Of a stretch of 64,000 nucleotides of DNA, positions 1 to 64,000 are shown in pieces. The stretch lies in NCBI GenBank assembly GCA_902780305.1, contig CACZFB010000006.1:1-64000 (forward strand), in the 5' to 3' direction. The stretch's first letter is position 1. Each line of letters begins with the position of its first letter. The notes below the pieces were generated by a model. That model saw only the letters and a list, made by a program, of their open reading frames with translations. It was not told where the DNA came from and ran no database searches. The stretch is from an uncultured Coriobacteriaceae bacterium (GTDB lineage: Bacteria; Actinomycetota; Coriobacteriia; Coriobacteriales; Atopobiaceae). Made by a program: the position numbers and the translations under genes.

Positions 1-168
1 GCCACGGACCGCACCGTGGCGTTCAAGGTGGCGATGGAGTGCGTGCGCGGGGGGCGCGCCGACCTCGCGGCCGTGTGCGCCAGGCGCACCCAGGCCGTGA
101 GGGGCGGGCGGCGCTTCAAGCGACGAAGGAGGCCCCGGCGGCCGGCGGCCTTCTCCGGGAGGCACTGA
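1..168 (+). CDS. C-terminal end of an unrecognised CDS, cut by the window edge
   Basis: Reading frame 1 is open from the first base to a TGA at 166-168 and gives 55 residues. The tail is very rich in Arg and Gly (a run KRRRR near its end) and I recognise no family. The codons are extremely GC-rich and use AGG/GGG more than neighbouring genes, a style shared with the C-terminal repeats of the ChW protein at 30.4-30.8 kb. Other frames here are also open because of the high GC, so the assignment rests only on the frame being open at the edge. It could equally be non-coding. Confidence 0.3.
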   Translation, partial: ATDRTVAFKVAMECVRGGRADLAAVCARRTQAVRGGRRFKRRRRPRRPAAFSGRH

Positions 169-366
169 CGGCGCCGGGAGGCGGGATGGCGTGCGGCTGC
201 GGCCCGGGGGGCCGGGCGCCGCATGCGCCGGGGCTGCCCGGCGACGGCTGACGGGTGCGGACTCGGGAGGTGGCGCCTAGCGTAGGTGGCGAACTGGCAG
301 ACGGAGTGTCCCGCGGGCGGCGGGGGCGCCGCCCGCGGGCGCCATGGCCAACCCTTAACTAAGTGA
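169..366. other. GC-rich intergenic stretch without a recognised gene
   Basis: I see no convincing ORF or RNA gene here. The stretch is almost pure G+C up to about 345, including GC-rich inverted repeats such as CCCGCGGGCGGC / GCCGCCCGCGGG near 310-340, which could act as a terminator for the upstream partial gene. Confidence 0.35.
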
Positions 367-392
367 CATTGGGGTTACCCCCTTTGATCGGC
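367..392. repeat. Half copy of palindromic repeat family B
   Basis: The sequence ATTGGGGTTACCCCCTTTGA matches one arm of the family B palindrome seen complete at 2536-2606 and 26679-26748. Only one arm is present. It lies 12 bp beyond the stop codon of the HAD phosphatase gene on the minus strand, the same 3'-end position as the other copies. Confidence 0.7.
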
Positions 393-404
393 AGGCGCGG
401 TTCG

Positions 405-1070
405 TTACCGCACCATGGCGAAGAGGGCGGCCTCGAGCTCTGCGGGCGTGTGCGCCAGGACGTGCGCGCCGTTGTCGATGAGGAGCTGTTCGTCTCGAAA
501 GCCCCAGGTGACTGCTACGCAGGGCATGCCGGCGTTGCGCGCGGTCTGCAAGTCCACCTCGGAGTCGCCCACGTATACGCTGGCCTCGGGCGTGCAGCCG
601 ACGGCGTCCAGGCATGCCAGCACGGTGTCGGGCCAGGGCTTGCGCCGAATGCCGTCGCGCTCCCGCTCGCCGCAGGCCACGCTAAACAGGCCGCCAAAGA
701 AGTGCCGTACGAGCGGTTGGACGGCATAGTCGCCCTTGTTCGAGACCACGCAGCAGGGGATGTGGGCCGCTCGCAGATGCTCCACCACCTCGGGTACGCC
801 GTCGTACGGTTGGGTGGCGTCCAGGTTGTGCGCGCTGTAGTGTGCGTCGAAGACGGCGTGCACCTCCTCGACGAGCGACTCGTCCGAGCCTTCTGGCACG
901 GCGAGGCGGATGAGGTTGCGAATGCCGTTTCCCACGAAGCGGCGTACCTCGTCGGTGCTGCGTGGAGGCAGGTTGTATGCGGCAAGAGAATGGTTGGTTG
1001 AGGCGGCAAGATCGTCCAGCGTGTTGAGCAGCGTACCGTCCAGATCGAACACCACGGCAGATTTACCCAT
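405..1070 (-). CDS. HAD-superfamily phosphatase, phosphoglycolate phosphatase-like
   Basis: The 221-residue product has the HAD subfamily IA layout. The N-terminal motif I is VFDLDGTLLNT (nucleophile Asp9, acid/base Asp11), followed by a helical cap at about residues 20-80. Motif II is around VVSNKG near residue 111, motif III is the Lys of RRKPWPDT, and motif IV is GDSEVDLQTARNAG. Length and motifs fit Gph/PGP-type enzymes that dephosphorylate 2-phosphoglycolate, but the group is promiscuous (pyrophosphate, other sugar phosphates), so the substrate is not certain. It is probably cytoplasmic. An AGGAGGAATATG context at the start supports this ATG. The gene is divergent from the CapA-like gene at 1165. 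Confidence 0.85.
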   Translation of the reverse strand: MGKSAVVFDLDGTLLNTLDDLAASTNHSLAAYNLPPRSTDEVRRFVGNGIRNLIRLAVPEGSDESLVEEVHAVFDAHYSAHNLDATQPYDGVPEVVEHLRAAHIPCCVVSNKGDYAVQPLVRHFFGGLFSVACGERERDGIRRKPWPDTVLACLDAVGCTPEASVYVGDSEVDLQTARNAGMPCVAVTWGFRDEQLLIDNGAHVLAHTPAELEAALFAMVR

Positions 1071-1164
1071 ATTCCTCCTTCACTTATCGCTTTGTCTTCG
1101 CATTTTGACGCATTTCATCGTATTATTGTGTGAGTGTGTAGAATATGCGCGGGAAAGGAAGCGC

Positions 1165-2502
1165 ATGAGCGATTTTAGCAACAAACCAAACGCCTCGGGC
1201 GGAGACCAGCGTGTGTTTGCCAACCACTACTCGCGCGCGCGGGGCGTGGCCTCATATAGGCAGCGTCGTCGCGTCAACCGTATCACCAAGATAGCGGTAT
1301 GGATCGTGCTGGTACTCATCGTGGGGGGCGCCGCGGTGCTGTTTGGGCGTCAGCTTATCTATGCGCTCACGCACTCCGCGGGATCGACGACCTCCACCGA
1401 GTCCAAGGCCTCGGGTCATGAGGACGTGCTCATAACCACCACGCAGCCGGCGTCCATCTCGTTTGTGGCGGCGGGCGACGTGGTGGCCAATGGCTCGGTC
1501 GTGGAGAGTGGCAAGAAGACCGATGGCAACGCCTACAACTTCGTGCATCTGTTCTCTAACATTAGCGACGAGGTGGGCAAGTTCGACGTGCGCATGCTCA
1601 ACCAGGAGACCCCGATGGCGGGCAGCGACCATGGGTTTGGTGGCACCAATCCGCTCAACGCGCCACAGGACCTGGGAAGGGCCGAGGTTGCTGCGGGCTT
1701 CAACGTGATCCTGCACGCAAACGACCATGCGCTGGACTGGGGCACGGACGGTGTGCACAAGGAGCTGTCGTGGTGGCATACCGAGCAGCCCAACCTGCCC
1801 ATCCTGGGTGTCGCGGAGCCCGATCCCGTTAAGAACCCCGGGCTTTCGGACTACGTGAGCGACGTGTACACGTACTCGAAGGACGGTTTTAAGATTGCCG
1901 TGCTCAACCACTCCTTTGGCATCGAGGGTGACGATCACTCGGTCGTGGCCCCGCTCGACGAGGATAAGGTGCGTGAGGACGTCTCGAGGGCGCGTGATTT
2001 GGGCGCCGAGGTCATCGTGGCCTGCCCGCATTGGGGTGACGAGAACAACCCCGAAATCAGCGACGAGCAGCGCGAGTACGCCGAGCTCTATGCGAAGCTG
2101 GGCGTGGACGTCATCGTGGGCACGCACCCGCGCGTGCTACAGGGCGTCGAGGTGCTTTCGGGCGAGGGCAATCACAAGACGCTGTGCTACTACTCGCTGG
2201 GCTGCTTGGTTTCGGGTCTGAATGCTCCCGAGCATTTCCTGGGCGGCATGGCTGAGTTCTCCATCGACCGTTCCGACAACGGCACGTACACGGTGACGGG
2301 CGCCAAGCTCAAGCCCGTGGTTACTCATCGTGCGAACGGCGACGAGTACAGCACGTACCTGCTCGCCGACTACACCGACGAAATTGCCCGAACCGGTTGG
2401 GATGGCTACTCGTACACGCGCAGCTTCTACGACCAGCGCTGCGAGGAGGTGCTCGGCGACGACTACGACACCGATGCCGGCGCACTGAGCATCGAGGTGT
2501 AG
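1165..2502 (+). CDS. CapA-family (PGA_cap) membrane-anchored metallophosphatase-like protein
   Basis: The 445-residue product has a basic cytoplasmic N-terminus, one membrane segment at about residues 45-65, a short Ser/Thr-rich linker and then a CapA/PGA_cap domain facing outside. Family hallmarks are visible: SFVAAGDVVANG, LNQETPMAG, ANDHALDWG, CPHWGDENN and GTHPRVLQG, which place Asp, Asn and His residues as in metallophosphatase folds. CapA-type proteins take part in poly-gamma-glutamate or other surface polymer synthesis, but the exact role here is inferred. The in-frame ORF extends upstream to 910 across the phosphatase gene. I chose the ATG at 1165 because GGAAAGGAAG sits just before it. 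A paralogue lies at 8231. Confidence 0.85.
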   Translation: MSDFSNKPNASGGDQRVFANHYSRARGVASYRQRRRVNRITKIAVWIVLVLIVGGAAVLFGRQLIYALTHSAGSTTSTESKASGHEDVLITTTQPASISFVAAGDVVANGSVVESGKKTDGNAYNFVHLFSNISDEVGKFDVRMLNQETPMAGSDHGFGGTNPLNAPQDLGRAEVAAGFNVILHANDHALDWGTDGVHKELSWWHTEQPNLPILGVAEPDPVKNPGLSDYVSDVYTYSKDGFKIAVLNHSFGIEGDDHSVVAPLDEDKVREDVSRARDLGAEVIVACPHWGDENNPEISDEQREYAELYAKLGVDVIVGTHPRVLQGVEVLSGEGNHKTLCYYSLGCLVSGLNAPEHFLGGMAEFSIDRSDNGTYTVTGAKLKPVVTHRANGDEYSTYLLADYTDEIARTGWDGYSYTRSFYDQRCEEVLGDDYDTDAGALSIEV

Positions 2503-2535
2503 TTTTAGGGGCAAACGACGGCCAACCCGTGCCAG

Positions 2536-2606
2536 CCTATCGAAGGGGGTAACCCCCATTGATATGCCGCTTGCGGCAATCAATGGGGGTTACCCCCTTC
2601 GATAGG
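2536..2606. repeat. Family B palindrome between convergent genes
   Basis: Two perfect inverted arms of about 28 bp (CCTATCGAAGGGGGTAACCC outward and its complement) flank a short loop containing its own small hairpin, GCCGCTTGCGGC. It starts 33 bp after the CapA stop and ends 14 bp from the stop of the convergent HlyD gene. This suggests a bidirectional terminator. It is the type copy of family B, with others at 12936, 22315, 26679 and 30905. Confidence 0.9.
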
Positions 2607-2619
2607 TGACTGACGCCGC

Positions 2620-4566
2620 CTACTCCTCGGACTGCTCGTCGGCGGGCTCTTCGGAGCCGTTCTCCTCGTCCCGCTGCTCCTCGTCCTGCTCCTCGCTTTG
2701 CTTGGGCTCTTCCTTCGGCTGCTCCTGCTCCTGCTTCGCCTGGGATTCGTCCTTTTGGACCGAGGCCTCGTCCACGTCGCCCAGCACCACGGCATTGTCC
2801 TTTTGGATGCTGTCGGAGCTCACGGCGGCCTGCGTCTTGTTTTTGGCGACGACGCGCACCGGCACCTTCGAGACGATGCCACGCGAGGCGTCGAGCAGCA
2901 CGTTGAGGTAGGTGGAGTTGTCGTCGTCGGTCTTTACGGACTCCAACGGCACGATGAGCGAATTGGGGATGCTCTGCACCACGATCGTGGCCTGCGCCTC
3001 CATGTTGGGGGTAATGCGCTCGTCGGGATCCTCGAGCAGGATGCTTACCGTTACCGGCTCCTCCTCTTCCTCCTCCGTCTCCTCTTCGGGCTCCATTACC
3101 GACTCGATCTTTGTCGTTATGGTGCCCAGGTCTGCGACGGCGGGGAAGGTGAGCCGCACCTCGGTTCCCTCCTTCACGCCCTGTGCCTCCTCCTGGGTAA
3201 GCTTGAGCTCCAGGCGCATGGCCGACTTGTCCAGCACGCGACACAGCTGCTCGCCGTTGGCAATGTTCTTGCCCTCCTTGAGCTCGGAGTCGATGCCCTC
3301 CACCGTTCCGGAGATGGGCGCGTGCACGATGAGCTTGAGCTCTTGCTCATGCGCCAGGTTGTAGGTCTCCTGTACCGCCTGGAGGGTGGTCTCGGAGTCC
3401 TTGACTCGGTTCTCGGCATCCTCCACGTTGCGCTTGGCCTGCTCGAGTACGGCCTCGGCGGCAGCGACGGCCGCCTTGGATGCGGCGGTGCCGCCCTCGG
3501 TGGTCGTGGTGGTCGTGTGCCCGTCGCTCGAGACCGTGGTCGTGGTGGCGTTGGCGCTCTTCCTGAGGTTCTCCACCTGCTTCTCCTCGTTGGCGAGCGT
3601 CTGCTGCGCCTGCTCGAGTGCGCGCACGCGCGAGTCGGTGTCGGCTTGGGCGGCGTCGAGCGCGTCCTGCGCGCGCTGGGCGGCATCGTGGATCGAGGAG
3701 TTCTCCAAACGGAACAGCTCCTGTCCCTCGTCCACATGGTCGCCGTTGGACACGAGCATCGACGTGAGGGATCCCGACGCCTCCACGTTCACGTCCTGCT
3801 CGTCGAGCGCCGAGACCGACGACGTCTTGTTAACCGTCTCCAGGAACTCGCCCTGCTCGATGTTGGCCGTTTGGTACTCGGGCACCGGTGCGGCCTGCGG
3901 TTTGCTCAGGCTCTGCCAAATGAACCAGCCGCCCGCACCCATGGCGGCCACGATGAACACCGTAATAAGAATCACCCGGATGCGCGAGTGGCGCTTCCGT
4001 GTCTCCTCCGCCCGCTCGCGCGCCTGGCGTTGCGAGAGGTACGGCGTGGCGCCGCCCTCGTAGTAGGCGCGGTCCTCGCTGACCGCCGCGACCTCGCGTC
4101 GTGAAAGACGCTCGCGGCTGGCGTCGGAGGGAACCACCGGCTGGGGAACGTCCTCGGCCCCGATTACGGGCAGCAGCGGGTCCGCGTCAACCATCTGGTC
4201 GGCCGGGTCGCTTGCCACCACGAGTGGGGTTTCGTCCTGCTCATCGTCCCCAAACGGATCGAGCATGTTCTTGCGCTCCATGCCGTAGCCCAGCGCTGGC
4301 GAGGCCACGGTCTTGTCCTGGTCGCCGCTTGCGTCGCCTGGGCCCTGCCCGAGGTCGTCTCGGTCGAGCAGGCGGGTCTCCATGGGGTCGGACTTGCCGA
4401 GCAGTTGCGTCGCGGCGGGGTCCTGCCCGCCGAGCAATTGCGTCGCCTGGGGGTCCTGACCGCCGAGCAACTGCGTGGCGGCGGGGTCCTGCCCGCCGAG
4501 CAGCTGGGTTGCCTCGGGGTCGGCCGCAGAATCTGTGGAGCGCAGGTGGCTGGGTTTGTTGGTCAT
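2620..4566 (-). CDS. HlyD/RND-type periplasmic adaptor-like membrane fusion protein with N-terminal 11-residue repeats
   Basis: The 648-residue product has a long cytoplasmic N-terminus and one membrane segment at about residues 197-218 (ILITVFIVAAMGAGGWFIW). An HlyD core follows: a barrel-sandwich half with QDVNVEASGSLTSMLVSNGD, a coiled coil at about 285-410, the second lipoyl half around KLIVHAPISGTVEGI, then a beta-barrel. It ends in an acidic Gln/Glu-rich tail of about 60 residues. Such proteins normally partner a MacB-type ABC or RND exporter, but no such gene is adjacent. The N-terminus carries five tandem copies of an 11-residue unit with a central ATQLLG, which is unusual for the family. 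ATG at 4566 is preceded by a weak GAGG. Confidence 0.85.
   Translation of the reverse strand: MTNKPSHLRSTDSAADPEATQLLGGQDPAATQLLGGQDPQATQLLGGQDPAATQLLGKSDPMETRLLDRDDLGQGPGDASGDQDKTVASPALGYGMERKNMLDPFGDDEQDETPLVVASDPADQMVDADPLLPVIGAEDVPQPVVPSDASRERLSRREVAAVSEDRAYYEGGATPYLSQRQARERAEETRKRHSRIRVILITVFIVAAMGAGGWFIWQSLSKPQAAPVPEYQTANIEQGEFLETVNKTSSVSALDEQDVNVEASGSLTSMLVSNGDHVDEGQELFRLENSSIHDAAQRAQDALDAAQADTDSRVRALEQAQQTLANEEKQVENLRKSANATTTTVSSDGHTTTTTTEGGTAASKAAVAAAEAVLEQAKRNVEDAENRVKDSETTLQAVQETYNLAHEQELKLIVHAPISGTVEGIDSELKEGKNIANGEQLCRVLDKSAMRLELKLTQEEAQGVKEGTEVRLTFPAVADLGTITTKIESVMEPEEETEEEEEEPVTVSILLEDPDERITPNMEAQATIVVQSIPNSLIVPLESVKTDDDNSTYLNVLLDASRGIVSKVPVRVVAKNKTQAAVSSDSIQKDNAVVLGDVDEASVQKDESQAKQEQEQPKEEPKQSEEQDEEQRDEENGSEEPADEQSEE
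4354..4518 (-). repeat. Five tandem 33-bp repeats inside the HlyD-like gene
   Basis: The encoded unit is DPxATQLLGGQ. Copies start at residues 17, 28, 39, 50 and 61 and place Thr at positions 20, 31, 42, 53 and 64. The last copy has diverged (METRLLDRDD). The unit count could vary between strains by slippage. Threonine followed by Gln-Leu-Leu in a disordered cytoplasmic tail resembles phospho-Thr sites read by FHA domains, but that is inference. Confidence 0.9.
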
Positions 4567-4850
4567 GGCGAATACCTCGGAATGGTAGTCGTTGGTCGTT
4601 CGTTGCTACGGTTGGCGCTTGTGGCAAGGGAACGAGGGTCCCGCCCTCGGGTTGGTCCTTGACTGCAAGCGTGTGCGCAATCGTTGGTTAGAAGGATACC
4701 GCAAACGATTGCGGTTTGTCGGAGCATCATAAACTTGTCCGTAGTACAATGCTGTCCTTGTGCGACGCGGTGCCGTTTACGCCGCGCTGCCGTCTGCTAC
4801 GAGGCCGCTCGTACCGACACGGAACGGCAAGAGACGAAAGGAACAGCAAA

Positions 4851-6620
4851 TTGAGCACGTTTTCCATGCACACCCACACCTGCGCCGAGCTGCGCCCCAG
4901 CGACATCGGTGCCGAGGTCACACTTACTGGCTGGGTCTGGCATCGCCGCGACCACGGTGGCCTGATCTTTATTGACCTGCGCGACCGCGAGGGCGTCACG
5001 CAGATTTCGTTCGACCCCGACAACTCCGGCGGCACCGCGTTCCACACCGCCGAGACCGTGCGCTCCGAGTGGCCCATCAAGGTGAGCGGTGTGGTGCGCA
5101 AGCGCCCGGAGGGCATGGAGAACGAGAAGCTCGCCACCGGCGAGATCGAGGTCCTGGTGTCGAGCATCGAGGTGCTCAACACCAGCCACACGCCCGCGTT
5201 CCAAATCGAGGACCGTCTGGACGTCTCGGAGGACGTGCGCCTGCGGTATCGGTACCTGGACCTGCGCCGTCCGGCCATGATGTCGCGCATGCGCCTGCGC
5301 TCCGACTTTACCTTTGCCCTGCGCGAGGCCCTGCATCGTCGCGCGTTCATGGAGGTGGAGACGCCCGCGCTGTTTAAGTCCACGCCCGAGGGCGCCCGCG
5401 ACTTCATCGTTCCCAGCCGCCTGCAGCCGGGCAACTTCTATGCGCTGCCGCAAAGCCCCCAGCTGCTCAAGCAGCTGCTCATGGTGGGTGGCGTGGAGCG
5501 CTACTACCAGGTTGCCAAGTGCTTCCGCGACGAGGACCTGCGCGCCGACCGCCAGCCCGAGTTCACGCAGGTCGACGTGGAGATGAGCTTCGTCGAGCAG
5601 GACGACGTGATGGGCGCGCTCGAGGAGGTCTTCGCCGACGCGTTTGCCGCCGTGGGGGTGGACATGCCCACGCCGCTGCGTCGCATCACTTACCGCGAGG
5701 CCATGGACACCTATGGCACCGACAAGCCCGACACGCGCTTTGGCATGCACCTGCACGACGTGACGCAGCTCTTTGCCAACTCCAAGTTCAAGATCTTTGC
5801 CACGGCCGCGAACACCGACGGCCAGGTGGTAAAGTGCATCAACGCCAAGGGTGCCGGCAAGTGGCCGCGCAGCCAGATCGACAAGCTCGCCAACGTGGCG
5901 GCCACGTTTGGCGCCAAGGGGCTGGCGTGGATTGCCTTCCGTGAGGACGGATCCATAAACAGCCCCATCGTCAAGTTCTTCTCGGACGAGGAGATGGCGG
6001 GCCTGCGCGCCGAGTGCGAGGTCGAGCCCGGCGACCTGGTGATGTTTGCCGCGGGCGAGCGTACCCTGTCGTGCGAGATCCTGGGTGGCATGCGCAACCA
6101 CATGGCCAACGCCATGGAGCTGCCGCGCGAGGGGCACGACTTCCTGTGGGTCGTGGACTTCCCGCTGGTGCACTGGGACGAGGACCGCAAGGCGTACGCG
6201 GCCGAGCACCAGCCGTTTACCCAGCCCTTCGAGGAGGACATCGACCGCATCGAGACGGACCCGCTGTCGGTGGGCTCGCACACCTACGACTTCGTGATGG
6301 ACGGCTACGAGGCGGGCGGCGGCGGCATGCGCGTGCACAACGCCGAGCTGCAGATGCGCATCCTCAAGCTGCTGGGCTTTACCGAGGAGGGCGCGCGGGA
6401 GCAGTTTGGCTTCCTGCTGGATGCCCTGGAGTACGGCGCGCCCCCCATGGGCGGCTTCGCGCTTGGCCTGGACCGCGTGTGCATGCTGCTCGCGGGCTGC
6501 GACTCCATTCGCGAGGTCATGGCGTTCCCCAAGACGAGCAACGGAAACGACCTGATGAGCAGCGCCCCGTCCGCCGTGTCTGGCCGCCAGCTCAAGGAGG
6601 TCTCGCTTCGCCTCATGTAG
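4851..6620 (+). CDS. aspS: Aspartyl-tRNA synthetase
   Basis: The 589-residue product matches the bacterial AspRS length. It has an N-terminal OB-fold anticodon-binding domain (residues 10-110, GWVWHRRDHGGLIFIDLRDR) and class II motif 2 (CFRDEDLRADRQPEFTQVD). A bacterial GAD insertion spans about residues 285-420, and motif 3 is GFALGLDRV near the C-terminus. It charges tRNA-Asp with aspartate in the cytoplasm. The frame is open back to 4716, but the TTG at 4851 is preferred: AAAGGAA lies 7 bp upstream and the protein then begins STFSMHTHTCAEL, close to the usual AspRS start. An ATG at 4866 is the alternative. Whether it also charges tRNA-Asn (non-discriminating) cannot be told from sequence alone. 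Confidence 0.97.
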   Translation: MSTFSMHTHTCAELRPSDIGAEVTLTGWVWHRRDHGGLIFIDLRDREGVTQISFDPDNSGGTAFHTAETVRSEWPIKVSGVVRKRPEGMENEKLATGEIEVLVSSIEVLNTSHTPAFQIEDRLDVSEDVRLRYRYLDLRRPAMMSRMRLRSDFTFALREALHRRAFMEVETPALFKSTPEGARDFIVPSRLQPGNFYALPQSPQLLKQLLMVGGVERYYQVAKCFRDEDLRADRQPEFTQVDVEMSFVEQDDVMGALEEVFADAFAAVGVDMPTPLRRITYREAMDTYGTDKPDTRFGMHLHDVTQLFANSKFKIFATAANTDGQVVKCINAKGAGKWPRSQIDKLANVAATFGAKGLAWIAFREDGSINSPIVKFFSDEEMAGLRAECEVEPGDLVMFAAGERTLSCEILGGMRNHMANAMELPREGHDFLWVVDFPLVHWDEDRKAYAAEHQPFTQPFEEDIDRIETDPLSVGSHTYDFVMDGYEAGGGGMRVHNAELQMRILKLLGFTEEGAREQFGFLLDALEYGAPPMGGFALGLDRVCMLLAGCDSIREVMAFPKTSNGNDLMSSAPSAVSGRQLKEVSLRLM

Positions 6621-6630
6621 CCCGACGAAC

Positions 6631-6659
6631 TGAGAAAAGGGGCCAAACCCCTTTTCTCA
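6631..6659. repeat. Family C palindrome behind aspS
   Basis: TGAGAAAAGGGG and its perfect complement CCCCTTTTCTCA enclose the 5-base loop CCAAA. It begins 10 bp after the aspS stop and is likely to terminate transcription. Other family C copies are at 8122, 38844 and 63541. Confidence 0.9.
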
Positions 6660-6693
6660 CTTTGGCGCAAGCTTTGGGGAGCGAGGGAGTCGC

Positions 6694-8112
6694 ATGAGGG
6701 AACGGCGAACAGCGAGGGAACGGCGAACCGCAAACGGACGTAGGAGGCGTACGAGGTCGTCGGCGACCAGGCCGGCGAGCCGGCCGGCGACCCAGCCTCC
6801 GGCCATCGTGCGTGCTGCCAACCGCTGGTGGGACCGGTTGCTCGACGTGGCCGACAAGCGGTCCTTCTCGCGCGGCGCCTCGGAGTACGCCGCAAACCAG
6901 ACCACGCGCGACTACCTGCTCAACACGATTGGCCTGGGTGCCTGGGGCGCGCTCTTCCCGCTGCTCTCCATCGTGGCAACCCAGCTGGCCGGCGCGGAGC
7001 AGGCGGGCATGTTCTCCATGGCCTTTACCACGGCTACGCTGCTGCTGTACGTGGGAAACTACGGCGTGCGCACGTATCAGGTGTCCGACATCGACGAGGC
7101 CGACTCGTTTGCGTCGTACCAGGTGCAGCGCGTGATTACGGTGGCGATCATGCTGATCGTGGGCTGGCTGTGGTGTGCGATAAAGGGATACGACCAGGAG
7201 ATGGCCCTCATCACTTGGGGCGCCTTCGGCTTTCGCGCGGTGGACGCCCTGGCCGACACGTACGAGGCGCGCCTGCAGCAGATGAGCAAGCTCTACCTGT
7301 CGGGCGTCTCGCAGGCGGCGCGCTCTGTGCTGGGCATCGTGGTGTTCAGCGTGCTGCTTCTGGTAACGCACAGCCTCGTGGTGGCGAGTCTGGGCATGGC
7401 CCTCTCGGCGGTCGCCTCATTCGTGCTGCTCACGCTGCCGCTCGCCCTGCTCGAGACGCCCAAGTCGCGCAGCGTGGATGCGGAGGAGATTCGGGAGCTC
7501 TTCGTGGAGTGCTTTCCCGCCTTTGCGGCCCAGTTCCTCTTTGCGCTTATAGAGACGATGCCCAAGTTTGCCATGGAGGGCGTGCTGCCGTACGAGAGCC
7601 AGGTGTTCTTTAACGCCATCTACTTTCCGGCACAGTCCATCCTCATGATCGTGGGCTTCGTGTACAAGCCGCAGCTGGTGCGCATCGCCAACCTGTGGGC
7701 CGACCGCAGCCGCCGCGCGCGGTTCGACGTGGTCGTGCTCGCCATGCTGGCCGTAAGCGTGGGTGTGACCGTGGTTATGCTGTTCGTGTTCGGAATGGTG
7801 GGTGTGTGGCTTACGGGCGTGCTGTATGGTACCGACTTCGAGCCGTACCGCACGGCGCAGTACCTTATGATAGTTGCCGGCGGGCTGTCGGCCGGTATCG
7901 ACTTCTTGTATCAGACGATCACGGTGCTCCGCCGTCAGGCGGTGGCGACGCTTACGTATCTGGGGTCGTTCGTGGTGGTTGCGCTCTGCTCCGTGATTCT
8001 TGTGCGCATGGTGGGCTTCGACGGCGCCGTGTACTCCTACTTCATCGTTATGGTTGTGCTCTTTGCGGCGCTGGCCACCCAGTACGTGCTGATTCGCATC
8101 GCGAACCGCTAG
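6694..8112 (+). CDS. Polysaccharide flippase (MOP/Wzx-like membrane protein)
   Basis: The 472-residue product has about 12 predicted membrane segments from about residue 75 onward (LLNTIGLGAWGALFPLLSIV first) and loops with the character of Wzx/polysaccharide-biosynthesis flippases of the MOP superfamily. It would move undecaprenyl-linked saccharide across the membrane. The lineage-level call rests on topology and pattern rather than a diagnostic motif. The N-terminal 35 residues are Arg-rich and are encoded by a GAGGGAACGGCGAAC direct repeat (6696-6710 and 6714-6728). The true start may therefore be later, although no good ATG exists before the membrane part. The gene sits between two CapA-like genes. 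Confidence 0.75.
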   Translation: MRERRTARERRTANGRRRRTRSSATRPASRPATQPPAIVRAANRWWDRLLDVADKRSFSRGASEYAANQTTRDYLLNTIGLGAWGALFPLLSIVATQLAGAEQAGMFSMAFTTATLLLYVGNYGVRTYQVSDIDEADSFASYQVQRVITVAIMLIVGWLWCAIKGYDQEMALITWGAFGFRAVDALADTYEARLQQMSKLYLSGVSQAARSVLGIVVFSVLLLVTHSLVVASLGMALSAVASFVLLTLPLALLETPKSRSVDAEEIRELFVECFPAFAAQFLFALIETMPKFAMEGVLPYESQVFFNAIYFPAQSILMIVGFVYKPQLVRIANLWADRSRRARFDVVVLAMLAVSVGVTVVMLFVFGMVGVWLTGVLYGTDFEPYRTAQYLMIVAGGLSAGIDFLYQTITVLRRQAVATLTYLGSFVVVALCSVILVRMVGFDGAVYSYFIVMVVLFAALATQYVLIRIANR

Positions 8113-8121
8113 GCGGTTGAG

Positions 8122-8158
8122 AAAATGAGAAAAGGGGTTTGGCCCCTTTTCTCATTTT
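8122..8158. repeat. Family C palindrome behind the flippase gene
   Basis: AAAATGAGAAAAGGGG and its perfect 16-base complement surround TTTGG. It lies 9 bp after the flippase stop. The right arm ends in a T-rich run, as expected of an intrinsic terminator on the plus strand. Confidence 0.9.
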
Positions 8159-8230
8159 GCGTGAAGCTGTTGGTGTGCGGGAATGATTCGCGTATTATCG
8201 AGTTCGCACATATTGTCCGAGGGAGGGCAC

Positions 8231-9823
8231 ATGACCGAGCAAAAACGTCCCACGCACGCACGACAAGGACAACCCCAGCGTCAGCGGCGCCCGTCGCCGC
8301 GAACGGACGCGGCCCCGCGCACGCGTCCGCAAGCACGGCACGCAGCGCCGGCCCATAGCGCCCGGCAGCCGCAGCGCAGGCCACCGCAGCCACAGCCCAA
8401 GAAGTCGTCCCCAGTCCTGCCCGTCGTCATTGCGGCGGTGTTGCTGGTAGCGGCAATCGTGGGCGTGTTCCTTGGCGTTCGCTCGTGCGTGGCCCACAAG
8501 GCCGAGCCTGCCCAGCAGCAGGACGGCAGCGCCCAGGGTACGCCGCAGGAGGGTGCGGACGTTCAGGCGCCGCAGAGCAACGTACCTGCAGGCGCGACCG
8601 ACATTAACCTGCTCATGGTGGGCGACATGCTCTTCCATTATCAGGTACGTATGAGCGGCTTGGCCGACGACGGCACCCGCAACTACGACCACCTCTTTAC
8701 CCACGTGCTCAGCGAGCTGGAGGGCAAGGACATCAAGGTCATCAACCAGGAGACCCCCATCGCCGGCCCCATCTTTACCGGCAGTGCGCCGGACGGCTAC
8801 GACGGTTACCCCGAGTTCAACGGCCCGCAGGAGGTGGGCGACGCCGAGGTAAAGGCGGGCTTCAACACGATCCTCAAGGCAACGAACCATGCCATGGACC
8901 ACAGCGGCAACTTCGACGACCACTACACGCTGGTAAAGGCCGAGCGCGAGTTCTGGAAGACCAAGCACCCCGAGGTGGCCGTCATCGGCCAGGCGGACCC
9001 CTCCGACGCGAACTCGTCGGTGGACGACGTGTACGTGTACGAGAAGAACGGCTTTAAGGTGGCGCTGCTCAACTACACGCTGGACCTCAACGGCAACGAG
9101 GTAAACGACACCAATGGGATCGTGTCGATGCTGGAGGAGGAGCACGTGAAGGCAACCATGGCGAAGGCGCGCGAGATGGCCGACATGATTGTGGTGTTCC
9201 CGCACTGGGGCGAGGAGTACAGCCTCGAGCCGGTGGAGATGCAGCAGCAGTGGGCCAAGCTCTTTGTGGACGAGGGTGCCGACGTGATTATTGGCAACCA
9301 CCCGCACGTGATGGAGCCCGTAACGGTGTTCGAGGGCGAGGGCGGCAAGAAGGTGCCGTGCTACTGGTCCACGGGCAACTTCGTGAGCACCTCTCCCAGC
9401 GACGAGAGCCTTATGGGCGGCATGGCCGAGGTCACGCTGAGGAAGGCGGCCGACGGCACGTGCTCGGTGGTCTCGGCGACGTTCGTGCCGATGGTCACCC
9501 ATCTGGGTCTCACCACCGACATGACCACCTACTTCCTGCGCGACTGGACCAACGACCTGGCGGCCAGCAACGAGCTGCATACGGACATCAACGACGCCAA
9601 CAACACCACGCTTACGGTGGAGTGGGCCAACGACTTTTGCGAGCGTCTGTTTGGATCGGCCTTCGACGTGGAGAAGTCGCTGGTGACGCTGGACCTCAAC
9701 GCGCCGACCGCGCCGGCTGCAACGTCCGCCGAGGCACCGGCCGCCGCCGAGACGACCACCGAGGCGTCGACCGCGACCACCGCCGAGACGACCGCGGACG
9801 CACCCGCGCAGGCCGCGGCGTAG
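8231..9823 (+). CDS. CapA-family (PGA_cap) membrane-anchored protein, second copy
   Basis: The 530-residue product has a Pro/Gln/Arg-rich cytoplasmic N-terminus of about 60 residues and one membrane helix near residues 60-85 (VLPVVIAAVLLVAAIVGVFL). A CapA domain follows with LLMVGDMLFHYQ, INQETPIAGP, ATNHAMDHSG, FPHWGEEY and GNHPHVMEPV. An Ala/Thr-rich low-complexity tail (about 40 residues) closes the protein. It is a paralogue of the protein at 1165 with the same order of domains but longer disordered ends. The ATG at 8231 follows GAGGGAGGGCAC; an in-frame ATG at 8183 lacks a ribosome site. Function in surface-polymer assembly is inferred from family and from the adjacent flippase. Confidence 0.85.
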   Translation: MTEQKRPTHARQGQPQRQRRPSPRTDAAPRTRPQARHAAPAHSARQPQRRPPQPQPKKSSPVLPVVIAAVLLVAAIVGVFLGVRSCVAHKAEPAQQQDGSAQGTPQEGADVQAPQSNVPAGATDINLLMVGDMLFHYQVRMSGLADDGTRNYDHLFTHVLSELEGKDIKVINQETPIAGPIFTGSAPDGYDGYPEFNGPQEVGDAEVKAGFNTILKATNHAMDHSGNFDDHYTLVKAEREFWKTKHPEVAVIGQADPSDANSSVDDVYVYEKNGFKVALLNYTLDLNGNEVNDTNGIVSMLEEEHVKATMAKAREMADMIVVFPHWGEEYSLEPVEMQQQWAKLFVDEGADVIIGNHPHVMEPVTVFEGEGGKKVPCYWSTGNFVSTSPSDESLMGGMAEVTLRKAADGTCSVVSATFVPMVTHLGLTTDMTTYFLRDWTNDLAASNELHTDINDANNTTLTVEWANDFCERLFGSAFDVEKSLVTLDLNAPTAPAATSAEAPAAAETTTEASTATTAETTADAPAQAAA

Positions 9824-9840
9824 CGTCGAACGTAGGCGCA

Positions 9841-10959
9841 TCACCTTTGTTCGGTGAGCTGTTCGATGAGCCCCAGGAGCATGGCGCGCAGCGCGCGCAG
9901 GCTCCTGGGGCTTCCCTGTGTGCGCACGTACTCCCGAACCGTCGCGGACGCCTTGGGCACGAGTCCCAGGGCGACGTCGAGGGCGAGCACGAACCCCTGG
10001 GTGCGCACGCCTCGGCGCGTGAGCGGTGACACGAGCCAGGCCACGATGGAGGCAAGCCCCTCGGTGGGCACGAGGCACATGAAGGCGATGCTCGCAAAGG
10101 TGATGGCGGCGAGTCGCAAGACGGCGACGGCACAGACGACCACGGCATCCTGTGGCGCGACGAGCAGCTGGAGTACGAGCGTCGCACCAGCGATGCCAGC
10201 CAGCGGAACGAGCGTCGCCACAATCGCGCGCGGCGCGACGCGCATCGCCACGCAGCAAGCCAAGACAGTGGCAACCAGTGCGGCGAGCACCACGGGCGAC
10301 GTCTGGTGCAAAACGACCACCACGAAGGCCACGAGGATCACGAAGGCCACGCGCACCCGGAGCTCTGGCGGCTGCGCCTCGGCGGGTTGTCGTTCGTCGA
10401 CCACGACGCCATGCGCGTCTGCGGCCGCAAAAGCCCAGACGAGCCGTTGCGCGAGCATGCCGCAGAGCGCTCCGGTAACACAGCCCGCGAGGTAGAGCAC
10501 GGGTGCGAGGTGCCATACCACCCCGGTGCCCATGAGCAGACTGGCGACCAGCAACTGCCCCAGTTCGTGGAGGAGCGACCCTACCACCGACGCCATCCAC
10601 AGCCGCATGGTGCGCAGGCGAGACAGGCCCACCATCCCCGTCATGGCCAGGACCGTGCCGACGGCGGCATAGGCCATGGTGAGCGGGGAGCCAAACAGCA
10701 GGCCTGACGCCAGCACCTTTATGGCCGCCACACACCACGCGCCAGTCGCGTCTCCCAGCGCGATCGTCGCCAGGATTGCGATGTTGGCAAGGCCCAGCTT
10801 GACGCCGGGCAGTGGGATGGGCACGAACGTCTCGGCGTAGCCGAGCAGCAAGGCGAGTGCGGCCATGACCCCGATGCGGGTCCAGCGCCGTCGCTCGGCG
10901 GGGGAGAGGGACTGCGCGGGCGTCTTTTCCACGCGGCCTGCATGGCTAGCCCGCAACAA
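9841..10959 (-). CDS. Gx transporter (heptaprenyl diphosphate synthase component I-like) fused to a CbiQ-like transporter domain
   Basis: The protein is entirely membrane-embedded. The first half (to about residue 180) resembles the Gx transporter / Hpre_diP_synt_I family, with LGYAETFVPIPLPGVKLGLANI and LLFGSPLTMAYAAVGTVLA. The second half resembles the CbiQ T-component of ECF transporters, ending in SPLTRRGVRTQGFVLALDVALGLVP. This looks like an S-T fusion of an energy-coupling-factor importer, but no ATPase is adjacent. The start is uncertain: the TTG at 10959 follows AGAAGGA at 8 bp and overlaps the upstream NusG-II gene, while a GTG at 10932 is possible. Family members often lie beside NusG-II and ApbE genes, as here. 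Confidence 0.75.
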   Translation of the reverse strand: MLRASHAGRVEKTPAQSLSPAERRRWTRIGVMAALALLLGYAETFVPIPLPGVKLGLANIAILATIALGDATGAWCVAAIKVLASGLLFGSPLTMAYAAVGTVLAMTGMVGLSRLRTMRLWMASVVGSLLHELGQLLVASLLMGTGVVWHLAPVLYLAGCVTGALCGMLAQRLVWAFAAADAHGVVVDERQPAEAQPPELRVRVAFVILVAFVVVVLHQTSPVVLAALVATVLACCVAMRVAPRAIVATLVPLAGIAGATLVLQLLVAPQDAVVVCAVAVLRLAAITFASIAFMCLVPTEGLASIVAWLVSPLTRRGVRTQGFVLALDVALGLVPKASATVREYVRTQGSPRSLRALRAMLLGLIEQLTEQR

Positions 10960-11389
10960 GGTCCACGTCCTTCTGCCCGCCATCATCCGCGCTGGCGGTC
11001 GCGTCGCCCCCGCCTGCGTCCACGCCGGCGGAGTCCTGTGTGACCACCTCGACCCATAGTCGGTGCGGCAGGCAGACAAGCTGCTCGCCGGGACGCGATA
11101 TGGCGCGCTGGCGCAGGCAGTCGCCACGGGGGCAGTCGGCCTGTTCCATGCGCGCGCGGCCACCCTCGACCACCACCACGTTGGTGCCCAGGCTGGTGCT
11201 CACGGACACGCGCGCGTCCTGGTCGAGCGGCACGCGCTGGGTGTGCCCGTCGGCATCGCACACCAGGACGTCCAGCCGTCGCGCGTCCGTCGTGCGCCAG
11301 GGTCCCAGCAGCATCGTGACTGCCACAAACCCCGCCGCCACCAGCACGCCGGCCACAATCGTGGCGAGGTTGTCCCGAATGCCCTGCAT
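10946..11389 (-). CDS. NusG domain II-containing secreted/membrane protein
   Basis: The 147-residue product starts with one hydrophobic segment (residues 8-28, ATIVAGVLVAAGFVAVTMLL). A small extracytoplasmic domain follows with the NusG-II pattern CPRGDCLRQRAISRPGEQLVCLPHRL, and then a Gly/Ala/Asp-rich tail. It is unrelated to transcription factor NusG in function. Family members are commonly encoded next to Gx transporter, ApbE and electron-transport genes. Three Cys in the motif could form a disulfide or bind a cofactor, which is inference. The 3' end overlaps the start of the following transporter gene, so translation is probably coupled. Confidence 0.8.
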   Translation of the reverse strand: MQGIRDNLATIVAGVLVAAGFVAVTMLLGPWRTTDARRLDVLVCDADGHTQRVPLDQDARVSVSTSLGTNVVVVEGGRARMEQADCPRGDCLRQRAISRPGEQLVCLPHRLWVEVVTQDSAGVDAGGGDATASADDGGQKDVDLVAG

Positions 11390-11486
11390 GTTGCGCGTCC
11401 TCCCTTTTGGCGCTCAGTGTATCATGGCATATGGAGTTGTACAAAGGCGCGGGGATGGCCCGCATCTACGGCAAGGGGGAGCGCAC

Positions 11487-12503
11487 GTGAGCATAACGCG
11501 GCGTCAGCTGATGCGGCTTGCGGTGGGGCTGGGCTCGCTGCCCCTGGCGGGCTGCGCGGGCATGCCCGGAGCGTCCTCGCTGCAAAGCACGTTGTTCGCC
11601 TTCAACACCGTGTGCGTGCTGGGTGGCGCCATGCCCCAGGACGTGCTGGACCAGGCGTGCCGCATGTGCGCGCGCTACGAGGAGCTGTTCTCGCGCACGC
11701 GCGAGGGCAGCGACGTGTGGCGCATCAACAATGCCGGCGGCAAGCCGGTGGCGGTGGACTACCGCACCACCGACGTGGTGGGCAGGGCGCTGTCGTACTG
11801 CGAGGAGTCCAGCGGTCTGTTCGACATAACCATTGGGGCGGTCTCGGAGCTGTGGGACTTCTCGGAGGGCGTGGTTCCCGAGCGGGCAGACGTCGAGCGG
11901 GCGCTGCCGCACGTGGGCTGGGAGCGCGTGGAGCTTGATGGCGATACCATTGCGTTGGGCGACCCGCAGGCGCGTCTGGACCTGGGCGGCATCGCCAAGG
12001 GGTACGTGGCCGACCGCCTGATGGAGTACTTCGTGCGCAGTGGCGTGACGAGCGCCTACGTAAACCTGGGCGGCAACGTCAAGGTGTATGGGTACAAGCA
12101 GGACGGCACGCCGTGGCATGTGGGCGTGCGCGACCCCAAGGGCGACGACGACGCGCAGGTCGTGGCCCGGGTGAGCACCACGGACGGCTCGCTGGTAACC
12201 AGTGGCCTGTACCAGCGGAGCTTCGAGCGGGACGGTCGCACGTACTGGCACATTCTGGACCCGCGCACGGGCTACCCCGTGCAGACCGACGTCGTCTCGG
12301 CGTCGATCTTCTCGCATGAGTCCATTGACGGTGACGGGTACACCAAGCCGCTCTTTATGTGGTCCGCAGACGACGTCGAGGCGTTCTTCCAGGCGCATCC
12401 CGCGCTGCAGGGCCTGCTGGTGCACACGGACGGCAGCCTGCACATGACGCCGGGGGCCGAGTTCGAGCTGACGGACGACGCGACGGACAAAACGGTCGAG
12501 TGA
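11487..12503 (+). CDS. apbE: FAD:protein FMN transferase (ApbE), lipoprotein
   Basis: The 338-residue product begins with a basic RR segment and a lipobox (LPLAGC), so it is lipid-anchored outside the membrane. ApbE motifs follow: LFSRTREGSDVWRIN, LFDITIGAVSELW, LDLGGIAKGYVADR, SAYVNLGGN and YWHILDPRTGYPV. The late Asp-rich stretch DGDGYTKPLF stands where the family binds Mg2+. ApbE transfers FMN from FAD to a Thr in target proteins. No FMN_bind target is seen in this window. The frame is open from 11040, but the GTG at 11487 is preceded by AAGGGGGAG and gives the signal sequence, so it is chosen. The gene is divergent from the NusG-II gene. Confidence 0.9.
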   Translation: MSITRRQLMRLAVGLGSLPLAGCAGMPGASSLQSTLFAFNTVCVLGGAMPQDVLDQACRMCARYEELFSRTREGSDVWRINNAGGKPVAVDYRTTDVVGRALSYCEESSGLFDITIGAVSELWDFSEGVVPERADVERALPHVGWERVELDGDTIALGDPQARLDLGGIAKGYVADRLMEYFVRSGVTSAYVNLGGNVKVYGYKQDGTPWHVGVRDPKGDDDAQVVARVSTTDGSLVTSGLYQRSFERDGRTYWHILDPRTGYPVQTDVVSASIFSHESIDGDGYTKPLFMWSADDVEAFFQAHPALQGLLVHTDGSLHMTPGAEFELTDDATDKTVE

Positions 12504-12533
12504 CGCGCGAGGGGCGCGAAAGAGGGGAGCGCT

Positions 12534-12932
12534 ATGCAAAACGGCAAGGCCCAACCGCTGGTGGGCATCATCCTTACGGCTTTGTCCGCCCTGCTGCTGG
12601 TGGGGATCTGTGGGTTTGCCGGGCCCTGCGGGGCGCACGGCGACGGCACGACGGGAACGTGTCAGTGGGCGGCACGCGCGGTGCTGGCGGTGCTCTCGCT
12701 CGTGCGCATCTTCGAGATGGACGAGGGCGAGCGCCGGGGTCTCTCGCTGGCGGCCGCGCTGTTGGGCGTACTGGTTGCGCTGATGCCCGGGGTCCTCGTG
12801 GACCTGTGTGCGGATCCCGCGATGCGCTGCGTCGCCGTGATGCGGCCGTTCTGCGTGGCCGTGGGCGTGGCCATCGCGCTGGCAGGCGGCGCCGACCTCA
12901 CCGTGCGCCTGCTCCGGCTCCGCAATCGCTAA
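12534..12932 (+). CDS. DUF4418-family small membrane protein
   Basis: The 132-residue product has four hydrophobic segments (about residues 8-30, 45-58, 68-86 and 100-122). Cysteines appear in the pattern GFAGPC...TCQWAARA and again in CADPAMRC, the DUF4418 arrangement. The role is unknown. It follows apbE by 30 bp and probably shares its transcript, which links it to the flavin/NusG-II/Gx-transporter set. The ATG has AGAGGGGAG upstream. Confidence 0.7.
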   Translation: MQNGKAQPLVGIILTALSALLLVGICGFAGPCGAHGDGTTGTCQWAARAVLAVLSLVRIFEMDEGERRGLSLAAALLGVLVALMPGVLVDLCADPAMRCVAVMRPFCVAVGVAIALAGGADLTVRLLRLRNR

Positions 12933-12935
12933 CGA

Positions 12936-13008
12936 CCAATCAAAAGGGGATAACCCCCATTGATTGGTCGCGGCGACCTATCAATGGGGGTTATCCCCTT
13001 TTGATTGG
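12936..13008. repeat. Family B palindrome between convergent genes
   Basis: Inverted arms CCAATCAAAAGGGGATAACC and complement surround the loop GGTCGCGGCGACC, which itself can pair. It starts 3 bp after the DUF4418 stop and ends 13 bp before the gpmA stop on the other strand, so it probably ends transcription from both sides. The core reads ATAACCCCC instead of the GTAACCCCC of the type copy. Confidence 0.9.
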
Positions 13009-13021
13009 GTGGTGCGGGGTG

Positions 13022-13786
13022 CTACTTCTTGGCCTTGCCCTGGTTGGCGACGGCGTCGATCTTGGCGGCGATCACGTCGGGGTCGCCAATGTACTTCTTC
13101 TCCACGACGTTCCAGTCCTGGTCGAAGGTGTAGGCCAGAGGCACGGCGGTCGGGATGTTGACCTCAAGGATCTCCTCGGGGGTGAGCTTGTCGAACATCA
13201 TGACGAGGGAGCGCAGGCTGTTGCCGTGGGCGGCGATCAGGACGCGCTTGCCAGCCTTGAGCTGCGGGGCGATCTCGTCCTGGAAGTACGGCCATGCGCG
13301 GGCGATGCAGTCCTTCAGGCACTCGGTGTAGGGCAGGCGCTCGGGCATGGGCTCCTCGCGGTAGTTCTCGGCCTTCTGGGCGCAGCGCTCGTCATCGGGA
13401 TCGAGGGCCTTGGCGGGGATGTCGAAGGAACGACGCCAGATCTTTACCTGCTCGTCGCCGTACTTGGCGGCGGTCTCGGCCTTGTTCATGCCCTGCAGGG
13501 CGCCGTAGTGACGCTCGTTGAGCTTCCAGCTCTTGTACACGGGCAGCCACTCGCGGTCCATGGCGAACAGGACGTTGTTCAGCGTGTGGATGGCGCGCTT
13601 GAGGAGGGAGGTGTAGCACACGTCGAAGTCAAAGCCCGCGTCCTTGAGGGCCTTGCCGCCGTCGAGCGCCTCCTGGACACCGGCCTCAGAAAGGTCGACG
13701 TCGGTCCAACCGGTAAACAGGTTGGCCTTGTTCCACTCGGACTCGCCGTGGCGGATAAGAACGAGATGCATCAGGTTGTCGGCCAT
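13022..13786 (-). CDS. gpmA: 2,3-bisphosphoglycerate-dependent phosphoglycerate mutase
   Basis: The 254-residue product has the phosphohistidine motif [18 protein letters not shown] (His13), the family motifs ERHYGALQG and the C-terminal [12 protein letters not shown] with the second active-site His. Length fits dPGM enzymes (about 230-255 residues), which interconvert 3- and 2-phosphoglycerate in glycolysis. The open frame runs on to 14065, but the ATG at 13786 is preceded by GAAAGGA and gives the standard N-terminus. The gene is divergent from the glutamine-synthetase-like gene. Confidence 0.96.
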
Positions 13787-13993
13787 GTGGATGGTCCTTT
13801 CTCGAGAAATCGGCAGCATTTCTGCCCTCATGCCACAAGTATGCACAATGTGACACCCCAAACGGGCAACTATTCCGCGAGCGCGGTCCAGCCACCCAAG
13901 AGCGGATGATGAGCGGAAGCCGGGCGGAAACCTTCGCGCCTTTGGCAAAAGCCTTGCCGATTGGCACAAGGTTTTGCGTCCGGCACAAAAGAC

Positions 13994-14009
13994 GAAACAG
14001 CCCCGAAAC
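13994..14009 (+). promoter_or_regulatory. Possible GlnR-type box (AC-n9-AC) before the GS-like gene
   Basis: GAAAC, six bases, GAAAC reproduces the spacing of actinobacterial GlnR sites (GTnAC-n6-GAAAC). A near match, GTGCC, follows at another six bases. It lies 56-71 bp upstream of the GS-like start. The motif is short and could occur by chance; MtrA-type regulators use related sites. Confidence 0.35.
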
Positions 14010-14064
14010 AACGATGTGCCATGTTCTTGATGGAAAAAAATCGGTTCCGTCCTTGGGAGGGGCA

Positions 14065-15390
14065 ATGAGCAACGACAGAAACGTGGACTTCGTGTTGCGC
14101 ACCATCGAGAAGCGCGACATTCGCTTTGTGCGCCTGTGGTTTACCGACGTACTGGGAAACCTCAAGTCCTTCTCCATATCGCCGGCGGAGCTCGAGGAGT
14201 CGTTTGAGGAGGGCATCGGGTTCGACGGCTCGGCCGTCGCGGGGTTCGTGCCACTCGAGGAGTCGGACATGCTGGCCTTCCCCGACGCCGAGACGTTCCA
14301 GATCCTGCCGTGGCGGCCGAGCAGCAGCGGCGTGGCGCGCATCTTCTGCAAGATCTGCACGCCCGATGGCCAGCTGTTCTCGGGCGACCCGCGCTCGTGT
14401 TTGGGCCGCGTGCTCGCGAACGCCGAGGCCAAGGGGTATGTGCCCAACGTGGGGCCCAAGCTGGAGTACTTCTACTTTGGCGACGACCGCGAGCCCATTC
14501 CGGTCGACCACGCGGGCTACTTCGACCTCACGCCCTACGACTCGGCGCGTGACATCCGACGCTCCACCACGCTCATGCTGGAGAAGATGTCCATTCCCGT
14601 GCAGTACTCCTATCATTCCAACGCGCCCTCGCAAAACGGCATCGACCTGCGCTACTGCGAGGCCTTGAGCTGTGCCGACAACATTATGACGGCTCGGCTG
14701 GTAATCAAGCAGGAGGCCAACGAGCAGGGGCTGTTCGCCTCGTTTATGCCCAAGCCGCTGGCGGGCTGCTCGGGCTCGGGCATGTTCTTGTGCCAGTCGC
14801 TGTTCGACCTCGACGGGGACAACCTGTTTTGGGGGACCGAGGACTACCACCTGTCGAAGCTCGCCCACCACTACATCGCGGGCATCCTGCGCTATGCGCC
14901 CGAGTTCACGCTTGTCACCAATCCCACGGTCAACTCGTACAAGCGGCTGCTGCCCAACGGCGAGGTGCCGGTGTACACCACGTGGGGCCGCAAGAACCGC
15001 TCGGCGCTCGTGCGCATTCCCGCCCACAAGCCGGGCAAGCACTCCTCGGCCCGCATCGAGTTGCGCAACCCCGACCCCACGGCCAACCCGTACCTCGCGT
15101 TTGCGGCAACCATCGCCGCTGGCCTCAAGGGCATCGAGGACGAGCTGCCGCTGCCGGTGGAGTACACGGGCAAGGACGTCACCGACGCACATATGGTGAG
15201 CATGGGCCGCACGCACCTGCCGCGCACGCTGGGCGAGGCCATCGAGGTGTTCGAGCAGAGCGAGCTGATGCGCAAGACGTTGGGTGACCACATTTGCGAC
15301 TACCTCCTGGCCGAGAAGCGCATCGAGTGGAACGACTACTGCACGACCATCACCGACTGGGAGAAGTCGCACTACTATGCGGGGTTCTAG
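14065..15390 (+). CDS. Glutamine synthetase type I-like protein with degraded active site
   Basis: The 441-residue product aligns along the full GSI fold: a beta-grasp N-terminus with [11 protein letters not shown], then [21 protein letters not shown] and [16 protein letters not shown]. Several residues that build the metal and ammonium sites of canonical GS differ. The PEPE motif reads GPKLEYF (Lys132 replaces the first Glu), HHE reads YHS (Ser185), GQxE reads SQNG (Gly192) and GSGMH reads GSGMF (Phe241). Glu332 in RIE is kept. Normal glutamine synthesis is therefore doubtful; a regulatory or different ligase role is possible. The ATG follows GGGAGGGGCA. Confidence 0.85.
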
Positions 15391-15408
15391 GACGAATCGA
15401 CTGCTGGT

Positions 15409-15437
15409 CTATCGATGGGGGTTACTCCCTTTGACGG
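15409..15437. repeat. Half copy of family B behind the GS-like gene
   Basis: CTATCGATGGGGGTTACTCC followed by CTTTGACGG is a diverged single arm of family B. It begins 18 bp after the GS-like stop. Confidence 0.65.
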
Positions 15438-15616
15438 GTCCGCTGGCTGTCTCCACATAGCCAAACTGTTAAATCGAATGCATTGCGTTCGACGGATGCG
15501 GGGGATTCGTCCATACTGGGTTGTTATCCGCAAGACCACCGGGCGGGAGCTCGGCCGGGCGGGGCTGGTGCGCACATGGGTGCGCGGTCGCGCCACGAGA
15601 GAGAAGGGACATCTCA

Positions 15617-16525
15617 ATGAAGAAGAGCAGGACTATTGGACTGGCCGGCGCCTTCGCCTGCCTCTGCGCGCTCGTGCTCGTGCTTGCCGGCTGTGGCGGC
15701 AGCAAGCCGGCCGAGAACACCGCCGACAACAAGGCTGCCGATGCCACCACTGAGTCTTCCGCGGGCGGCTGGTACGCTTCCGCGAAGGCGGACGCCAACG
15801 GGTTCAAGCTCGTTGAGGAGGGCACCCTCATCGGTGTGTCCGACATGGCCTATCCGCCGCTCGAGTCCGTGGTCGAGGGCAAGTCCGACGAGTATGAGGG
15901 CTTCGAGATCGACCTCACCACCGAGGTTGCCAAGCGCTGCGGCCTCAACATGAAGTGGCTCAGCCCCATGAAGTTCGACACCATCATCCCGCTCATCAAG
16001 CAGGGTGGCAAGGCCGACGTGGGCGTCTCGTCCTTTACCATCAACGACGAGCGCAAGAAGGAGATTGACTTCACCGAGTCCTACATCGACTCCAATCAAG
16101 CCATCGTCATGAAGCAGGGCTCCGACAAGAAGGGCGCCTCCGATACCGAGACCATCGAGAAGCTCAACGCCAAGGACATCACGGTGTGCGTGCAGCAGGG
16201 AACCACCGGCGAGGAGTGGGTGCAGGAGAACCTCCCCAACGCCGAGTGCAAGCCGCTTGACAACGCCATCGACTGCCTGCAGAACCTGCAGTCCGACAAG
16301 TGCCAGGCCGTCGTGGCCGACCTGCCCTGCATGGCCTTCTACTGCAAGGACGCCTTCAAGGACTTTGAGGTCGCCGTGCAGATTCCCACCGGCGAGTCCT
16401 ACGGCATCGTGGTCTCCAAGGAGAACCCCGAGCTCACCAAGGCCATGAACAAGGCCCTCCAGGACATGAAGGCCGATGGCACCATCGACAAGATCATGGA
16501 GAAGTGGTTCGGTGGCAACCTCTAG
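15617..16525 (+). CDS. Amino-acid ABC transporter substrate-binding lipoprotein (first of two)
   Basis: The 302-residue product has a lipoprotein signal (lipobox LAGC, Cys26), a Ser/Thr/Ala linker and a periplasmic-binding fold of family 3 (SBP_bac_3). Typical segments are GVSDMAYPPLE, YEGFEIDLTTEVAKR, ADVGVSSFTIN and PTGESYGIVVSKENPELT. Polar amino acids or cystine are the likely ligands, although the exact ligand cannot be read off. Two internal Cys pairs (near CVQQGTTG/AEC and CLQN/DKC) could form disulfides. ATG is preceded by GAGAAGGGA. It heads the importer operon, and a hairpin at 16560-16586 separates it from the next gene. Confidence 0.88.
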   Translation: MKKSRTIGLAGAFACLCALVLVLAGCGGSKPAENTADNKAADATTESSAGGWYASAKADANGFKLVEEGTLIGVSDMAYPPLESVVEGKSDEYEGFEIDLTTEVAKRCGLNMKWLSPMKFDTIIPLIKQGGKADVGVSSFTINDERKKEIDFTESYIDSNQAIVMKQGSDKKGASDTETIEKLNAKDITVCVQQGTTGEEWVQENLPNAECKPLDNAIDCLQNLQSDKCQAVVADLPCMAFYCKDAFKDFEVAVQIPTGESYGIVVSKENPELTKAMNKALQDMKADGTIDKIMEKWFGGNL

Positions 16526-16559
16526 TCGCTGAGCACGAAAGCCATTAGAACGCACATGC

Positions 16560-16586
16560 GGCGGGCGGACTTGGGTGCCGCCCGCC
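16560..16586 (+). terminator. GC-rich hairpin between the two binding-protein genes
   Basis: GGCGGGCGG and CCGCCCGCC pair around ACTTGGGTG, 34 bp after the first binding-protein stop. No T-run follows, so it is more likely a partial terminator or mRNA-stabilising hairpin that makes the binding protein more abundant than downstream products. Confidence 0.5.
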
Positions 16587-16631
16587 TGCGAATATGAATA
16601 CAGGCGTCAAGCAAACAGGGAGGAAACCAAG

Positions 16632-17525
16632 ATGCACAACATGTCTCGCCGTTCTTTTATCAAAGGCGGTAGTCTGCTCGCCGGCATGGGGGCAATCGCG
16701 CTCGTCGGATGTGGCGGGGGTCAGCAACCGGCCGCCGATGCGGGCTCTGCCGATGCCGCTGCCGCCGATGCCAGCACCATCATGCTGGTAACCGAGGGGA
16801 AGCTCACCTGCATCTCCAACATGTACTTCCCGCCCTTCGAGTTCATGGACGAGAAGACTGGCGAGGCTAAGGGCTTCGACATCGACCTGTCCCGCGAGCT
16901 TGCCAAGCACATGGGCTTGGAGGCGAACTGGACCAAGGAGAGCAACATGGGCTTCGACACCCTCGTGCCCACCATCTCGTCGGTCGACTACGCGGGTGGC
17001 AAGGCAACGGGCAAGGCCGACATCGCCATCGCGGGCATGACCATTACCGACAAGCGCAAGCAGGAGGTTGACATGTCCGACCCCTACCTCGACTCCAACC
17101 AGTCGCTGGTGCTGCGCAAGGACTCCGAGGAGACGCTCGAGACGCTCAACGCCGAGGGCAAGAAGATTGCGGTGCAGGACGGCACCACCGGCGAGGAGTG
17201 GGCGCGCGAGAACCTTACCGTGGCCGACGCCGCCAAGGGCATCGTGAAGCTCGACGACATCATCAACGCGATGAACGGCCTCAACTCCAAGACCTACGAT
17301 GCGGTGATCACCGACCTTCCGGTGGCCAAGTACCAGATCGAGACCGAGAAGAACTACGCCGACCTCAAGGTGGCCGAGGCCATTCCCACCGGCGAGCAGT
17401 ACGGCATTGCCGTCTCGAAGAAGAACCCCGCCCTGACGGCAGCCATAAACAAGGCGCTCAAGGAGATGGTGGAGGACGGCACCATGAAGAAGCTGCAGGT
17501 CACGTGGTTCGGTTCCGAGGTGTAA
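16632..17525 (+). CDS. Amino-acid ABC transporter substrate-binding lipoprotein (second of two)
   Basis: The 297-residue product begins MSRRSFIKGG, a twin-arginine-like signal, and has a lipobox ALVGC (Cys27). The SBP_bac_3 fold follows: ISNMYFPPFEFMD, KGFDIDLSRELAKHMG, ADIAIAGMTIT, DGTTGEEWA and PTGEQYGIAVSKKNPALT. It resembles its upstream neighbour but carries a Tat-like rather than a plain Sec signal and has a shorter linker. It lies 3 bp before the permease gene. AGGGAGGAAACC precedes the ATG. Confidence 0.88.
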   Translation: MHNMSRRSFIKGGSLLAGMGAIALVGCGGGQQPAADAGSADAAAADASTIMLVTEGKLTCISNMYFPPFEFMDEKTGEAKGFDIDLSRELAKHMGLEANWTKESNMGFDTLVPTISSVDYAGGKATGKADIAIAGMTITDKRKQEVDMSDPYLDSNQSLVLRKDSEETLETLNAEGKKIAVQDGTTGEEWARENLTVADAAKGIVKLDDIINAMNGLNSKTYDAVITDLPVAKYQIETEKNYADLKVAEAIPTGEQYGIAVSKKNPALTAAINKALKEMVEDGTMKKLQVTWFGSEV

Positions 17526-17528
17526 GGC

Positions 17529-18926
17529 ATGCACGCAGGTTCTAGCAACAGACTCAAGCGCCTGGTTGCCGCCTTCGCCGCGCTGCTGGTTGCCCTGGTG
17601 CTCGTGCCCTCGCAGGCCCAGGCGCTCACCACCGAGAAGGCCACGGCGCGTCCCAACGAGGACGGCGGCTCGGGCGTCATCGGCGGCATTCCCACGCGCC
17701 TTACCTGGGAGGGTGTCGTCGAGGACGGCGAGTCGATTACCTCGGTGACCCTCACGCTCCCCAATGGTGCCTCGTTCGACAACAGCACCACCAAGGTGAC
17801 GGTGCTCGACAACCTCACCCGCATTCCCAACGATGCGACGGCAACCCCATCGGGCAACACCATCGCCGTAAAGCTCTCCGACCCGGCGAAGGCAGGCTAC
17901 AAGCTGCGTCTGGAAATCGAGGACATGACCTTTCCCTCCGAGGGTGGCGACGTCGTCGTAAATGGTTCGTACGAGAGCGCGGGTAAGACGCAGGAACTCG
18001 CTCCCTCCAAGCCCATCGCCACCATTGCAAACACCTGGCTGCAGCAGATGGTGAGCTTTTTGGACGCACAACCGTGGGTGCAGGCCTGGAACTCCAACCA
18101 GTTCCTGGGCATGTTCCTCAAGCCCCAGCTCATCCTCACGTCGCTCTTCTCGCTGTTCCCCGGCTGGCTCGTGTGTCTGGGCATCGTCGTCGTGGCGTAT
18201 CCGTTTGCCATCCTGCTCGGCCTCGTCTTCGCCCTCATGAAGCTGAGCAAGTTTCGGGTGGTGCGCGCCATTGCCGTGGTGTACATCAACGTCCTGCGCG
18301 GCACCCCGCTGTTCCTGCAGATCTACATCATGTTCTTCGGCCTGCCCATGATGAACATAAACATCGACAACAACGTGCTGGGCGTCATCGTAATGGCCAT
18401 CAACTCGTCCGCGTACTTGGCCGAGATCTTCCGCGCCGGCATCGAGTCGATCCCGACCGGTCAGTACGAGGCCGCGGCGAGTCTGGGCATGGGTCGACTC
18501 ATGACCATGGTAAACATCATCCTGCCGCAGACCGTGCGTCGCGTCATCCCCACCGTTACCAGTGACTTTATTATGGCGTTCAAGGACACCTCGCTGCTCT
18601 CGTCGGTGGGCGTCATGGAGCTCATGATGTTCTCCAAGAACCTCACCTCGGTTACGGGCAACATGACTCCCTACGTCACGGCGGCCATCTTCTACCTCAT
18701 CGTGACGCTGCCGCTGATCAAGGTGGTAACGATCATCGAGAAGCGCATCGCGCGTTCCGAGCGTGGCGGCGGCCCCAGGCCCAAGGCCAAGGTGGCCGAT
18801 GCCAAGCAGGACGACGAGCAGACGCCCGCCGAGCCGGAAGGTGCCGAGGCAACACTGGCATCGGCGCTCAGCGCGCCGTTTAGGGCGGGAACGAGCGTGT
18901 TTGGAGGTGTGGCCGATGTTCGATAA
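17529..18926 (+). CDS. Amino-acid ABC transporter permease with an N-terminal extracytoplasmic domain
   Basis: The 465-residue product starts with a signal sequence ending about residue 32 (VPSQAQA) and a beta-rich secreted-type domain to about residue 160. A standard HisMQ-type permease then follows at about 190-410. The EAA loop is visible as [24 protein letters not shown], and [16 protein letters not shown] is typical of polar amino-acid permeases. A Pro/Glu/Ala-rich cytoplasmic tail closes it. Usual permeases of this class are about 220 residues, so this one is about twice as long. The extra domain could bind or hand over substrate. It overlaps the ATPase gene by 11 bp. Confidence 0.85.
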
Positions 18927-19797
18927 GGCAAAGGCTAAGGTCGAGGCCAGGCGCGAGGCGCACCGCGTGCCGCCCGCGCTCGACGCAGAGCAGGCGGCGA
19001 GCGAGGCCCACGAGCGCGACAAGGGGCTCACCAAGCACCACTTCGAGCCGCACGAGCATCCCTGCGTGCGCATCGAGCACCTCATGAAGACCTTCGACGG
19101 CGAGACGCAGGTGCTCACCGACGTCAATCTCACGGTGTGGCCCGGCGAGGTCGTGTGCGTGCTCGGCCCCTCGGGTTCGGGCAAGTCCACCATGCTGCGC
19201 TGCATCAACCTGCTCGAGACGCCCACGGCGGGCCACATCCTCATCGAGGACAAGGAGATCACGGGGCACCTGGTAACCAAGGAGGTCAACAAGCTGCGGC
19301 AGAACCTGGGCATGGTGTTCCAGAGCTTCAACCTCTTTCCCAACCTCACTGCCAAGGGCAACGTGATGATTGGCCAGACCAAGGTGCTCAAGAAGTCCAA
19401 GGCCGAGGCCGAGGCAGAGGCGCTCAAGCAGCTTGATGCCGTGGGCCTGCTCGACCGCGCCGACTTCAAGCCGGCGCAGCTCAGCGGTGGCCAACAGCAG
19501 CGCGTTGCCATCGCGCGTGCCGTGGCCATGCATCCCGACATCTTGCTGTTCGACGAGCCGACGTCGGCGCTCGATCCCGAGCTCGTGCGCGGCGTCCTCG
19601 ACGTCATGCGCGACCTGGCCGAGAACGGCGGCATGACCATGATCGTGGTTACGCACGAGATGGGCTTCGCGCGCGAGGTCGCCGACCGCGTGGTGTTCAT
19701 GGAGGGCGGCGTCGTCGTGGAACAGGGCACGCCCGAAATGGTGTTCGACAACCCCCAGAATCCGCGCACCGCGCAGTTCCTGGGCAGCATCGGCTAG
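18916..19797 (+). CDS. Amino-acid ABC transporter ATP-binding protein
   Basis: The 293-residue product has an unusual 45-residue charged N-terminal extension, then a GlnQ/HisP-type ATPase. It contains Walker [10 protein letters not shown], the Q-loop in [13 protein letters not shown], signature [14 protein letters not shown], Walker [15 protein letters not shown] and the switch His in VVTHEMGFA. It energises import through the permease just upstream. The ATG at 18916 is used because TTGGAGGTG precedes it; the frame is open back to 18763. A palindrome with a T-run follows its stop by 5 bp. Confidence 0.93.
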
Positions 19798-19801
19798 CTC
19801 C

Positions 19802-19884
19802 GTGGTATTTGGGGGACAGCCCCCTGGACAAAAGGGACAGTCCCCTGTGTCCAGGGGACTGTCCCTTTTGTCCAGGGGGCTTTT
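19802..19884 (+). repeat. Family A palindrome behind the ABC importer operon, terminator-like
   Basis: GTGGTATTTGGGGGACAG leads into a perfect 29-bp inverted repeat (19819-19847 and 19852-19880) around a 4-base loop, followed by TTTT. It begins 5 bp after the ATPase stop. This makes it the best-formed intrinsic terminator of the family. Family A is built from GGGACAGTCCCCTGGACAnAA units, with other copies at 22420, 36612, 42294, 46774, 49542, 52568, 59553 and 60766. Confidence 0.92.
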
Positions 19885-19902
19885 ATCGTAAGTTTTAAAT
19901 GT

Positions 19903-19918
19903 GTTACGAGCTTGCAAC
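19903..19918 (+). promoter_or_regulatory. Possible GlnR-type box before the orphan regulator gene
   Basis: GTTAC, six bases, GCAAC matches the GlnR half-site pair GTnAC-n6-GAAAC with one mismatch. It lies about 75-90 bp upstream of the regulator at 19991 and would allow autoregulation. It is a weak, short match. Confidence 0.35.
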
Positions 19919-19990
19919 ATGACGGCATGTGGTACTATGTTCTGATGTTTTGAACACCATCGTCCAATGTTGTTTTGGGGGCTTTGCCCG

Positions 19991-20665
19991 ATGCACCACA
20001 AAAACATTCTGCTTCTCTCACGATCTTCACGCCATCACGAGCGTATGCGCGAGCTGTCGCACTCACTGGACGTCTCCATAGCGCTCGCGTTTCCCGATAC
20101 GTTCTCGCAGGCCATCTCCTCCGGCCATGAGTTCGACCTCATCATTCTGGACACGGCAGGACTCGACGAGGACACGCTCAACGCGGTCGACTCCTACGTG
20201 GCCGAGAACGGCTTTATTCCCATGCTCATGGTTCAGGACGAGGAGCGCCTGGGCGCCCTGCGCATGCCGGTTCAGGGTCGTAACGACTTTATTCTTGCCT
20301 CCGCTGGTGCCGCCGAGTTCGAGATGCGCAGCAAGCTGCTGCTGTGGCCGGGGGAGGAGAGTGCCCCGGCGGACATCGTTACCGTGGACAACATGACCAT
20401 AAACCTCGCCACGTACCAGGTATATATTGACGACGAGCCGGTGGACCTCACGCTTATGGAGTACTCGCTCCTTTCGTTTTTGGCCACCCATCCGTCGCGC
20501 GCCTACTCGCGCGAGACGCTGCTGCATCGCGTATGGGGCTTTGAGTACTGTGGTGGCACGCGCACCGTGGACGTGCACATCCGTCGCGTGCGTTCCAAGG
20601 TTGGCCCACAGGTGGCGGCGCACATCGTTACGGTTCGCGGCGTGGGCTACCTGTTTAAGCTCTAG
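19991..20665 (+). CDS. Orphan OmpR-family regulator with degenerate receiver, GlnR-like
   Basis: The 224-residue product has an N-terminal flavodoxin-like receiver and a C-terminal winged helix (about residues 130-224). The winged helix contains LTLMEYSLLSFLATHP, VWGFEYCGGTRTVDVHI and IVTVRGVGYLF. The receiver keeps one Asp in IILDTAG but lacks the acidic pair at its start (LLLSRSS instead of VDDE) and the late Lys, so ordinary phosphorylation is unlikely. The GGTRTVDVH wing and an unphosphorylated receiver are typical of actinobacterial GlnR. MtrA-like proteins share the wing, so the call is tentative. No histidine kinase is nearby. The start could also be the ATG at 19967; neither has a strong ribosome site. 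Confidence 0.7.
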   Translation: MHHKNILLLSRSSRHHERMRELSHSLDVSIALAFPDTFSQAISSGHEFDLIILDTAGLDEDTLNAVDSYVAENGFIPMLMVQDEERLGALRMPVQGRNDFILASAGAAEFEMRSKLLLWPGEESAPADIVTVDNMTINLATYQVYIDDEPVDLTLMEYSLLSFLATHPSRAYSRETLLHRVWGFEYCGGTRTVDVHIRRVRSKVGPQVAAHIVTVRGVGYLFKL

Positions 20666-20676
20666 GCGAACTGGTG

Positions 20677-20699
20677 GGCGGTCCGAGACGCCATTTTTT
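20677..20699 (+). terminator. Possible intrinsic terminator after the regulator gene
   Basis: GGCG and CGCC pair around GTCCGAGA and are followed by ATTTTTT. The stem is short, so the strength is uncertain. It starts 12 bp after the stop codon. Confidence 0.45.
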
Positions 20700-20818
20700 A
20701 AGATTACCAAAAGGCTTGTACCCCGCTTGTAGAGGTCGGCATTTATTGACTGACGGACGCAAGACAGGGGTACAGTCTGTATGTGCGCTGTGCATGCGTA
20801 AGGAAAGAAGGCAAGACG

Positions 20819-22282
20819 ATGACCACAGGCAACAACACGACACCTCCCGTTCCGGGCTCGCAGGGCAGCGGGCAGGAGGATCTTGACAGGACGACGCGTA
20901 GGCGCAGGGTGCGGCCGGCACAACCCGCATGGCCGGACGAGCCGGCGCCAAGAATGACCTACGATCTGCAGCCCGAGCCTTCCCAGCAGCCCAAGCAGGG
21001 GTCTGGCATGTGGAAGGGCGTTGTGGGCGGTGCCGTTGCCGGCGCTGCGGTGTCGGCGGCCCTGGTGGCCGTGCTCATGGGCACCGGCGTGCTGGCCGCA
21101 CGGCCTGCCGCAACGCGCGCGACGTCGGACTCCGCCGCCGGCCAGACCATTAGCCTCTCGACCAGTCAGGACGCGACGGTGGCTCAGGCCGTGGCGGCCA
21201 AGTGCCTTCCCTCGGTCGTCTCGGTGTACGTGACCACCGCCGAGGGCGAGGGCATCGGCTCGGGCGTCGTGCTGGACACCGACGGCAACATCATTACCAA
21301 CTGGCACGTTGCGGGCGACGCCGAGAGCATCTCGGTTACCATCGAGGGTCAGAGTTACGATGCCACGCTGGTGGGCGGTGACGCCTCGAGCGACGTTGCG
21401 GTGATTCGAGCCGACCTGAACGGAGCAAAGGTCACGCCCATGGAGATTGGTGACTCGTCGGCGCTCGTAGTGGGCGACTGGGTGATGACCCTGGGCAGCC
21501 CGCTTGGCCTGGACCAGTCCGCCTCCTCGGGCATCGTCTCGGCCCTGTACCGCAACACGCTTATGACAGGGTCCACCGGTAACACCATCTATACCAACCT
21601 GATTCAGGTGGACGCGGCCATCAACGGCGGCAACTCCGGCGGCGCGCTGGTAAACGATGAGGGCAAGCTCGTGGGCATCAGCACGCTCTACTCGAACGCC
21701 GCGGGCATGGAGTCGTTCTCGGGCATCGGCTTCGCGATTCCCGGCAACTATGCCGTGGAGATCGCCAACAAGGTGATTGCCGGTGAGCAGGTAACCCATG
21801 CGTACATGGGCGTTTCGTGTGCCACGGTAAACGCGCAGAACGCCCAGGCCAACCACCTCTCGGTAAATCAGGGCGCCTACGTGTCGGAGGTGGCCGACGA
21901 CAGTCCCGCCGCCAAGGCCGGCATCGAGAAGGGCGACATCGTTACCAAGATCGGCTCGCACGACGTGACCTCGGCCGACGGCCTCATTCTGGCCGTGCGC
22001 TCCTATGCGGTGGGCGACGAGGTGGACGTGACGTACGTGCGTGGCAACGACGAGCACACCACCAAGGTGACGCTGGGCTCCGACGAGGCGCTTCAGGCGC
22101 AGCAGGAGGAGGAGCGCAAGCAGCAGGAGGAGCAGTACCAGGACCTGCAGCGGCAATACGAGGAGTACCTCAACCAGCGCCAGAACCAGCAGCAGCAAAC
22201 GTGGCCTTGGGACTCGTACAGCATGCCCTGGGACACATGGGACCTCGACGTTAACGGCACGGGCAATCCCCTCACGCGATAG
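20819..22282 (+). CDS. HtrA/DegP-type trypsin-like serine protease with PDZ domain
   Basis: The 487-residue product has a cytoplasmic Pro/Arg-rich N-terminus, one membrane segment at about residues 67-93, and a protease domain outside with triad His163 (ITNWHV), Asp192 (SSDVAVI) and Ser273 (GGNSGGAL). A PDZ domain follows at about 313-410 (YVSEVADDSPAAKAGIEKGD). A Gln/Glu-rich helical tail of about 65 residues ends in a Trp-rich segment. It is a surface quality-control protease of the HtrA/PepD type. AAGGAAAGAAGG precedes the ATG; an earlier in-frame ATG at 20783 lacks a site. Confidence 0.92.
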   Translation: MTTGNNTTPPVPGSQGSGQEDLDRTTRRRRVRPAQPAWPDEPAPRMTYDLQPEPSQQPKQGSGMWKGVVGGAVAGAAVSAALVAVLMGTGVLAARPAATRATSDSAAGQTISLSTSQDATVAQAVAAKCLPSVVSVYVTTAEGEGIGSGVVLDTDGNIITNWHVAGDAESISVTIEGQSYDATLVGGDASSDVAVIRADLNGAKVTPMEIGDSSALVVGDWVMTLGSPLGLDQSASSGIVSALYRNTLMTGSTGNTIYTNLIQVDAAINGGNSGGALVNDEGKLVGISTLYSNAAGMESFSGIGFAIPGNYAVEIANKVIAGEQVTHAYMGVSCATVNAQNAQANHLSVNQGAYVSEVADDSPAAKAGIEKGDIVTKIGSHDVTSADGLILAVRSYAVGDEVDVTYVRGNDEHTTKVTLGSDEALQAQQEEERKQQEEQYQDLQRQYEEYLNQRQNQQQQTWPWDSYSMPWDTWDLDVNGTGNPLTR

Positions 22283-22314
22283 GGAGAGACGCGTCGCGAG
22301 CGTCCGATAGCCGC

Positions 22315-22380
22315 ACCACGGGGTGACCCCCATTGGAACGCCGCTTGCGGCGACCAATGGGGGTCACCCCCTCTGTGTGG
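22315..22380. repeat. Family B palindrome behind the HtrA gene
   Basis: ACCACGGGGTGACCCCCATTG and its near-complement flank the small hairpin GCCGCTTGCGGC, the same loop hairpin as in the copy at 2536. The core is GGTGACCCCC. It lies 32 bp after the HtrA stop. Confidence 0.85.
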
Positions 22381-22419
22381 TCGAGACCTATTCGGGCTGG
22401 CGATGGCCCTGCCACGGCC

Positions 22420-22517
22420 GGTAGTACGCGCGGGGCGGTCCCCTGGACAAAAGGGACAGTCCCTTGGACACAGGGGACTGTCCCTTTTGTCCAGGGGACC
22501 GCCCCCCAAGTACCACC
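22420..22517. repeat. Family A palindrome, full-length with outer GGTAnTAC ends
   Basis: The element is bounded by GGTAGTAC and GTACCACC. The inner arms GGCGGTCCCCTGGACAAAAG and complement are perfect over most of their length. It stands alone in the gap between htrA and sbcD. Confidence 0.9.
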
Positions 22518-22650
22518 CGAGCGGGCAGGGCGTGGCCGCCTCGTAACCTTTTAATCCGTACGTCCTGGCTGTGGCAGATTCCCCCTTGCGCTGCGCGACG
22601 TGTTGCTATACTCTTTCCAACCCTCTTAAACAACGAAAGATTGGACGGCC

Positions 22651-23832
22651 ATGCGTTTTGTTCATACGTCCGACCTCCACCTGGGTCGCAAGCTTGCCCA
22701 AATGTCCTTGGAACGCGACACGCAACACGTGCTGAATCAGCTTGAGGAGCTCATGGCGCAATCCGGCTCGAAGGCGCTCGTGGTCGCCGGAGACATCTTC
22801 GACAGTCCCAATCCCCCCGAGGTCGCCGTGCGTCAGTGGGACCGCTTTATTACCCGCATGGCCAAGGCCGGCAACGTGGTGCTTGCCGTAAGCGGCAACC
22901 ACGACTCCGGCGCGCGCGTCTCGATGGGTGCCAGCATTATCGCGCTCTCGGGCATCCACGTCGCGGGAGAGCTCAGGGAGGCCATGGAGCCCGTGGTGGT
23001 CGATGGGGTCAACTTCTGGCTCGTCCCCTTCGTGCGTCCGGCCGACGTGCGGGCGTGGGCGACGCGCATGGGCCTCGACGCGGGGCTGGTGGTAAACTAC
23101 GACACCGCACTGCGGCTGGTGCTGGACGAGGTGCGCAAGAGCGACGCGTTTGCCAAGCATCCCAACGTGTGCGTCGCCCACCAGTTCGTTACCAACGCGG
23201 GTGTGTCGCCCGAGCGCAGCGACTCCGAGCACCTCTCGCTGGGCACGCTGGACAACGTGGACCGGCGCGTGTTCGAGAGTTTCGACTACGTGGCGCTGGG
23301 GCACATCCATCGCCCGCAACGCATCGGCGAAGACACCATCCGCTATGCCGGAAGCCCGCTCAAGCTCTCCTCCTCGGAGGTGGCGCAGCAGAAGTCGTAT
23401 GCGGTCGTGGGCATCAAGCAGGACGACGAGGGCACGCATGTAAAGTACCGACTGGTGCCGGTGGAGCCCCTGCGCGACTTTAGGATGGAGCGCGGCTCGG
23501 TGGAGGAGCTGGTGCGGCAGGCCAAGGAGGAGGACGAGGGCCGGCGCGAGGACTTCGTGCATGCGGTGGTCACCGACGACGATCCCCTAGACGTGGTCGC
23601 GCGCCTTCGTCAGGTGTGGCCCAACCTGGAGCAGGTGACCTTCGACAACGCCGTGACGCGTGCGGCGGGGGTAACCGAGGCGCCCGACGAGATTGACCTT
23701 TCCAAGGACATGCACGAGCTGTTTGCCGAGTTCTTCGAGGCCCAGGCGGGAAAGCCCTTGACCGAGGACGAGCAGAAGCTGGTGGACGAGGCCTTCGAGA
23801 AGGCGCTCGCGAAGGGTGGTGATGTGGCATGA
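22651..23832 (+). CDS. sbcD: Exonuclease SbcCD subunit D
   Basis: The 393-residue product has the Mre11/SbcD metallophosphoesterase motifs in order: HTSDLHLGRKL, VAGDIFDS, AVSGNHDSGAR, VAHQFVTN and ALGHIHRPQ, followed by YAGSPLKLS. With SbcC it forms the ATP-dependent nuclease that cleaves DNA hairpins and processes double-strand breaks. Length is normal. Its stop overlaps the sbcC start (ATGA), which indicates coupling. A hairpin-cutting nuclease is of interest in a genome rich in palindromes. Confidence 0.95.
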   Translation: MRFVHTSDLHLGRKLAQMSLERDTQHVLNQLEELMAQSGSKALVVAGDIFDSPNPPEVAVRQWDRFITRMAKAGNVVLAVSGNHDSGARVSMGASIIALSGIHVAGELREAMEPVVVDGVNFWLVPFVRPADVRAWATRMGLDAGLVVNYDTALRLVLDEVRKSDAFAKHPNVCVAHQFVTNAGVSPERSDSEHLSLGTLDNVDRRVFESFDYVALGHIHRPQRIGEDTIRYAGSPLKLSSSEVAQQKSYAVVGIKQDDEGTHVKYRLVPVEPLRDFRMERGSVEELVRQAKEEDEGRREDFVHAVVTDDDPLDVVARLRQVWPNLEQVTFDNAVTRAAGVTEAPDEIDLSKDMHELFAEFFEAQAGKPLTEDEQKLVDEAFEKALAKGGDVA

Positions 23833-26666
23833 GGCCGCTCAACCTCACGCTTACGGCGTTTGGTCCCTACGCCCAAACGGTGAACATAGACTTCTCCAAG
23901 TTCGGCGACCATGGCCTGTACCTCATCTATGGTGACACGGGCTCGGGCAAGACGATGCTGTTCGACGCCATCGCCTACGCCCTGTTTGGCGAGTCCTCGG
24001 GCGACCGAGACGTGCGCACGCTGCGCAGCGACTACGCCGACGCACAGACGCCCACCGAGGTCACGCTCGTCTTCGAGCATGCGGGACGCGAGTATCAGGT
24101 CGTCCGCCGGCCGCAGCAGCTGCTTGCCCGCCGCAGGGCGGGCGGCGAGAACGCCTCGGCACTCGTGGAGAACGCGCCCATGGCCGAGCTCACGTGCGCC
24201 GACGCGACGTTGGGGAGCAACACGACCCAGGTGAACGAGCGAATCATCGACCTCCTTGGCCTGAGCTACTCTCAGTTCCGACAGGTAACCATGATCGCGC
24301 AGGGCGCGTTTCGGGACCTCCTGTGCACCGACCCCGCCGACCGCGAGGTCGTGCTGCGCAAGATCTTTGGTACCGACGAGCTGGACAGCTTTGCCGGCGA
24401 GCTGGTGCGCATGGCCCGCGAGGCCAACGAGCGGCTCGAGCAGGCGCGCATCGAGTTTGGCGGGTGCGTCAAGCGGCTGGACCGCGGCATGGCGGAGGTG
24501 CACGACCCGGTGCAGCGCGTGCTGAACCGCGAGCAGCCTGCGCTGTGCGCCGAGGAGTGCATAGAGGCCGCGAAGACCCTGGTGGGCCGGCAAGGGGACG
24601 AGGTCGCGCTGCTGGCGCAGCGGCGCGACAAGGCTCGCGAGGACACCGTGGAGGCACGTGTGCAGCTGCGTGCCGCGGAGGAGGCGGTCGTGGCCCTGGA
24701 GGCCACCGAGGAGGCCAAGCGAAAGCTCGTGCGCGCGAACGCGCACGTGCAGGTGTTTAAGAAGGCGCTCGACGAAGCCAGCGCCGGGTACGAGGAGCAG
24801 CACCGTGCCCTGCTGGTACGTGAGGAGGAACTCACCAAGTCCCTGCCGCGTTACGACGAGCTCGAGCAGCGTCAGGCCGAGGCCAGCAAGGCCGCAGGCC
24901 ATGCCACGCAGCTGAGCGAGCAAAAGGGCGAGCTGGAGGGTGAGCGGGCGCGGCTGGAGTCGTCGGTTGCCCATGCGCAGGTGGAGCTCGCCGTCGCACA
25001 GGACGTGGCGAGCCAGCTCGAGCGCTCCAGGGCGCAGGTCGAGCACGCAACGCGCCAGTCCGCGCAGGCGCAGGCGGTGGCGGACTCGCTGCAAACTCTC
25101 ATGCGCGAGCGCGCGAACCTGGGATCATGCGCGAAGGAGGTCCAGGAGGCGACGGGCGCTGCCGAGGAGGCGCGCATGCGGGCCGAGGAGCTGTTCGCGG
25201 CGCTTGTTGCAGACGATGCGGCCTTCGTGGCGTCGTCGCTGGTGGAGGGCGAGCCGTGTCCGGTGTGCGGGTCCGTTACGCATCCGCATCCCGCGCGTCC
25301 CACAGACGTCGCGCCCGACCGCAGCTCGCTTACCATGGCGCGCAACAAGCAGGAGGAGGCCGAGCGGCGGATGCGTGAGGCGCAGGACGCGTACCTCTCG
25401 CTGAGCGCGAAAGTGGAGGAGCGCTCCAAGGCGTGTCTGGCCGATGCAAGCGAACTGGTGGGTGCGCTCACCGACGAGGCGGGTGCCGTGTGCGCGGGGG
25501 CGCAGGCAGAGCGTCTGGCCGTCGGCAGGCTCGCCGAGCTGAGGCAACGGCTGCGCGACCAGCTTGCGGCCGACCGCGAGCGCGCGCATGCGCTCGAGCA
25601 AAAACTCTCCGAGCTCGACGCGCTGCGCGACCAGCTCTCGGCCGATGAGGAGCGCCTGGCCCAGGTGCGCCATGAGCTGGTCTCGCTTGCGGGGTCCTAC
25701 GAAGTCGCTGCCGCCGACGCGGCCACCGCGCAGGCGCTCGCCGACGAGGCTGCCGCCGCCCTGCCGTTTGCCTCGCGCGAGGAGGCGAGCCAGGCGGCCG
25801 ACAGCGCGCGCGAGCATCGCGTGGAAATCGAGCAGGAGCTCACGCTGGCACGCGCGGAATACCAAAAGGCCCTCTCGGAGCAGTCGTCGGCGGCCTCCGT
25901 GCTAGAGGAGCGCCGGGCGCAGCTCGCGAAGCTGGGCGTGAGCGAGGGGGACAAGGCGCCGGGCACCACCAAGGCCAAGCGCGCTCTGATGGTGGCCCAG
26001 ACGGCCGAGAAGGACGCCGACAGGGAGGTGCGCAAGGCGGAGGCACGCGTGAGCATGAACATGCAGACCATCGACGAGATGGGGGCGATCGCCCGTACGC
26101 TACCGGGACTCGAGAGTGCCGTAAGGGCCGCCGAACGCGTTTCGCGCATCGCACGTGGCCAGGCGTCGGGTAGCAACCGCATCTCGTTCGAGCGTTACGT
26201 GCTGGGATTCTTCTTCGACCAGATCGTGATCTGCGCCAACCGGCGCCTTGCGGTTATGTCCAACGGCCACTATCAGCTGGCGCGCAACGTGGAGGGGGAG
26301 CGTCGCGGCAAGGGCGGCCTCTCGCTCGACGTGGTGGACTACGCCACGGGCAAGCGTCGGCCCGTCTCGTCTCTGTCGGGCGGTGAGTCCTTTGAGGCGT
26401 CGCTCGCGCTCGCCCTGGGCCTCTCGGACTATGCGCAGCAGCGTGCCGGTGGCATGCACTTGGACACCGTGTTCATTGACGAGGGCTTTGGCTCGCTGGA
26501 TCCCGACGCGCTTGAGCAGGTTATGCGCGTGCTCTCGGACCTGGCGTCCGGGGACTGCCTGGTGGCCATTATCAGCCACGTGGAGGAGCTGGAGAAGCGC
26601 ATCGAGCAGCGCGTGGAGGTGAAGGCCAGCCCCGAGGGTAGCAGCGTAAAGGTCGTTGCGGGGTAG
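23829..26666 (+). CDS. sbcC: Exonuclease SbcCD subunit C (SMC-like ATPase)
   Basis: The 945-residue product has an N-terminal Walker A (GDTGSGKT, residues 35-42) and a long coiled-coil arm with a central zinc hook, CPVCG, with Cys477 and Cys480. A second arm and a C-terminal ATPase half follow, with RISFERYVLGFFFDQI, the signature LSGGESFEASLALAL and Walker B VFIDEGFGSLD. It clamps DNA for the SbcD nuclease. It overlaps sbcD by 4 bp. Length is close to the E. coli protein (about 1048) but shorter, mostly in the coiled coil. Confidence 0.95.
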   Translation: MRPLNLTLTAFGPYAQTVNIDFSKFGDHGLYLIYGDTGSGKTMLFDAIAYALFGESSGDRDVRTLRSDYADAQTPTEVTLVFEHAGREYQVVRRPQQLLARRRAGGENASALVENAPMAELTCADATLGSNTTQVNERIIDLLGLSYSQFRQVTMIAQGAFRDLLCTDPADREVVLRKIFGTDELDSFAGELVRMAREANERLEQARIEFGGCVKRLDRGMAEVHDPVQRVLNREQPALCAEECIEAAKTLVGRQGDEVALLAQRRDKAREDTVEARVQLRAAEEAVVALEATEEAKRKLVRANAHVQVFKKALDEASAGYEEQHRALLVREEELTKSLPRYDELEQRQAEASKAAGHATQLSEQKGELEGERARLESSVAHAQVELAVAQDVASQLERSRAQVEHATRQSAQAQAVADSLQTLMRERANLGSCAKEVQEATGAAEEARMRAEELFAALVADDAAFVASSLVEGEPCPVCGSVTHPHPARPTDVAPDRSSLTMARNKQEEAERRMREAQDAYLSLSAKVEERSKACLADASELVGALTDEAGAVCAGAQAERLAVGRLAELRQRLRDQLAADRERAHALEQKLSELDALRDQLSADEERLAQVRHELVSLAGSYEVAAADAATAQALADEAAAALPFASREEASQAADSAREHRVEIEQELTLARAEYQKALSEQSSAASVLEERRAQLAKLGVSEGDKAPGTTKAKRALMVAQTAEKDADREVRKAEARVSMNMQTIDEMGAIARTLPGLESAVRAAERVSRIARGQASGSNRISFERYVLGFFFDQIVICANRRLAVMSNGHYQLARNVEGERRGKGGLSLDVVDYATGKRRPVSSLSGGESFEASLALALGLSDYAQQRAGGMHLDTVFIDEGFGSLDPDALEQVMRVLSDLASGDCLVAIISHVEELEKRIEQRVEVKASPEGSSVKVVAG

Positions 26667-26678
26667 CCACGCGTGTCA

Positions 26679-26748
26679 GCCAATCAAAGGGGGTAACCCC
26701 CATTGATTGCCGCAGGCATATCAATGGGGGTTACCCCCTTTGATTGGC
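26679..26748. repeat. Family B palindrome behind sbcC
   Basis: GCCAATCAAAGGGGGTAACC and complement flank TGCCGCAGGCATAT. It begins 12 bp after the sbcC stop and ends 87 bp before copA. Confidence 0.92.
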
Positions 26749-26794
26749 TCCCAGCGGCCATCAACCGTCCAGATTTGCACCGTCTTGCCATGGG

Positions 26795-26800
26795 TATAAT
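26795..26800 (+). promoter_or_regulatory. Probable -10 box of copA
   Basis: A perfect TATAAT stands 36 bp before the copA start. The best upstream hexamer, TTGCAC at 26775-26780, gives a short 14-bp spacer. Short or abnormal spacing is typical where a MerR-type or other regulator remodels the promoter, but no regulator gene is adjacent. Confidence 0.5.
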
Positions 26801-26835
26801 CGTCCCATAAAAAAACGTGACGGAAGGACCTGCCC

Positions 26836-29124
26836 ATGGAGACGGAACGCATTGCCATAGAGGGTATGCACTGCGCCAACTGCTCGGCGCTCATTTCCAA
26901 GATGGTGGGGCGTATGGACGGCGTGCAGGAGTGCGCCGTGAACCTTGCGGCCAACAACGGCGAGGTGACGTACGACCCCGAGGTAACCAACATGGCCGCG
27001 GTGGTGCAGACCATCGTGGATTTGGGCTATGGCGCGACGGTTATCCCCCGCGAGGGACGGACCGCCTTCGACGAGGAGCGGCGCGCCCGCGAGGCTGCCC
27101 AGCGCGCACACGACCTGCGCCTGTTCGTGATGTCGCTCGTACTCACCATCCTCGTTATGGTGGTGTGCATGACCCCTGCGGGCATGCCGCTCACCATGCC
27201 CGTGGCCAACGCGCTCTTTGGCGCCCAGCACACGCACGAGCAGATGATGCTTGCCATGAACCTGGTGTGCCTGGTGCTCACGATTCCGGTGCAGTTCGTG
27301 GCCGGCCTCAGGTTCTATCGAGGCGCGTGGGGCGCGCTCAAGGCGCGGTCGGCCAACATGGACACGCTTGTGGCCGTGGGTACCACCATCGCCTTTGTCT
27401 ACTCGCTGTACGTGACCTTCTCGCCGCGTGCCGCCGGCACCATGGCGCCCTTCGAGACCAGCGCCATGCTCATTACCTTCGTGCAATTGGGCAAGCTGCT
27501 GGAGGCGCGGGCCAAAGGCCGGGCGGGCGAGGCGGTGGAGTCGCTTATGAGCCTGGCGCCCAAGGTCGCCCATGCCCACCGCGCGGGCGAGGTGGTGGAC
27601 GTGCCCATAGACGAGCTGCGCGTTGGCGACGTGGTGGACGTGCGCCCTGGCGAGAAGGTACCCGTGGACGGTGTGGTGGTGGCCGGCTCGAGCTCGGTGG
27701 ACGAGTCCATGCTCACGGGCGAGCCCATGCCGTGCGAGAAGGTCGCGGGCGACGAGGTGTGCGGCGCCACCATCAACGGCAACGGCGCCCTTACCGTGCG
27801 TGCCACCCGCGTGGGCGCCGAGTCCACCCTGAGTCGCATCGTGCGGATGGTCGAGAAGGCCCAGGGTTCGCGTCCGCAGATCCAGCAGCTGGCCGACCGC
27901 ATTGCGGCTGTGTTCGTCCCGGCCATCCTTGCCCTGGGGCTCGTCACATTCCTGGGTTGGCTGGCCTATGCGGCCGCGACGGGTGGTATCGATGCCACCT
28001 CGTTCGAGCACGCGCTCATGGCGGGGGTGTCGGTGGTGGTCGTGGCGTGCCCGTGCGCGCTGGGGCTGGCCACGCCCACGGCCGTGATGGTGGGGACGGG
28101 CAAGGGCGCCGAGCAGGGGATTCTCATTAAGGACGGCGATGTGCTGCAGCGGGCGGGCAAGCTGCGGCGCGTGGTCTTCGACAAGACCGGCACCATTACC
28201 CAGGGCATGCCCATGGTGGTGGGCGTCGCGCATGGTGACGAGGCGAGCGAGGAGGACGTGATTCGCTTTGCCGGCGCGCTGGAGCAGGGAAGCGAGCATC
28301 CGCTGGCGCGGGCGGTGCTCATGTATGCCGCCGAGCACGACATCGCCATCCCCCAGGGCATGGTGCGCGACTTCGAGGCCCTCACGGGCCGCGGCGTGGT
28401 GGGTACCGTGGATGGGGAGCGCTTTGGTTTTGGCAACGAGCGGCTGGTGCGTGAGCTCACGGGCGAGGGCCTGCCCGCGTGGTGCCAAGAGTTCTCGCGC
28501 GCGGGTGCCGGCGCGCATGCCACGGTGATGTACCTGGTGTTTGCCTCGTTTGGCGTGGCGGGTGCCCTTGCTGCCGCCGACAGCCCCAAACCGAGCGCCG
28601 CCGCGGGTGTGGCGCGCCTGCGCGAGTTGGGATGCGACGTGTATCTGCTCACCGGAGACGCGCGCGTGGCGGCCGAGCACGTGGCCGCCGAGGTGGGCAT
28701 CGAGGCGAACCACGTGATGGCCGAGGTGCTGCCCGACCAGAAGGCGGACCGCGTGGCGGAGCTGTTGGACCCCGACCACGAGCGTCTGGTCGCCATGGTG
28801 GGCGACGGCATCAACGACACGCCCGCGCTGGCCACGGCCGACATTGGCATGGCCATGAGCGCCGGCTCCGACGCTGCCCTGGAGGTGGGCCAGGTGGTGC
28901 TCATGCACGACGACGTGCGGGACGTGGCGCGTGCCATCGAGCTGAGCCGGGCCACCATGCGCAAGATCCACCAGAACTTTGCCTGGGCGCTCGGGTACAA
29001 CCTGCTGCTCGTCCCGCTCGCCGCCCTTGGCATCCTGCCTCCCGAGCTCAGCTCCGCCTGCATGGCGCTCTCCAGCGTGAGCGTGGTGAGCAACTCCCTC
29101 CTGCTGCGCCGGGTGAGGCTGTAG
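26836..29124 (+). CDS. copA: Copper-translocating P-type ATPase
   Basis: The 762-residue product has one N-terminal heavy-metal-associated domain (GMHCANC, Cys13 and Cys16) and eight membrane segments. The ion site is CPC (residues 405-407), the phosphorylation motif DKTGTIT (Asp449), and the hinge [11 protein letters not shown] (residues 654-664). TM7 carries GYN and TM8 carries MALSS, the pattern of Cu+ exporters (P1B-1). It moves Cu+ out of the cytoplasm. No CsoR, CopY or chaperone gene is next to it. ATG is preceded by GGAAGGAC. Confidence 0.94.
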
Positions 29125-29256
29125 CGTTTTCCCGAATCGGCGCCCTCCCCCCGACGCCCGCCAATGTTGCGCAACGTTTTTCCCCGAACGCGCGAGAAGA
29201 TGTGCGCAACGCAAGGGAGGAGGCCTTTGGGCCTCACGTCGAGGAAGGAGCACGTG

Positions 29257-30885
29257 ATGAGAAAAGAGAGCCGGAACCCGTCCGGGAGGATGACGCCGAG
29301 GGTGGTCGCATGGGGGCTGTCGGCGCTTCTGGTGCTGGGAGCCTCGCCCGCGCCCGCGTTCGCGGGCGAGGCCGGGGAGGTCGGCGTCGCGCCCGACCAG
29401 GCCGAGGTGGTCGAGGGTGTGGCTGGCGGCCAGGCGCAGCTAGTCGACGGCCAAACGGCCGTGGAGCAGCCCGCCGACGAGGTGGCGGCCGTGGAGGAGC
29501 CCGCCGAAGTCGCGCAGCCTGCCGATGAGGTGGCGGTCGAGGAGACGTCCGCAAGCGTGCAGGTCTCCCAGGAGGCCAACGCAGTAACGGATCAGGCGGA
29601 ACTCGCCACCGACCCCCAGACGCTCGAAGTGCAGGCCGACACACAGCGCACGCTCGCGCTCAACGGCCGGTGGCACGATTTTTACCCGTACGTCGCTCAG
29701 CCAGGCTGCAGCTACGAGTTCACCCTGTCCAAGGCATCGGTGGTGCAGTTGACGATGAATAAAAACTGTACCACCATGTGGTCGTTGTGGAATAAGGACA
29801 CGGGTAAACGGTACTGGCAGTCGACATGGCTCATCGGCACACCGTATAATTCCGAATACTGCTACCTCAGGCCGGGCACGTACTCCGTCGAGCTCTACGT
29901 GAGCGGTACGGGTAGCATCAATGCCCCAGGTAATCATAGGGTAAGTATAAGGGCCACGGCCGAGCCTGCGACCGTTCCGGTACGCGGTAACAGCACCTTT
30001 GACACTGCCACGCCTTTGCGCGTTGGGAGCGCTGTTGGGAGTCTCTTTACCCGGGATGATGACGTTGCGTTCTATAAGTTCACCGTCGCACAGGGTAAGG
30101 TCGTGCGCATTACCTGCCAGGAGAAAGACAATAAGATCAACACGGTCGACAGCTTTGCGCTTTATGGAGGAGATAAGCAGAGCATCATCCCAAGGGCTGA
30201 CAACAACTATGGGGATGAGGTCGTTGAAGCGCGGGTCGAGGAGAAGGAGCTTCCCGCCGGCACCTATTACATCAGGGTCGCTCGTGGCGCAGGAGCCGGC
30301 GGCCCCTACACCATCAAGTGGGAGACGGTCGACAAGGCCGCCGCAAACGGCGGCGGCGCCAACCAGGGCGGCAGCGCCGGCGCCCCCGGCCGGGCCGAGC
30401 GCGCCCCGCGCGTCTCCTACCGCACCCACGTGCAGCGGGTCGGCTGGCAGCCCTTCGTGGCGGACGGCGCCATGAGCGGCACCACGGGGAGGTCCCTGCG
30501 CCTCGAGGGCATCAACATAAGCCTCTCCGACCTGCCGTGCGCGGGAGGCATCCAGTACCGCACCCACGTGCAGCGGATCGGCTGGCAGGGCTGGAGGGCC
30601 GACGGGCAGATGGCCGGCACCTCCGGCATGTCGCGGCGCCTGGAGGCCATAGAGGTCAGGCTCACCGGCGAGCTGGCCAGCCGCTACGACGTCTACTACC
30701 GCGTGCACTGCCAGAAGTTCGGCTGGATGGGCTGGGCCAAGAACGGCGCGCGCTCCGGCAGCGCCGGCTACTCCAGGCGGCTCGAGGGCATCCAGGTGGT
30801 GCTGGTGAGGAAGGGCCAGCCCGCCCCCGGCGCCACCTACCGCGGCGTGACCCAGCGCTACGCCACGCCGTTCCGCCAGCGCTAG
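29257..30885 (+). CDS. Secreted surface protein with PPC-like domains and three ChW repeats
   Basis: The 542-residue product has a signal peptide ending near PAPAFAG (about residue 38) and an Ala/Val/Glu-rich low-complexity stretch to about residue 125. Two beta-rich domains with the pre-peptidase C-terminal (PPC) look follow (about 130-235 and 240-365). Three ChW repeats (about 385-525) show a YRTHVQRxGWQ signature and a closing RRLEGI. Such proteins are exported and act in cell-surface or host contact; the exact ligand is unknown. The middle region (about 29670-30290) is clearly less GC-rich and uses rarer codons than its ends, which suggests a mosaic. GAGGAAGGAG precedes the ATG. Confidence 0.75.
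   Translation: MRKESRNPSGRMTPRVVAWGLSALLVLGASPAPAFAGEAGEVGVAPDQAEVVEGVAGGQAQLVDGQTAVEQPADEVAAVEEPAEVAQPADEVAVEETSASVQVSQEANAVTDQAELATDPQTLEVQADTQRTLALNGRWHDFYPYVAQPGCSYEFTLSKASVVQLTMNKNCTTMWSLWNKDTGKRYWQSTWLIGTPYNSEYCYLRPGTYSVELYVSGTGSINAPGNHRVSIRATAEPATVPVRGNSTFDTATPLRVGSAVGSLFTRDDDVAFYKFTVAQGKVVRITCQEKDNKINTVDSFALYGGDKQSIIPRADNNYGDEVVEARVEEKELPAGTYYIRVARGAGAGGPYTIKWETVDKAAANGGGANQGGSAGAPGRAERAPRVSYRTHVQRVGWQPFVADGAMSGTTGRSLRLEGINISLSDLPCAGGIQYRTHVQRIGWQGWRADGQMAGTSGMSRRLEAIEVRLTGELASRYDVYYRVHCQKFGWMGWAKNGARSGSAGYSRRLEGIQVVLVRKGQPAPGATYRGVTQRYATPFRQR
30412..30822 (+). repeat. Three tandem ChW (clostridial hydrophobic Trp) repeats in the surface protein
   Basis: Three units of about 45 residues each contain (V/F)GWxx(F/W) and GxSGxxGxSxRLEGI-like cores. 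Units one and two share YRTHVQRxGWQ; unit three reads YRVHCQKFGWMGW. Confidence 0.75.
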
Positions 30886-30904
30886 CGGACCCCGTGCGCG
30901 AACT

Positions 30905-30972
30905 GCCTATCAAAAGGGGCTCCCATTGATTGGTCGCGTGCGACCTATCAATGGGAGCCCCTTTTGATAGGC
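30905..30972. repeat. Family B palindrome behind the ChW protein gene
   Basis: GCCTATCAAAAGGGGCTCCC and complement flank GGTCGCGTGCGACC. The core lacks the TTACC/GGTAA part, so this is a shortened variant. It starts 19 bp after the stop codon. Confidence 0.88.
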
Positions 30973-31071
30973 AGGCCCCTCTTTCGGTCGCCGAGAGCAT
31001 CCTATGCGTTGCCGGCCTGTTGTGTCATGCTGATGCCATAGCTATCGAGTGTGGACGAAGGAGAGGGTACC

Positions 31072-32508
31072 ATGCGTTGCGAGAAGTGCGGCAATGAGCT
31101 GTTGGATGGGGCGAAGTTCTGTCCCGAATGCGGAACCCCCGTGACGACACACGACAACGAGGATGTGGCACAGACGCAGGAGATGCCCGCGCCCGAGCCG
31201 CCCGCACCAGAGCCGACGGCCCCAGAGCCGTCCGCACCAGAGCCGACGGCCCCAGAGCCGCCTCAGGCGGACGCCCCCAAGCCGTGGTATACCACCACGC
31301 CTGCCCGCATCGTGATGGGCGTGTGCGGCGTGATCCTGGTCGTTGTGGGCATCGTACGAATCGTCGGCGCCTTCGGTCCTTCCAGCGGCGGTAGCGGCGG
31401 TAGCGGTGGCCTCTCGGCTGGTGGCCTTGGGAATGGCAAGGACAGCGGCTCCGTAGCCACCATCACCTTCGACGGCGGCGGTGCGCATGAGGGCGAGGTT
31501 ACCGCCATCGAGGCACAAAAGGGTAGCACGTTCAAGCTTCCCGAGAACGGCTTTACCTGGAAGGACTGCGAGTTCGCCGGGTGGGTGCCCAGCAACAACA
31601 AGGACAGCGAGCCGCTCCCCGCCGGTACCGAGCAGACGGCCGAGGAGTCCACGACCTACACGGCCGCGTGGAACGTGACGATCAGCTTCGACGGCAACGG
31701 TTCCGAAGAGGGCAAGATGCAGGCGGTCACGGCGCTTTCGGGCTCCCTGTTCGAGCTGCCCCAGTGCAAGTTCAAACGCGATGGGTTTACGTTTGGCGCA
31801 TGGACCACGAACCTCGACGACGGCGAGGGTACCAAGCGCTATCAGCCGGGCGATGAATACCCCGTGCATGGCCCCGTAACGTTCTACGCGCGCTGGGACG
31901 AGGGCGCGCCGCGCGCGTCGGTGTCCATCACCGACGCCAAGAAGGAGGTCACCGGCAGCCTGTCCGGCTGGGGTGGCAAGGCAAGCGGCTGCATCCTTCT
32001 GGTAAAGAACGACACCAGCGACACGCTCAACATCGACGCGGACTTCAAGTTCTTTAGCGGCAAGGCGGACAAGGGCCACCAGACCGACAACGCCTTGGCC
32101 GTGGGTCCGGGCCAGACCGTGATGCTGTACGGCATCGACCTCAAGCACGCCGACGGCGTCAACTACACCGTAACCTGCAAGAAGTCGGAAGCTTGGATGC
32201 TGCCGCTCGACAAGAACCTGGACGTGCAGGCGACCGAGTCGGATGCGGACCACCTAAAGCTCACGATCACCAACAACGGGACGTATCCCGTGCTCATCGC
32301 CAAGGTGCGCTGCATGGTTTTGGACAAGGAGGGCACCTACCACGGCGGCGACTCGTTTACGTACGGTACGATCGAGCCGGGCAAGAGCCTTGACGCGACC
32401 TTCGAGAAGTCCAACATGTACGACATGACCACATTCACCTCGTTCGAGGATGTGACCGTCGCCCCCTTCGTGAGCGGTTACGTCAACACCACGAGCTCTG
32501 GCAAGTAA
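31072..32508 (+). CDS. Zinc-ribbon membrane protein with two extracellular B-repeats
   Basis: The 478-residue product starts with a zinc ribbon (Cys3, Cys6, Cys17, Cys20; CEKCG and CPECG). A Pro-Glu-Pro-Ala low-complexity stretch follows (about residues 41-66), then one membrane helix (about 80-103). Two InlB-type B-repeat (Flg_new) domains come next, each beginning with ITFDGGG or ISFDGNG and ending in a YTAAW/FYARW strand. A C-terminal domain of about 200 residues that I do not recognise closes the protein. The ribbon would lie inside the cell and the repeats outside. The role is unknown. GAAGGAGAGGGT precedes the ATG. Confidence 0.8.
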   Translation: MRCEKCGNELLDGAKFCPECGTPVTTHDNEDVAQTQEMPAPEPPAPEPTAPEPSAPEPTAPEPPQADAPKPWYTTTPARIVMGVCGVILVVVGIVRIVGAFGPSSGGSGGSGGLSAGGLGNGKDSGSVATITFDGGGAHEGEVTAIEAQKGSTFKLPENGFTWKDCEFAGWVPSNNKDSEPLPAGTEQTAEESTTYTAAWNVTISFDGNGSEEGKMQAVTALSGSLFELPQCKFKRDGFTFGAWTTNLDDGEGTKRYQPGDEYPVHGPVTFYARWDEGAPRASVSITDAKKEVTGSLSGWGGKASGCILLVKNDTSDTLNIDADFKFFSGKADKGHQTDNALAVGPGQTVMLYGIDLKHADGVNYTVTCKKSEAWMLPLDKNLDVQATESDADHLKLTITNNGTYPVLIAKVRCMVLDKEGTYHGGDSFTYGTIEPGKSLDATFEKSNMYDMTTFTSFEDVTVAPFVSGYVNTTSSGK

Positions 32509-32533
32509 CGACCCGCGTCCCATATGGTCGAAT

Positions 32534-32578
32534 CGCACGGCCGAACAAAGGTGACAGACGCCTTTGTTCGGCCGTGCG
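32534..32578. repeat. Perfect 18-bp palindrome behind the B-repeat protein gene (family D)
   Basis: CGCACGGCCGAACAAAGG and its exact complement enclose TGACAGACG. It lies 26 bp after the stop codon and probably terminates transcription. A shorter relative with GAACAAA and CTTTTGTTC is at 34908. Confidence 0.85.
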
Positions 32579-32635
32579 TCTGCGGGGCAAACCGCTATAG
32601 TGGTCGGGAGCACGGCATCAAGGTTAGGAGCAGGC

Positions 32636-33535
32636 ATGGCTGCATGGTTCGACGACTCGCCAATCGTTCAGGAGGTGCGCGAGCATTGCGAGGGAGGATG
32701 GAACATCGCCCTCGAGTTCGTGAAGTTCGCCATCGTAATAAACGTGTCGGGCAAGATTACCAACGGGTTTGCAGCCTACGTGAGCGATCGGCAGCTTGAG
32801 CCCATCACGTCCATGGGCGGCATCTGGCTCATCGCCATCGGCCTCTTGAGTTTCGCGGCGGTCTTCTACTGCGCCCTGTGGGAGCGCATGAGGCCGCGTG
32901 ACCTCGGCCTGCGCTTCTCTCCGCCGTGGCGGGTGCTGCGCGACCTCGTCCTGGGCTATGGCGTGGGTATTGCGTGCATAGGCGGCTCGTTCTTGCTGGC
33001 GCTTGCCCTTGGCGGCATCCAGACCCAGGTGAACGTGCACAACGTGGTGTGGTGGACCATTCCGTGGATGTGTGCGGTGTACCTGTTCCAGGCCTTTGGC
33101 GAGGAGGTCATGTATCGTGGTGCCTTTATGATGAGCGCCGTGCGAAAGAACCCCGCGTGGCTGGCGTTGCTGGTGACGTCGGTGTGGTTCTCGTACTTCC
33201 CGCACCACTTTAACGGTGGCTACAACGCCATTGCCTTCGTCAACCTGTTCCTGCTGGCGCTCGTCTGCGGCATGAGCGTGTTCCTATCGGGTCGCATATG
33301 GATGGCGGGCGCGATTCACGCGGCGTGGAACCTCTTCCAGGGCAACATATTTGGCGTGGCGGTGAGCGGTAACCTGGCCGACCCCACCGCCACGCTGCTG
33401 GTGAGTACCACCCAGGGGGGCACGTGGCTGTCGGGCGGCGAGATGGGACTGGAGGCAAGCGTGGCGTCCACAATCGTGCTGGCGGCCGTGGCGGCGCTGT
33501 TCTTCGCCTTCTACTGGCGCCGGCGCGACAGCTGA
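32636..33535 (+). CDS. CPBP-family intramembrane metalloprotease
   Basis: The 299-residue product has about eight membrane segments. The family motifs are visible in order: FGEEVMYRGAF (EExxxR), FSYFPHHF (FxxxH) and HAAWNLFQG (HxxxN). CPBP (CAAX/bacteriocin-processing) enzymes cleave or modify peptides in the membrane and are linked to bacteriocin immunity or protein maturation. No bacteriocin gene was seen here. TAGGAGCAGGC precedes the ATG. Confidence 0.88.
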   Translation: MAAWFDDSPIVQEVREHCEGGWNIALEFVKFAIVINVSGKITNGFAAYVSDRQLEPITSMGGIWLIAIGLLSFAAVFYCALWERMRPRDLGLRFSPPWRVLRDLVLGYGVGIACIGGSFLLALALGGIQTQVNVHNVVWWTIPWMCAVYLFQAFGEEVMYRGAFMMSAVRKNPAWLALLVTSVWFSYFPHHFNGGYNAIAFVNLFLLALVCGMSVFLSGRIWMAGAIHAAWNLFQGNIFGVAVSGNLADPTATLLVSTTQGGTWLSGGEMGLEASVASTIVLAAVAALFFAFYWRRRDS

Positions 33536-33702
33536 ACGACGGCACCTGTTGGTGTTACCCAGCGTCTGGCGAACAGAGCTGATAGGCACCGTTGTTCGGT
33601 CCCCAAGCATCGCAAGAGGGCGCATCTTCACATTACATTCAAAACTGAACAGCTGTTTTGGTAGCCAAATGCAGGTGAACGGCACGAAGATGGCACAAGA
33701 TT

Positions 33703-33730
33703 TTGTTATTGCGTCGTTGACTGCTACTAT
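33703..33730 (+). promoter_or_regulatory. Sigma-70 promoter of the ADP-ribosylglycohydrolase gene
   Basis: TTGTTA at 33703-33708 and TACTAT at 33725-33730 are 16 bp apart, 77 bp before the start codon. The region upstream (33540-33700) is less GC-rich and holds no gene. Confidence 0.5.
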
Positions 33731-33807
33731 CTTTGCGAACCGCGCGTTTTGCGCGAGCGTTGTTGCTTGCGCGTGAGAGGCGGTTGGTTTGCAAACCGGG
33801 AGAGAGC

Positions 33808-34896
33808 ATGGCTAACGACAAGGATCGTGTGTGGGGTTGCTTTATTGGGGGCGCTGTCGGCGACGCACTTGGCTATCCCATAGAGTTCATGAAAGAGGAC
33901 GAGATAGACTCCGTCTTTGGGCCGCAGGGCATACAGACCCTCGAGCAGGCTGCCAAGCTCTCCCATGAGCCTCAGGCGGTCTTCTCGGACGACACGCAGA
34001 TGACGCTCTTTACTGCTGCGGGCCTTATCTACGGGGCGGAGCAGGGCCGTACGCCCGACTCGTCCGACGTGTGGCTTGCCTATCGGGAGTGGTTTGCCAC
34101 GCAGGGCAACAACACCTACCTGGACGATCCCGCCCATCCCAAGCTGTGGCTCACGTCCATGGACGCCATGCGCCACAAGCGTGCGCCGGGCAACACGTGC
34201 CTATATGCCATTCAGGGCGGCGTCGCGGGTACCATACTGGAGCCAGTCAACAACAGCAAGGGGTGCGGCGGCGTGATGCGCGCCGCGCCGGTTGGTCTGG
34301 TGGCCCATTGCCTGCGCGGCCACGAGCAGTTCCGCAACTCCCGTCGCTACCAGTGGGCAACCAGGATGGCGTCGGAGTCGGCGGCGCTCACGCACGGCCA
34401 CCCCATGGGCTGGCTGCCCGCGGCGGTGCTTGCGCAGATCGTGGCACGCTCCTGCGCGGAGGAAGAGAATCTGCCCCTGTCCTTTATCATCGAGCACAGC
34501 GTGCGCAGCGTGGCCGCGCAGTACTCCACGTTCCCCGAGGCCGATGTGCTGGTGGATATGGTGATGCGTGCGATTGAGCTCTCCACGCTGCCGCATGCCA
34601 CGATTGAGGATGACCGTGCGCGCATCCACGAGCTCGGCGAGGGCTGGGTGGGCGAGGAGGCCCTGTGCATCGCCATCTATGCCGCCCTGTCGTACATCGA
34701 CGACTTTGCCGCGGCCATTCGCTGCGCCGTGAACCATTGGGGCGACTCCGACTCCACCGGTGCCATCTGCGGCAACATCCTGGGTGCCTACCAGGGCTTT
34801 GGCGTGGTGCGGGAGAGCTTCAGCCTGCTCACGCTGGAGCAGATCGACACCCTGCTCAAGGTTGCCGACGACATGATTGCCCTGGGCGAGCTGTAG
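33808..34896 (+). CDS. ADP-ribosylglycohydrolase family protein
   Basis: The 362-residue product has the all-helical ADP-ribosylglycohydrolase (DraG-like) fold markers: GCFIGGAVGDALGYPIEF near the N-terminus, SDDTQMTLF with the first metal-binding acidic residues, SKGCGGVMRAAPVGLV, ALTHGHP, and the second metal site WGDSDSTGAICGNILGA near the C-terminus. It removes ADP-ribose from proteins or small molecules. No ADP-ribosyltransferase gene was recognised near it. GGAGAGAGC precedes the ATG at 33808; the frame is open from 33733. Confidence 0.9.
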   Translation: MANDKDRVWGCFIGGAVGDALGYPIEFMKEDEIDSVFGPQGIQTLEQAAKLSHEPQAVFSDDTQMTLFTAAGLIYGAEQGRTPDSSDVWLAYREWFATQGNNTYLDDPAHPKLWLTSMDAMRHKRAPGNTCLYAIQGGVAGTILEPVNNSKGCGGVMRAAPVGLVAHCLRGHEQFRNSRRYQWATRMASESAALTHGHPMGWLPAAVLAQIVARSCAEEENLPLSFIIEHSVRSVAAQYSTFPEADVLVDMVMRAIELSTLPHATIEDDRARIHELGEGWVGEEALCIAIYAALSYIDDFAAAIRCAVNHWGDSDSTGAICGNILGAYQGFGVVRESFSLLTLEQIDTLLKVADDMIALGEL

Positions 34897-34907
34897 CCCG
34901 AAGAACG

Positions 34908-34937
34908 GAACAAAGGGAACAGGCGCTTTTGTTCGGC
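34908..34937. repeat. Family D-like hairpin behind the glycohydrolase gene
   Basis: GGAACAAAGG and CTTTTGTTC pair imperfectly 12 bp after the stop codon. It resembles the core of the palindrome at 32534 and likely acts as a terminator. Confidence 0.6.
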
Positions 34938-35052
34938 GTACGTTGACCGCGGCGACCCGGGTTCCTCCGGGGCGTGGCTCGTGGAGTGCCCCAAAAGCAC
35001 CACATTATATGGTACGCTTCTCTGGTATGTGTGTCGGTATGGGGGAGCAAGC

Positions 35053-36597
35053 ATGGCGATAATCAGGAACGAACGCGCGCGCAACCGGGAGCCGGAGGCC
35101 ATAGAGGAGCCAGAGGTCGAGGAAGAGGAGATCGACTACGACTGGCATCCCACCGAGGACGAGTTCGTGTCGCCGATTACCGCCGAGCAGTGGGCGGAGC
35201 TGCTCTCCAGCCCGTCGTTCGTCGAGACCGACCAGGCAAAGGCCGTACGTTGCCTGCGCGAGTATGGCGGTCCCGCAACGTTCCAACAACTGAGCATTCG
35301 CTACCGGGGTACCATGGGCCGCTATCGTCGCTGGCTGGGCGAGGCGGCACAGCGGGCGGGGGAGCGATTTGGCGTCCCTGCACCGCAGCAGGACCGTTTT
35401 GGCATGGACGAGTGGTGGCCGCTGCTCTATCAGACGCGCGCCACGGGCAAGGTGGGTGCCGGGATCTTCGAGATGATGCTTCGTCCCGAGGTGGAGGCGG
35501 CATTCGTTATGCTCGAGGAGCAGGAGCGAGAGGCGCGTAGGGCCGAGAACGCGCGCAACCTCAAGCGCATCGAGCAGCTTGAGCGAGCGCGTCAGGAGGA
35601 GCGCGAGCGCAGGGCGGCGCAGGAGGCCCAAGCCGCACAGGAGGCCGCGCGGCAATCGGAGACTGTCTCGGCCGGCACGGAGTCGGAATCCGAGCCAGCC
35701 GCGGAGGAGGGGCAGCAGTCTCTGGACCTGGTGCCGCAGCCGAGCGAGCGGGAAGTTGGGCCCACGCCGGCCGGGCGAGACATCGTCGTGCCCCGCTCCG
35801 CGGTCGAGACGACCGTGCGTGCCCCACAGCAACCACAGCCCGAGGACGAGTCACAGCCTCAGCCCCAGCCTGTTCCCGAGGCGCTGCCTGCACTCCAGGA
35901 GTTCCTGCGGGTCGTGGCAACGGAGCAAGGCACAGGCGGTGCGCGATTCGTTGGTGCGCCGTCGGGCCAGGAAGGTGCCCTCGTGGACCTTGCCGCTCCT
36001 ATCGACTACGCGCTGCGCTACGCAGAGCGCCTGCGAGCGGCGTTGGCGCCCATGGGTGAGGCGATTGCGAGGTTCAGCACCGCCCTCGTGGCGCGTGAGC
36101 TTAAGGATGAGTCGGTTGAGCGCCTGCAGGAGGTGCTCAACGGTCAGCGCGTTCCCACCTTCGACTACGTGGACCGACTGCGCGATTGCCTGTTCGTGAA
36201 CCCGACGCGCCTCGAGGTGATGGACGGCCACGAGCAGGGCATGCCCCTGTTTGTCTCGCTCGACGAGCTGGGCGGGCCCGAGGAAGTGGCGCAACTCGTC
36301 GTGGAACACCGTCCCGTGGAGGTCGCCTACGTGGTGGACGACGCCCAAGACCGTCGCACCGGCGTGATCGTGCGCTTCTCGACGCTGGGCTGCGCGCTGC
36401 TTACGCGTGCCGAGGTGCCAGCCCAGACCGATCGTCGCAAGCGTCCGCCGGAGCTGGAGGCCTTTGTGGCCATGGTGGACGAGCTGGACGAGTACGCGCG
36501 CGTGCAGGGTGTCGCGCGCACGAGCCGCACGATAACCGCGAGCCAGTGGGACGCACTCGTTTCGGGCACCATCTGGCCCGGCTCGCTGCTGGCATAG
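35053..36597 (+). CDS. Unrecognised 514-residue protein with Glu/Arg coiled coil
   Basis: I do not recognise the family. An acidic N-terminus leads to a domain at about residues 40-145 with ITAEQWAELL, MGRYRRWLGEAAQR, a WW pair and FEMMLRPEVEAAF. It faintly recalls the N-terminal domain attached to some McrB-like and HNH restriction proteins. A charged coiled coil (about 150-205), a Pro/Gln-rich linker (about 205-285) and a C-terminal globular region follow. No membrane segment or catalytic motif is evident. The C-terminus (TITASQWDALVSG) echoes the N-terminal ITAEQWAELLSS. GGGGGAGCAAGC precedes the ATG. Confidence 0.7.
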   Translation: MAIIRNERARNREPEAIEEPEVEEEEIDYDWHPTEDEFVSPITAEQWAELLSSPSFVETDQAKAVRCLREYGGPATFQQLSIRYRGTMGRYRRWLGEAAQRAGERFGVPAPQQDRFGMDEWWPLLYQTRATGKVGAGIFEMMLRPEVEAAFVMLEEQEREARRAENARNLKRIEQLERARQEERERRAAQEAQAAQEAARQSETVSAGTESESEPAAEEGQQSLDLVPQPSEREVGPTPAGRDIVVPRSAVETTVRAPQQPQPEDESQPQPQPVPEALPALQEFLRVVATEQGTGGARFVGAPSGQEGALVDLAAPIDYALRYAERLRAALAPMGEAIARFSTALVARELKDESVERLQEVLNGQRVPTFDYVDRLRDCLFVNPTRLEVMDGHEQGMPLFVSLDELGGPEEVAQLVVEHRPVEVAYVVDDAQDRRTGVIVRFSTLGCALLTRAEVPAQTDRRKRPPELEAFVAMVDELDEYARVQGVARTSRTITASQWDALVSGTIWPGSLLA

Positions 36598-36611
36598 GCA
36601 AAGCGCTGTCG

Positions 36612-36685
36612 TCGTACAAAGGGGACAGTCCCCTGTGTCCGGGGGACTGTCCCCTTTGTCCAGGGGACTGTCCCTTTTGTACAAC
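36612..36685. repeat. Family A palindrome behind the unknown gene
   Basis: TCGTACAAAGGGGACAGTCC opens the element and the complement GACTGTCCCTTTTGTACAA closes it. Two nested GGGACAGTCCCC/GGGGACTGTCCC arms lie between. It begins 15 bp after the stop and ends 33 bp from the stop of the convergent acyltransferase gene. The outer ends read GTACAAA instead of GTGGTA. Confidence 0.88.
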
Positions 36686-36717
36686 GGGTGTCGAGAAGGC
36701 GCTGCGACGAGTAGCTG

Positions 36718-38808
36718 CTAGCCTTCGGTGGTGCCGCCGGCGTCTACCATGGCCTGGGCCACCGCGCGGGTCACCATGTCCACGTACACGACGGCGCCCT
36801 CGGGCCGCAGGTGCGTCTCGTCGGCCCACAGGTATTCCTTAAGGTGGCCCTCCAGTACGGCGGGCCAGTCCACGTAGTGCACGTTGTCGTGGGCGTCCGC
36901 AGCCTCCTGCAACAGCTCGTTCGCCTGGTCCTGGAAGCCGTCGGGATTGACGGTGCCCACGAGGTAGACCTGACGGTCCTTGCCGCACACCTCGATCATC
37001 TCCTCAAGCTGCTCGGCCGAAGCCGTGGTGTTCGAGAAGCAGGCGTACACCACCACGTGCCCCACGACCTTTTGGTCCAGATAGCCCTTGATCACCTCGA
37101 TGGCCTGGTCCGGACGTCGTCCGATGTAGGTGTCCACGAGGGCGTTGGGCAGCCGCACCGACCAGTCGGCATCACCGGGCACCGAGTCGCCAATGAGTAC
37201 GGGGTCGCTCACGTCCTTGGTCGTCTCGGCCTTCGGTGCGTGCACGATGGTGTCGTCGGTAAGGGTGACCTTCTTGGCCTCGGTCTTCTTTTGGGTCTTG
37301 TCATCGGTCGTGGTGGCCTTGCCATCTGTGTCCTTCTTGCCGTCTGTGGTGGCCTTGCCGTCTGTGGTGGCCTTGCCGTCTGCGGCCGTCTTGCCGTCCT
37401 TGGCGCCCGTATTTGTCGCCTGGCCCTTGTTGGCGCTGTCCTGCGCACCTGCCGCGTCCTGCGTGCCCACGGTCCCCTTGTTGCTGCGTACGTCCCAGGC
37501 CTTGTCTGCCGACTCTCCGGTGCTCACAATGGCCTCCTCGGGAACGAGGGTCTCATCGGGAGTCGTTACGAGCGCGAAGGCGGCATAGCCCGCGGTGGCA
37601 AGCGCGAGGCTGGTAACGGTGGCCATGCGTGCGATGCGACCCATGTGATGCGTGGATGCGTCCTTGGGCCGTGGCGCGAAGGAACGCTCCACCAACCAGT
37701 ACGAGACCTCGGCCGCCACGATGGTCACACCCACCGCAAGCAGGCGCATCTTCCAGGACGTGGTGGTCTTGTCGGCAGCCATAAGCTGGAAGATGGGATA
37801 GTGCCACAGGTAAAGCGCGAAGGACCGCGTGCCCATGTAGGTGATTGGCGGAATCGACAAGATGTTGCCCAGCACGCTCTTCGGGGCGAGCAGCGTGGCC
37901 GCAAGCAGCGTGGACACCAGCGCCGCCGCGGCAAAGCCGCCATAGTAGTAGAGCGGGGTCTCGGCAGGAATCAAGGCCATGGCCAGTACCAGCGCGGCCA
38001 TCGACAAGAGCCCGGCCAGGTGCGCGAAGGTCGTGGCACGGTAGCGCTGCCCCCGCGCGTTGCGTCGGCGGGCGCCCACGGGCTGCACGAGCAGGCGCTT
38101 TGCCACGACGGGCACCTTGCCGGCAGGAAAGGCCAGCGCCAGCCAGGAGCCCAACAGAAGCGCGAAGGCGCGCGCGTCCGTGCCGTAGTACACGCGGTTC
38201 ACGTCGCCCCATAGGTAAAACGCCACGCCCATCCACACGGCGGATGCCACGGCGAGCAGCAGGCTCAGCCTGCGGGCGAACACCTTGCCCACGCGCAGCG
38301 AGAGCATGAGCAGCGCGGACCACACCAGGAAGAACTGCATGTCGACGCCCATATACCACAGGTGCAGCAGGGGAGAAGGGCCGCCTATCTGGCTGAAGTA
38401 CGACGTGCCCCGCACAATGTACGACCAGTTAAGAAAGAAACCGAGCGCGGGTAGGACGTCGGGTCGCATCTTGGTGAGCAGCACGTGGTTGAGAGTCCCG
38501 CACAGCGCACCGGTAACCACCACGAGCACGACCACCGACGGCACGATGCGTCGGATGCGCCGCCACCAGGTTTGCAGCAGGCTGCGCAGGTGCGACGTGT
38601 CGGTGCCGTCGTGGGCGCGCGTTACGGCCGTGGTGGCAAAGTAGCCCCCCAGCACGAAGAAGACAATGACGCCCAAGTGCCCGCTGGGCATCCAGGGAAG
38701 CCTGAGGTGGTAGAGCATGATGGCCACGATGGCAACGGCGCGAAGCCCGTCGAGGGCTCGTATGCGCGGACGTGCGGCAGGCGATGCGGGGGTTCGTTTG
38801 GGCTGCAT
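36718..38808 (-). CDS. OatA-like acyltransferase 3 fused to an SGNH domain
   Basis: The 696-residue product has an acyltransferase-3 membrane half (RALDGLRAVAIVAIMLYHL, then HLGVIVFFVLGGYF, about ten helices to about residue 420). A Lys/Asp/Thr-rich linker follows with repeated DGKATT units (about 455-510). The extracytoplasmic SGNH domain has LIGDSVPGDADW (nucleophile Ser) and ADETHLRPEGA (Asp/His). This layout matches peptidoglycan or surface-polysaccharide O-acetyltransferases such as OatA. Peptidoglycan acetylation, giving lysozyme resistance, is likely but not proved. AAGGAGTGATAC precedes the ATG. Confidence 0.88.
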   Translation of the reverse strand: MQPKRTPASPAARPRIRALDGLRAVAIVAIMLYHLRLPWMPSGHLGVIVFFVLGGYFATTAVTRAHDGTDTSHLRSLLQTWWRRIRRIVPSVVVLVVVTGALCGTLNHVLLTKMRPDVLPALGFFLNWSYIVRGTSYFSQIGGPSPLLHLWYMGVDMQFFLVWSALLMLSLRVGKVFARRLSLLLAVASAVWMGVAFYLWGDVNRVYYGTDARAFALLLGSWLALAFPAGKVPVVAKRLLVQPVGARRRNARGQRYRATTFAHLAGLLSMAALVLAMALIPAETPLYYYGGFAAAALVSTLLAATLLAPKSVLGNILSIPPITYMGTRSFALYLWHYPIFQLMAADKTTTSWKMRLLAVGVTIVAAEVSYWLVERSFAPRPKDASTHHMGRIARMATVTSLALATAGYAAFALVTTPDETLVPEEAIVSTGESADKAWDVRSNKGTVGTQDAAGAQDSANKGQATNTGAKDGKTAADGKATTDGKATTDGKKDTDGKATTTDDKTQKKTEAKKVTLTDDTIVHAPKAETTKDVSDPVLIGDSVPGDADWSVRLPNALVDTYIGRRPDQAIEVIKGYLDQKVVGHVVVYACFSNTTASAEQLEEMIEVCGKDRQVYLVGTVNPDGFQDQANELLQEAADAHDNVHYVDWPAVLEGHLKEYLWADETHLRPEGAVVYVDMVTRAVAQAMVDAGGTTEG

Positions 38809-38843
38809 GTATCACTCCTTACGTGCAGCTCCATTGTATCCGA

Positions 38844-38917
38844 GTGAGAAAAGGGGCCAAACCCCTTTTCTCACTTTTGCGCAAAATGAGAAAAGGGGGT
38901 TTGGCCCCTTTTCTCAC
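38844..38917. repeat. Double family C palindrome overlapping the nrdG stop codon
   Basis: Two family C units face each other: GTGAGAAAAGGGG...CTCACTTTTGC and GCAAAATGAGAAAAGG...CTCAC. Together they make a near-perfect inverted repeat of about 37 bp per side. The TGA stop of nrdG (38914-38916, minus strand) lies inside the last arm. The other end is 36 bp upstream of the acyltransferase start. Confidence 0.9.
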
Positions 38918-39462
38918 CAGCTGCGCTTCGAGAAGAACGAGCCGTCCTGCCATGGTACGACCTCGCCTGCCTCGAGGCTGGCGGCGACGTCGATCAGGCG
39001 CTGGTTGGCCGACCCGCGAAAGCGCAACGTGATGTCCTTCTGCGCCTCCACGAATGGCCCGTCCACCAGGACGTGCAGGCACGAGAGAATGCGGTCCAGG
39101 TCCTCCGTGTGTGCGCGGCAGGCGTCGCATGCGAGGTCCTCCCACACGAAGCCGGTCCACAGCCAGATGTCCTTGGTTGGGGCCTCCGCACGCACGCGCT
39201 CGAGGAAGGGGGCGAGCACGGCCTGGTTCTCGGGCTCGAGCGGCTCGCCGCCGAGCACCGAGAGCCCGTCCACATACGGTGTGCGCAGCGATTCGACGAT
39301 GCGGTCGGCGACGTCTTGTCCAAACGGCTCGCCGGCGGCAAAGTTCCATGCCACCTCGTTGAAGCATCCGGGGCATCGGTGCCGGCACCCCGAGACAAAC
39401 AGGGACGTGCGCACGCCGACGCCGTTGGCGATGTCACACTCCTTTATCTCCGCATAGTTCAT
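38914..39462 (-). CDS. nrdG: Anaerobic ribonucleoside-triphosphate reductase activating protein
   Basis: The 182-residue product has the radical-SAM cluster motif CRHRCPGC (CxxxCxxC) near residues 26-33, then VLGGEPL and WLWTGFVWEDL, as in NrdG. It generates the glycyl radical on NrdD using S-adenosylmethionine and a 4Fe-4S cluster. AGGAGGACTC precedes the ATG. It lies 307 bp downstream of nrdD on the same strand, separated by two large palindromes, so partial read-through or a separate promoter must provide expression. Confidence 0.95.
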   Translation of the reverse strand: MNYAEIKECDIANGVGVRTSLFVSGCRHRCPGCFNEVAWNFAAGEPFGQDVADRIVESLRTPYVDGLSVLGGEPLEPENQAVLAPFLERVRAEAPTKDIWLWTGFVWEDLACDACRAHTEDLDRILSCLHVLVDGPFVEAQKDITLRFRGSANQRLIDVAASLEAGEVVPWQDGSFFSKRSW

Positions 39463-39478
39463 GAGTCCTCCTTGGGGC

Positions 39479-39551
39479 GGGGCCGGCCTTGTGGCTTCGT
39501 GCTCAAACAGCTGCTGCGCAGAACTGCGCGCGGAGCCACAAGGCCGGCCCC
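39479..39551. repeat. 18-bp perfect inverted repeat (family E, first)
   Basis: GGGGCCGGCCTTGTGGCT at 39479-39496 and its exact complement at 39534-39551 flank 37 bp. It starts 17 bp upstream of the nrdG start codon, so a folded form could affect nrdG translation or transcription. Confidence 0.85.
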
Positions 39552-39687
39552 AATCGTCGCAGCCACCGCCAACGGGGTTGGGCTGCAGGCACTACCGCGA
39601 AAAAAGATGGCGCGTCGCTTCGCGACGCCCAATACAGGGAGGCCGAAGGCCACACACACTTCTCCTCCAGCCACGCATGGCTGTAGA

Positions 39688-39764
39688 GCGCGAACGCGCC
39701 TCTGTTCCACGCAAGTTCTTGCGAAGCAAGCTGCTCGAAGCGTGGAACAGAGGCGCGTTCGCGC
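39688..39764. repeat. 25-bp perfect inverted repeat behind nrdD (family E, second)
   Basis: GCGCGAACGCGCCTCTGTTC (with five more bases) at 39688-39712 and its exact complement at 39740-39764 flank 27 bp that contain a smaller hairpin, TTGCGAAGCAA. It ends 5 bp from the nrdD stop, as expected of a terminator or attenuator between nrdD and nrdG. Confidence 0.88.
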
Positions 39765-39769
39765 GAACA

Positions 39770-41983
39770 TTACAGATGCAGCACTCGGTCGCGGATCTCT
39801 TCCGTACGTCCTTGGTTCCAGAACTGCGTTCCGATGTAGCCGCACGTGCGCCGCGCCACGTTCATCTTGGACTGGTCGCGGTTGCCGCAGTGTGGGCACT
39901 CCCACACGAGCTTGCCGTCGTCCTCCACGATGTTGATCTGCCCGTCGAAGCCGCATACCTGGCAGTAGTCGCTCTTGGTGTTGAGCTCGGCGTACATGAT
40001 GTGGTTGTAGATAAACTGCATCACGCGAATGACGGCCTCGAGGTTGTCCTGCATGTCGGGCACCTCCACGTAGGAGATGGCTCCGCCGGGGGAGAGATGC
40101 TGGAACGTGCTCTCAAACTGCAGCTTGGTAAAGGCGTCGATCTCCTCGGTAACGTGGACGTGGTAGCTGTTGGTGATGTAGCCCTTGTCGGTGACGCCGG
40201 GGACGATGCCAAAGCGGCGCTGCAGGCATTTGGCGAACTTGTAGGTAACGGACTCGATGGGGGTGCCGTAGATGGAGTAGTCGATGTTCTCGATGGCCTT
40301 CCACTCGGCGCAGCGGTCGTTCATGTGCTGCATGATGGAGAGGGCGAAGTCGGTGGCGTGCGGGTCGGTGTGCGAGTAGCCCGTCATGTACTTCACGCAC
40401 TCATAGAGGCCGGCGTAGCCCAGGCTGATGGTGGAGTAGCCGCCGTAGAGCAGCGGGTCGATGGCCTCGCCCTTGTTGAGGCGAGCCAGCGCGCCATGCT
40501 GCCATAGGATGGGAGCCGCATCGGAGAGCGTGCCCAGCAGGCGCTCGTGGCGGGCGCGCAGCGCACGGTGGCACAGGTCCAGGCGCTCGTCGAACACCTC
40601 CCAGAACTTGTCCATGTCGCGGCCAGACGAGAGGGCGACATCGGGCAGGTTGATGGTGACGACGCCCTGGTTGAAGCGACCGTAGTACTTGGGCTTGCCT
40701 GGCTCGTAGTTGCCGGCGCGTGCCACGTTGTCGTAGCCGTTGCCCGAGCGGTCCGGCGTGAGGAAGGAGCGGCAGCCCATGCAGGTGTAGCAGTCGCCCT
40801 CGCCGTTGCCATTGATCTTGAGCTTGAGCATCATCTTCTCGGAGATGTAGTCGGGCACCATGCGCTTTGCCGTGCACTTGGCGGCCATCTGCGTGAGGTA
40901 GAAGTAGGGGCTGCCCTCGTAGACGTTGTCCTCCTCCAGCACGTAGATGAGCTTGGGGAATGCCGGGGTAATCCACACGCCCTTCTCGTTCTTCACGCCC
41001 TGGTGACGCTGCTTGAGCATCTCCTCGATGATGAGGGCAAGGTCGGCCTTCTCCTGTGCGTTGCGCGCCTCGTTGAGGTACATGAGCACGGTGATGAAGG
41101 GCGCCTGACCGTTGGTGGTCATGAGGGTGACTACCTGGTACTGGATGGTTTGCACGCCGCGTGCGACCTCCTCGCGCAGGCGCTTCTCCACCATGGTGTC
41201 GATCTGGTCGGGCGTGGCATGGTAACCGATGGCCTCCATCTCGGCGTACACCGAGCGGCGGATCTTCTTGCGGCTCACGTCGACGAAGGGTGCGAGGTGC
41301 GTGAGGCTGATGGACTGGCCGCCGTACTGGCAGCTGGCCACCTGCGCGATGATCTGCGTGGCGATGTTGCAGGCCGTGGAGAACGAGTGCGGGCGCTCAA
41401 TGAGCGTGCCGCTGATGACGGTACCGTTTTGCAGCATGTCGTCGAGGTTGATGAGGTCGCAGTTGTGCATGTGCTGCGCGAAGTAGTCGGAGTCGTGGAA
41501 GTGGATGAGACCGTCGTTGTGGGCCTGCACCACGTCCTCGGGCAGAAGCTCGCGCATGGTGAGGTCCTTGGAGACCTCGCCGGCCATGTAGTCACGCTGC
41601 ACCGACACGACGGTGGGGTTCTTGTTGGAGTTCTCCTGCTTCACTTCCTCGTTGTTTGACTCGATGAGCGTGAGAATCTTGTCGTCGGTGGTGTTCTTGT
41701 GACGCTTCTGGTTTTGGAGGTAGCGGTAGATGATGTAGCGACGGGCAACCTCAAAGTGGTCGAGTGCCATGAGCTGGTCCTCAACGAGGTCCTGGACCTC
41801 CTCGACCGTAACGGTGTGTCCGGCCTCGGCACACTGGTCCTCGACGTTGAGCGCCGCAAACTGAATCTCGCGCTCGGTAAGGCGCGCCTCCTCGGGAGCC
41901 TCGCCGTTCGCGCCGGTGATGGCGTTTACGATCTTGCTCGTATCGAAGTTTTCTTCCGACCCGTTGCGTTTGATGATTTTCAT
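39770..41983 (-). CDS. nrdD: Anaerobic (class III) ribonucleoside-triphosphate reductase
   Basis: The 737-residue product starts with an ATP-cone (residues 2-90, MKIIKRNGSEENFD). The catalytic domain carries the active-site Cys region TCMGCRSFL. The C-terminus has the zinc ligands CQVCG and CPHCG and the glycyl-radical motif RRTCGYIG (Gly715). It makes deoxyribonucleotides without oxygen. The ATG at 41983 is preceded by GAGGAGCGGGC; the open frame to 42223 runs through promoter DNA. Two NrdR boxes lie upstream. No aerobic RNR was seen in the window. Confidence 0.97.
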   Translation of the reverse strand: MKIIKRNGSEENFDTSKIVNAITGANGEAPEEARLTEREIQFAALNVEDQCAEAGHTVTVEEVQDLVEDQLMALDHFEVARRYIIYRYLQNQKRHKNTTDDKILTLIESNNEEVKQENSNKNPTVVSVQRDYMAGEVSKDLTMRELLPEDVVQAHNDGLIHFHDSDYFAQHMHNCDLINLDDMLQNGTVISGTLIERPHSFSTACNIATQIIAQVASCQYGGQSISLTHLAPFVDVSRKKIRRSVYAEMEAIGYHATPDQIDTMVEKRLREEVARGVQTIQYQVVTLMTTNGQAPFITVLMYLNEARNAQEKADLALIIEEMLKQRHQGVKNEKGVWITPAFPKLIYVLEEDNVYEGSPYFYLTQMAAKCTAKRMVPDYISEKMMLKLKINGNGEGDCYTCMGCRSFLTPDRSGNGYDNVARAGNYEPGKPKYYGRFNQGVVTINLPDVALSSGRDMDKFWEVFDERLDLCHRALRARHERLLGTLSDAAPILWQHGALARLNKGEAIDPLLYGGYSTISLGYAGLYECVKYMTGYSHTDPHATDFALSIMQHMNDRCAEWKAIENIDYSIYGTPIESVTYKFAKCLQRRFGIVPGVTDKGYITNSYHVHVTEEIDAFTKLQFESTFQHLSPGGAISYVEVPDMQDNLEAVIRVMQFIYNHIMYAELNTKSDYCQVCGFDGQINIVEDDGKLVWECPHCGNRDQSKMNVARRTCGYIGTQFWNQGRTEEIRDRVLHL

Positions 41984-42113
41984 GCCCGCTCCTCGGTCCC
42001 GTTGGTGTAGAATGCACGAGTTGCTGGTCGTTTGGCCGCTGTTTGCTGCTGCCCTGCTGCGTTGTGGTGTGCACTCGTTTTTTCCGCCACATCTTGTGTC
42101 GCAACCTACTATG

Positions 42114-42129
42114 CCACAATCTCTTGTGT
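42114..42129 (-). promoter_or_regulatory. NrdR box, nrdD-proximal
   Basis: CCACAATCTCTTGTGT fits the palindromic NrdR consensus ACACTATATATAGTGT-like sites with matching CACAA/TTGTG arms. It is paired with a second site starting 32 bp away, the three-helical-turn spacing NrdR needs. A weaker third site may lie at 42084-42099. Confidence 0.7.
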
Positions 42130-42145
42130 TGAAAGTCGCTAAAAA

Positions 42146-42161
42146 CCACAATATGTTGTTG
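42146..42161 (-). promoter_or_regulatory. NrdR box, nrdD-distal
   Basis: CCACAATATGTTGTTG has the CACAATAT core and a slightly weaker right arm. It is 32 bp from the proximal box, start to start. NrdR represses RNR genes when dATP is high; nrdR itself is not in the window. Confidence 0.65.
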
Positions 42162-42293
42162 AGAAGTCCGTTGATTGGCTGTAGATAACTCGCGTTGGCG
42201 CAGGTCGGATTGACGCCCCACATTAAATTTCACACCACCAATTTTTTTCCGCTATTTTTTTGCGGTCGCATTCTCTCCATCCTGCCGACCGCC

Positions 42294-42412
42294 GGTGGTA
42301 CGCGGGGGACAGTCCCCTGGACAAAAGGGACAGTCCCCTGGACACAAGGGACAGTCCCCTGGACACAAGGGACAGTCCCCTGGACACAGGGGACAGTCCC
42401 CCGCGTACCACC
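42294..42412. repeat. Long family A element with tandem GGGACAGTCCCCTGGACA units
   Basis: The element is bounded by GGTGGTACGCGGGGGACAG and its complement. About four to five copies of a 21-bp unit (GGGACAGTCCCCTGGACACAA, with AAA variants) lie between. The right side does not mirror the left, so it is a tandem expansion of one arm. It lies about 310 bp upstream of nrdD and 95 bp before the DUF4430 gene. Confidence 0.92.
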
Positions 42413-42507
42413 GGGTGCGCTCCGCGTGCCGGTGCGGAGCCTGCGGCATGCGGTAGAATGGAGCGCGTGCGCAGATGGGCTGGGCACGGGCGTGGTCGGG
42501 AGGTGCG

Positions 42508-43674
42508 ATGCGTGAGGAGAGGCAACAAGGCATGCGCACGGCGCTCGGTGTGTGCCTGTGTCTGCTGCTGGTCTCGCTGATCCTCCTCGTGGCTCGCCCG
42601 GCCGCGGCTGAGGAGGCGACCGCTACTCCTGCCACACCCCTCACGGTAAGCGTGAGCTTCGAGGGTCCCGACGGGGACGAGTGGGATCGGGTGGACGGTC
42701 TCTCGCTCAACCCGGGGGCCACGGCCTGGCACGCGACCACCACGGCCCTGGTCAACTCGCACCTCTACTACACCACGGGCCTGCCCTCCTCGCGCGAGGT
42801 GCTCGTCTCGCTCATGCGCAACCTGGACGAGACGCCCTGCGCGTTCGATCCGGCGACCGGCAGCGGCTGGCACCTGTACGTTAACGGCGAGCGCTACGCG
42901 GGCGTGGCGTCCAAGCTCGAGCTGCGGGATGCCGATCAGGTGACGTGGCGCTACGAGGTGGGGACCTTCGTGGTGAGCGTTGCGGTGGTCGGGCCGGGCG
43001 GAACGAGCGAATCGTATTGGATCATGCCCACCAACGTGCGCATCACCTATGGTCAGAGCGCTTGGGACGCCTCCGTAAAGGTCTTTGGCAAGAACGGATA
43101 CCAGCAGGGAAGGCTCCTGTCGTACACGCAGGGCGAGGACGGGTCGGTGCAGCTTGAGTCCTTGGCCGCTCTGGGCGAGAACGGCATTACCGGCGAGACG
43201 TGGCGGGCCTACGTCAACGGCTCTTTGGAGGAGGACATCGCACACGCCGAGATACGCGGCGGCGACAGCATCGTTTGGTACTACTCGGGCATGGGCGAGC
43301 TCTCGCTTCCGGCGTTCGTGCAGAAGGACGTCGCGACGGCGCAGGGTGTGCTCGAGCAGGCGCGCGTCGAGGGGACCGTCATTCGGCTGTGGTCGAAGCC
43401 CGTTGCGCACGACGGTGCGCTCAGTGGCCTGGGCCGGGAGTCGGGACTGCGACTGAGCGGGAGCTCGGCGCTGGCCGAGCTGCTCTCGTGCGACGTGATC
43501 CTCCCCGGCAATCTGGCCGACATCGCGTCGCAGGGCGCGTGGCAAAACAGTCTCACGCGCGTGCTCGACGGCGTGACCTACGGGGGCGAGGGAGGACGCG
43601 CGTCGAGGAGCCGCGACGGTGGCCTGTGCTACGTGGACGGCTTTGGCGGCGTGGCCAAGCTCGGGGAGTCGTAA
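42508..43674 (+). CDS. Secreted protein with two DUF4430 (transcobalamin-like) domains
   Basis: The 388-residue product has a signal peptide (residues 1-35, ending PAAAEE). Two DUF4430-type domains follow, recognised by GSGWHLYVNGE...DADQVTWRYE (about 100-155) and ETWRAYVNGS...GGDSIVWYYS (about 230-270). The last 110 residues form a domain I do not recognise. DUF4430 is related to the beta domain of transcobalamin and to surface adhesion domains, so cobalamin or corrinoid binding is one possibility only. GGGAGGTGCG precedes the ATG. It lies 45 bp before the SGNH hydrolase gene and is probably co-transcribed. Confidence 0.78.
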   Translation: MREERQQGMRTALGVCLCLLLVSLILLVARPAAAEEATATPATPLTVSVSFEGPDGDEWDRVDGLSLNPGATAWHATTTALVNSHLYYTTGLPSSREVLVSLMRNLDETPCAFDPATGSGWHLYVNGERYAGVASKLELRDADQVTWRYEVGTFVVSVAVVGPGGTSESYWIMPTNVRITYGQSAWDASVKVFGKNGYQQGRLLSYTQGEDGSVQLESLAALGENGITGETWRAYVNGSLEEDIAHAEIRGGDSIVWYYSGMGELSLPAFVQKDVATAQGVLEQARVEGTVIRLWSKPVAHDGALSGLGRESGLRLSGSSALAELLSCDVILPGNLADIASQGAWQNSLTRVLDGVTYGGEGGRASRSRDGGLCYVDGFGGVAKLGES

Positions 43675-43719
43675 CGCAGGCCGCGGGACGCAGAGGTCCG
43701 CAGGACGCGAGGAGTGGAC

Positions 43720-44616
43720 ATGAGCGGTACTTCGGGAAGGCACATGGCGTCGTCGGATGGCCACAGGCGCTGGCCGCTTGTGGTCGTCGCGCTCGTCGCT
43801 GTCGCGGCGGTCGCAGGCCTTGTGGCATGGCACCCCTGGGACCGTGGGACGCCGACGTCTCCGGCCTCAGCGGAGACTGCACCCGAGTCCGCGCCTGCGG
43901 TGGAGCCCGCGCCCGTGGTGGCAGACGCAGGGCAGAAGGAGGAAGACATGGAGCAACAGACGGCAAAGACGCCGTTGGCGGCCGACCTCTTGGCGGGCAA
44001 GGTCCGCTCGGTGCGCCTGGTGGGCGACAGCATTACCGCCGGCTATGGCACCGACGGCTACGAGGACCCCAACATCGCGGGAGAGGGCAACGTGATCTTC
44101 GACGACGGGTCGGGCATAGTCTTCTACGAGACGCCCGTCTCGGCCGAGTGCTGGGCAAACGAGTTTCGGGCGTATGCCGCCGACCACGGCGTGCGGGACT
44201 TTGTCAATGCCGGCATCAACGGCTCGTTTATGACCGAGCTTGCGCAGAACCCCGAGGCTTGGGTGGGTGACGGTGCCGACGTCGTGTTCGTGGCGCTGGG
44301 TACCAACGACGCCGGCTACTATGGCCCGGACGAGTACGCGAGTGCCGCGCGCACGGCGCTCGACTACGTCGAGCAGCACGCCTCGTACGTGGTGGTGGTC
44401 TCGCCGGTAAGCGATCTCAGGCCGGAGTACCAGCTGGTGGAGCCGGCGGCGTCGCTGGGCGACGTGCTGCGCGAGATATGCGACGAGCGCGGCTACCTGT
44501 TCGTCGACGCGCGCGACGCGGTGTCGCCCAGCCAGTTTAACGACGACGGACTGCATCCCGACTCGCAGGGCTCGCATGCCATCTGGGACTGCATTCGCCA
44601 AACGCTCGGACTCTAG
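43720..44616 (+). CDS. Membrane-anchored SGNH/GDSL hydrolase
   Basis: The 298-residue product has a single N-terminal membrane segment (about residues 20-40), an acidic Pro/Ala linker and an extracytoplasmic SGNH domain. Block I is LVGDSITAGYG, the Gly block is VNAGINGSF, the Asn block is ALGTNDAGYYG and the catalytic Asp/His are in DDGLHPDSQG. It is likely an esterase or deacetylase acting on surface glycans. The ATG at 43720 is 5 bp after GAGGAG; a GTG at 43714 is too close to it. Confidence 0.85.
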   Translation: MSGTSGRHMASSDGHRRWPLVVVALVAVAAVAGLVAWHPWDRGTPTSPASAETAPESAPAVEPAPVVADAGQKEEDMEQQTAKTPLAADLLAGKVRSVRLVGDSITAGYGTDGYEDPNIAGEGNVIFDDGSGIVFYETPVSAECWANEFRAYAADHGVRDFVNAGINGSFMTELAQNPEAWVGDGADVVFVALGTNDAGYYGPDEYASAARTALDYVEQHASYVVVVSPVSDLRPEYQLVEPAASLGDVLREICDERGYLFVDARDAVSPSQFNDDGLHPDSQGSHAIWDCIRQTLGL

Positions 44617-44629
44617 CGGCTTTGGCCAC

Positions 44630-44646
44630 GCGGGGACCGTCCCCAA
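44630..44646. repeat. Short relic of family A behind the SGNH gene
   Basis: GCGGGGACCGTCCCCAA is the core palindrome of family A without arms, 14 bp after the stop codon. It is similar to the short copy at 60766. Confidence 0.6.
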
Positions 44647-44882
44647 TGGCGCATTCGCGGGTCTCTTGGCGCAGGCATAACCACAAGATGCGGCAAAAAT
44701 CAAGGCTTTTATCGGCGCACGTCTTTGTTACCATGGTGCAGCCGGTCCGCACGTAGCAACCTCAAACTCCCTCGCTGTGGCAAATCGCTACTAACGCTCC
44801 CCAACGCACGATGGACCGTGTGCCAGCTGCAATTCGCTATCATAGGGTTCTCGTATTGTGATGCGATTAGGGAGACGCGCAT

Positions 44883-45821
44883 ATGACAAAGGCACGCGTG
44901 TACATTGATGGGCAAAGTGGGACGACTGGACTCCAAATCTTCGAGCGCATCGGCAACCGAGACGACCTGGAGCTTTTGCGCATTGACGAGGACAAGCGTC
45001 ACGACCTGGACGAGCGCCGCAAGTTTATTAACGCGGCGGACGTCGTGTTCCTGTGCCTGCCCGACGAGGGCGCACGCGAGGCCGTCTCTCTCGTGGAGAA
45101 TCCCGACGTGCGCGTAATAGACGCCTCGACGGCCCACCGCACGGCTCCAGGGTGGACCTACGGCTTTCCCGAGCTCAACGCCGAGCAACGCTCGGCCATC
45201 GCCTCCAGCAGGCGCATCGCCAACCCTGGCTGCCATGCCACGGGGCTTATCTCGACGGTGGCGCCGCTCGTGCAGGCCGGTGTGATGGGCGCGGACTATC
45301 CGCTTACGTGCTTCTCGCTTACGGGCTACTCTGGCGGCGGAAAGCGGATGATAGCCGCCTACGAGGAGTCGGGGCGCCCGCGTGAGCTGGATGCCCCCGG
45401 TATCTACGGCCTGACGCTGGCGCACAAGCACCTGCCCGAGATGCAGACGGTGTGCGGGCTTGCGGAGGCGCCGGTGTTCCTGCCGGTGGTCGACGACTAC
45501 TACAAGGGCATGGCGACGTCCGTCATGCTGCACAACCGCCTGCTTCAGGGCGTGCGCGACGCACGTGACGTCCATCGCTGCCTGAGCGAGCACTATGCGG
45601 GCGAGCCCCTGGTGAGCGTCGCGCCCTTTGCGGAGGCGCAGCCCACGCTGTATGCCAACGAGCTTGCCGGGACCAACGAGCTGCGCATCGTGGTGTGCGG
45701 CAACGAGGAGCGCACGACCGTGACGGCGCTCTTCGACAACCTGGGCAAGGGCGCATCGGGTGCGGCCGTGCAAAACATGAACATCGCGCTTGGCCTTGAG
45801 GAGACCCGCGGGCTGGTGTAG
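44883..45821 (+). CDS. argC: N-acetyl-gamma-glutamyl-phosphate reductase (type 2)
   Basis: The 312-residue product fits the shorter AGPR type 2. It has the nucleotide-binding start YIDGQSGTTGLQI, the catalytic Cys in ANPGCHATGLI, SLTGYSGGGKRM and a C-terminal FDNLGKGASGAAVQN. It reduces N-acetylglutamyl phosphate in arginine synthesis. Other arg genes are not in the window, so it may be an orphan or part of a dispersed pathway. AGGGAGACGCGC precedes the ATG. Upstream, a GCAAATCGCTACTA / GCAATTCGCTATCA direct repeat lies 49 bp apart. Confidence 0.93.
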   Translation: MTKARVYIDGQSGTTGLQIFERIGNRDDLELLRIDEDKRHDLDERRKFINAADVVFLCLPDEGAREAVSLVENPDVRVIDASTAHRTAPGWTYGFPELNAEQRSAIASSRRIANPGCHATGLISTVAPLVQAGVMGADYPLTCFSLTGYSGGGKRMIAAYEESGRPRELDAPGIYGLTLAHKHLPEMQTVCGLAEAPVFLPVVDDYYKGMATSVMLHNRLLQGVRDARDVHRCLSEHYAGEPLVSVAPFAEAQPTLYANELAGTNELRIVVCGNEERTTVTALFDNLGKGASGAAVQNMNIALGLEETRGLV

Positions 45822-45894
45822 GTGAGGCGAAGGCTGCCAGAAGCCACCAGTGATTGCGAGGCGTCAGGCGCCGCGGCGCAAGAGAGGAACTGCC

Positions 45895-46755
45895 ATGATT
45901 CGACTGAACGAGCCCATGAGCGAGCACACCACGTTTGGCGTGGGTGGGCCCGCCGACGTGTTCGTGGTGCCCCAGAGCACCCAGGAGCTCGTTGCCTGCG
46001 TAGGTGCCTGCCGCAAGCTGCAGGTGCCGTACTTCGTGCTGGGCAAGGGCTCCGACCTGCTGGTGAGCGACGTGGGGTACCGAGGCGTGATGATTGCCCT
46101 GGACGACCTGCGCGACATCGGGCAGGATGGCAACGTGCTGGTGTGCGAGGCTGGTGCGTCGCTTGCCGACGTGGCTGAGCGCGCGTGCGAACTCGGGCTT
46201 GGGGGCTTCGAGTTCGCCTGTGGCATTCCCGGTAGCGTCGGTGGTGCCTGTTTTATGAACGCGGGCGCCTACGACGGCTGCATGGCGGACGTGCTGGAGT
46301 CCGTGGACGTGCTCGATGCCAACGACGAGGTCCGTACGCTGGGGGTCGAGGAGCTGGACCTGGGGTATCGCAAGAGTCGCGTGCGCACGGAGGGACTCGT
46401 GGTGCTGCGCGCGCGCATCGCGCTGCAGCCTGCCGACGCCTCCGCGGTCCGCGCCAAGATGGACGATCTCACGCGCAGGCGCGAGGAGAAGCAGCCGCTT
46501 GAGTACGGCAGCGCCGGCTCCACGTTCAAGCGCCCGGAGGGCTACTTTGCCGGCAAGCTGATTATGGACTCAGGCCTCAAGGGCTACCGTGTGGGCAACG
46601 CGTGCGTGTCCAACAAGCATGCGGGTTTCGTGGTCAATCTGGGCGATGCGACCGCCGCCGACGTCCGTGCCGTCATCGCGCACGTGCAGGACGAGGTGGA
46701 GCGCCAGTTTGGCGTTCGCCTTGAGCCCGAGGTGCGCTTCCTGGGCTTCGAGTAG
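45895..46755 (+). CDS. murB: UDP-N-acetylenolpyruvoylglucosamine reductase
   Basis: The 286-residue product has MurB motifs: TTFGVGGPADVFVVP, LGKGSDLLVSDVGYRG, GIPGSVGGACFMNAGAYDG, the proton-donor Ser region YGSAGSTFKRP and the C-terminal EPEVRFLG Glu. It is an FAD enzyme that finishes UDP-MurNAc synthesis for peptidoglycan. It is somewhat shorter than type I MurB, in line with Gram-positive type II. AGAGAGGAAC precedes the ATG. It follows argC by 73 bp. Confidence 0.95.
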   Translation: MIRLNEPMSEHTTFGVGGPADVFVVPQSTQELVACVGACRKLQVPYFVLGKGSDLLVSDVGYRGVMIALDDLRDIGQDGNVLVCEAGASLADVAERACELGLGGFEFACGIPGSVGGACFMNAGAYDGCMADVLESVDVLDANDEVRTLGVEELDLGYRKSRVRTEGLVVLRARIALQPADASAVRAKMDDLTRRREEKQPLEYGSAGSTFKRPEGYFAGKLIMDSGLKGYRVGNACVSNKHAGFVVNLGDATAADVRAVIAHVQDEVERQFGVRLEPEVRFLGFE

Positions 46756-46773
46756 CCCGCCGTCAAACAAAAC

Positions 46774-46848
46774 GTGGTATTTGGGGGACAGTCCCCGGTA
46801 TACAGGGGACCGTCTCCTATATACCGGGGACCGTCCCCCAAATACCAC
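46774..46848. repeat. Family A palindrome between convergent genes
   Basis: GTGGTATTTGGGGGACAGTC and its complement form the two ends, with GGGGACCGTC in the interior and a TATACAGGGG / CCTATATACC centre that departs from the family. It starts 18 bp after the murB stop and ends 2 bp before the UPF0210 stop, so it serves both genes as 3' boundary. Confidence 0.92.
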
Positions 46849-46850
46849 GG

Positions 46851-48215
46851 CTAGTTGCGCAGGGAGTTGAGCGGGGCGGGGAAGCGGCCACCGCGGTGGG
46901 CGAACACGCTGCCGGCAAACGGGTTCACGGGCATCACGGGGGCGGAGCCAAACAGGCCGCCGAACTCCAGCAGGTCGCCCTCAGCGTGGCCAATTGCCGG
47001 AATCAGGCGCACGGCGGTGGTCTTGCCGTTAATCACGCCGATGGCCATCTCGTCGGCGATGATGCCCGCAATCGCCTCCACGCTCGTGTCGCCGGGGACG
47101 GCAATCATGTCCAGGCCCACGGAGCACACGCAGGTCATGGCCTCGAGCTTCTCGAGCGAGAGCGCGCCATCCTGCGCGGCGCGAATCATGCCGGCGTCCT
47201 CGCTCACGGGGATGAAAGCGCCCGAGAGCCCTCCCACGCTCGAGCTCGCCATCACGCCGCCCTTCTTGACCGCATCGTTGAGCAGGGCGAGCGCGCAGGT
47301 GGTGCCGGGGCCGCCGCACTCACCCACGCCGATGATCTCCAGGATGCGTGCCACGGAGTCGCCGGCCGCGGGCGTGGGCGCCAGCGACAGGTCCACGATG
47401 CCCTTCTCGGCGCCCAGCCGTCGTGCCGCCTCGCGGCTCATAAGCTCTCCGGCGCGCGTGATCTTGAACGCGGTCTGCTTGATGCGCTCGGCGACGTCCA
47501 TGAGGTTGGCGGTCTGGGGAAGCTCCTGAAGCGCCGCGGCCATGACGCCCGGTCCCGAGACGCCCACGTTGATTACCGCGTCGCATTCGCCGGAGCCGTG
47601 GATGGCACCGGCCATAAAGGGGGAGTCCTCCACCATGTTGGAGAACACCACCAGCTTGGCGGCGCCGTAGCAGTCTATGTTGGTGGTGAGCTCGGCCGCC
47701 TCGCGAATCTTGTGCGCCATAAGCAGCACGGCGTCCATGTTGATGCCCGCGCGCACGCTGGCCACGTTGACGCTCGAGCACACGCGCTCGGTGGTGGCCA
47801 ATGCGTGCGGGATGGACTCGATGAGCCTGCGGTCCGCGTCACCCATGCCCTTTTGCACGAGTGCCGAGAAGCCACCCATAAAGTCGATGCCCAGCGTTTG
47901 TGCGGCGCGGTTCATGGCGTGCGCGATGGGTGAGAGGTCGGCACGCGGACACGCCGCCGCAATCTGGGCGATGGGCGTTACCGACACGCGCTTGTTGGCT
48001 ATGGGAATACCATACTCTCGCTCGAGCTCCTCGGCCACGGGCACCAGGCGCTCGGCCGTGTGGGTTATGCGGTCGTATACCTTGGCGCACATGCGGTCCA
48101 TCTGCTCGTCGGCACAGCCGAGCAGCGAGATGCCCATGGTAATGGTGCGCAGGTCCAGGTTCTGCTGAGAGACCATGCTCAGCGTCTCGGCGACTTCCTC
48201 TGGTGTGATGGCCAC
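46851..48215 (-). CDS. UPF0210 (PFL/DUF711) family protein
   Basis: The 454-residue product shows the conserved DUF711 pattern: [64 protein letters not shown] and a Gly-rich [17 protein letters not shown]. The structure relates distantly to pyruvate-formate-lyase barrels but no glycyl-radical motif is present, and the function is unknown. Most homologues follow a small ACT-domain gene (UPF0237), which is absent here. The GTG at 48215 is preceded by AGAGGAGCAACG and is preferred over an ATG at 48230. Confidence 0.85.
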
Positions 48216-48284
48216 CGTTGCTCCTCTCATCGTGAAGGCGGTTGTGGGGGGCAGCTCCGTTATGCCCGCATGACAGGGTGGGTG

Positions 48285-49472
48285 CTACAGCGCCTCGGCG
48301 GCCGCCTCGTCCTCGTCGTCCTCGTCGTCCTGTTGCGGCCACAGACGGTTGAGCACCTTGCGCGCGGCCTTGCGGGTCGCGACGGTCTTGGAGTCCTTGA
48401 GGCACTGGAGCAGGGACTTTACCACCTCGTGCGTGAGCTCGTCGGTGTCGTTGAGCGCGCGGATCACGACGGTGAGGTCCTTGGAGGAGGCGATCACGTC
48501 GGTAAGGTGCTCGGCACCGCCCGCCTGGAGCGCCTCAAAGATCTGGCTGGTAACCTGGGCGCGCTCCTCGAGCGAGAGCTGGTCCATCCAGGTCGCGATG
48601 GCGTCGTTGAGGATTCGGGCGTCGTGGTGCAGCTTTCTCTCCTCCTGGATGCCGACTGGCTGCAGGAGCCACGTCGTGGGGTCATGCTGCGTGATTCCAT
48701 GGACGTTGCTCGCTATGATGCTGCGCTCGTCCTCGGGTCGCGCGAAGAGCATGCCCACCACGCTGTACGTGGGCACGATGCGTCGCAGCGTGCCGCCCAA
48801 CTCGCCGCCCGGCGCCTCGGGCATGACCTCGGGCGCGATGCCCGGGCCGTCGTTGGAATAGACGCATGCCAACCGGTTGCGCATATTTGCGGGGCAGCGC
48901 AGGCCGGCGTACTGGGCCAGGTTGCCTCCCTTGGAGTGTCCGCCCACGCGCACCATGGGGCCACCGTCCGTGTCCGAGGTCCTGTTCAGCACGCGCTGGA
49001 GGTAGCGTGCCGCCTCGTGCTGGGACTCGGTAATGGTAAAGCTCAGCATGAAGTCCTCTTTCCAGCCCACGATGGTGCTGTCGGTGCCTCGGTATGCCAC
49101 GTAGACGCTTCCGTCGTCCAGGGTGGCCTGGTAGGCCGCGAACTGCAGGCTCTTCGCTGCGTCGACCACGTCCAGGTAGGCGCTGAGCACTATGTTGCCG
49201 AAACGGGCGGACTTGGACAGGAGCAGGATGAACTCGGCGTCGATCTTTCCCAGGAAGCACATGCGCTTGGCGAAGTCGTCGCTGGGAATGGCGAGCAGCT
49301 CCCGGCAGGCATCGCGCAACGTCATGCTGCCGCCTTGCTCCTCGGTGGGCACGATGCCGGTCAGGTCGATGTAGGCAAACGTCGATAGGATAATGTTGTC
49401 GGCGTCGTTGAAGGGATGCTCGAAGAACTGGATGTCTCCGCGCCACCGCAGGTACTCCGCCAAGCTTGCCAT
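48285..49472 (-). CDS. Mbeg1-like (DUF2974) alpha/beta hydrolase
   Basis: The 395-residue product has an alpha/beta hydrolase nucleophile elbow, GHSKGGNLAQYAG, after a strand VYVAYRGTDSTIVGWKEDF, the Mbeg1-like arrangement. The substrate is unknown. The last about 100 residues are helical and acidic (DEDDEDEAAAEAL). It starts with AGGAGTAAGAC upstream of the ATG. It is tandem with the UPF0210 gene and may share a transcript. Confidence 0.8.
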   Translation of the reverse strand: MASLAEYLRWRGDIQFFEHPFNDADNIILSTFAYIDLTGIVPTEEQGGSMTLRDACRELLAIPSDDFAKRMCFLGKIDAEFILLLSKSARFGNIVLSAYLDVVDAAKSLQFAAYQATLDDGSVYVAYRGTDSTIVGWKEDFMLSFTITESQHEAARYLQRVLNRTSDTDGGPMVRVGGHSKGGNLAQYAGLRCPANMRNRLACVYSNDGPGIAPEVMPEAPGGELGGTLRRIVPTYSVVGMLFARPEDERSIIASNVHGITQHDPTTWLLQPVGIQEERKLHHDARILNDAIATWMDQLSLEERAQVTSQIFEALQAGGAEHLTDVIASSKDLTVVIRALNDTDELTHEVVKSLLQCLKDSKTVATRKAARKVLNRLWPQQDDEDDEDEAAAEAL

Positions 49473-49541
49473 GTCTTACTCCTGTCTTGCAGGCAGGGAT
49501 GTACCCCTGCAGAGGATCCTACCTGCCCTAGTATAAGCCTT

Positions 49542-49610
49542 CAAAGGGGACAGTCCCCTGGACAAAAGGGACAGTCCCCCGGACACAGGGGACAGTCCCC
49601 CAAGTGCAAC
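49542..49610. repeat. Family A element fused to a family B fragment
   Basis: CAAAGGGGACAGTCCCCTGG with two further GGGACAGTCCCC units is followed directly by a family B-like fragment (49608-49635). There is no mirrored closing end, so this copy is decayed. The two families meeting end to end suggests insertion at or beside an earlier element. Confidence 0.8.
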
Positions 49611-49635
49611 CAATGGGGCAACCCCTTCGATAGGC
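49608..49635. repeat. Half copy of family B
   Basis: CCAATGGGGCAACCCCTTCG followed by ATAGG is a shortened arm with GCAACCCC core. It lies 15 bp from the idi stop. Confidence 0.65.
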
Positions 49636-49650
49636 AGGACCCCGCGTTCG

Positions 49651-50202
49651 CTACAGGTGCCTGAGGGCTATGGAGAGGACCATGGGGGCCCAGGCGCACA
49701 GCTGCCGGGGCCTGAGTGCCAGCTCTGCCGCGAGCTCGTTTGCCTCGATCCAACGGATCTCGCTCACCTCGTGAAGGTTCGGCTGAGGCGTCCCCACGCA
49801 GGTGCCAACCAGCACATGGTCGTACTCGTGCTCGCACAGCCCGTTGGCAAACTCAGCGCGGTAGACGAACGAGCCCACCTCCCGCAGGTCCTTAGCCTCG
49901 CAGCCCAGCTCCTCGCGTACGCGCCGGTACGCAGCGTCGAGGGTGTCCTCTCCCGCACGCGGATGAGAGCAGCACGAGTTGGCCCACAGGCCTCCCGAGT
50001 GGTACTTGCCCAGGGCGCGCTGGGAGAGCAACAGCTCCTGTCCGCGCTCGCCGTCGCGCACGAGCACTACGCTAAACGCGCGGTGCAGCAGGCCGTCCGC
50101 GTGCGCCTGCCACTTGGTCGCCGTGCCCGTTTGCCGGTCGAGGCCATCCACCAGAATCAACAGGTCATTCCGGTCCCGATCGGTCGCCATCATGCTCTGC
50201 AT
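49651..50202 (-). CDS. idi: Isopentenyl-diphosphate delta-isomerase, type 1
   Basis: The 183-residue product has the Nudix-type IDI layout: LLHRAFSVVLVRD, SQRALGKYHSGGLWANSCC with catalytic Cys78 in CCSHP, the Nudix box around EDTLDAAYRRVREELG, and the acidic EHEYDHV site. It interconverts IPP and DMAPP in isoprenoid synthesis. AGAGGAGCACGC precedes the ATG at 50202. It is 25 bp downstream of a HAD phosphatase gene, likely one transcript. Confidence 0.93.
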   Translation of the reverse strand: MQSMMATDRDRNDLLILVDGLDRQTGTATKWQAHADGLLHRAFSVVLVRDGERGQELLLSQRALGKYHSGGLWANSCCSHPRAGEDTLDAAYRRVREELGCEAKDLREVGSFVYRAEFANGLCEHEYDHVLVGTCVGTPQPNLHEVSEIRWIEANELAAELALRPRQLCAWAPMVLSIALRHL

Positions 50203-50227
50203 GCGTGCTCCTCTCGAACATGCGGCC

Positions 50228-51061
50228 TTATATGAGCCCCAGATGCCGGAAGGCGTTGTACAGGCCGTCCTCGTTGACGTCGTCGGTGATGTAGTCGGCG
50301 GCTGCCTTGATCTCGGGCCCACCGTTGCCCATGGCAACGTTGTAGGCGCACGGCTCGAACATGGAGAGGTCGATCTTGGCGTCGCCAAAGCTTATGGTGT
50401 CGGCCTGGCTGGCGCCCAGGTGCTCCAGCAGCACCGCGATGGCGTGCTTCTTGGTGATTCCCGTGGGCCCGAGGTCGCCGAAGAGCGCGAGCTCGCCCTT
50501 GCCGCCCCAGGTGTTGGCCTCCAGGGTGGGGAACTCCTCCTTGGAGTCCAGGTGGTCCTGGTAGGTGGACAAGATAAAGCTCACCTTGTTCACGTCGTCG
50601 CGATACAGGTCGTCGGTGCGGGTCATGCCGCCAATAAAGCTGTCTGCCGCCGCCTCGGCCGCGGCGTCGTCGGCGCCCTTGCCAAGCGCGTAGCGCTTCA
50701 TGGTTGCGGGGGCCTGCTTCACGAACCACTCGTTGATGTACATGCCGCTGTTGGCCTCGAGATAGAAGCCCAGATGGCGGCCGTTGCACCAGTCCACAAT
50801 ATGGCGTACCTCGTCGGTGGTAAGACTCTGGTGCATCACGACCTCGCCGGCGTCCTCGACGTAGCCGCCGTTCGCGCCAATCATGCCGTCGAGTTCGGGC
50901 AGGTCGCGCTGGGCGATCTCGGCCTTGGAGCAGCCGGTGCAGATGTACACCTTGTTCCCGTTGGCACGCGCGAGCTCCACGGCTTGCTTTGCCGAGTCGG
51001 GGCACTTGGCCTCGTAGTCGATGAGTGTGCCGTCAACGTCCAAAAACACGATCTTGCCCAT
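50228..51061 (-). CDS. HAD-superfamily Cof-type phosphatase (first)
   Basis: The 277-residue product has motif I FLDVDGTLID, motif II ICTGCSKAE, the Cof-type cap in the middle and motif IV SFGDAKIDLSMFE. Members dephosphorylate small sugar or flavin phosphates in the cytoplasm. Pairing with idi does not by itself tell the substrate. GAGAGGAGAAGCC precedes the ATG. Confidence 0.85.
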   Translation of the reverse strand: MGKIVFLDVDGTLIDYEAKCPDSAKQAVELARANGNKVYICTGCSKAEIAQRDLPELDGMIGANGGYVEDAGEVVMHQSLTTDEVRHIVDWCNGRHLGFYLEANSGMYINEWFVKQAPATMKRYALGKGADDAAAEAAADSFIGGMTRTDDLYRDDVNKVSFILSTYQDHLDSKEEFPTLEANTWGGKGELALFGDLGPTGITKKHAIAVLLEHLGASQADTISFGDAKIDLSMFEPCAYNVAMGNGGPEIKAAADYITDDVNEDGLYNAFRHLGLI

Positions 51062-51154
51062 GGCTTCTCCTCTCGTTTGTTAGACGTGAGTAATGCTAAC
51101 ATGACTTCCAGCGCTTGTGTGAATGTGGTGGGGAACGGATAAGGGGCGAATGGC

Positions 51155-51424
51155 ATGGCGGATAAGGACAACGACTACAACTGGAGCTCGTTCGTGCAGG
51201 AGAGAAAGACGCAGTTGCTGCTGTACGGCATTTGCGTTATCAGCTGTCTGTTCTATGCGGTTGACGGGATTCTGGAGCTCTTGTCGGCGGAGCGCTCGGC
51301 CCGCATGATTGCCATGATGGGTGCTGGTGGTTACTACGCCATGACCATTATCCGAACCGTCGTACTCATCGTAACCGCCATCGCGTTTGGGCGCATCGCG
51401 TACAAGACCTACAAGAAGCAGTGA
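51155..51424 (+). CDS. Small membrane protein of unknown function
   Basis: The 89-residue product has two hydrophobic segments (about residues 22-42 and 55-80) and a basic C-terminus ending YKKQ. No family is recognised. AAGGGGCG lies 9 bp before the ATG. It is divergent from the HAD gene and stands alone, 105 bp before the DUF362 gene. Confidence 0.65.
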   Translation: MADKDNDYNWSSFVQERKTQLLLYGICVISCLFYAVDGILELLSAERSARMIAMMGAGGYYAMTIIRTVVLIVTAIAFGRIAYKTYKKQ

Positions 51425-51529
51425 GGCATTCGTCCGGGCGTACGGCAATAAGGCCACGGCCCGACGAAGGCGAGTGGTGGTATCTTATATATAAGTAAGC
51501 AACGCACGCATCGTGAGCGGGAGGGCAAG

Positions 51530-52555
51530 ATGGCCATTCACAACATGACGCCAGCAAACGACGGCGACCAGTACGTGGCACCCGATCAGCGCGACGGGGC
51601 CAGCTCGACCGTGTTCTTTACGCGCGACCTGAGCGCGGTTGGCCTGCGCAAGGCCTTTGTTAAGGTGGCAGGCGCCCTCGACGGGAAGGTTGCCATCAAG
51701 CTGCACACGGGCGAGAAGGACGGTCCCAACATCATCCCGCGCGCATGGGTTGCCGAACTGGTGGACAAGGAGCTTCCCGACGCGAAGATCGTGGAGACGA
51801 ACACCTACTACGTCGGTGATCGCGACACCACGAGCAAGCACCGCGAGACCATCGCGCACAACGGCTGGACGTTCTGTCCGGTGGACATCACCGACGAGGA
51901 CGGCTATGTGGAGTGGCCGGTCACCGGTGGCAGGTGGTTCGACACCATGGCCGTGGGGGCGAACCTCGAGCACTACGACTCCATGCTCACCCTCACGCAC
52001 TTCAAGGGACACATGATGGGCGGCTTTGGCGGCTCAAACAAGAACCTGGGCATTGGCTGCGCCTCGGGCAAGGAGGGCAAGAAGTGGATTCATGCCCAGA
52101 CCTCCGACAACGGCCAGTCGTGGGGTGTCCAGTGGTCGGTGGCCAACGAGGAGCTGATGGAAAAGATCACCGAGTCCACGAAGGCGACCATCGATCACTT
52201 TGGCAGCAAGATCGTGTACGTCAACATCCTGCGCAACATGAGCGTGAGCTGCGACTGCGAGGGTACTGCCGCCCAGCCGGTGGTGACGCCCAACGTGGGC
52301 ATCCTGGCGTCCACCGACATCTGCGCCATCGACAGCGCCAGCGTGGACCTGGTGGTTGCCATGACCAACGCCGGCCTGGTGCACAACCACGACCTGGTGG
52401 AGCGCATGACCTCGCGCCACGGCTTCCGCCAGCTCTCGTACATGCACGAGCTGGGCATGGGCAACTGGCGCTACACCCTGAGCGACCTGGACAACGGCGA
52501 GGTAGAGGTGAGCCTGGACGACGCCGTCGCGCACGTGGTTCCCTTCCAGGGATAA
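51530..52555 (+). CDS. DUF362 domain-containing protein
   Basis: The 341-residue product matches DUF362: VAIKLHTGEKDGPNIIPRAWVAELV, TNTYYVGDRDTT, THFKGHMMGGFGGSNKNLGIGC and CDCEGTA. Many homologues carry a ferredoxin domain, which is not present here. The family is linked to electron-transfer or metal chemistry and the role is unknown. GGGAGGGCAAG precedes the ATG. A family A palindrome begins 12 bp after its stop. Confidence 0.85.
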   Translation: MAIHNMTPANDGDQYVAPDQRDGASSTVFFTRDLSAVGLRKAFVKVAGALDGKVAIKLHTGEKDGPNIIPRAWVAELVDKELPDAKIVETNTYYVGDRDTTSKHRETIAHNGWTFCPVDITDEDGYVEWPVTGGRWFDTMAVGANLEHYDSMLTLTHFKGHMMGGFGGSNKNLGIGCASGKEGKKWIHAQTSDNGQSWGVQWSVANEELMEKITESTKATIDHFGSKIVYVNILRNMSVSCDCEGTAAQPVVTPNVGILASTDICAIDSASVDLVVAMTNAGLVHNHDLVERMTSRHGFRQLSYMHELGMGNWRYTLSDLDNGEVEVSLDDAVAHVVPFQG

Positions 52556-52567
52556 CCCTGCCGTATA

Positions 52568-52684
52568 GTGGTACGCGGGAGACAGTCCCCTGGACACAAG
52601 GGACAGTCCCCTGGACACAAGGGACAGTCCCCTGGACACAAGGGACAGTCCCCTGTGTTCAGGGGACTGTCCCCCGCGTACCAC
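52568..52684. repeat. Long family A element with tandem units
   Basis: GTGGTACGCGGGAGACAGTC and its complement ending GTACCAC bound the element. Four copies of GGGACAGTCCCCTGGACACAA lie inside and the last arm closes it with a TGT loop. It is 12 bp after the DUF362 stop. Its internal repeat number probably changes by slippage, as at 42294. Confidence 0.92.
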
Positions 52685-52803
52685 GGCGGCGGGCGGTGTA
52701 ACCGCAGGCGGCGTATATCGGTGCCATATGTATAAGACTGGGGCGGCGGAGTTCGCTACCATCGCGACCAAGAGCATGGCAATCTGATTGTGGGGGAGCG
52801 AAC

Positions 52804-53613
52804 ATGGCGCAGGTCTTGATGGTGTTTAGCGATGTGGATGGGACGCTGGTGGGGGCCGACCACCACGCGATTCCCCAAAGCGGGCCCACGATCCGCGCCG
52901 TGGCGGAGCGCGTGCCGGTGTGCCTGGTCTCGGCACGCTCACCCGAGGGCCTCTATCCCATCCAGCGCGACCTGGGCTTTTCCGGCCCCTTGGCCTGCTA
53001 TTCCGGTGCCTATGTGCTCGACGACGCAGGCGCGGAGCTCTTTAGCACGACGTTTCCCGTCTCGCTGGCCGAGCGGGTAAAGGACATCGTGGCGCAGGAG
53101 TGGCCGCAGGTCGTGGTGGGAACCTATGGCTTTCACGACTGGGTCGTGGACGACCGATCCGACTCGCGCGTGCAAAACGAGGAGTTCCTGGTCCAGGCGC
53201 AGGCTCGGGAGTGCTCCGACCTCGCTGGGACGTTTGGCGAGCGGGGCGTGCACAAGATGCTGCTCATGGGCGAGCAGGACGACATCATGCGTGCCGAGCG
53301 CACGCTGAGTGAGCGGTTTGGGGAGCTCAACGTCGTGCGCTCGAGCAAGACGCTGTGCGAGATTATGACGCGCGAGGCCGACAAGGGCCGTGCGGTGGCG
53401 CTGCTCTGCGACCGCTATGACGTGGACCCAGCCCAGGCCATCGCCTTTGGCGATGGGCCCAACGACGTGGACATGCTTCAGGCCGCGGGCGTGTCGTGCG
53501 CGATGGCCAATGCCGAGCCCAGCGTTCGAGAGGTGGCGACGCGCACCCTGCCCTGGACGAACGAGGAGTGCGGGGTGGCACGCGAGCTGGAGCGGCTCTT
53601 CTTGCAGGCGTAG
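52804..53613 (+). CDS. HAD-superfamily Cof-type phosphatase (second)
   Basis: The 269-residue product has motif I FSDVDGTLVGAD, motif II LVSARSPEG, cap domain SGAYVLDDAGAELF, the late Lys in READKGRAVALL and motif IV AFGDGPNDVDML. It is a Cof-type phosphatase of unknown substrate, unlike its neighbour at 50228 in detail. GGGGGAGCGAAC precedes the ATG. Confidence 0.87.
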   Translation: MAQVLMVFSDVDGTLVGADHHAIPQSGPTIRAVAERVPVCLVSARSPEGLYPIQRDLGFSGPLACYSGAYVLDDAGAELFSTTFPVSLAERVKDIVAQEWPQVVVGTYGFHDWVVDDRSDSRVQNEEFLVQAQARECSDLAGTFGERGVHKMLLMGEQDDIMRAERTLSERFGELNVVRSSKTLCEIMTREADKGRAVALLCDRYDVDPAQAIAFGDGPNDVDMLQAAGVSCAMANAEPSVREVATRTLPWTNEECGVARELERLFLQA

Positions 53614-53659
53614 CCTCGGCCTCGGCAAACCTGGCCACGCTCTTCCGTGCCCCTAGTCC

Positions 53660-54487
53660 CTAGATCTCGTTGATTTCGCGCAGGCGCCACTCGCGCGGGG
53701 TGTAGCCGGTCTCGCGCTTAAACATGGTTTGCAGGTGGCTTTGCGACGAGAAGCCCGTCTGGTAGGCGATCTGCGAGATCTCCAAGTCGGTGGTGTCGAG
53801 CAGGCGTCGAGCGCGCTCGACGCGTACGCGACGCACGTACGAGGCAAATGTCTCGCCGGTCTCCTGCTTAAACCGGGTGCACAGCGTCTTGCGGCTCACG
53901 CCGCATGCCTGCGCCACCGAGTCGCCGTCGAGCGTCTCGTTGAGGTGGCTACGCACGTAGGTCATGGCGTGGTGCGAGATGGGGTGCGCATACGCCTGCG
54001 CCTCGGTGCCCACGGCCTTGGTGAGCTCGAGCATCATGGGTAGCATGAGGAAGTGCACGAGCTCCTCGTTCACCGACTCGTTTGCGAGCTTTATATAGTC
54101 CTGCGTGATGGCGTAGCAACGGGCCACGGGTAGGCCGCCGTTGCGGGCAGCCTGCGCGCAGGTGCTGGCCAAAAACGCCACGGCGGTCCGTCCCTGGAGC
54201 AACGGGTCGCTCGAGGTGCGCAGCTCCATAAGCGGCATGTTGGTCCGGATGAACTTGAGCAGCCCGTCGGAGTCGCCCATCGAGATAAACGAGCCAAAGC
54301 CCTCGTACTGCTCGGCGATCTCGCGCGAGGACACGTGGGTGTTGACGGCAATGAACACCATGTGCTTGGAATAGGTGACGATCAAAGACAGGTCGTCATC
54401 GGAGCTGCTCTCGTTGACGAACCGAATGGCATCAACGATCTCCTGGGTGGTGAGCAGCGTGGTCATCTCATCTTCTGGTAGTTCCAT
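53660..54487 (-). CDS. AraC-family transcriptional regulator, divergent from a mannose PTS operon
   Basis: The 275-residue product has an N-terminal ligand-type domain (about residues 1-170) and a C-terminal AraC double helix-turn-helix with VAQACGVSRKTLCTRFKQETG and ISQIAYQTGFSSQSHLQTMFKRETGYTP. It probably activates the divergent PTS genes in response to a sugar signal. TTGGAGTCACC precedes the ATG at 54487; the frame is open to 54550. An inverted repeat that could be its operator is at 54584-54631. Confidence 0.88.
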   Translation of the reverse strand: MELPEDEMTTLLTTQEIVDAIRFVNESSSDDDLSLIVTYSKHMVFIAVNTHVSSREIAEQYEGFGSFISMGDSDGLLKFIRTNMPLMELRTSSDPLLQGRTAVAFLASTCAQAARNGGLPVARCYAITQDYIKLANESVNEELVHFLMLPMMLELTKAVGTEAQAYAHPISHHAMTYVRSHLNETLDGDSVAQACGVSRKTLCTRFKQETGETFASYVRRVRVERARRLLDTTDLEISQIAYQTGFSSQSHLQTMFKRETGYTPREWRLREINEI

Positions 54488-54583
54488 GGTGACTCCAAGT
54501 TCACACAAATCTGAACAAAACGGTAACAGCATTGGTATTTTGTGCTCCATGCCGTTCCCATAATAATCCTAGGTTCGATTAAG

Positions 54584-54631
54584 GTGTGACAAATATGAAA
54601 TATCCACTCGGGGTTGCTCAATTTGTCACAC
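54584..54631. promoter_or_regulatory. Inverted-repeat operator candidate before the PTS operon
   Basis: GTGTGACAAAT at 54584-54594 and its perfect complement ATTTGTCACAC at 54621-54631 are 26 bp apart, 47-95 bp upstream of the IIA start, in the gap shared with the AraC-type gene. The wide spacing fits two half-sites for a dimer. GTGTGA is also CRP-like, but the spacing is far too large for a CRP site. Confidence 0.55.
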
Positions 54632-54678
54632 AAGAGGCACTCGGCAGTGCATGGAAGGAAAGGAAGGAGATTGTGCCT

Positions 54679-55110
54679 ATGAAGTATCTGCTCTTGGTAA
54701 GCCACGGAACCATGGCGCCAGGCGTCCACAGCGTGATTCGGATGCTTTTGGGCGAGCGCGACGACGTGCTGAGTTACTCCATGGAGGACGGCGTTTCTGC
54801 CGACGCCTTCGTGGCGGAGCTGAGCAAGGTGATCGCGCCTATTGGCGACGAGGACTCCGTCATCGTCTTGGGCGACATCGTGGGGGGTTCGCCACTCACG
54901 AACACGCTCAACACGCTCACGCAAAAGGGGCTCCTGGCACGCACCGTCGCCTTTGGCGGTCTGTCGCTGCCCATGGCCATAGCCGCGCTCATGGCCATCG
55001 ACGACGGCTTGGACGGAGACGCCCTTGCCGACAGCGTGATTGGCGAGGCCCGTGAGGGCGCGCGCAAGGTCGAGCTGGCCCTCGACGACGAGGACGAAGA
55101 GGACCTCTAG
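54679..55110 (+). CDS. PTS mannose-family EIIA component
   Basis: The 143-residue product has the EIIA-Man fold with the phosphorylated His9 in LLVSHGTMAPG and IVLGDIVGGSPL near the middle. The C-terminus is acidic (DDEDEEDL). It takes phosphate from HPr and passes it to IIB. GGAAAGGAAGGAG precedes the ATG; an upstream in-frame ATG at 54586 lies inside the operator candidate. It is the first gene of the operon. Confidence 0.9.
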   Translation: MKYLLLVSHGTMAPGVHSVIRMLLGERDDVLSYSMEDGVSADAFVAELSKVIAPIGDEDSVIVLGDIVGGSPLTNTLNTLTQKGLLARTVAFGGLSLPMAIAALMAIDDGLDGDALADSVIGEAREGARKVELALDDEDEEDL

Positions 55111-55149
55111 TCCGACTTCGGTAGTTCAACAAGGAGGAAGGTAAGAAAG

Positions 55150-55647
55150 ATGATTTCGTTCGTACGCATTGACGACCGCATGATTCATGGGCAGACCGTG
55201 ACTCGTTGGAGCCTTGAGTACCCTTGCGACGGCATCATTGCCGTAAACGACGTGGCTGCGAGCAATCCCGTGCTCAAGGCCGCCTACAAGGGTGCCGCTC
55301 CCGACAAGAAGATCTTCGTTTGGACCATGGACCACTTTAAGGAGAGCGCCGACAAGGTTCTTGCCAGCAAGACGCGCTACTTCCTCATCACCAAGAACCC
55401 GCTCGACATGAAGGAGATCTTGGTGGACTTCGGCTTCAAGCCCTCCGACGTGAAGCGCGTTATTGTTGGTCCGTGCAACGACCGTCCCAACACCGTGAAG
55501 CTGGGCAACAACCAGTCCATCACGGCCGAGGAGGCCCAGGCATTCGAGGACATGACCAAGGCTGGCTACACCGTTGAGTTCGCGCTCATCAAGGAGGCCT
55601 CCATCGGCGAGTGGCCCAAGTTCCGCGGTCAGTTTGACGTTAAGTAA
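55150..55647 (+). CDS. PTS mannose-family EIIB component
   Basis: The 165-residue product begins FVRIDDRMIHGQTVTRW, the EIIB-Man motif with phosphorylated His13. The rest matches the typical IIB length. CAACAAGGAGGAAGG precedes the ATG. The IIA and IIB are separate here, whereas E. coli ManX fuses them. Confidence 0.94.
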   Translation: MISFVRIDDRMIHGQTVTRWSLEYPCDGIIAVNDVAASNPVLKAAYKGAAPDKKIFVWTMDHFKESADKVLASKTRYFLITKNPLDMKEILVDFGFKPSDVKRVIVGPCNDRPNTVKLGNNQSITAEEAQAFEDMTKAGYTVEFALIKEASIGEWPKFRGQFDVK

Positions 55648-55660
55648 GTAAGGGGAAACC

Positions 55661-56527
55661 ATGGGAATTAGCATCGTACAAGCGGTCCTTCTGGGACTCT
55701 TTGCATGCTTGGCATCGCTGCCAGGCATGGGTGGCACCACCATTGGTAACTACACGCTCGGACGCCCGCTGGTGGGTGGCCTGGTTGTCGGCCTGATCCT
55801 GGGCGACATTCAGACCGGCATCATCGTGGGCGCCTCCATCCAGCTCGTCTACATCGCGCTGGTCACGCCCGGTGGCACGGTTTCGGCAGACGTTCGCGCC
55901 GTAACCTACATCGGCATCCCGCTGGCCATCCTGGCCATCCGCGCACAGGGTCTCGACCCCTCGTCCGAGGCCGCCTCTGGCCTGGCCGCCTCGCTCGGCG
56001 CCGCAGTCGGCACCCTCGGAACGGTTCTGTTCTACGGTACCGCCACGCTCAACCTCGTGTGGCAGGGCATTGGCTGGAAGGCCATGGACGGTGGCAAGTG
56101 GGCAACCATCAAGAAGACCATCCCCATGGTTGACTTCGTGCTGCCCTGGATCAGCCACATCGCGTTCTCCTTCATTCCCACCGTCGTTATCTGCATGGCC
56201 GGCGAGTCCATGGTTGGCCTGATGAAGGACTACCTGCCCATGGACGGCGTCGCCATGAAGACGCTCTTTACCGTAGGCTCGCTGCTTCCCGCCGTCGGTG
56301 TTGCCATCCTGTGCAAGCAGGTCGTGCAGAAGCCGCTCGACTGGGTCACCTTTGGTCTTGGATTCACGCTCGCGGCCGTCATGGGCTGCAACCTCATCGC
56401 CTCCGCTCTTATCGCCGTGTTCTTCGCGCTCATCAACTTCAAGGTCGAGCAGCTCAAGACCGCGCGCCCCGCGATTGAGGGAGCAGGAGCCGGATCGTTC
56501 GATGATGAGGAAGAGGAGGACATATAA
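55661..56527 (+). CDS. PTS mannose-family EIIC component
   Basis: The 288-residue membrane protein has GMGGTTIGNYTLGRPLVGG and LGDIQTGIIVGASIQL, hallmarks of the mannose/sorbose IIC. An acidic C-terminal tail (DDEEEEDI) follows. It forms the sugar channel with IID. Its TAA overlaps the IID start by one base (TAATG), which couples translation. Confidence 0.94.
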   Translation: MGISIVQAVLLGLFACLASLPGMGGTTIGNYTLGRPLVGGLVVGLILGDIQTGIIVGASIQLVYIALVTPGGTVSADVRAVTYIGIPLAILAIRAQGLDPSSEAASGLAASLGAAVGTLGTVLFYGTATLNLVWQGIGWKAMDGGKWATIKKTIPMVDFVLPWISHIAFSFIPTVVICMAGESMVGLMKDYLPMDGVAMKTLFTVGSLLPAVGVAILCKQVVQKPLDWVTFGLGFTLAAVMGCNLIASALIAVFFALINFKVEQLKTARPAIEGAGAGSFDDEEEEDI

Positions 56528-57360
56528 TGGCTGACCTCAAGAAGGTTTCTCAGAAGGCGCGTAACAGCGCGTTCCTTCGCTGGATTTATGGTAACCTCAC
56601 CTGCTTCTCGCAGGAGCACATGCAGACGTTCGGCTACCTGGCCGCCATGCTGCCCGTAGTGGACGAGCTGTACGACACGGACGAGGAGAAGATTCAGGCG
56701 CTCTCCACCTACCGTACGTTCTTTAACACCGAGCCGCAGATCGGCACCATGGTCGTCGGCCTCACGGTTGGCCTGGAGGAGGCGCGCGCCAACGGCGAGC
56801 CCCTCGACGACGACACCATCAACGGCATCCGCGCCGGCCTCATGGGCCCGCTCGCCGGTCTTGGCGACTCCATCATCGTCGGCACCTTCATCCCCATCCT
56901 GCTGGGCATCGCCCTCGGCCTGTCCACGGGCGGCAACGTCCTTGGCCCGCTGTTCTACATCGTGGTGTGGAACGTCGCCATGTACTTTGGCATGAAGTTC
57001 GCCTTCAACCAGGGCTACGAGCTGGGCGGCTCCGCCGTCGAGGCCCTCGTCGGCCCGCAGTCCGCGGCGCTTCGCTCCTCCATCGTTATGGTGGGCACCA
57101 TGGTTATTGGTGCCGTTGCGGCAACGTGGATTAACATCACCACGGCGCTGGTCGTGCCCTTCTCGGCTGACAGCAGCCTGGTGCTCCAGGACACGCTTGA
57201 CTCGATCTACCCCAAGCTGCTCAACTTTGTGTTCGTGTGGTTCTGCTGGTGGCTCATGACCAAGCGTAAGATGTCCCCGACCGTCGTGATGGGCCTGCTC
57301 GTGGTCGTCGCCCTGGTGGGCGTCCTCGTGGGCTTCTTCAACCCCGGCCTGTCCTACTAG
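56527..57360 (+). CDS. PTS mannose-family EIID component
   Basis: The 277-residue product has FLRWIYGNLTCFSQEHMQTFGYL, GLMGPLAGLGDSIIVGTFIP and membrane segments, as in IID proteins of the mannose family. It partners IIC. Preferred substrates of this family are mannose, glucose, glucosamine, fructose and others; the following mannose-6-phosphate isomerase favours mannose. Confidence 0.95.
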   Translation: MADLKKVSQKARNSAFLRWIYGNLTCFSQEHMQTFGYLAAMLPVVDELYDTDEEKIQALSTYRTFFNTEPQIGTMVVGLTVGLEEARANGEPLDDDTINGIRAGLMGPLAGLGDSIIVGTFIPILLGIALGLSTGGNVLGPLFYIVVWNVAMYFGMKFAFNQGYELGGSAVEALVGPQSAALRSSIVMVGTMVIGAVAATWINITTALVVPFSADSSLVLQDTLDSIYPKLLNFVFVWFCWWLMTKRKMSPTVVMGLLVVVALVGVLVGFFNPGLSY

Positions 57361-57382
57361 TACGAGCGAAGATTGGAAGACA

Positions 57383-57715
57383 ATGGCGGCAGCAACCAAG
57401 ACCACGGCAAAGGAGCGCAAGCTCTATCGTCGAGAGTGGAAGCAGACCGACGATCCGCTGGTCAACGAGGCTCGCGCACAGACGCTGGCGCTTCAGCGCC
57501 TGCAGGTGTGGCTGCGACTGGGATACGCGTTGCTTGCCGCCTCGTTCCTGCTTGGGTACTGGGGGTTCGCTGAGGGAGGCGGCATGGTTGCCGGCGTGTT
57601 GGGCATCGTGTTTGGTGTCCTCTCCCTCATCGTCGTGGTGGTGCTCAGGATTGGCATCACCAACGGGCGAAAGAACGTGAACGCGATGCTGGAAGCCATG
57701 CAGGCGTCACGCTAG
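57383..57715 (+). CDS. Small membrane protein at the end of the PTS operon
   Basis: The 110-residue product has a charged first half and two hydrophobic segments (about residues 45-62 and 68-90). I do not recognise the family. It sits 22 bp after IID, has GGAAGACA before the ATG and ends just before a terminator, so it is part of the operon. It could be an accessory subunit like ManO-type proteins, but that is a guess. Confidence 0.7.
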   Translation: MAAATKTTAKERKLYRREWKQTDDPLVNEARAQTLALQRLQVWLRLGYALLAASFLLGYWGFAEGGGMVAGVLGIVFGVLSLIVVVVLRIGITNGRKNVNAMLEAMQASR

Positions 57716-57746
57716 CCCCCACTTATCTGGTTCCTTCCTTCCTTGT

Positions 57747-57781
57747 TGCCCCGTGCGGTATGCCAACGCACGGGGCATTTT
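57747..57781 (+). terminator. Intrinsic terminator of the PTS operon
   Basis: TGCCCCGTGCG and CGCACGGGGCA form an 11-bp perfect stem around GTATGCCAA, followed by TTTT. It is 31 bp after the last stop codon. Confidence 0.9.
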
Positions 57782-57796
57782 GCATGTGGCGTTTTG

Positions 57797-57802
57797 TATA
57801 AT
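57797..57802 (+). promoter_or_regulatory. -10 box before the mannose-6-phosphate isomerase gene
   Basis: A perfect TATAAT stands 32 bp before the start codon, directly after the PTS terminator. The -35 region is weak (GCATTT about 17 bp upstream), so the isomerase may need an activator. Confidence 0.55.
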
Positions 57803-57833
57803 TGATAAACATTACAGTGAGGGGAGGATGGCT

Positions 57834-59552
57834 ATGGGTTATGATCGCTTTCCGCAAACCGTGGTCACGGGTTACGACCAGGATGTGTGGGAGGGCGCCG
57901 AGGCCCTCACGCGCGTGTTCGCGCGCATGGGGGAGCAGTCGGACTGCACGCTCGTGGTGGAGTGCTATCCGGGTGTGGACGACGAGGTGCTCGAGCTGGT
58001 GAGCGCGGGCTTCCATCCCGACGTGATGGTGCGTTCGGACGAGGTGTTCTATGCCGGGGAGCAGATGGAGGCGCGGATGCGCCCGTTTCTCACCGACGAC
58101 CGCGTGCGTGGCGTTATGTGCTACGGGCGCATGGAGGACTTCGTGGACTCCGACGCGCTGTGTGCGGCGCGTGCCAGCGTGCCTGCGAGCGGACGTACGT
58201 TGGTGTACGGCGTGGGCGCGGGGCTGGTCGCACGTGGCGACGTGTTCGTGTACTGTGATCTGGCCCGCTGGGAGATCCAGCTGCGGTATCGGGCCGGTAT
58301 GCCCAACTTTCGCGCGTACAACGGGAACGAGGACGTGCTGCGCAAGGTGAAGCGTGGCTACTTCGTGGAATGGCGCATCGCCGACAAGCGCAAGATGGAG
58401 GTCTTCGAGCAGATGGACTACCTGCTCGACTCCAATGTGGCGGGGGTGCCCAAGCTCGTTGCCGGCTCGGCACTGCGCGAGGGGTTGCGGCAGGTGGCGC
58501 GCACACCGTTTCGCCTGGTCCCGTACTTCGACCCGGGCGTGTGGGGTGGGCAGTGGATGAGGCGCGTGTGTGGCCTGGATGACGATGCGCCCAACTACGC
58601 GTGGTCGTTTGACGGCGTGCCCGAGGAGAACAGCCTGTATCTGCGCTTTGGAGACGTGCGGGTGGAGGTACCTGCGCAGGACCTGGTGCTGTACCAGCCC
58701 GTCGAGCTGCTGGGCCTGGGCAACTACTGCCGCTTTGGGGCCGAGTTCCCCATCCGATTCGACTTTTTGGACACCATGGGCGGACAAAACCTCAGCCTGC
58801 AGGTGCATCCCATGACGGAGTACATTCGCAGCCGGTTTGGCATGACGTATACCCAGGACGAGAGCTACTACATCCTCGATGCCGAGGACGGGGGGTGCGT
58901 GTATTTGGGACTCAAGGACGGAGTGACCTGCGACGAGCTCGCACGCGGGCTGCGTGAGGCGCAGCGTGGTGCTGGCTTCGATGCCGAGCGCTTCGTGAAC
59001 CGCTTTCCCGCGCGCCCGCACGACCATTTTCTTATTCCGGCGGGCACCGTGCATTGCTCGGGCGCGGGTGTCATGGTGCTGGAGGTCTCGGCCACGCCAT
59101 ACAACTTTACCTTTAAGCTCTGGGACTGGGACCGCCTTGGGCTGGACGGCCTGCCGCGCCCCATCCACCTCGATGACGGCCTGCGCAACATTCAGTGGGA
59201 CCGTACGACGGACTGGGTGCGCAAGAATCTGGTCAATGCGGTGGAGGTCGTCCACGATGGCGAGGACTACCTGGAGGAGCACACAGGCCTGCACGAGCTC
59301 GAGTTTATCGAGACGCGCCGGGTGAGCAGCTGCGACGTCACATGCCACGATGCGACGGGAGGGTTTAACATGCTCAACCTCGTGGAGGGCGCGTGCGTAG
59401 TTGTGGAGAGTCCGGATGCGGCGTTTAAGCCGCTTGTCGTGCATTACGCCGAGACGTTTGTGGTCCCCGCGTCCTGTGGGCGCTACGCGATCCGCCCAAA
59501 GCATGCGGGCGAGCGCTACGTAGTGCTCAAGGCATACGTCCGCCAGCGCTAG
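57834..59552 (+). CDS. manA: Class I mannose-6-phosphate isomerase with extra N-terminal domain
   Basis: The 572-residue product is about twice the size of E. coli ManA. The C-terminal part holds the class I PMI metal site: Gln323 and His325 (SLQVHP), Glu343 (DESYYIL) and His407 (PAGTVHCSGAG). The first about 230 residues form another domain, starting YDRFPQTVVTGYDQDVW and including YGVGAGLVARGD, whose role I cannot assign. The enzyme would convert mannose-6-phosphate from the PTS to fructose-6-phosphate. The ATG at 57834 is 7 bp after GGGGAGG; an ATG at 57828 is also possible. Confidence 0.85.
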   Translation: MGYDRFPQTVVTGYDQDVWEGAEALTRVFARMGEQSDCTLVVECYPGVDDEVLELVSAGFHPDVMVRSDEVFYAGEQMEARMRPFLTDDRVRGVMCYGRMEDFVDSDALCAARASVPASGRTLVYGVGAGLVARGDVFVYCDLARWEIQLRYRAGMPNFRAYNGNEDVLRKVKRGYFVEWRIADKRKMEVFEQMDYLLDSNVAGVPKLVAGSALREGLRQVARTPFRLVPYFDPGVWGGQWMRRVCGLDDDAPNYAWSFDGVPEENSLYLRFGDVRVEVPAQDLVLYQPVELLGLGNYCRFGAEFPIRFDFLDTMGGQNLSLQVHPMTEYIRSRFGMTYTQDESYYILDAEDGGCVYLGLKDGVTCDELARGLREAQRGAGFDAERFVNRFPARPHDHFLIPAGTVHCSGAGVMVLEVSATPYNFTFKLWDWDRLGLDGLPRPIHLDDGLRNIQWDRTTDWVRKNLVNAVEVVHDGEDYLEEHTGLHELEFIETRRVSSCDVTCHDATGGFNMLNLVEGACVVVESPDAAFKPLVVHYAETFVVPASCGRYAIRPKHAGERYVVLKAYVRQR

Positions 59553-59604
59553 GTGGTACTCGGGGGACAGTCCCCCGGACACAGGGGACAGCCCCCTAAA
59601 TACC
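59553..59604. repeat. Family A palindrome abutting the isomerase stop codon
   Basis: GTGGTACTCGGGGGACAGTC begins at the base after the stop codon and closes with GGGGACAGCCCCCTAAATAC. The loop is TCCCCCGGACACA. It is one of the shortest complete copies. Confidence 0.88.
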
Positions 59605-59636
59605 GGACTGCTCCCCAGTCTTAGGAAGGTTTTTTT

Positions 59637-59732
59637 GGTTGCCATGCCATCTACCTGCGATGTCAACCGCTGGTTGCTACCCAAAGGTGCAAAAAGAAGC
59701 CGCAAGTTGGTGGACTGGCACGCATGGCAACC
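59637..59732. promoter_or_regulatory. Repeated GGTTGCC/GGCAACC half-sites before the HTH regulator gene
   Basis: GGTTGCCATGC (59637-59647) and its perfect complement GCATGGCAACC (59722-59732) flank a CAACC-GCT-GGTTG palindrome at 59664-59676. The last half-site lies just upstream of TATAAG (59744-59749), the likely -10. This would suit autoregulation by the HTH protein that follows. Confidence 0.5.
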
Positions 59733-59775
59733 GCAGGATGTGCTATAAGATGAGGCTCGACGCAAGGAGAATATC

Positions 59776-60756
59776 ATGAGCTTTAGAGACAACCTGCAAC
59801 ACCTGCGTGCCACCCGCAACATGACCCAAGAGCAGCTCGCCATGCTGCTGGGCGTTAGCCGGCAATCCGTGAGCAAGTGGGAGGCCGAAAAGTCATACCC
59901 CGAAATGGACAAGCTGCTTAAGCTCTGCGACCTCTTTGACTGCTCGCTCGACGAGCTGATAAAGGGCGACCTGACCACTCGCGATCTGGAGCCAGAGCTT
60001 GCCATTGCCCCCGATTCCAAACCCACCGACGTTTGTGGCTACGACGAGACCATGCTCAAGACGGGTCATCGCATAGCCTTGGGCGTAGGCGTCATCCTGC
60101 TTGCCGTGGGCGCATCCGGTTTCGTTGCCAATTCCTCGAACCCCATTGCTGGTCTCTCTGCGGCAGCAGGCGCCGCCTTCGCACTCTTTGGCGGCCTGGC
60201 GGTTGCGCTCGCCCTTATCATACCCGCAGCCTTTGAGCGCAGCGCCTTCCAAAAGGCGCACCCCTTTGTTGAGGACTTCTATTCGCCAGACGAAAAGGCG
60301 GCAGCGCAAAAGCGCCTGGGCTACAGCATCGTAATTGGCATTGCCTTTATCCTGCTCGCGCTGGTCCTCACCGCCATTGTTGCCAACAACGACCAAGTTG
60401 CTCCCCTCGCGTTCTTCCCCGTGCTGGCCGTAGGCGTTACGATCATAGTTGATGCGGGCATTACGACAGGGCGAATGAACGTTGAGGAGTACAACGACCA
60501 AGCCTTGGCAGAACTCAGCGATGCCGAGATAAGCTCCTTGGACGACCCCGAGCTTGCCAATCGTGCGCGAGCCAAAAAACGTGAGAGCGGCATCTATGGT
60601 GCCATTATGCTCACGGCAACGGCAATCGCGCTCTTCCTGCTCTTTTGCGGAGACACCCTCGGGCTTCCCGGAGGAGCCCACGCGATCTTTTGGGTTCCCT
60701 GGCCCCTTGGCGGCATTGCTTGCGGCATCGTTGCCTGCATACGTCAGGCACGATAG
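59776..60756 (+). CDS. Cro/CI-type HTH regulator with membrane domain
   Basis: The 326-residue product starts with an HTH_3 domain (residues 1-65, NMTQEQLAMLLGVSRQSVSKWE). About five membrane segments follow (near residues 100-120, 125-150, 185-205, 210-225 and 270-320). Membrane-tied HTH regulators of this type act as one-component sensors, often next to transporters. An MFS gene follows in the opposite orientation. GCAAGGAGAATATC precedes the ATG. Confidence 0.83.
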   Translation: MSFRDNLQHLRATRNMTQEQLAMLLGVSRQSVSKWEAEKSYPEMDKLLKLCDLFDCSLDELIKGDLTTRDLEPELAIAPDSKPTDVCGYDETMLKTGHRIALGVGVILLAVGASGFVANSSNPIAGLSAAAGAAFALFGGLAVALALIIPAAFERSAFQKAHPFVEDFYSPDEKAAAQKRLGYSIVIGIAFILLALVLTAIVANNDQVAPLAFFPVLAVGVTIIVDAGITTGRMNVEEYNDQALAELSDAEISSLDDPELANRARAKKRESGIYGAIMLTATAIALFLLFCGDTLGLPGGAHAIFWVPWPLGGIACGIVACIRQAR

Positions 60757-60765
60757 CGTGACGTC

Positions 60766-60796
60766 GTGGTACGCGGGGGACCGTCCCCAAAATACC
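60766..60796. repeat. Short family A palindrome between convergent genes
   Basis: GTGGTACGCGGGGGACCGTC and CCCCAAAATACC make a short copy with no interior unit. It begins 9 bp after the HTH gene stop, 22 bp from the MFS stop, and probably ends both transcripts. Confidence 0.85.
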
Positions 60797-60818
60797 GTTT
60801 GCGCGGTCGGGGGTGCGG

Positions 60819-61985
60819 CTAGCGGGCAAGCATGGCGCGAAGGCGCAGGACGGCCGCGATGCTGATGACGAAGAACGCAGACAGCACGACGAGCGCCATC
60901 TGCATGCCCCACTGGTCGGCCATGAAGCCGGTGAGCGCCGTGAGCGCGAATCCGCCGATGCCCGTGGCTGCCGTAATCATGCCGGTTGCCGTAGCCGTGC
61001 GCTCGCCGGCAAACGGAATCATGATGCTGAGGACGCTGGGGTAGATGGCGCCGCTGGCGAGGCCGAGCGGCACGACCAACAGCATGACCACGGTGCTGTT
61101 CGACGTCAGCGCCATGAGGATGGCCACCAAGGGAATGGCAATCACCGAGCCGAGCAGGATCTTGTCGGCATGCTTCGCATTGTGCCCAACCAGCATGCGC
61201 GAGGGAATCATTACCGCCCAGTACAGCGAGAGCGCGAGCTTGCCGGTTGACGCGTTGAGCACGTCGGTAAACAGCGTGTCGACGAAGAACGCGAAGCCAT
61301 TCTCGAAACCGACGTAGATGCACATGATCACGCAGAGCAGCAGGATGGCGGAAAGGACGAACTTTCCGGTTGAACTGCCCATATCTCGGCTTGGTGCCTT
61401 CTCGCGCGGGTCGGTGCCAACCATGCGTATGCCCAGGAAGGCGATTGCCGAGCCCAGCGCAAGGAAGACGAACAACGCGCGCCAGCTGATGCCAAGGCCC
61501 AGGTAGAACGACACCACGAGGGGCGAGACCACCGCACCAAGGGCATACATCGAGGTCAGGTACCCAATGCGCTTGCCGCCTGTGGCGGGGTAGGCATCGA
61601 CGAGTGCCGCGATGGCCGTAAACTGCAGCGTGCTGGTGGTGAGCCCCAGCACGAACATGCCGCCCACGAACAGCTCGCGCGCCTGGGTGAGCAGGACGAA
61701 GAGGGCCGATACGACCTGCAGGGCGAGTGCGATGAGCATGCTCTTGCCTTTACCGACTCGGTCGACCCAGTTGCCCAGCAGGATGGGCGCCAGCATGTCG
61801 GCTAGCAGCTCGACCGCCGCAAAGATGCCCATGGACGTGATGGAGAGGTCGTAGGTCTGACCAATGCTCCATAGGCTCGCCTGATAGCCGCCCGACTCGA
61901 AGCCGTTGATAAAGATGATGAGGAACAGAAGAATCCAGAGGTAGTCTTTGCCCTGTGCCCGGATGCTGCGATTCGCCGCTGCCAT
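60819..61985 (-). CDS. MFS transporter
   Basis: The 388-residue product has 12 predicted membrane segments and MFS loops, including GNWVDRVGKGKSML between TM2 and TM3. The substrate cannot be told from sequence. The ATG at 61985 is 5 bp after AGGGGGG; the GTG at 61991 is too close to that site. The nearby membrane-bound HTH regulator may control it. Confidence 0.85.
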   Translation of the reverse strand: MAAANRSIRAQGKDYLWILLFLIIFINGFESGGYQASLWSIGQTYDLSITSMGIFAAVELLADMLAPILLGNWVDRVGKGKSMLIALALQVVSALFVLLTQARELFVGGMFVLGLTTSTLQFTAIAALVDAYPATGGKRIGYLTSMYALGAVVSPLVVSFYLGLGISWRALFVFLALGSAIAFLGIRMVGTDPREKAPSRDMGSSTGKFVLSAILLLCVIMCIYVGFENGFAFFVDTLFTDVLNASTGKLALSLYWAVMIPSRMLVGHNAKHADKILLGSVIAIPLVAILMALTSNSTVVMLLVVPLGLASGAIYPSVLSIMIPFAGERTATATGMITAATGIGGFALTALTGFMADQWGMQMALVVLSAFFVISIAAVLRLRAMLAR

Positions 61986-62115
61986 GGCCACCCCCCTGAT
62001 GTTGCGCCGCTATGCTCTAAGAACATCATATCGGAATAGTTGCAGAGCAACGGGCAGGCGCCCCCGAGCGGCGCTGGTCGGCCTGTGCCCGTTGCCGGCC
62101 GTACGCAAGCAGCGG

Positions 62116-63501
62116 CTACGCGGGCAGCTGGTCGAGCTCGCGAAGGATGCCATGCGCGAGAGGAATCGCGACGAGCGTGGTGAGCAGGTCGGTGACGGGC
62201 TGGGCAATCTGTACGCCGAGCCTGCCTAGCAGGGGAGGAAGTATGAGCACGACGGGGGCGAGTACTAGCCCCAGGCGACAGGCGCCCAGGAAGGTGGCGC
62301 GCCACATCTTCCCCGCCGTCTGCAGCAGGAAGTTGGTGGCCATAGCCAAGCCGGTAAAGGACATGGTGATGCTGCACAGCCGAAGGGTGAGGGTGCCGAA
62401 GTCGACCACGGCGGGGTCGTCTCGAAAGAGCGCGATGAGCTGTGGCGCAAACGCAAAGGTAATCACGCCGATCGCGGCGACCCAGATGAACGACAGCCGA
62501 ACGGCGGCAAAGAACGCCTCCCGTATGCGGTCGTAGCGCTTGGCGCCAAGGTTGTATCCCGTGATGGGCTGGAACCCCTGGCCGATGCCAATTTGGAAGA
62601 AGTTCGCAACGCTCGTTATGCGCTGCACCACGGCGATGCCGGCGATGGCGGCGTCACCAAAGGGTGCCGCGGCATTGTTGAGCAGCGAGGTCGCCACGCC
62701 CAGGGTCACCTGCCGGGCAAACGACGGCACGCCGCCGTTGTTGATGCGTCGCATCATGTCGAGGCTCGGCACGCGCACGTAGCGCAGGCCGATGGGCGTA
62801 ATGCCAATGCGGTTCATCTCGAAGAGCAACAGGGCGAAGCTCACGGCCTCGCTGATTACGGTCGCCAGTGCGCTGCCGCCGATGCCCATGCCTGCCGGAA
62901 AGATGAGCAGTGGGGTGAGGATGGTGTTGAGCACGGCACCCGCCACCATGCACAGCATGGAGTAGAACGACTCGCCCTGGAACCGCAGCTGCATGTTCAT
63001 AAGAAAGCCGCTGGCGATGAAGGGCGCGCCAAACAGCAGGATGCTTATGTAGGTGCGCGCGTAGGGGAGGATGGTGGCGGTGGCGCCCCCCAGGTAGCAC
63101 AGCTGGTCCAGGAACAGATGGCCGACGAGTGCGATGAGCGTTCCCAACGTTACGGTTGCCGCGATGCCGGTGTTCACGTAGGCGGCGGCCTCCTTGGCGT
63201 TGCCCGCCCCCAGGTAGCGGCTCATCTGGATACCCGTGCCCTGCGCAAAGTAGAACGCCATGGCCTGGATGATGGTTGAGGTCACAAACGACACGCCCAC
63301 GGCGGCGCTCGCGCTCGTCGAGCCCATCTGACCCACGAAGAACGTGTCCGCCAGATTGTAGACGGTCGACACCACGTTGGCAAAGATGGACGGCACGGCA
63401 AGCGAGACGATGAGCGGCCCGACGGGTCGTTCCAGCATCTCCTGGCGCTTTTCCTCGGGCGTCTGCTTGGGTGGCCGTATGGCCGATGCGAGTGACTTCA
63501 T
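62116..63501 (-). CDS. MATE-family efflux transporter
   Basis: The 461-residue product has 12 membrane segments and MATE-type sequences: LIVSLAVPSIFANVVSTVYNLADTFFVG in TM1 and PITGYNLGAKRYDRIREAFF in the second half. It exports drugs or metabolites using an ion gradient; the exact substrate is unknown. No strong ribosome site precedes the ATG at 63501; an ATG at 63438 with AGGAG is an alternative start that would drop 21 residues. It lies 130 bp upstream of the MFS gene on the same strand. Confidence 0.87.
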   Translation of the reverse strand: MKSLASAIRPPKQTPEEKRQEMLERPVGPLIVSLAVPSIFANVVSTVYNLADTFFVGQMGSTSASAAVGVSFVTSTIIQAMAFYFAQGTGIQMSRYLGAGNAKEAAAYVNTGIAATVTLGTLIALVGHLFLDQLCYLGGATATILPYARTYISILLFGAPFIASGFLMNMQLRFQGESFYSMLCMVAGAVLNTILTPLLIFPAGMGIGGSALATVISEAVSFALLLFEMNRIGITPIGLRYVRVPSLDMMRRINNGGVPSFARQVTLGVATSLLNNAAAPFGDAAIAGIAVVQRITSVANFFQIGIGQGFQPITGYNLGAKRYDRIREAFFAAVRLSFIWVAAIGVITFAFAPQLIALFRDDPAVVDFGTLTLRLCSITMSFTGLAMATNFLLQTAGKMWRATFLGACRLGLVLAPVVLILPPLLGRLGVQIAQPVTDLLTTLVAIPLAHGILRELDQLPA

Positions 63502-63540
63502 GTAAAGAATGGTAGTACTTCGCCCTCGGCGTCTCAAGCG

Positions 63541-63573
63541 ACTGAGAAAAGGGGTTTGGCCCCTTTTCTCAGT
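63541..63573. repeat. Family C palindrome before the MATE gene
   Basis: ACTGAGAAAAGGGG and its perfect complement enclose TTTGG. It lies 42 bp behind the PIN gene stop and 39 bp upstream of the MATE start, so it may terminate the PIN transcript. Confidence 0.9.
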
Positions 63574-63615
63574 TCAGGCACCGCTTCCCAAACGGACACG
63601 CAGGCAACCAAGTAG

Positions 63616-64000
63616 CTATTCGGCGCGCAGCAGTGCAAGCAGGTCCTTGGGAGAGAGTGCGGCGACCGTCGCCTTGCGGAGCAGCCGCCGGTCGCTGGTT
63701 ACCAAGAAATCCGCGTCGGCTCGCTCGGCTGCAGCCAGCACGAAGTTATCCTCAAAATCGCCGTGCAGCGCCCGATACTTGCGTGCGAGCCAAACGTCGC
63801 TGCCGTCCATGCCCACTGCGGTCGCCAGTTCGCACAGGTTGTCCACGCATCCCCATGCCACCTCCGCGATGGCGCGGGCGTCGGTCTCCAGCACGACTCC
63901 CCGTTCCTCCCGCACCATCTGCTTGAACGTGCGGGAAATCACATAGTGAACGTCCCCGATGGCGCGAGCGGGAAACAGAAGTACGTGCCCCTGTTCGAGT
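63616..64000 (-). CDS. PIN-domain protein, 5' end beyond the window
   Basis: The frame is open to the window edge and gives 127 residues of a PIN domain (LEQGHVLLFPARAIGDVHYV at the edge side, GDFEDNFVLAAAERA with the acidic active-site residues, then FLVTSDRRLL). PIN RNases are usually VapC-type toxins. The start and an upstream antitoxin gene would lie outside. The N-terminal Asp that completes the active site is not in view. Confidence 0.8.
   Translation of the reverse strand, partial: LEQGHVLLFPARAIGDVHYVISRTFKQMVREERGVVLETDARAIAEVAWGCVDNLCELATAVGMDGSDVWLARKYRALHGDFEDNFVLAAAERADADFLVTSDRRLLRKATVAALSPKDLLALLRAE

Follow-up and report, generated by a model that had tools for sequence, protein, structure and literature searches.

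A glutamine synthetase fold without its catalytic metal sites is encoded in one operon with an orphan GlnR: a proposed nitrogen sensor of Atopobiaceae and Collinsella

Introduction

What can a glutamine synthetase (GS) do once the residues that hold its catalytic metals are gone? The question arises from a gene of an uncultured bacterium of the Atopobiaceae, found in a stretch of 64,000 nucleotides that was analysed as a whole and is called the window here. An initial annotation, made from the DNA letters, had noticed a GS-fold reading frame in which GSGMF and other altered motifs stand where the family motifs are expected, and it left the choice between a pseudoenzyme, possibly regulatory, and a ligase with another substrate. 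That a GS fold can exist without GS activity is known from lengsin, a vertebrate lens protein. For a bacterial pseudo-GS, or for GlnR in Collinsella, we found no description in the open-licence literature. The new finding reported here is that this type I enzyme homologue (GSI) has a partner, the transcriptional regulator GlnR.

Results

Gene and fold

The altered motifs are present in an open reading frame of 441 amino acids with a ribosome-site-like GGGAGGGGCAATG start (Table 1). Its product matched both Pfam domains of GS, PF03951 and PF00120 (E 1e-101 and 3e-27), and comprises the beta-grasp N domain and the catalytic domain of the GS fold. Its score against TIGR00653, the curated GlnA equivalog, remained below the cut-off (409.8 vs 429.15 bits). 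An AlphaFold2 model computed from a 56-row alignment had a pLDDT of 87.9 and a pTM of 0.90, and the best PDB match of this model in Foldseek was an intact GS, that of M. mazei (8tfk; TM 0.94, ~44% identity). On the strength of this pTM and this TM, the GS fold of the modelled protein is intact. A distant sequence match was 2j9i, which we take to be a relative of lengsin. An antisense frame over the gene had nothing in its support and was set aside, since long antisense frames are common in the G+C-rich DNA of this window.

Table 1. Features of the pseudo-GS operon and its surroundings (window positions)
Feature	Position	Strand	Remarks
Predicted GlnR box, GAAAC-n6-GAAAC	13994..14009	+	55 bp before the pseudo-GS start codon
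Pseudo-GS	14065..15390	+	GSI fold; n1 and n2 metal sites destroyed
Substrate-binding lipoprotein 1 of ABC importer (SBP_bac_3)	15617..16525	+	amino acids
Substrate-binding lipoprotein 2 of ABC importer (SBP_bac_3)	16632..17525	+	amino acids
Permease of amino-acid ABC importer	17529..18926	+	extra N-terminal domain of ~190 aa
ATPase of amino-acid ABC importer	18916..19797	+	GlnQ-like
GlnR	19991..20665	+	orphan, OmpR-type; atypical receiver, non-phosphorylatable-looking
HtrA-like protease	20819..22282	+	conserved neighbour

Active site

The window protein was aligned with M. mazei GS (8s59) and about 180 relatives. Positions are given in Salmonella numbering, and we take the metal and substrate sites to have the roles known from established GSI structures. 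The alignment agreed with the initial annotation on the four losses it had named, E129 (now K132), E212 (S185), E220 (G192) and H269 (F241), and on the retention of E131 as Glu134 and of Glu332. All four replacements stood, but their number had been understated: the active-site histidines H210 and H271 are changed to Y183 and C243, and E207 to Q180. Residues D50, E131, Y179, S273, R321, E327, R339, R344, E357 (E332) and R359 (R334) are unchanged; the E-flap glutamate and the substrate arginines were retained. Each metal site lacks two of its three ligands: n1 (E131, E212, E220) keeps E131, with Ser and Gly at the two other positions, and n2 (E129, H269, E357) keeps E357, with Lys and Phe at the others. 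We strongly infer from these replacements that catalysis has been lost in the window protein.

Some further positions matter for the comparison with known systems. The position of Bacillus Arg62 is P63 in the window protein. The equivalent of Bacillus Glu304, E300, is kept here and lost in the family of Collinsella. The position of Asn264 is occupied by Ser236 in the window protein and by Pro in 15 of 47 sequences of its family.

Glutamine supply

The genome that contains the window (3.19 Mb, 98.8% complete) was searched for a second GSI. The intact glnA whose presence the initial annotation had wanted checked was absent, as was any other second GSI; the genome holds instead two GSIII (GlnN) genes with all motifs intact (L002 on G000:C43 and L003 on G000:C8). 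Most members of the family have one GSIII copy. GSIII was present in 245 of 249 Coriobacteriales genomes, including families with a canonical GSI. Loss of GSI catalysis was therefore tolerable, and the intact motifs suggest that the separate GSIII is probably the source of glutamine.

Spread, origin and selection

The replacements extend far beyond the window. E212, E220, H269 and H210 were all replaced in 58/58 sequences (a set with at least one duplicate, the gene of G013) from two families, which judging from named relatives are the Atopobiaceae, to which the window belongs, and the family of Collinsella. The same four residues were kept in 41/41 sequences of the other Coriobacteriales families. 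In the alignment with GSI enzymes and Coriobacteriia relatives that had been proposed as a check, the sister families retained the canonical residues, and the altered ones marked out a single clade. Since all congeneric sequences have the same replacements, a sequencing or alignment accident was rejected, and a private change of one genome was ruled out as well.

The kinds of replacement follow a pattern. E212 became Ser or Ala (54/58), E220 Gly or Ala (53/58), H269 Phe or Tyr (53/58) and H210 Tyr or Phe (58/58), that is small, small, aromatic and aromatic. No acidic residue replaced E212 in 57 of the 58 sequences, and none replaced E220 or H269 in any. Replacements of such set kinds suggest that the pocket has been remodelled and is constrained, not decaying. 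In a tree built without the active-site columns, in which 35 affected rows were used, the affected sequences formed one clade (SH-aLRT 100, stem 0.42). One origin therefore suffices, which supports a single loss of the metal sites in the common ancestor of the Atopobiaceae and the Coriobacteriaceae (Collinsella). Within the genus the median dN/dS was 0.078, indicative of purifying selection; 102 of 104 genomes of the family retained a GSI match, and the reading frames were intact among the members examined. Taken together, conservation, intact frames and dN/dS ruled out a pseudogene or a sequencing error, and proteins of the window type are best described as putative pseudoenzymes, old and constrained.

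A few other GSI of Coriobacteriales (L040 from Slackia, L183, L176 and L033) had lost E129 and/or E357 of the n2 site while keeping E212, E220 and H269. They may mark another way, independent of the first, in which a GS has gone dead.

The GlnR partner

The initial annotation had placed a polar amino-acid importer and a GlnR-like regulator next to the gene, and both indeed lie downstream of it. The best PDB sequence matches of the regulator were 8hig, 8hih and 8hml, GlnR structures of S. erythraea and M. tuberculosis. Its match to PF21695, the GlnR-type N-terminal domain, reached 22.3 bits (cut-off 27), and this domain was matched at E 0.001 in 4 of 16 orthologues. The acidic pair of the receiver is lost and Response_reg was matched in 0/16 orthologues; the receiver looks unfit for phosphorylation. 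The protein ends at its winged helix (OmpR-type wHTH) and has no C-tail.

Wherever a Coriobacteriales locus had enough flank, GSI was almost always followed by GlnR, be the GSI canonical or dead, and this arrangement was found in almost all families of the order. We regard the glnA-glnR operon as ancestral in Coriobacteriales. Among five actinobacteria from outside the order, no GlnR neighbour of GSI was found in the 10 kb flanks scanned. In the window's family, GSI and GlnR are mostly separated by the genes of an amino-acid ABC importer. The permease of the window carries a domain of ~190 aa, with a weak match to DUF2808, in front of the usual permease domain.

Both genes were present in 235 of the 249 Coriobacteriales genomes, GSI alone in 2, GlnR alone in 0 and neither in 12 (4 of these 12 hold a divergent or marginal GS match only, scored as absent). 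The 12 genomes without both belong to 12 different genera. Since the genes are usually adjacent and one deletion may remove both, the p-value of this co-occurrence (Fisher, ~1e-18) overstates independence. In one genome (G017), GSI and GlnR lay on different contigs and both were kept, which makes one unlinked pair. A mirror-tree comparison was not discriminating, as the distance correlation of GS and GlnR (0.79) was hardly above that with HtrA (0.74). At nearly all loci of the two pseudo-GS families, GlnR is followed by an HtrA-like protease, which was not seen at the three canonical loci that have long flanks (L150-L152).

The window's genome yielded no match to PII (PF00543). Within the family PII is patchy, being absent from at least 17 sampled genomes (the window's and at least 16 others) and present in 19. 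Nearly all of the PII-less genomes other than the window's retain the GSI-GlnR pair.

The GlnR box

The box upstream of the pseudo-GS gene is the sole GAAAC-n6-GAAAC site within the 64 kb window and matches the published GlnR boxes (gTnAc-n6-GaAAc; GAAAC-n6-GAAAC). With the strict pattern G[AT]AAC-n6-G[AT]AAC, a predicted box was found upstream of the dead GS in 35/46 and 7/11 loci of the two families, where shuffling led to expected counts of 0.05 and 0.01, respectively. Across the window's genome the strict pattern was not enriched (5 sites vs 15 for the reversed pattern); GlnR therefore seems to regulate few promoters. Among 16 congeners, a consistent site was found at the promoter of the pseudo-GS alone, and glnR itself had a box in two species. 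A regulon that includes GSIII was rejected, as neither GSIII gene had a box upstream, even with a looser pattern. Loci L210 (G000:C8:84915) and L239 (G013), from two congeners, had a box-like site ~40-60 bp upstream of a gene that resembles murT (lipid II amidation); with two species concerned, we make no claim for murT as a GlnR target.

Discussion

Starting from the observed fold, residue losses, single origin, purifying selection, operon, GlnR box and co-occurrence, we propose that the pseudo-GS serves as a sensor. That it is kept as a ligand-binding partner of GlnR is the best explanation of the data as a whole, and we give it about an even chance. A pseudoenzyme with a regulatory role, one of the options of the initial annotation, is thus the favoured one, in view of the lost metal ligands, the intact GSIII, the operon, the box and the co-occurrence with GlnR. 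We hold with somewhat less conviction, and as a tentative idea, that GlnR takes its nitrogen input from the GS-fold protein of the same operon, which in Atopobiaceae and Collinsella would be a pure receptor replacing phosphorylation and PII.

The mechanism could run as follows. The common ancestor of Atopobiaceae and Coriobacteriaceae would have been the one point at which GSI lost its catalytic metal sites, and GSI would have been retained for the sake of a non-catalytic job. The operon is probably controlled by its own orphan OmpR-type GlnR through the box. The remodelled pocket may bind a small nitrogen metabolite; glutamate or glutamine are the foremost candidates, since the arginines that bind carboxylates have been preserved. 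In one ligand state the pseudo-GS would bind GlnR and switch it; the GlnR receiver seems unable to take phosphate, and the pseudo-GS would supply the switch. The outcome would be a tuning of the operon, with its amino-acid importer, at the level of expression. Both the ligand binding and the contact with GlnR are proposals.

The main rival to this sensor model holds that the pseudo-GS is a non-catalytic GlnR target, which binds an amino acid or a protein, for example to modulate GSIII or to serve the importer, and that GlnR merely regulates its gene. The box and the operon position fit a regulated gene, the importer stands between GSI and GlnR in the window's family, and GSIII is encoded in almost all of these genomes. 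Moreover, the association of GS with GlnR is older than the loss of catalysis and could therefore simply reflect GlnR regulating its neighbour. We consider this reading less likely than the sensor model. It leaves unexplained why GlnR was never kept without GSI (in none of the 12 genomes lacking GSI) and why the strict box recurs at the pseudo-GS operon alone. No special tie to GSIII was seen either, because GSIII also occurs beside canonical GSI.

The second option of the initial annotation, an active ligase, is improbable. The protein would here be a gamma-glutamyl ligase for another amine, with an altered metal arrangement, descended from a polyamine ligase of the GlnA2 type. GlnA2 of S. 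coelicolor is an active gamma-glutamylpolyamine synthetase in which Asn264 is changed to Pro (PMC8998196). The closest outside relatives of the Coriobacteriales proteins are actinobacterial GSI that carry this Pro; they are probably GlnA2 orthologues, an identification for which their gene neighbours gave no decision. E131, E357, D50 and several arginines of the ATP and glutamate sites are kept in the window protein, too. However, GS-like ligases for other amines reportedly retain the metal sites, as GlnA2 does together with the sites for ATP and glutamate (PMC8998196). The window protein has lost two of three ligands per metal site, and acidic replacements are next to absent among the 58 sequences.

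Residual GS activity, that is glutamine synthesis at a low rate beside GSIII, is more improbable still. The fold, D50, E131, E327, E357 and the arginines would be at hand for it in the window protein, but both metal sites are destroyed, E327 is lost as well in the Collinsella family, the score fails the GlnA equivalog cut-off and GSIII is intact. A pseudogene that lost its function recently and is now decaying would account for the lost catalytic residues and has virtually no chance of being correct, refuted as it is by intact frames, a dN/dS of ~0.08, one ancient origin and retention in nearly all genomes of the family.

Genes annotated as glnA in Collinsella, Olsenella and relatives very probably do not encode glutamine synthetases, a point of consequence for metabolic models of common gut bacteria. 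Should the proposed link between pseudo-GS and GlnR hold, it would be a natural example of an enzyme of which the sensing half alone is left, and it would offer a concrete candidate for the signal of actinobacterial GlnR.

Comparison with known systems

The window protein resembles GSI enzymes, including archaeal and Firmicute GSI-alpha (M. mazei, B. subtilis), in the fold over its whole length, in both Pfam domains and in D50, E131, E357, R321, R339, R344 and R359. It differs from them in the absence of E129, E212, E220, H269, H210 and H271 and in a score under that of the GlnA equivalog. GlnA2 shares its change of Asn264 to Pro with the actinobacterial GSI nearest to those of Coriobacteriales; the window protein, unlike GlnA2, has Ser236 at this position and lost metal sites. 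From lengsin it differs in being bacterial, in stemming from an unrelated event and in its context.

In Bacillus, the glutamine-inhibited GS binds a MerR-type GlnR (PMC9249791). As in the GS-GlnR/TnrA systems of Bacilli, the genes of GS and regulator share an operon here. In Bacilli, however, an active GS does the sensing for GlnR, whereas the GS here looks dead, and the C-tail of the MerR-type GlnR docks in the GS active site, whereas the GlnR here is OmpR-type without such a tail. The Arg62/Glu304 pair of glutamine feedback is not found either (P63 in the window protein, E300 lost in the Collinsella family). Docking of the Bacillus mode was rejected for the window GlnR, as it cannot apply to a GlnR without C-tail and a GS without Arg62. 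With E327 lost, the Collinsella family has not conserved the Bacillus way of sensing glutamine.

The input signal of actinobacterial GlnR has been described as unknown (PMC10704036). The GlnR of the window is like these proteins in its closest PDB sequences, its atypical receiver and its box, and unlike them it is paired with GSI in an operon.
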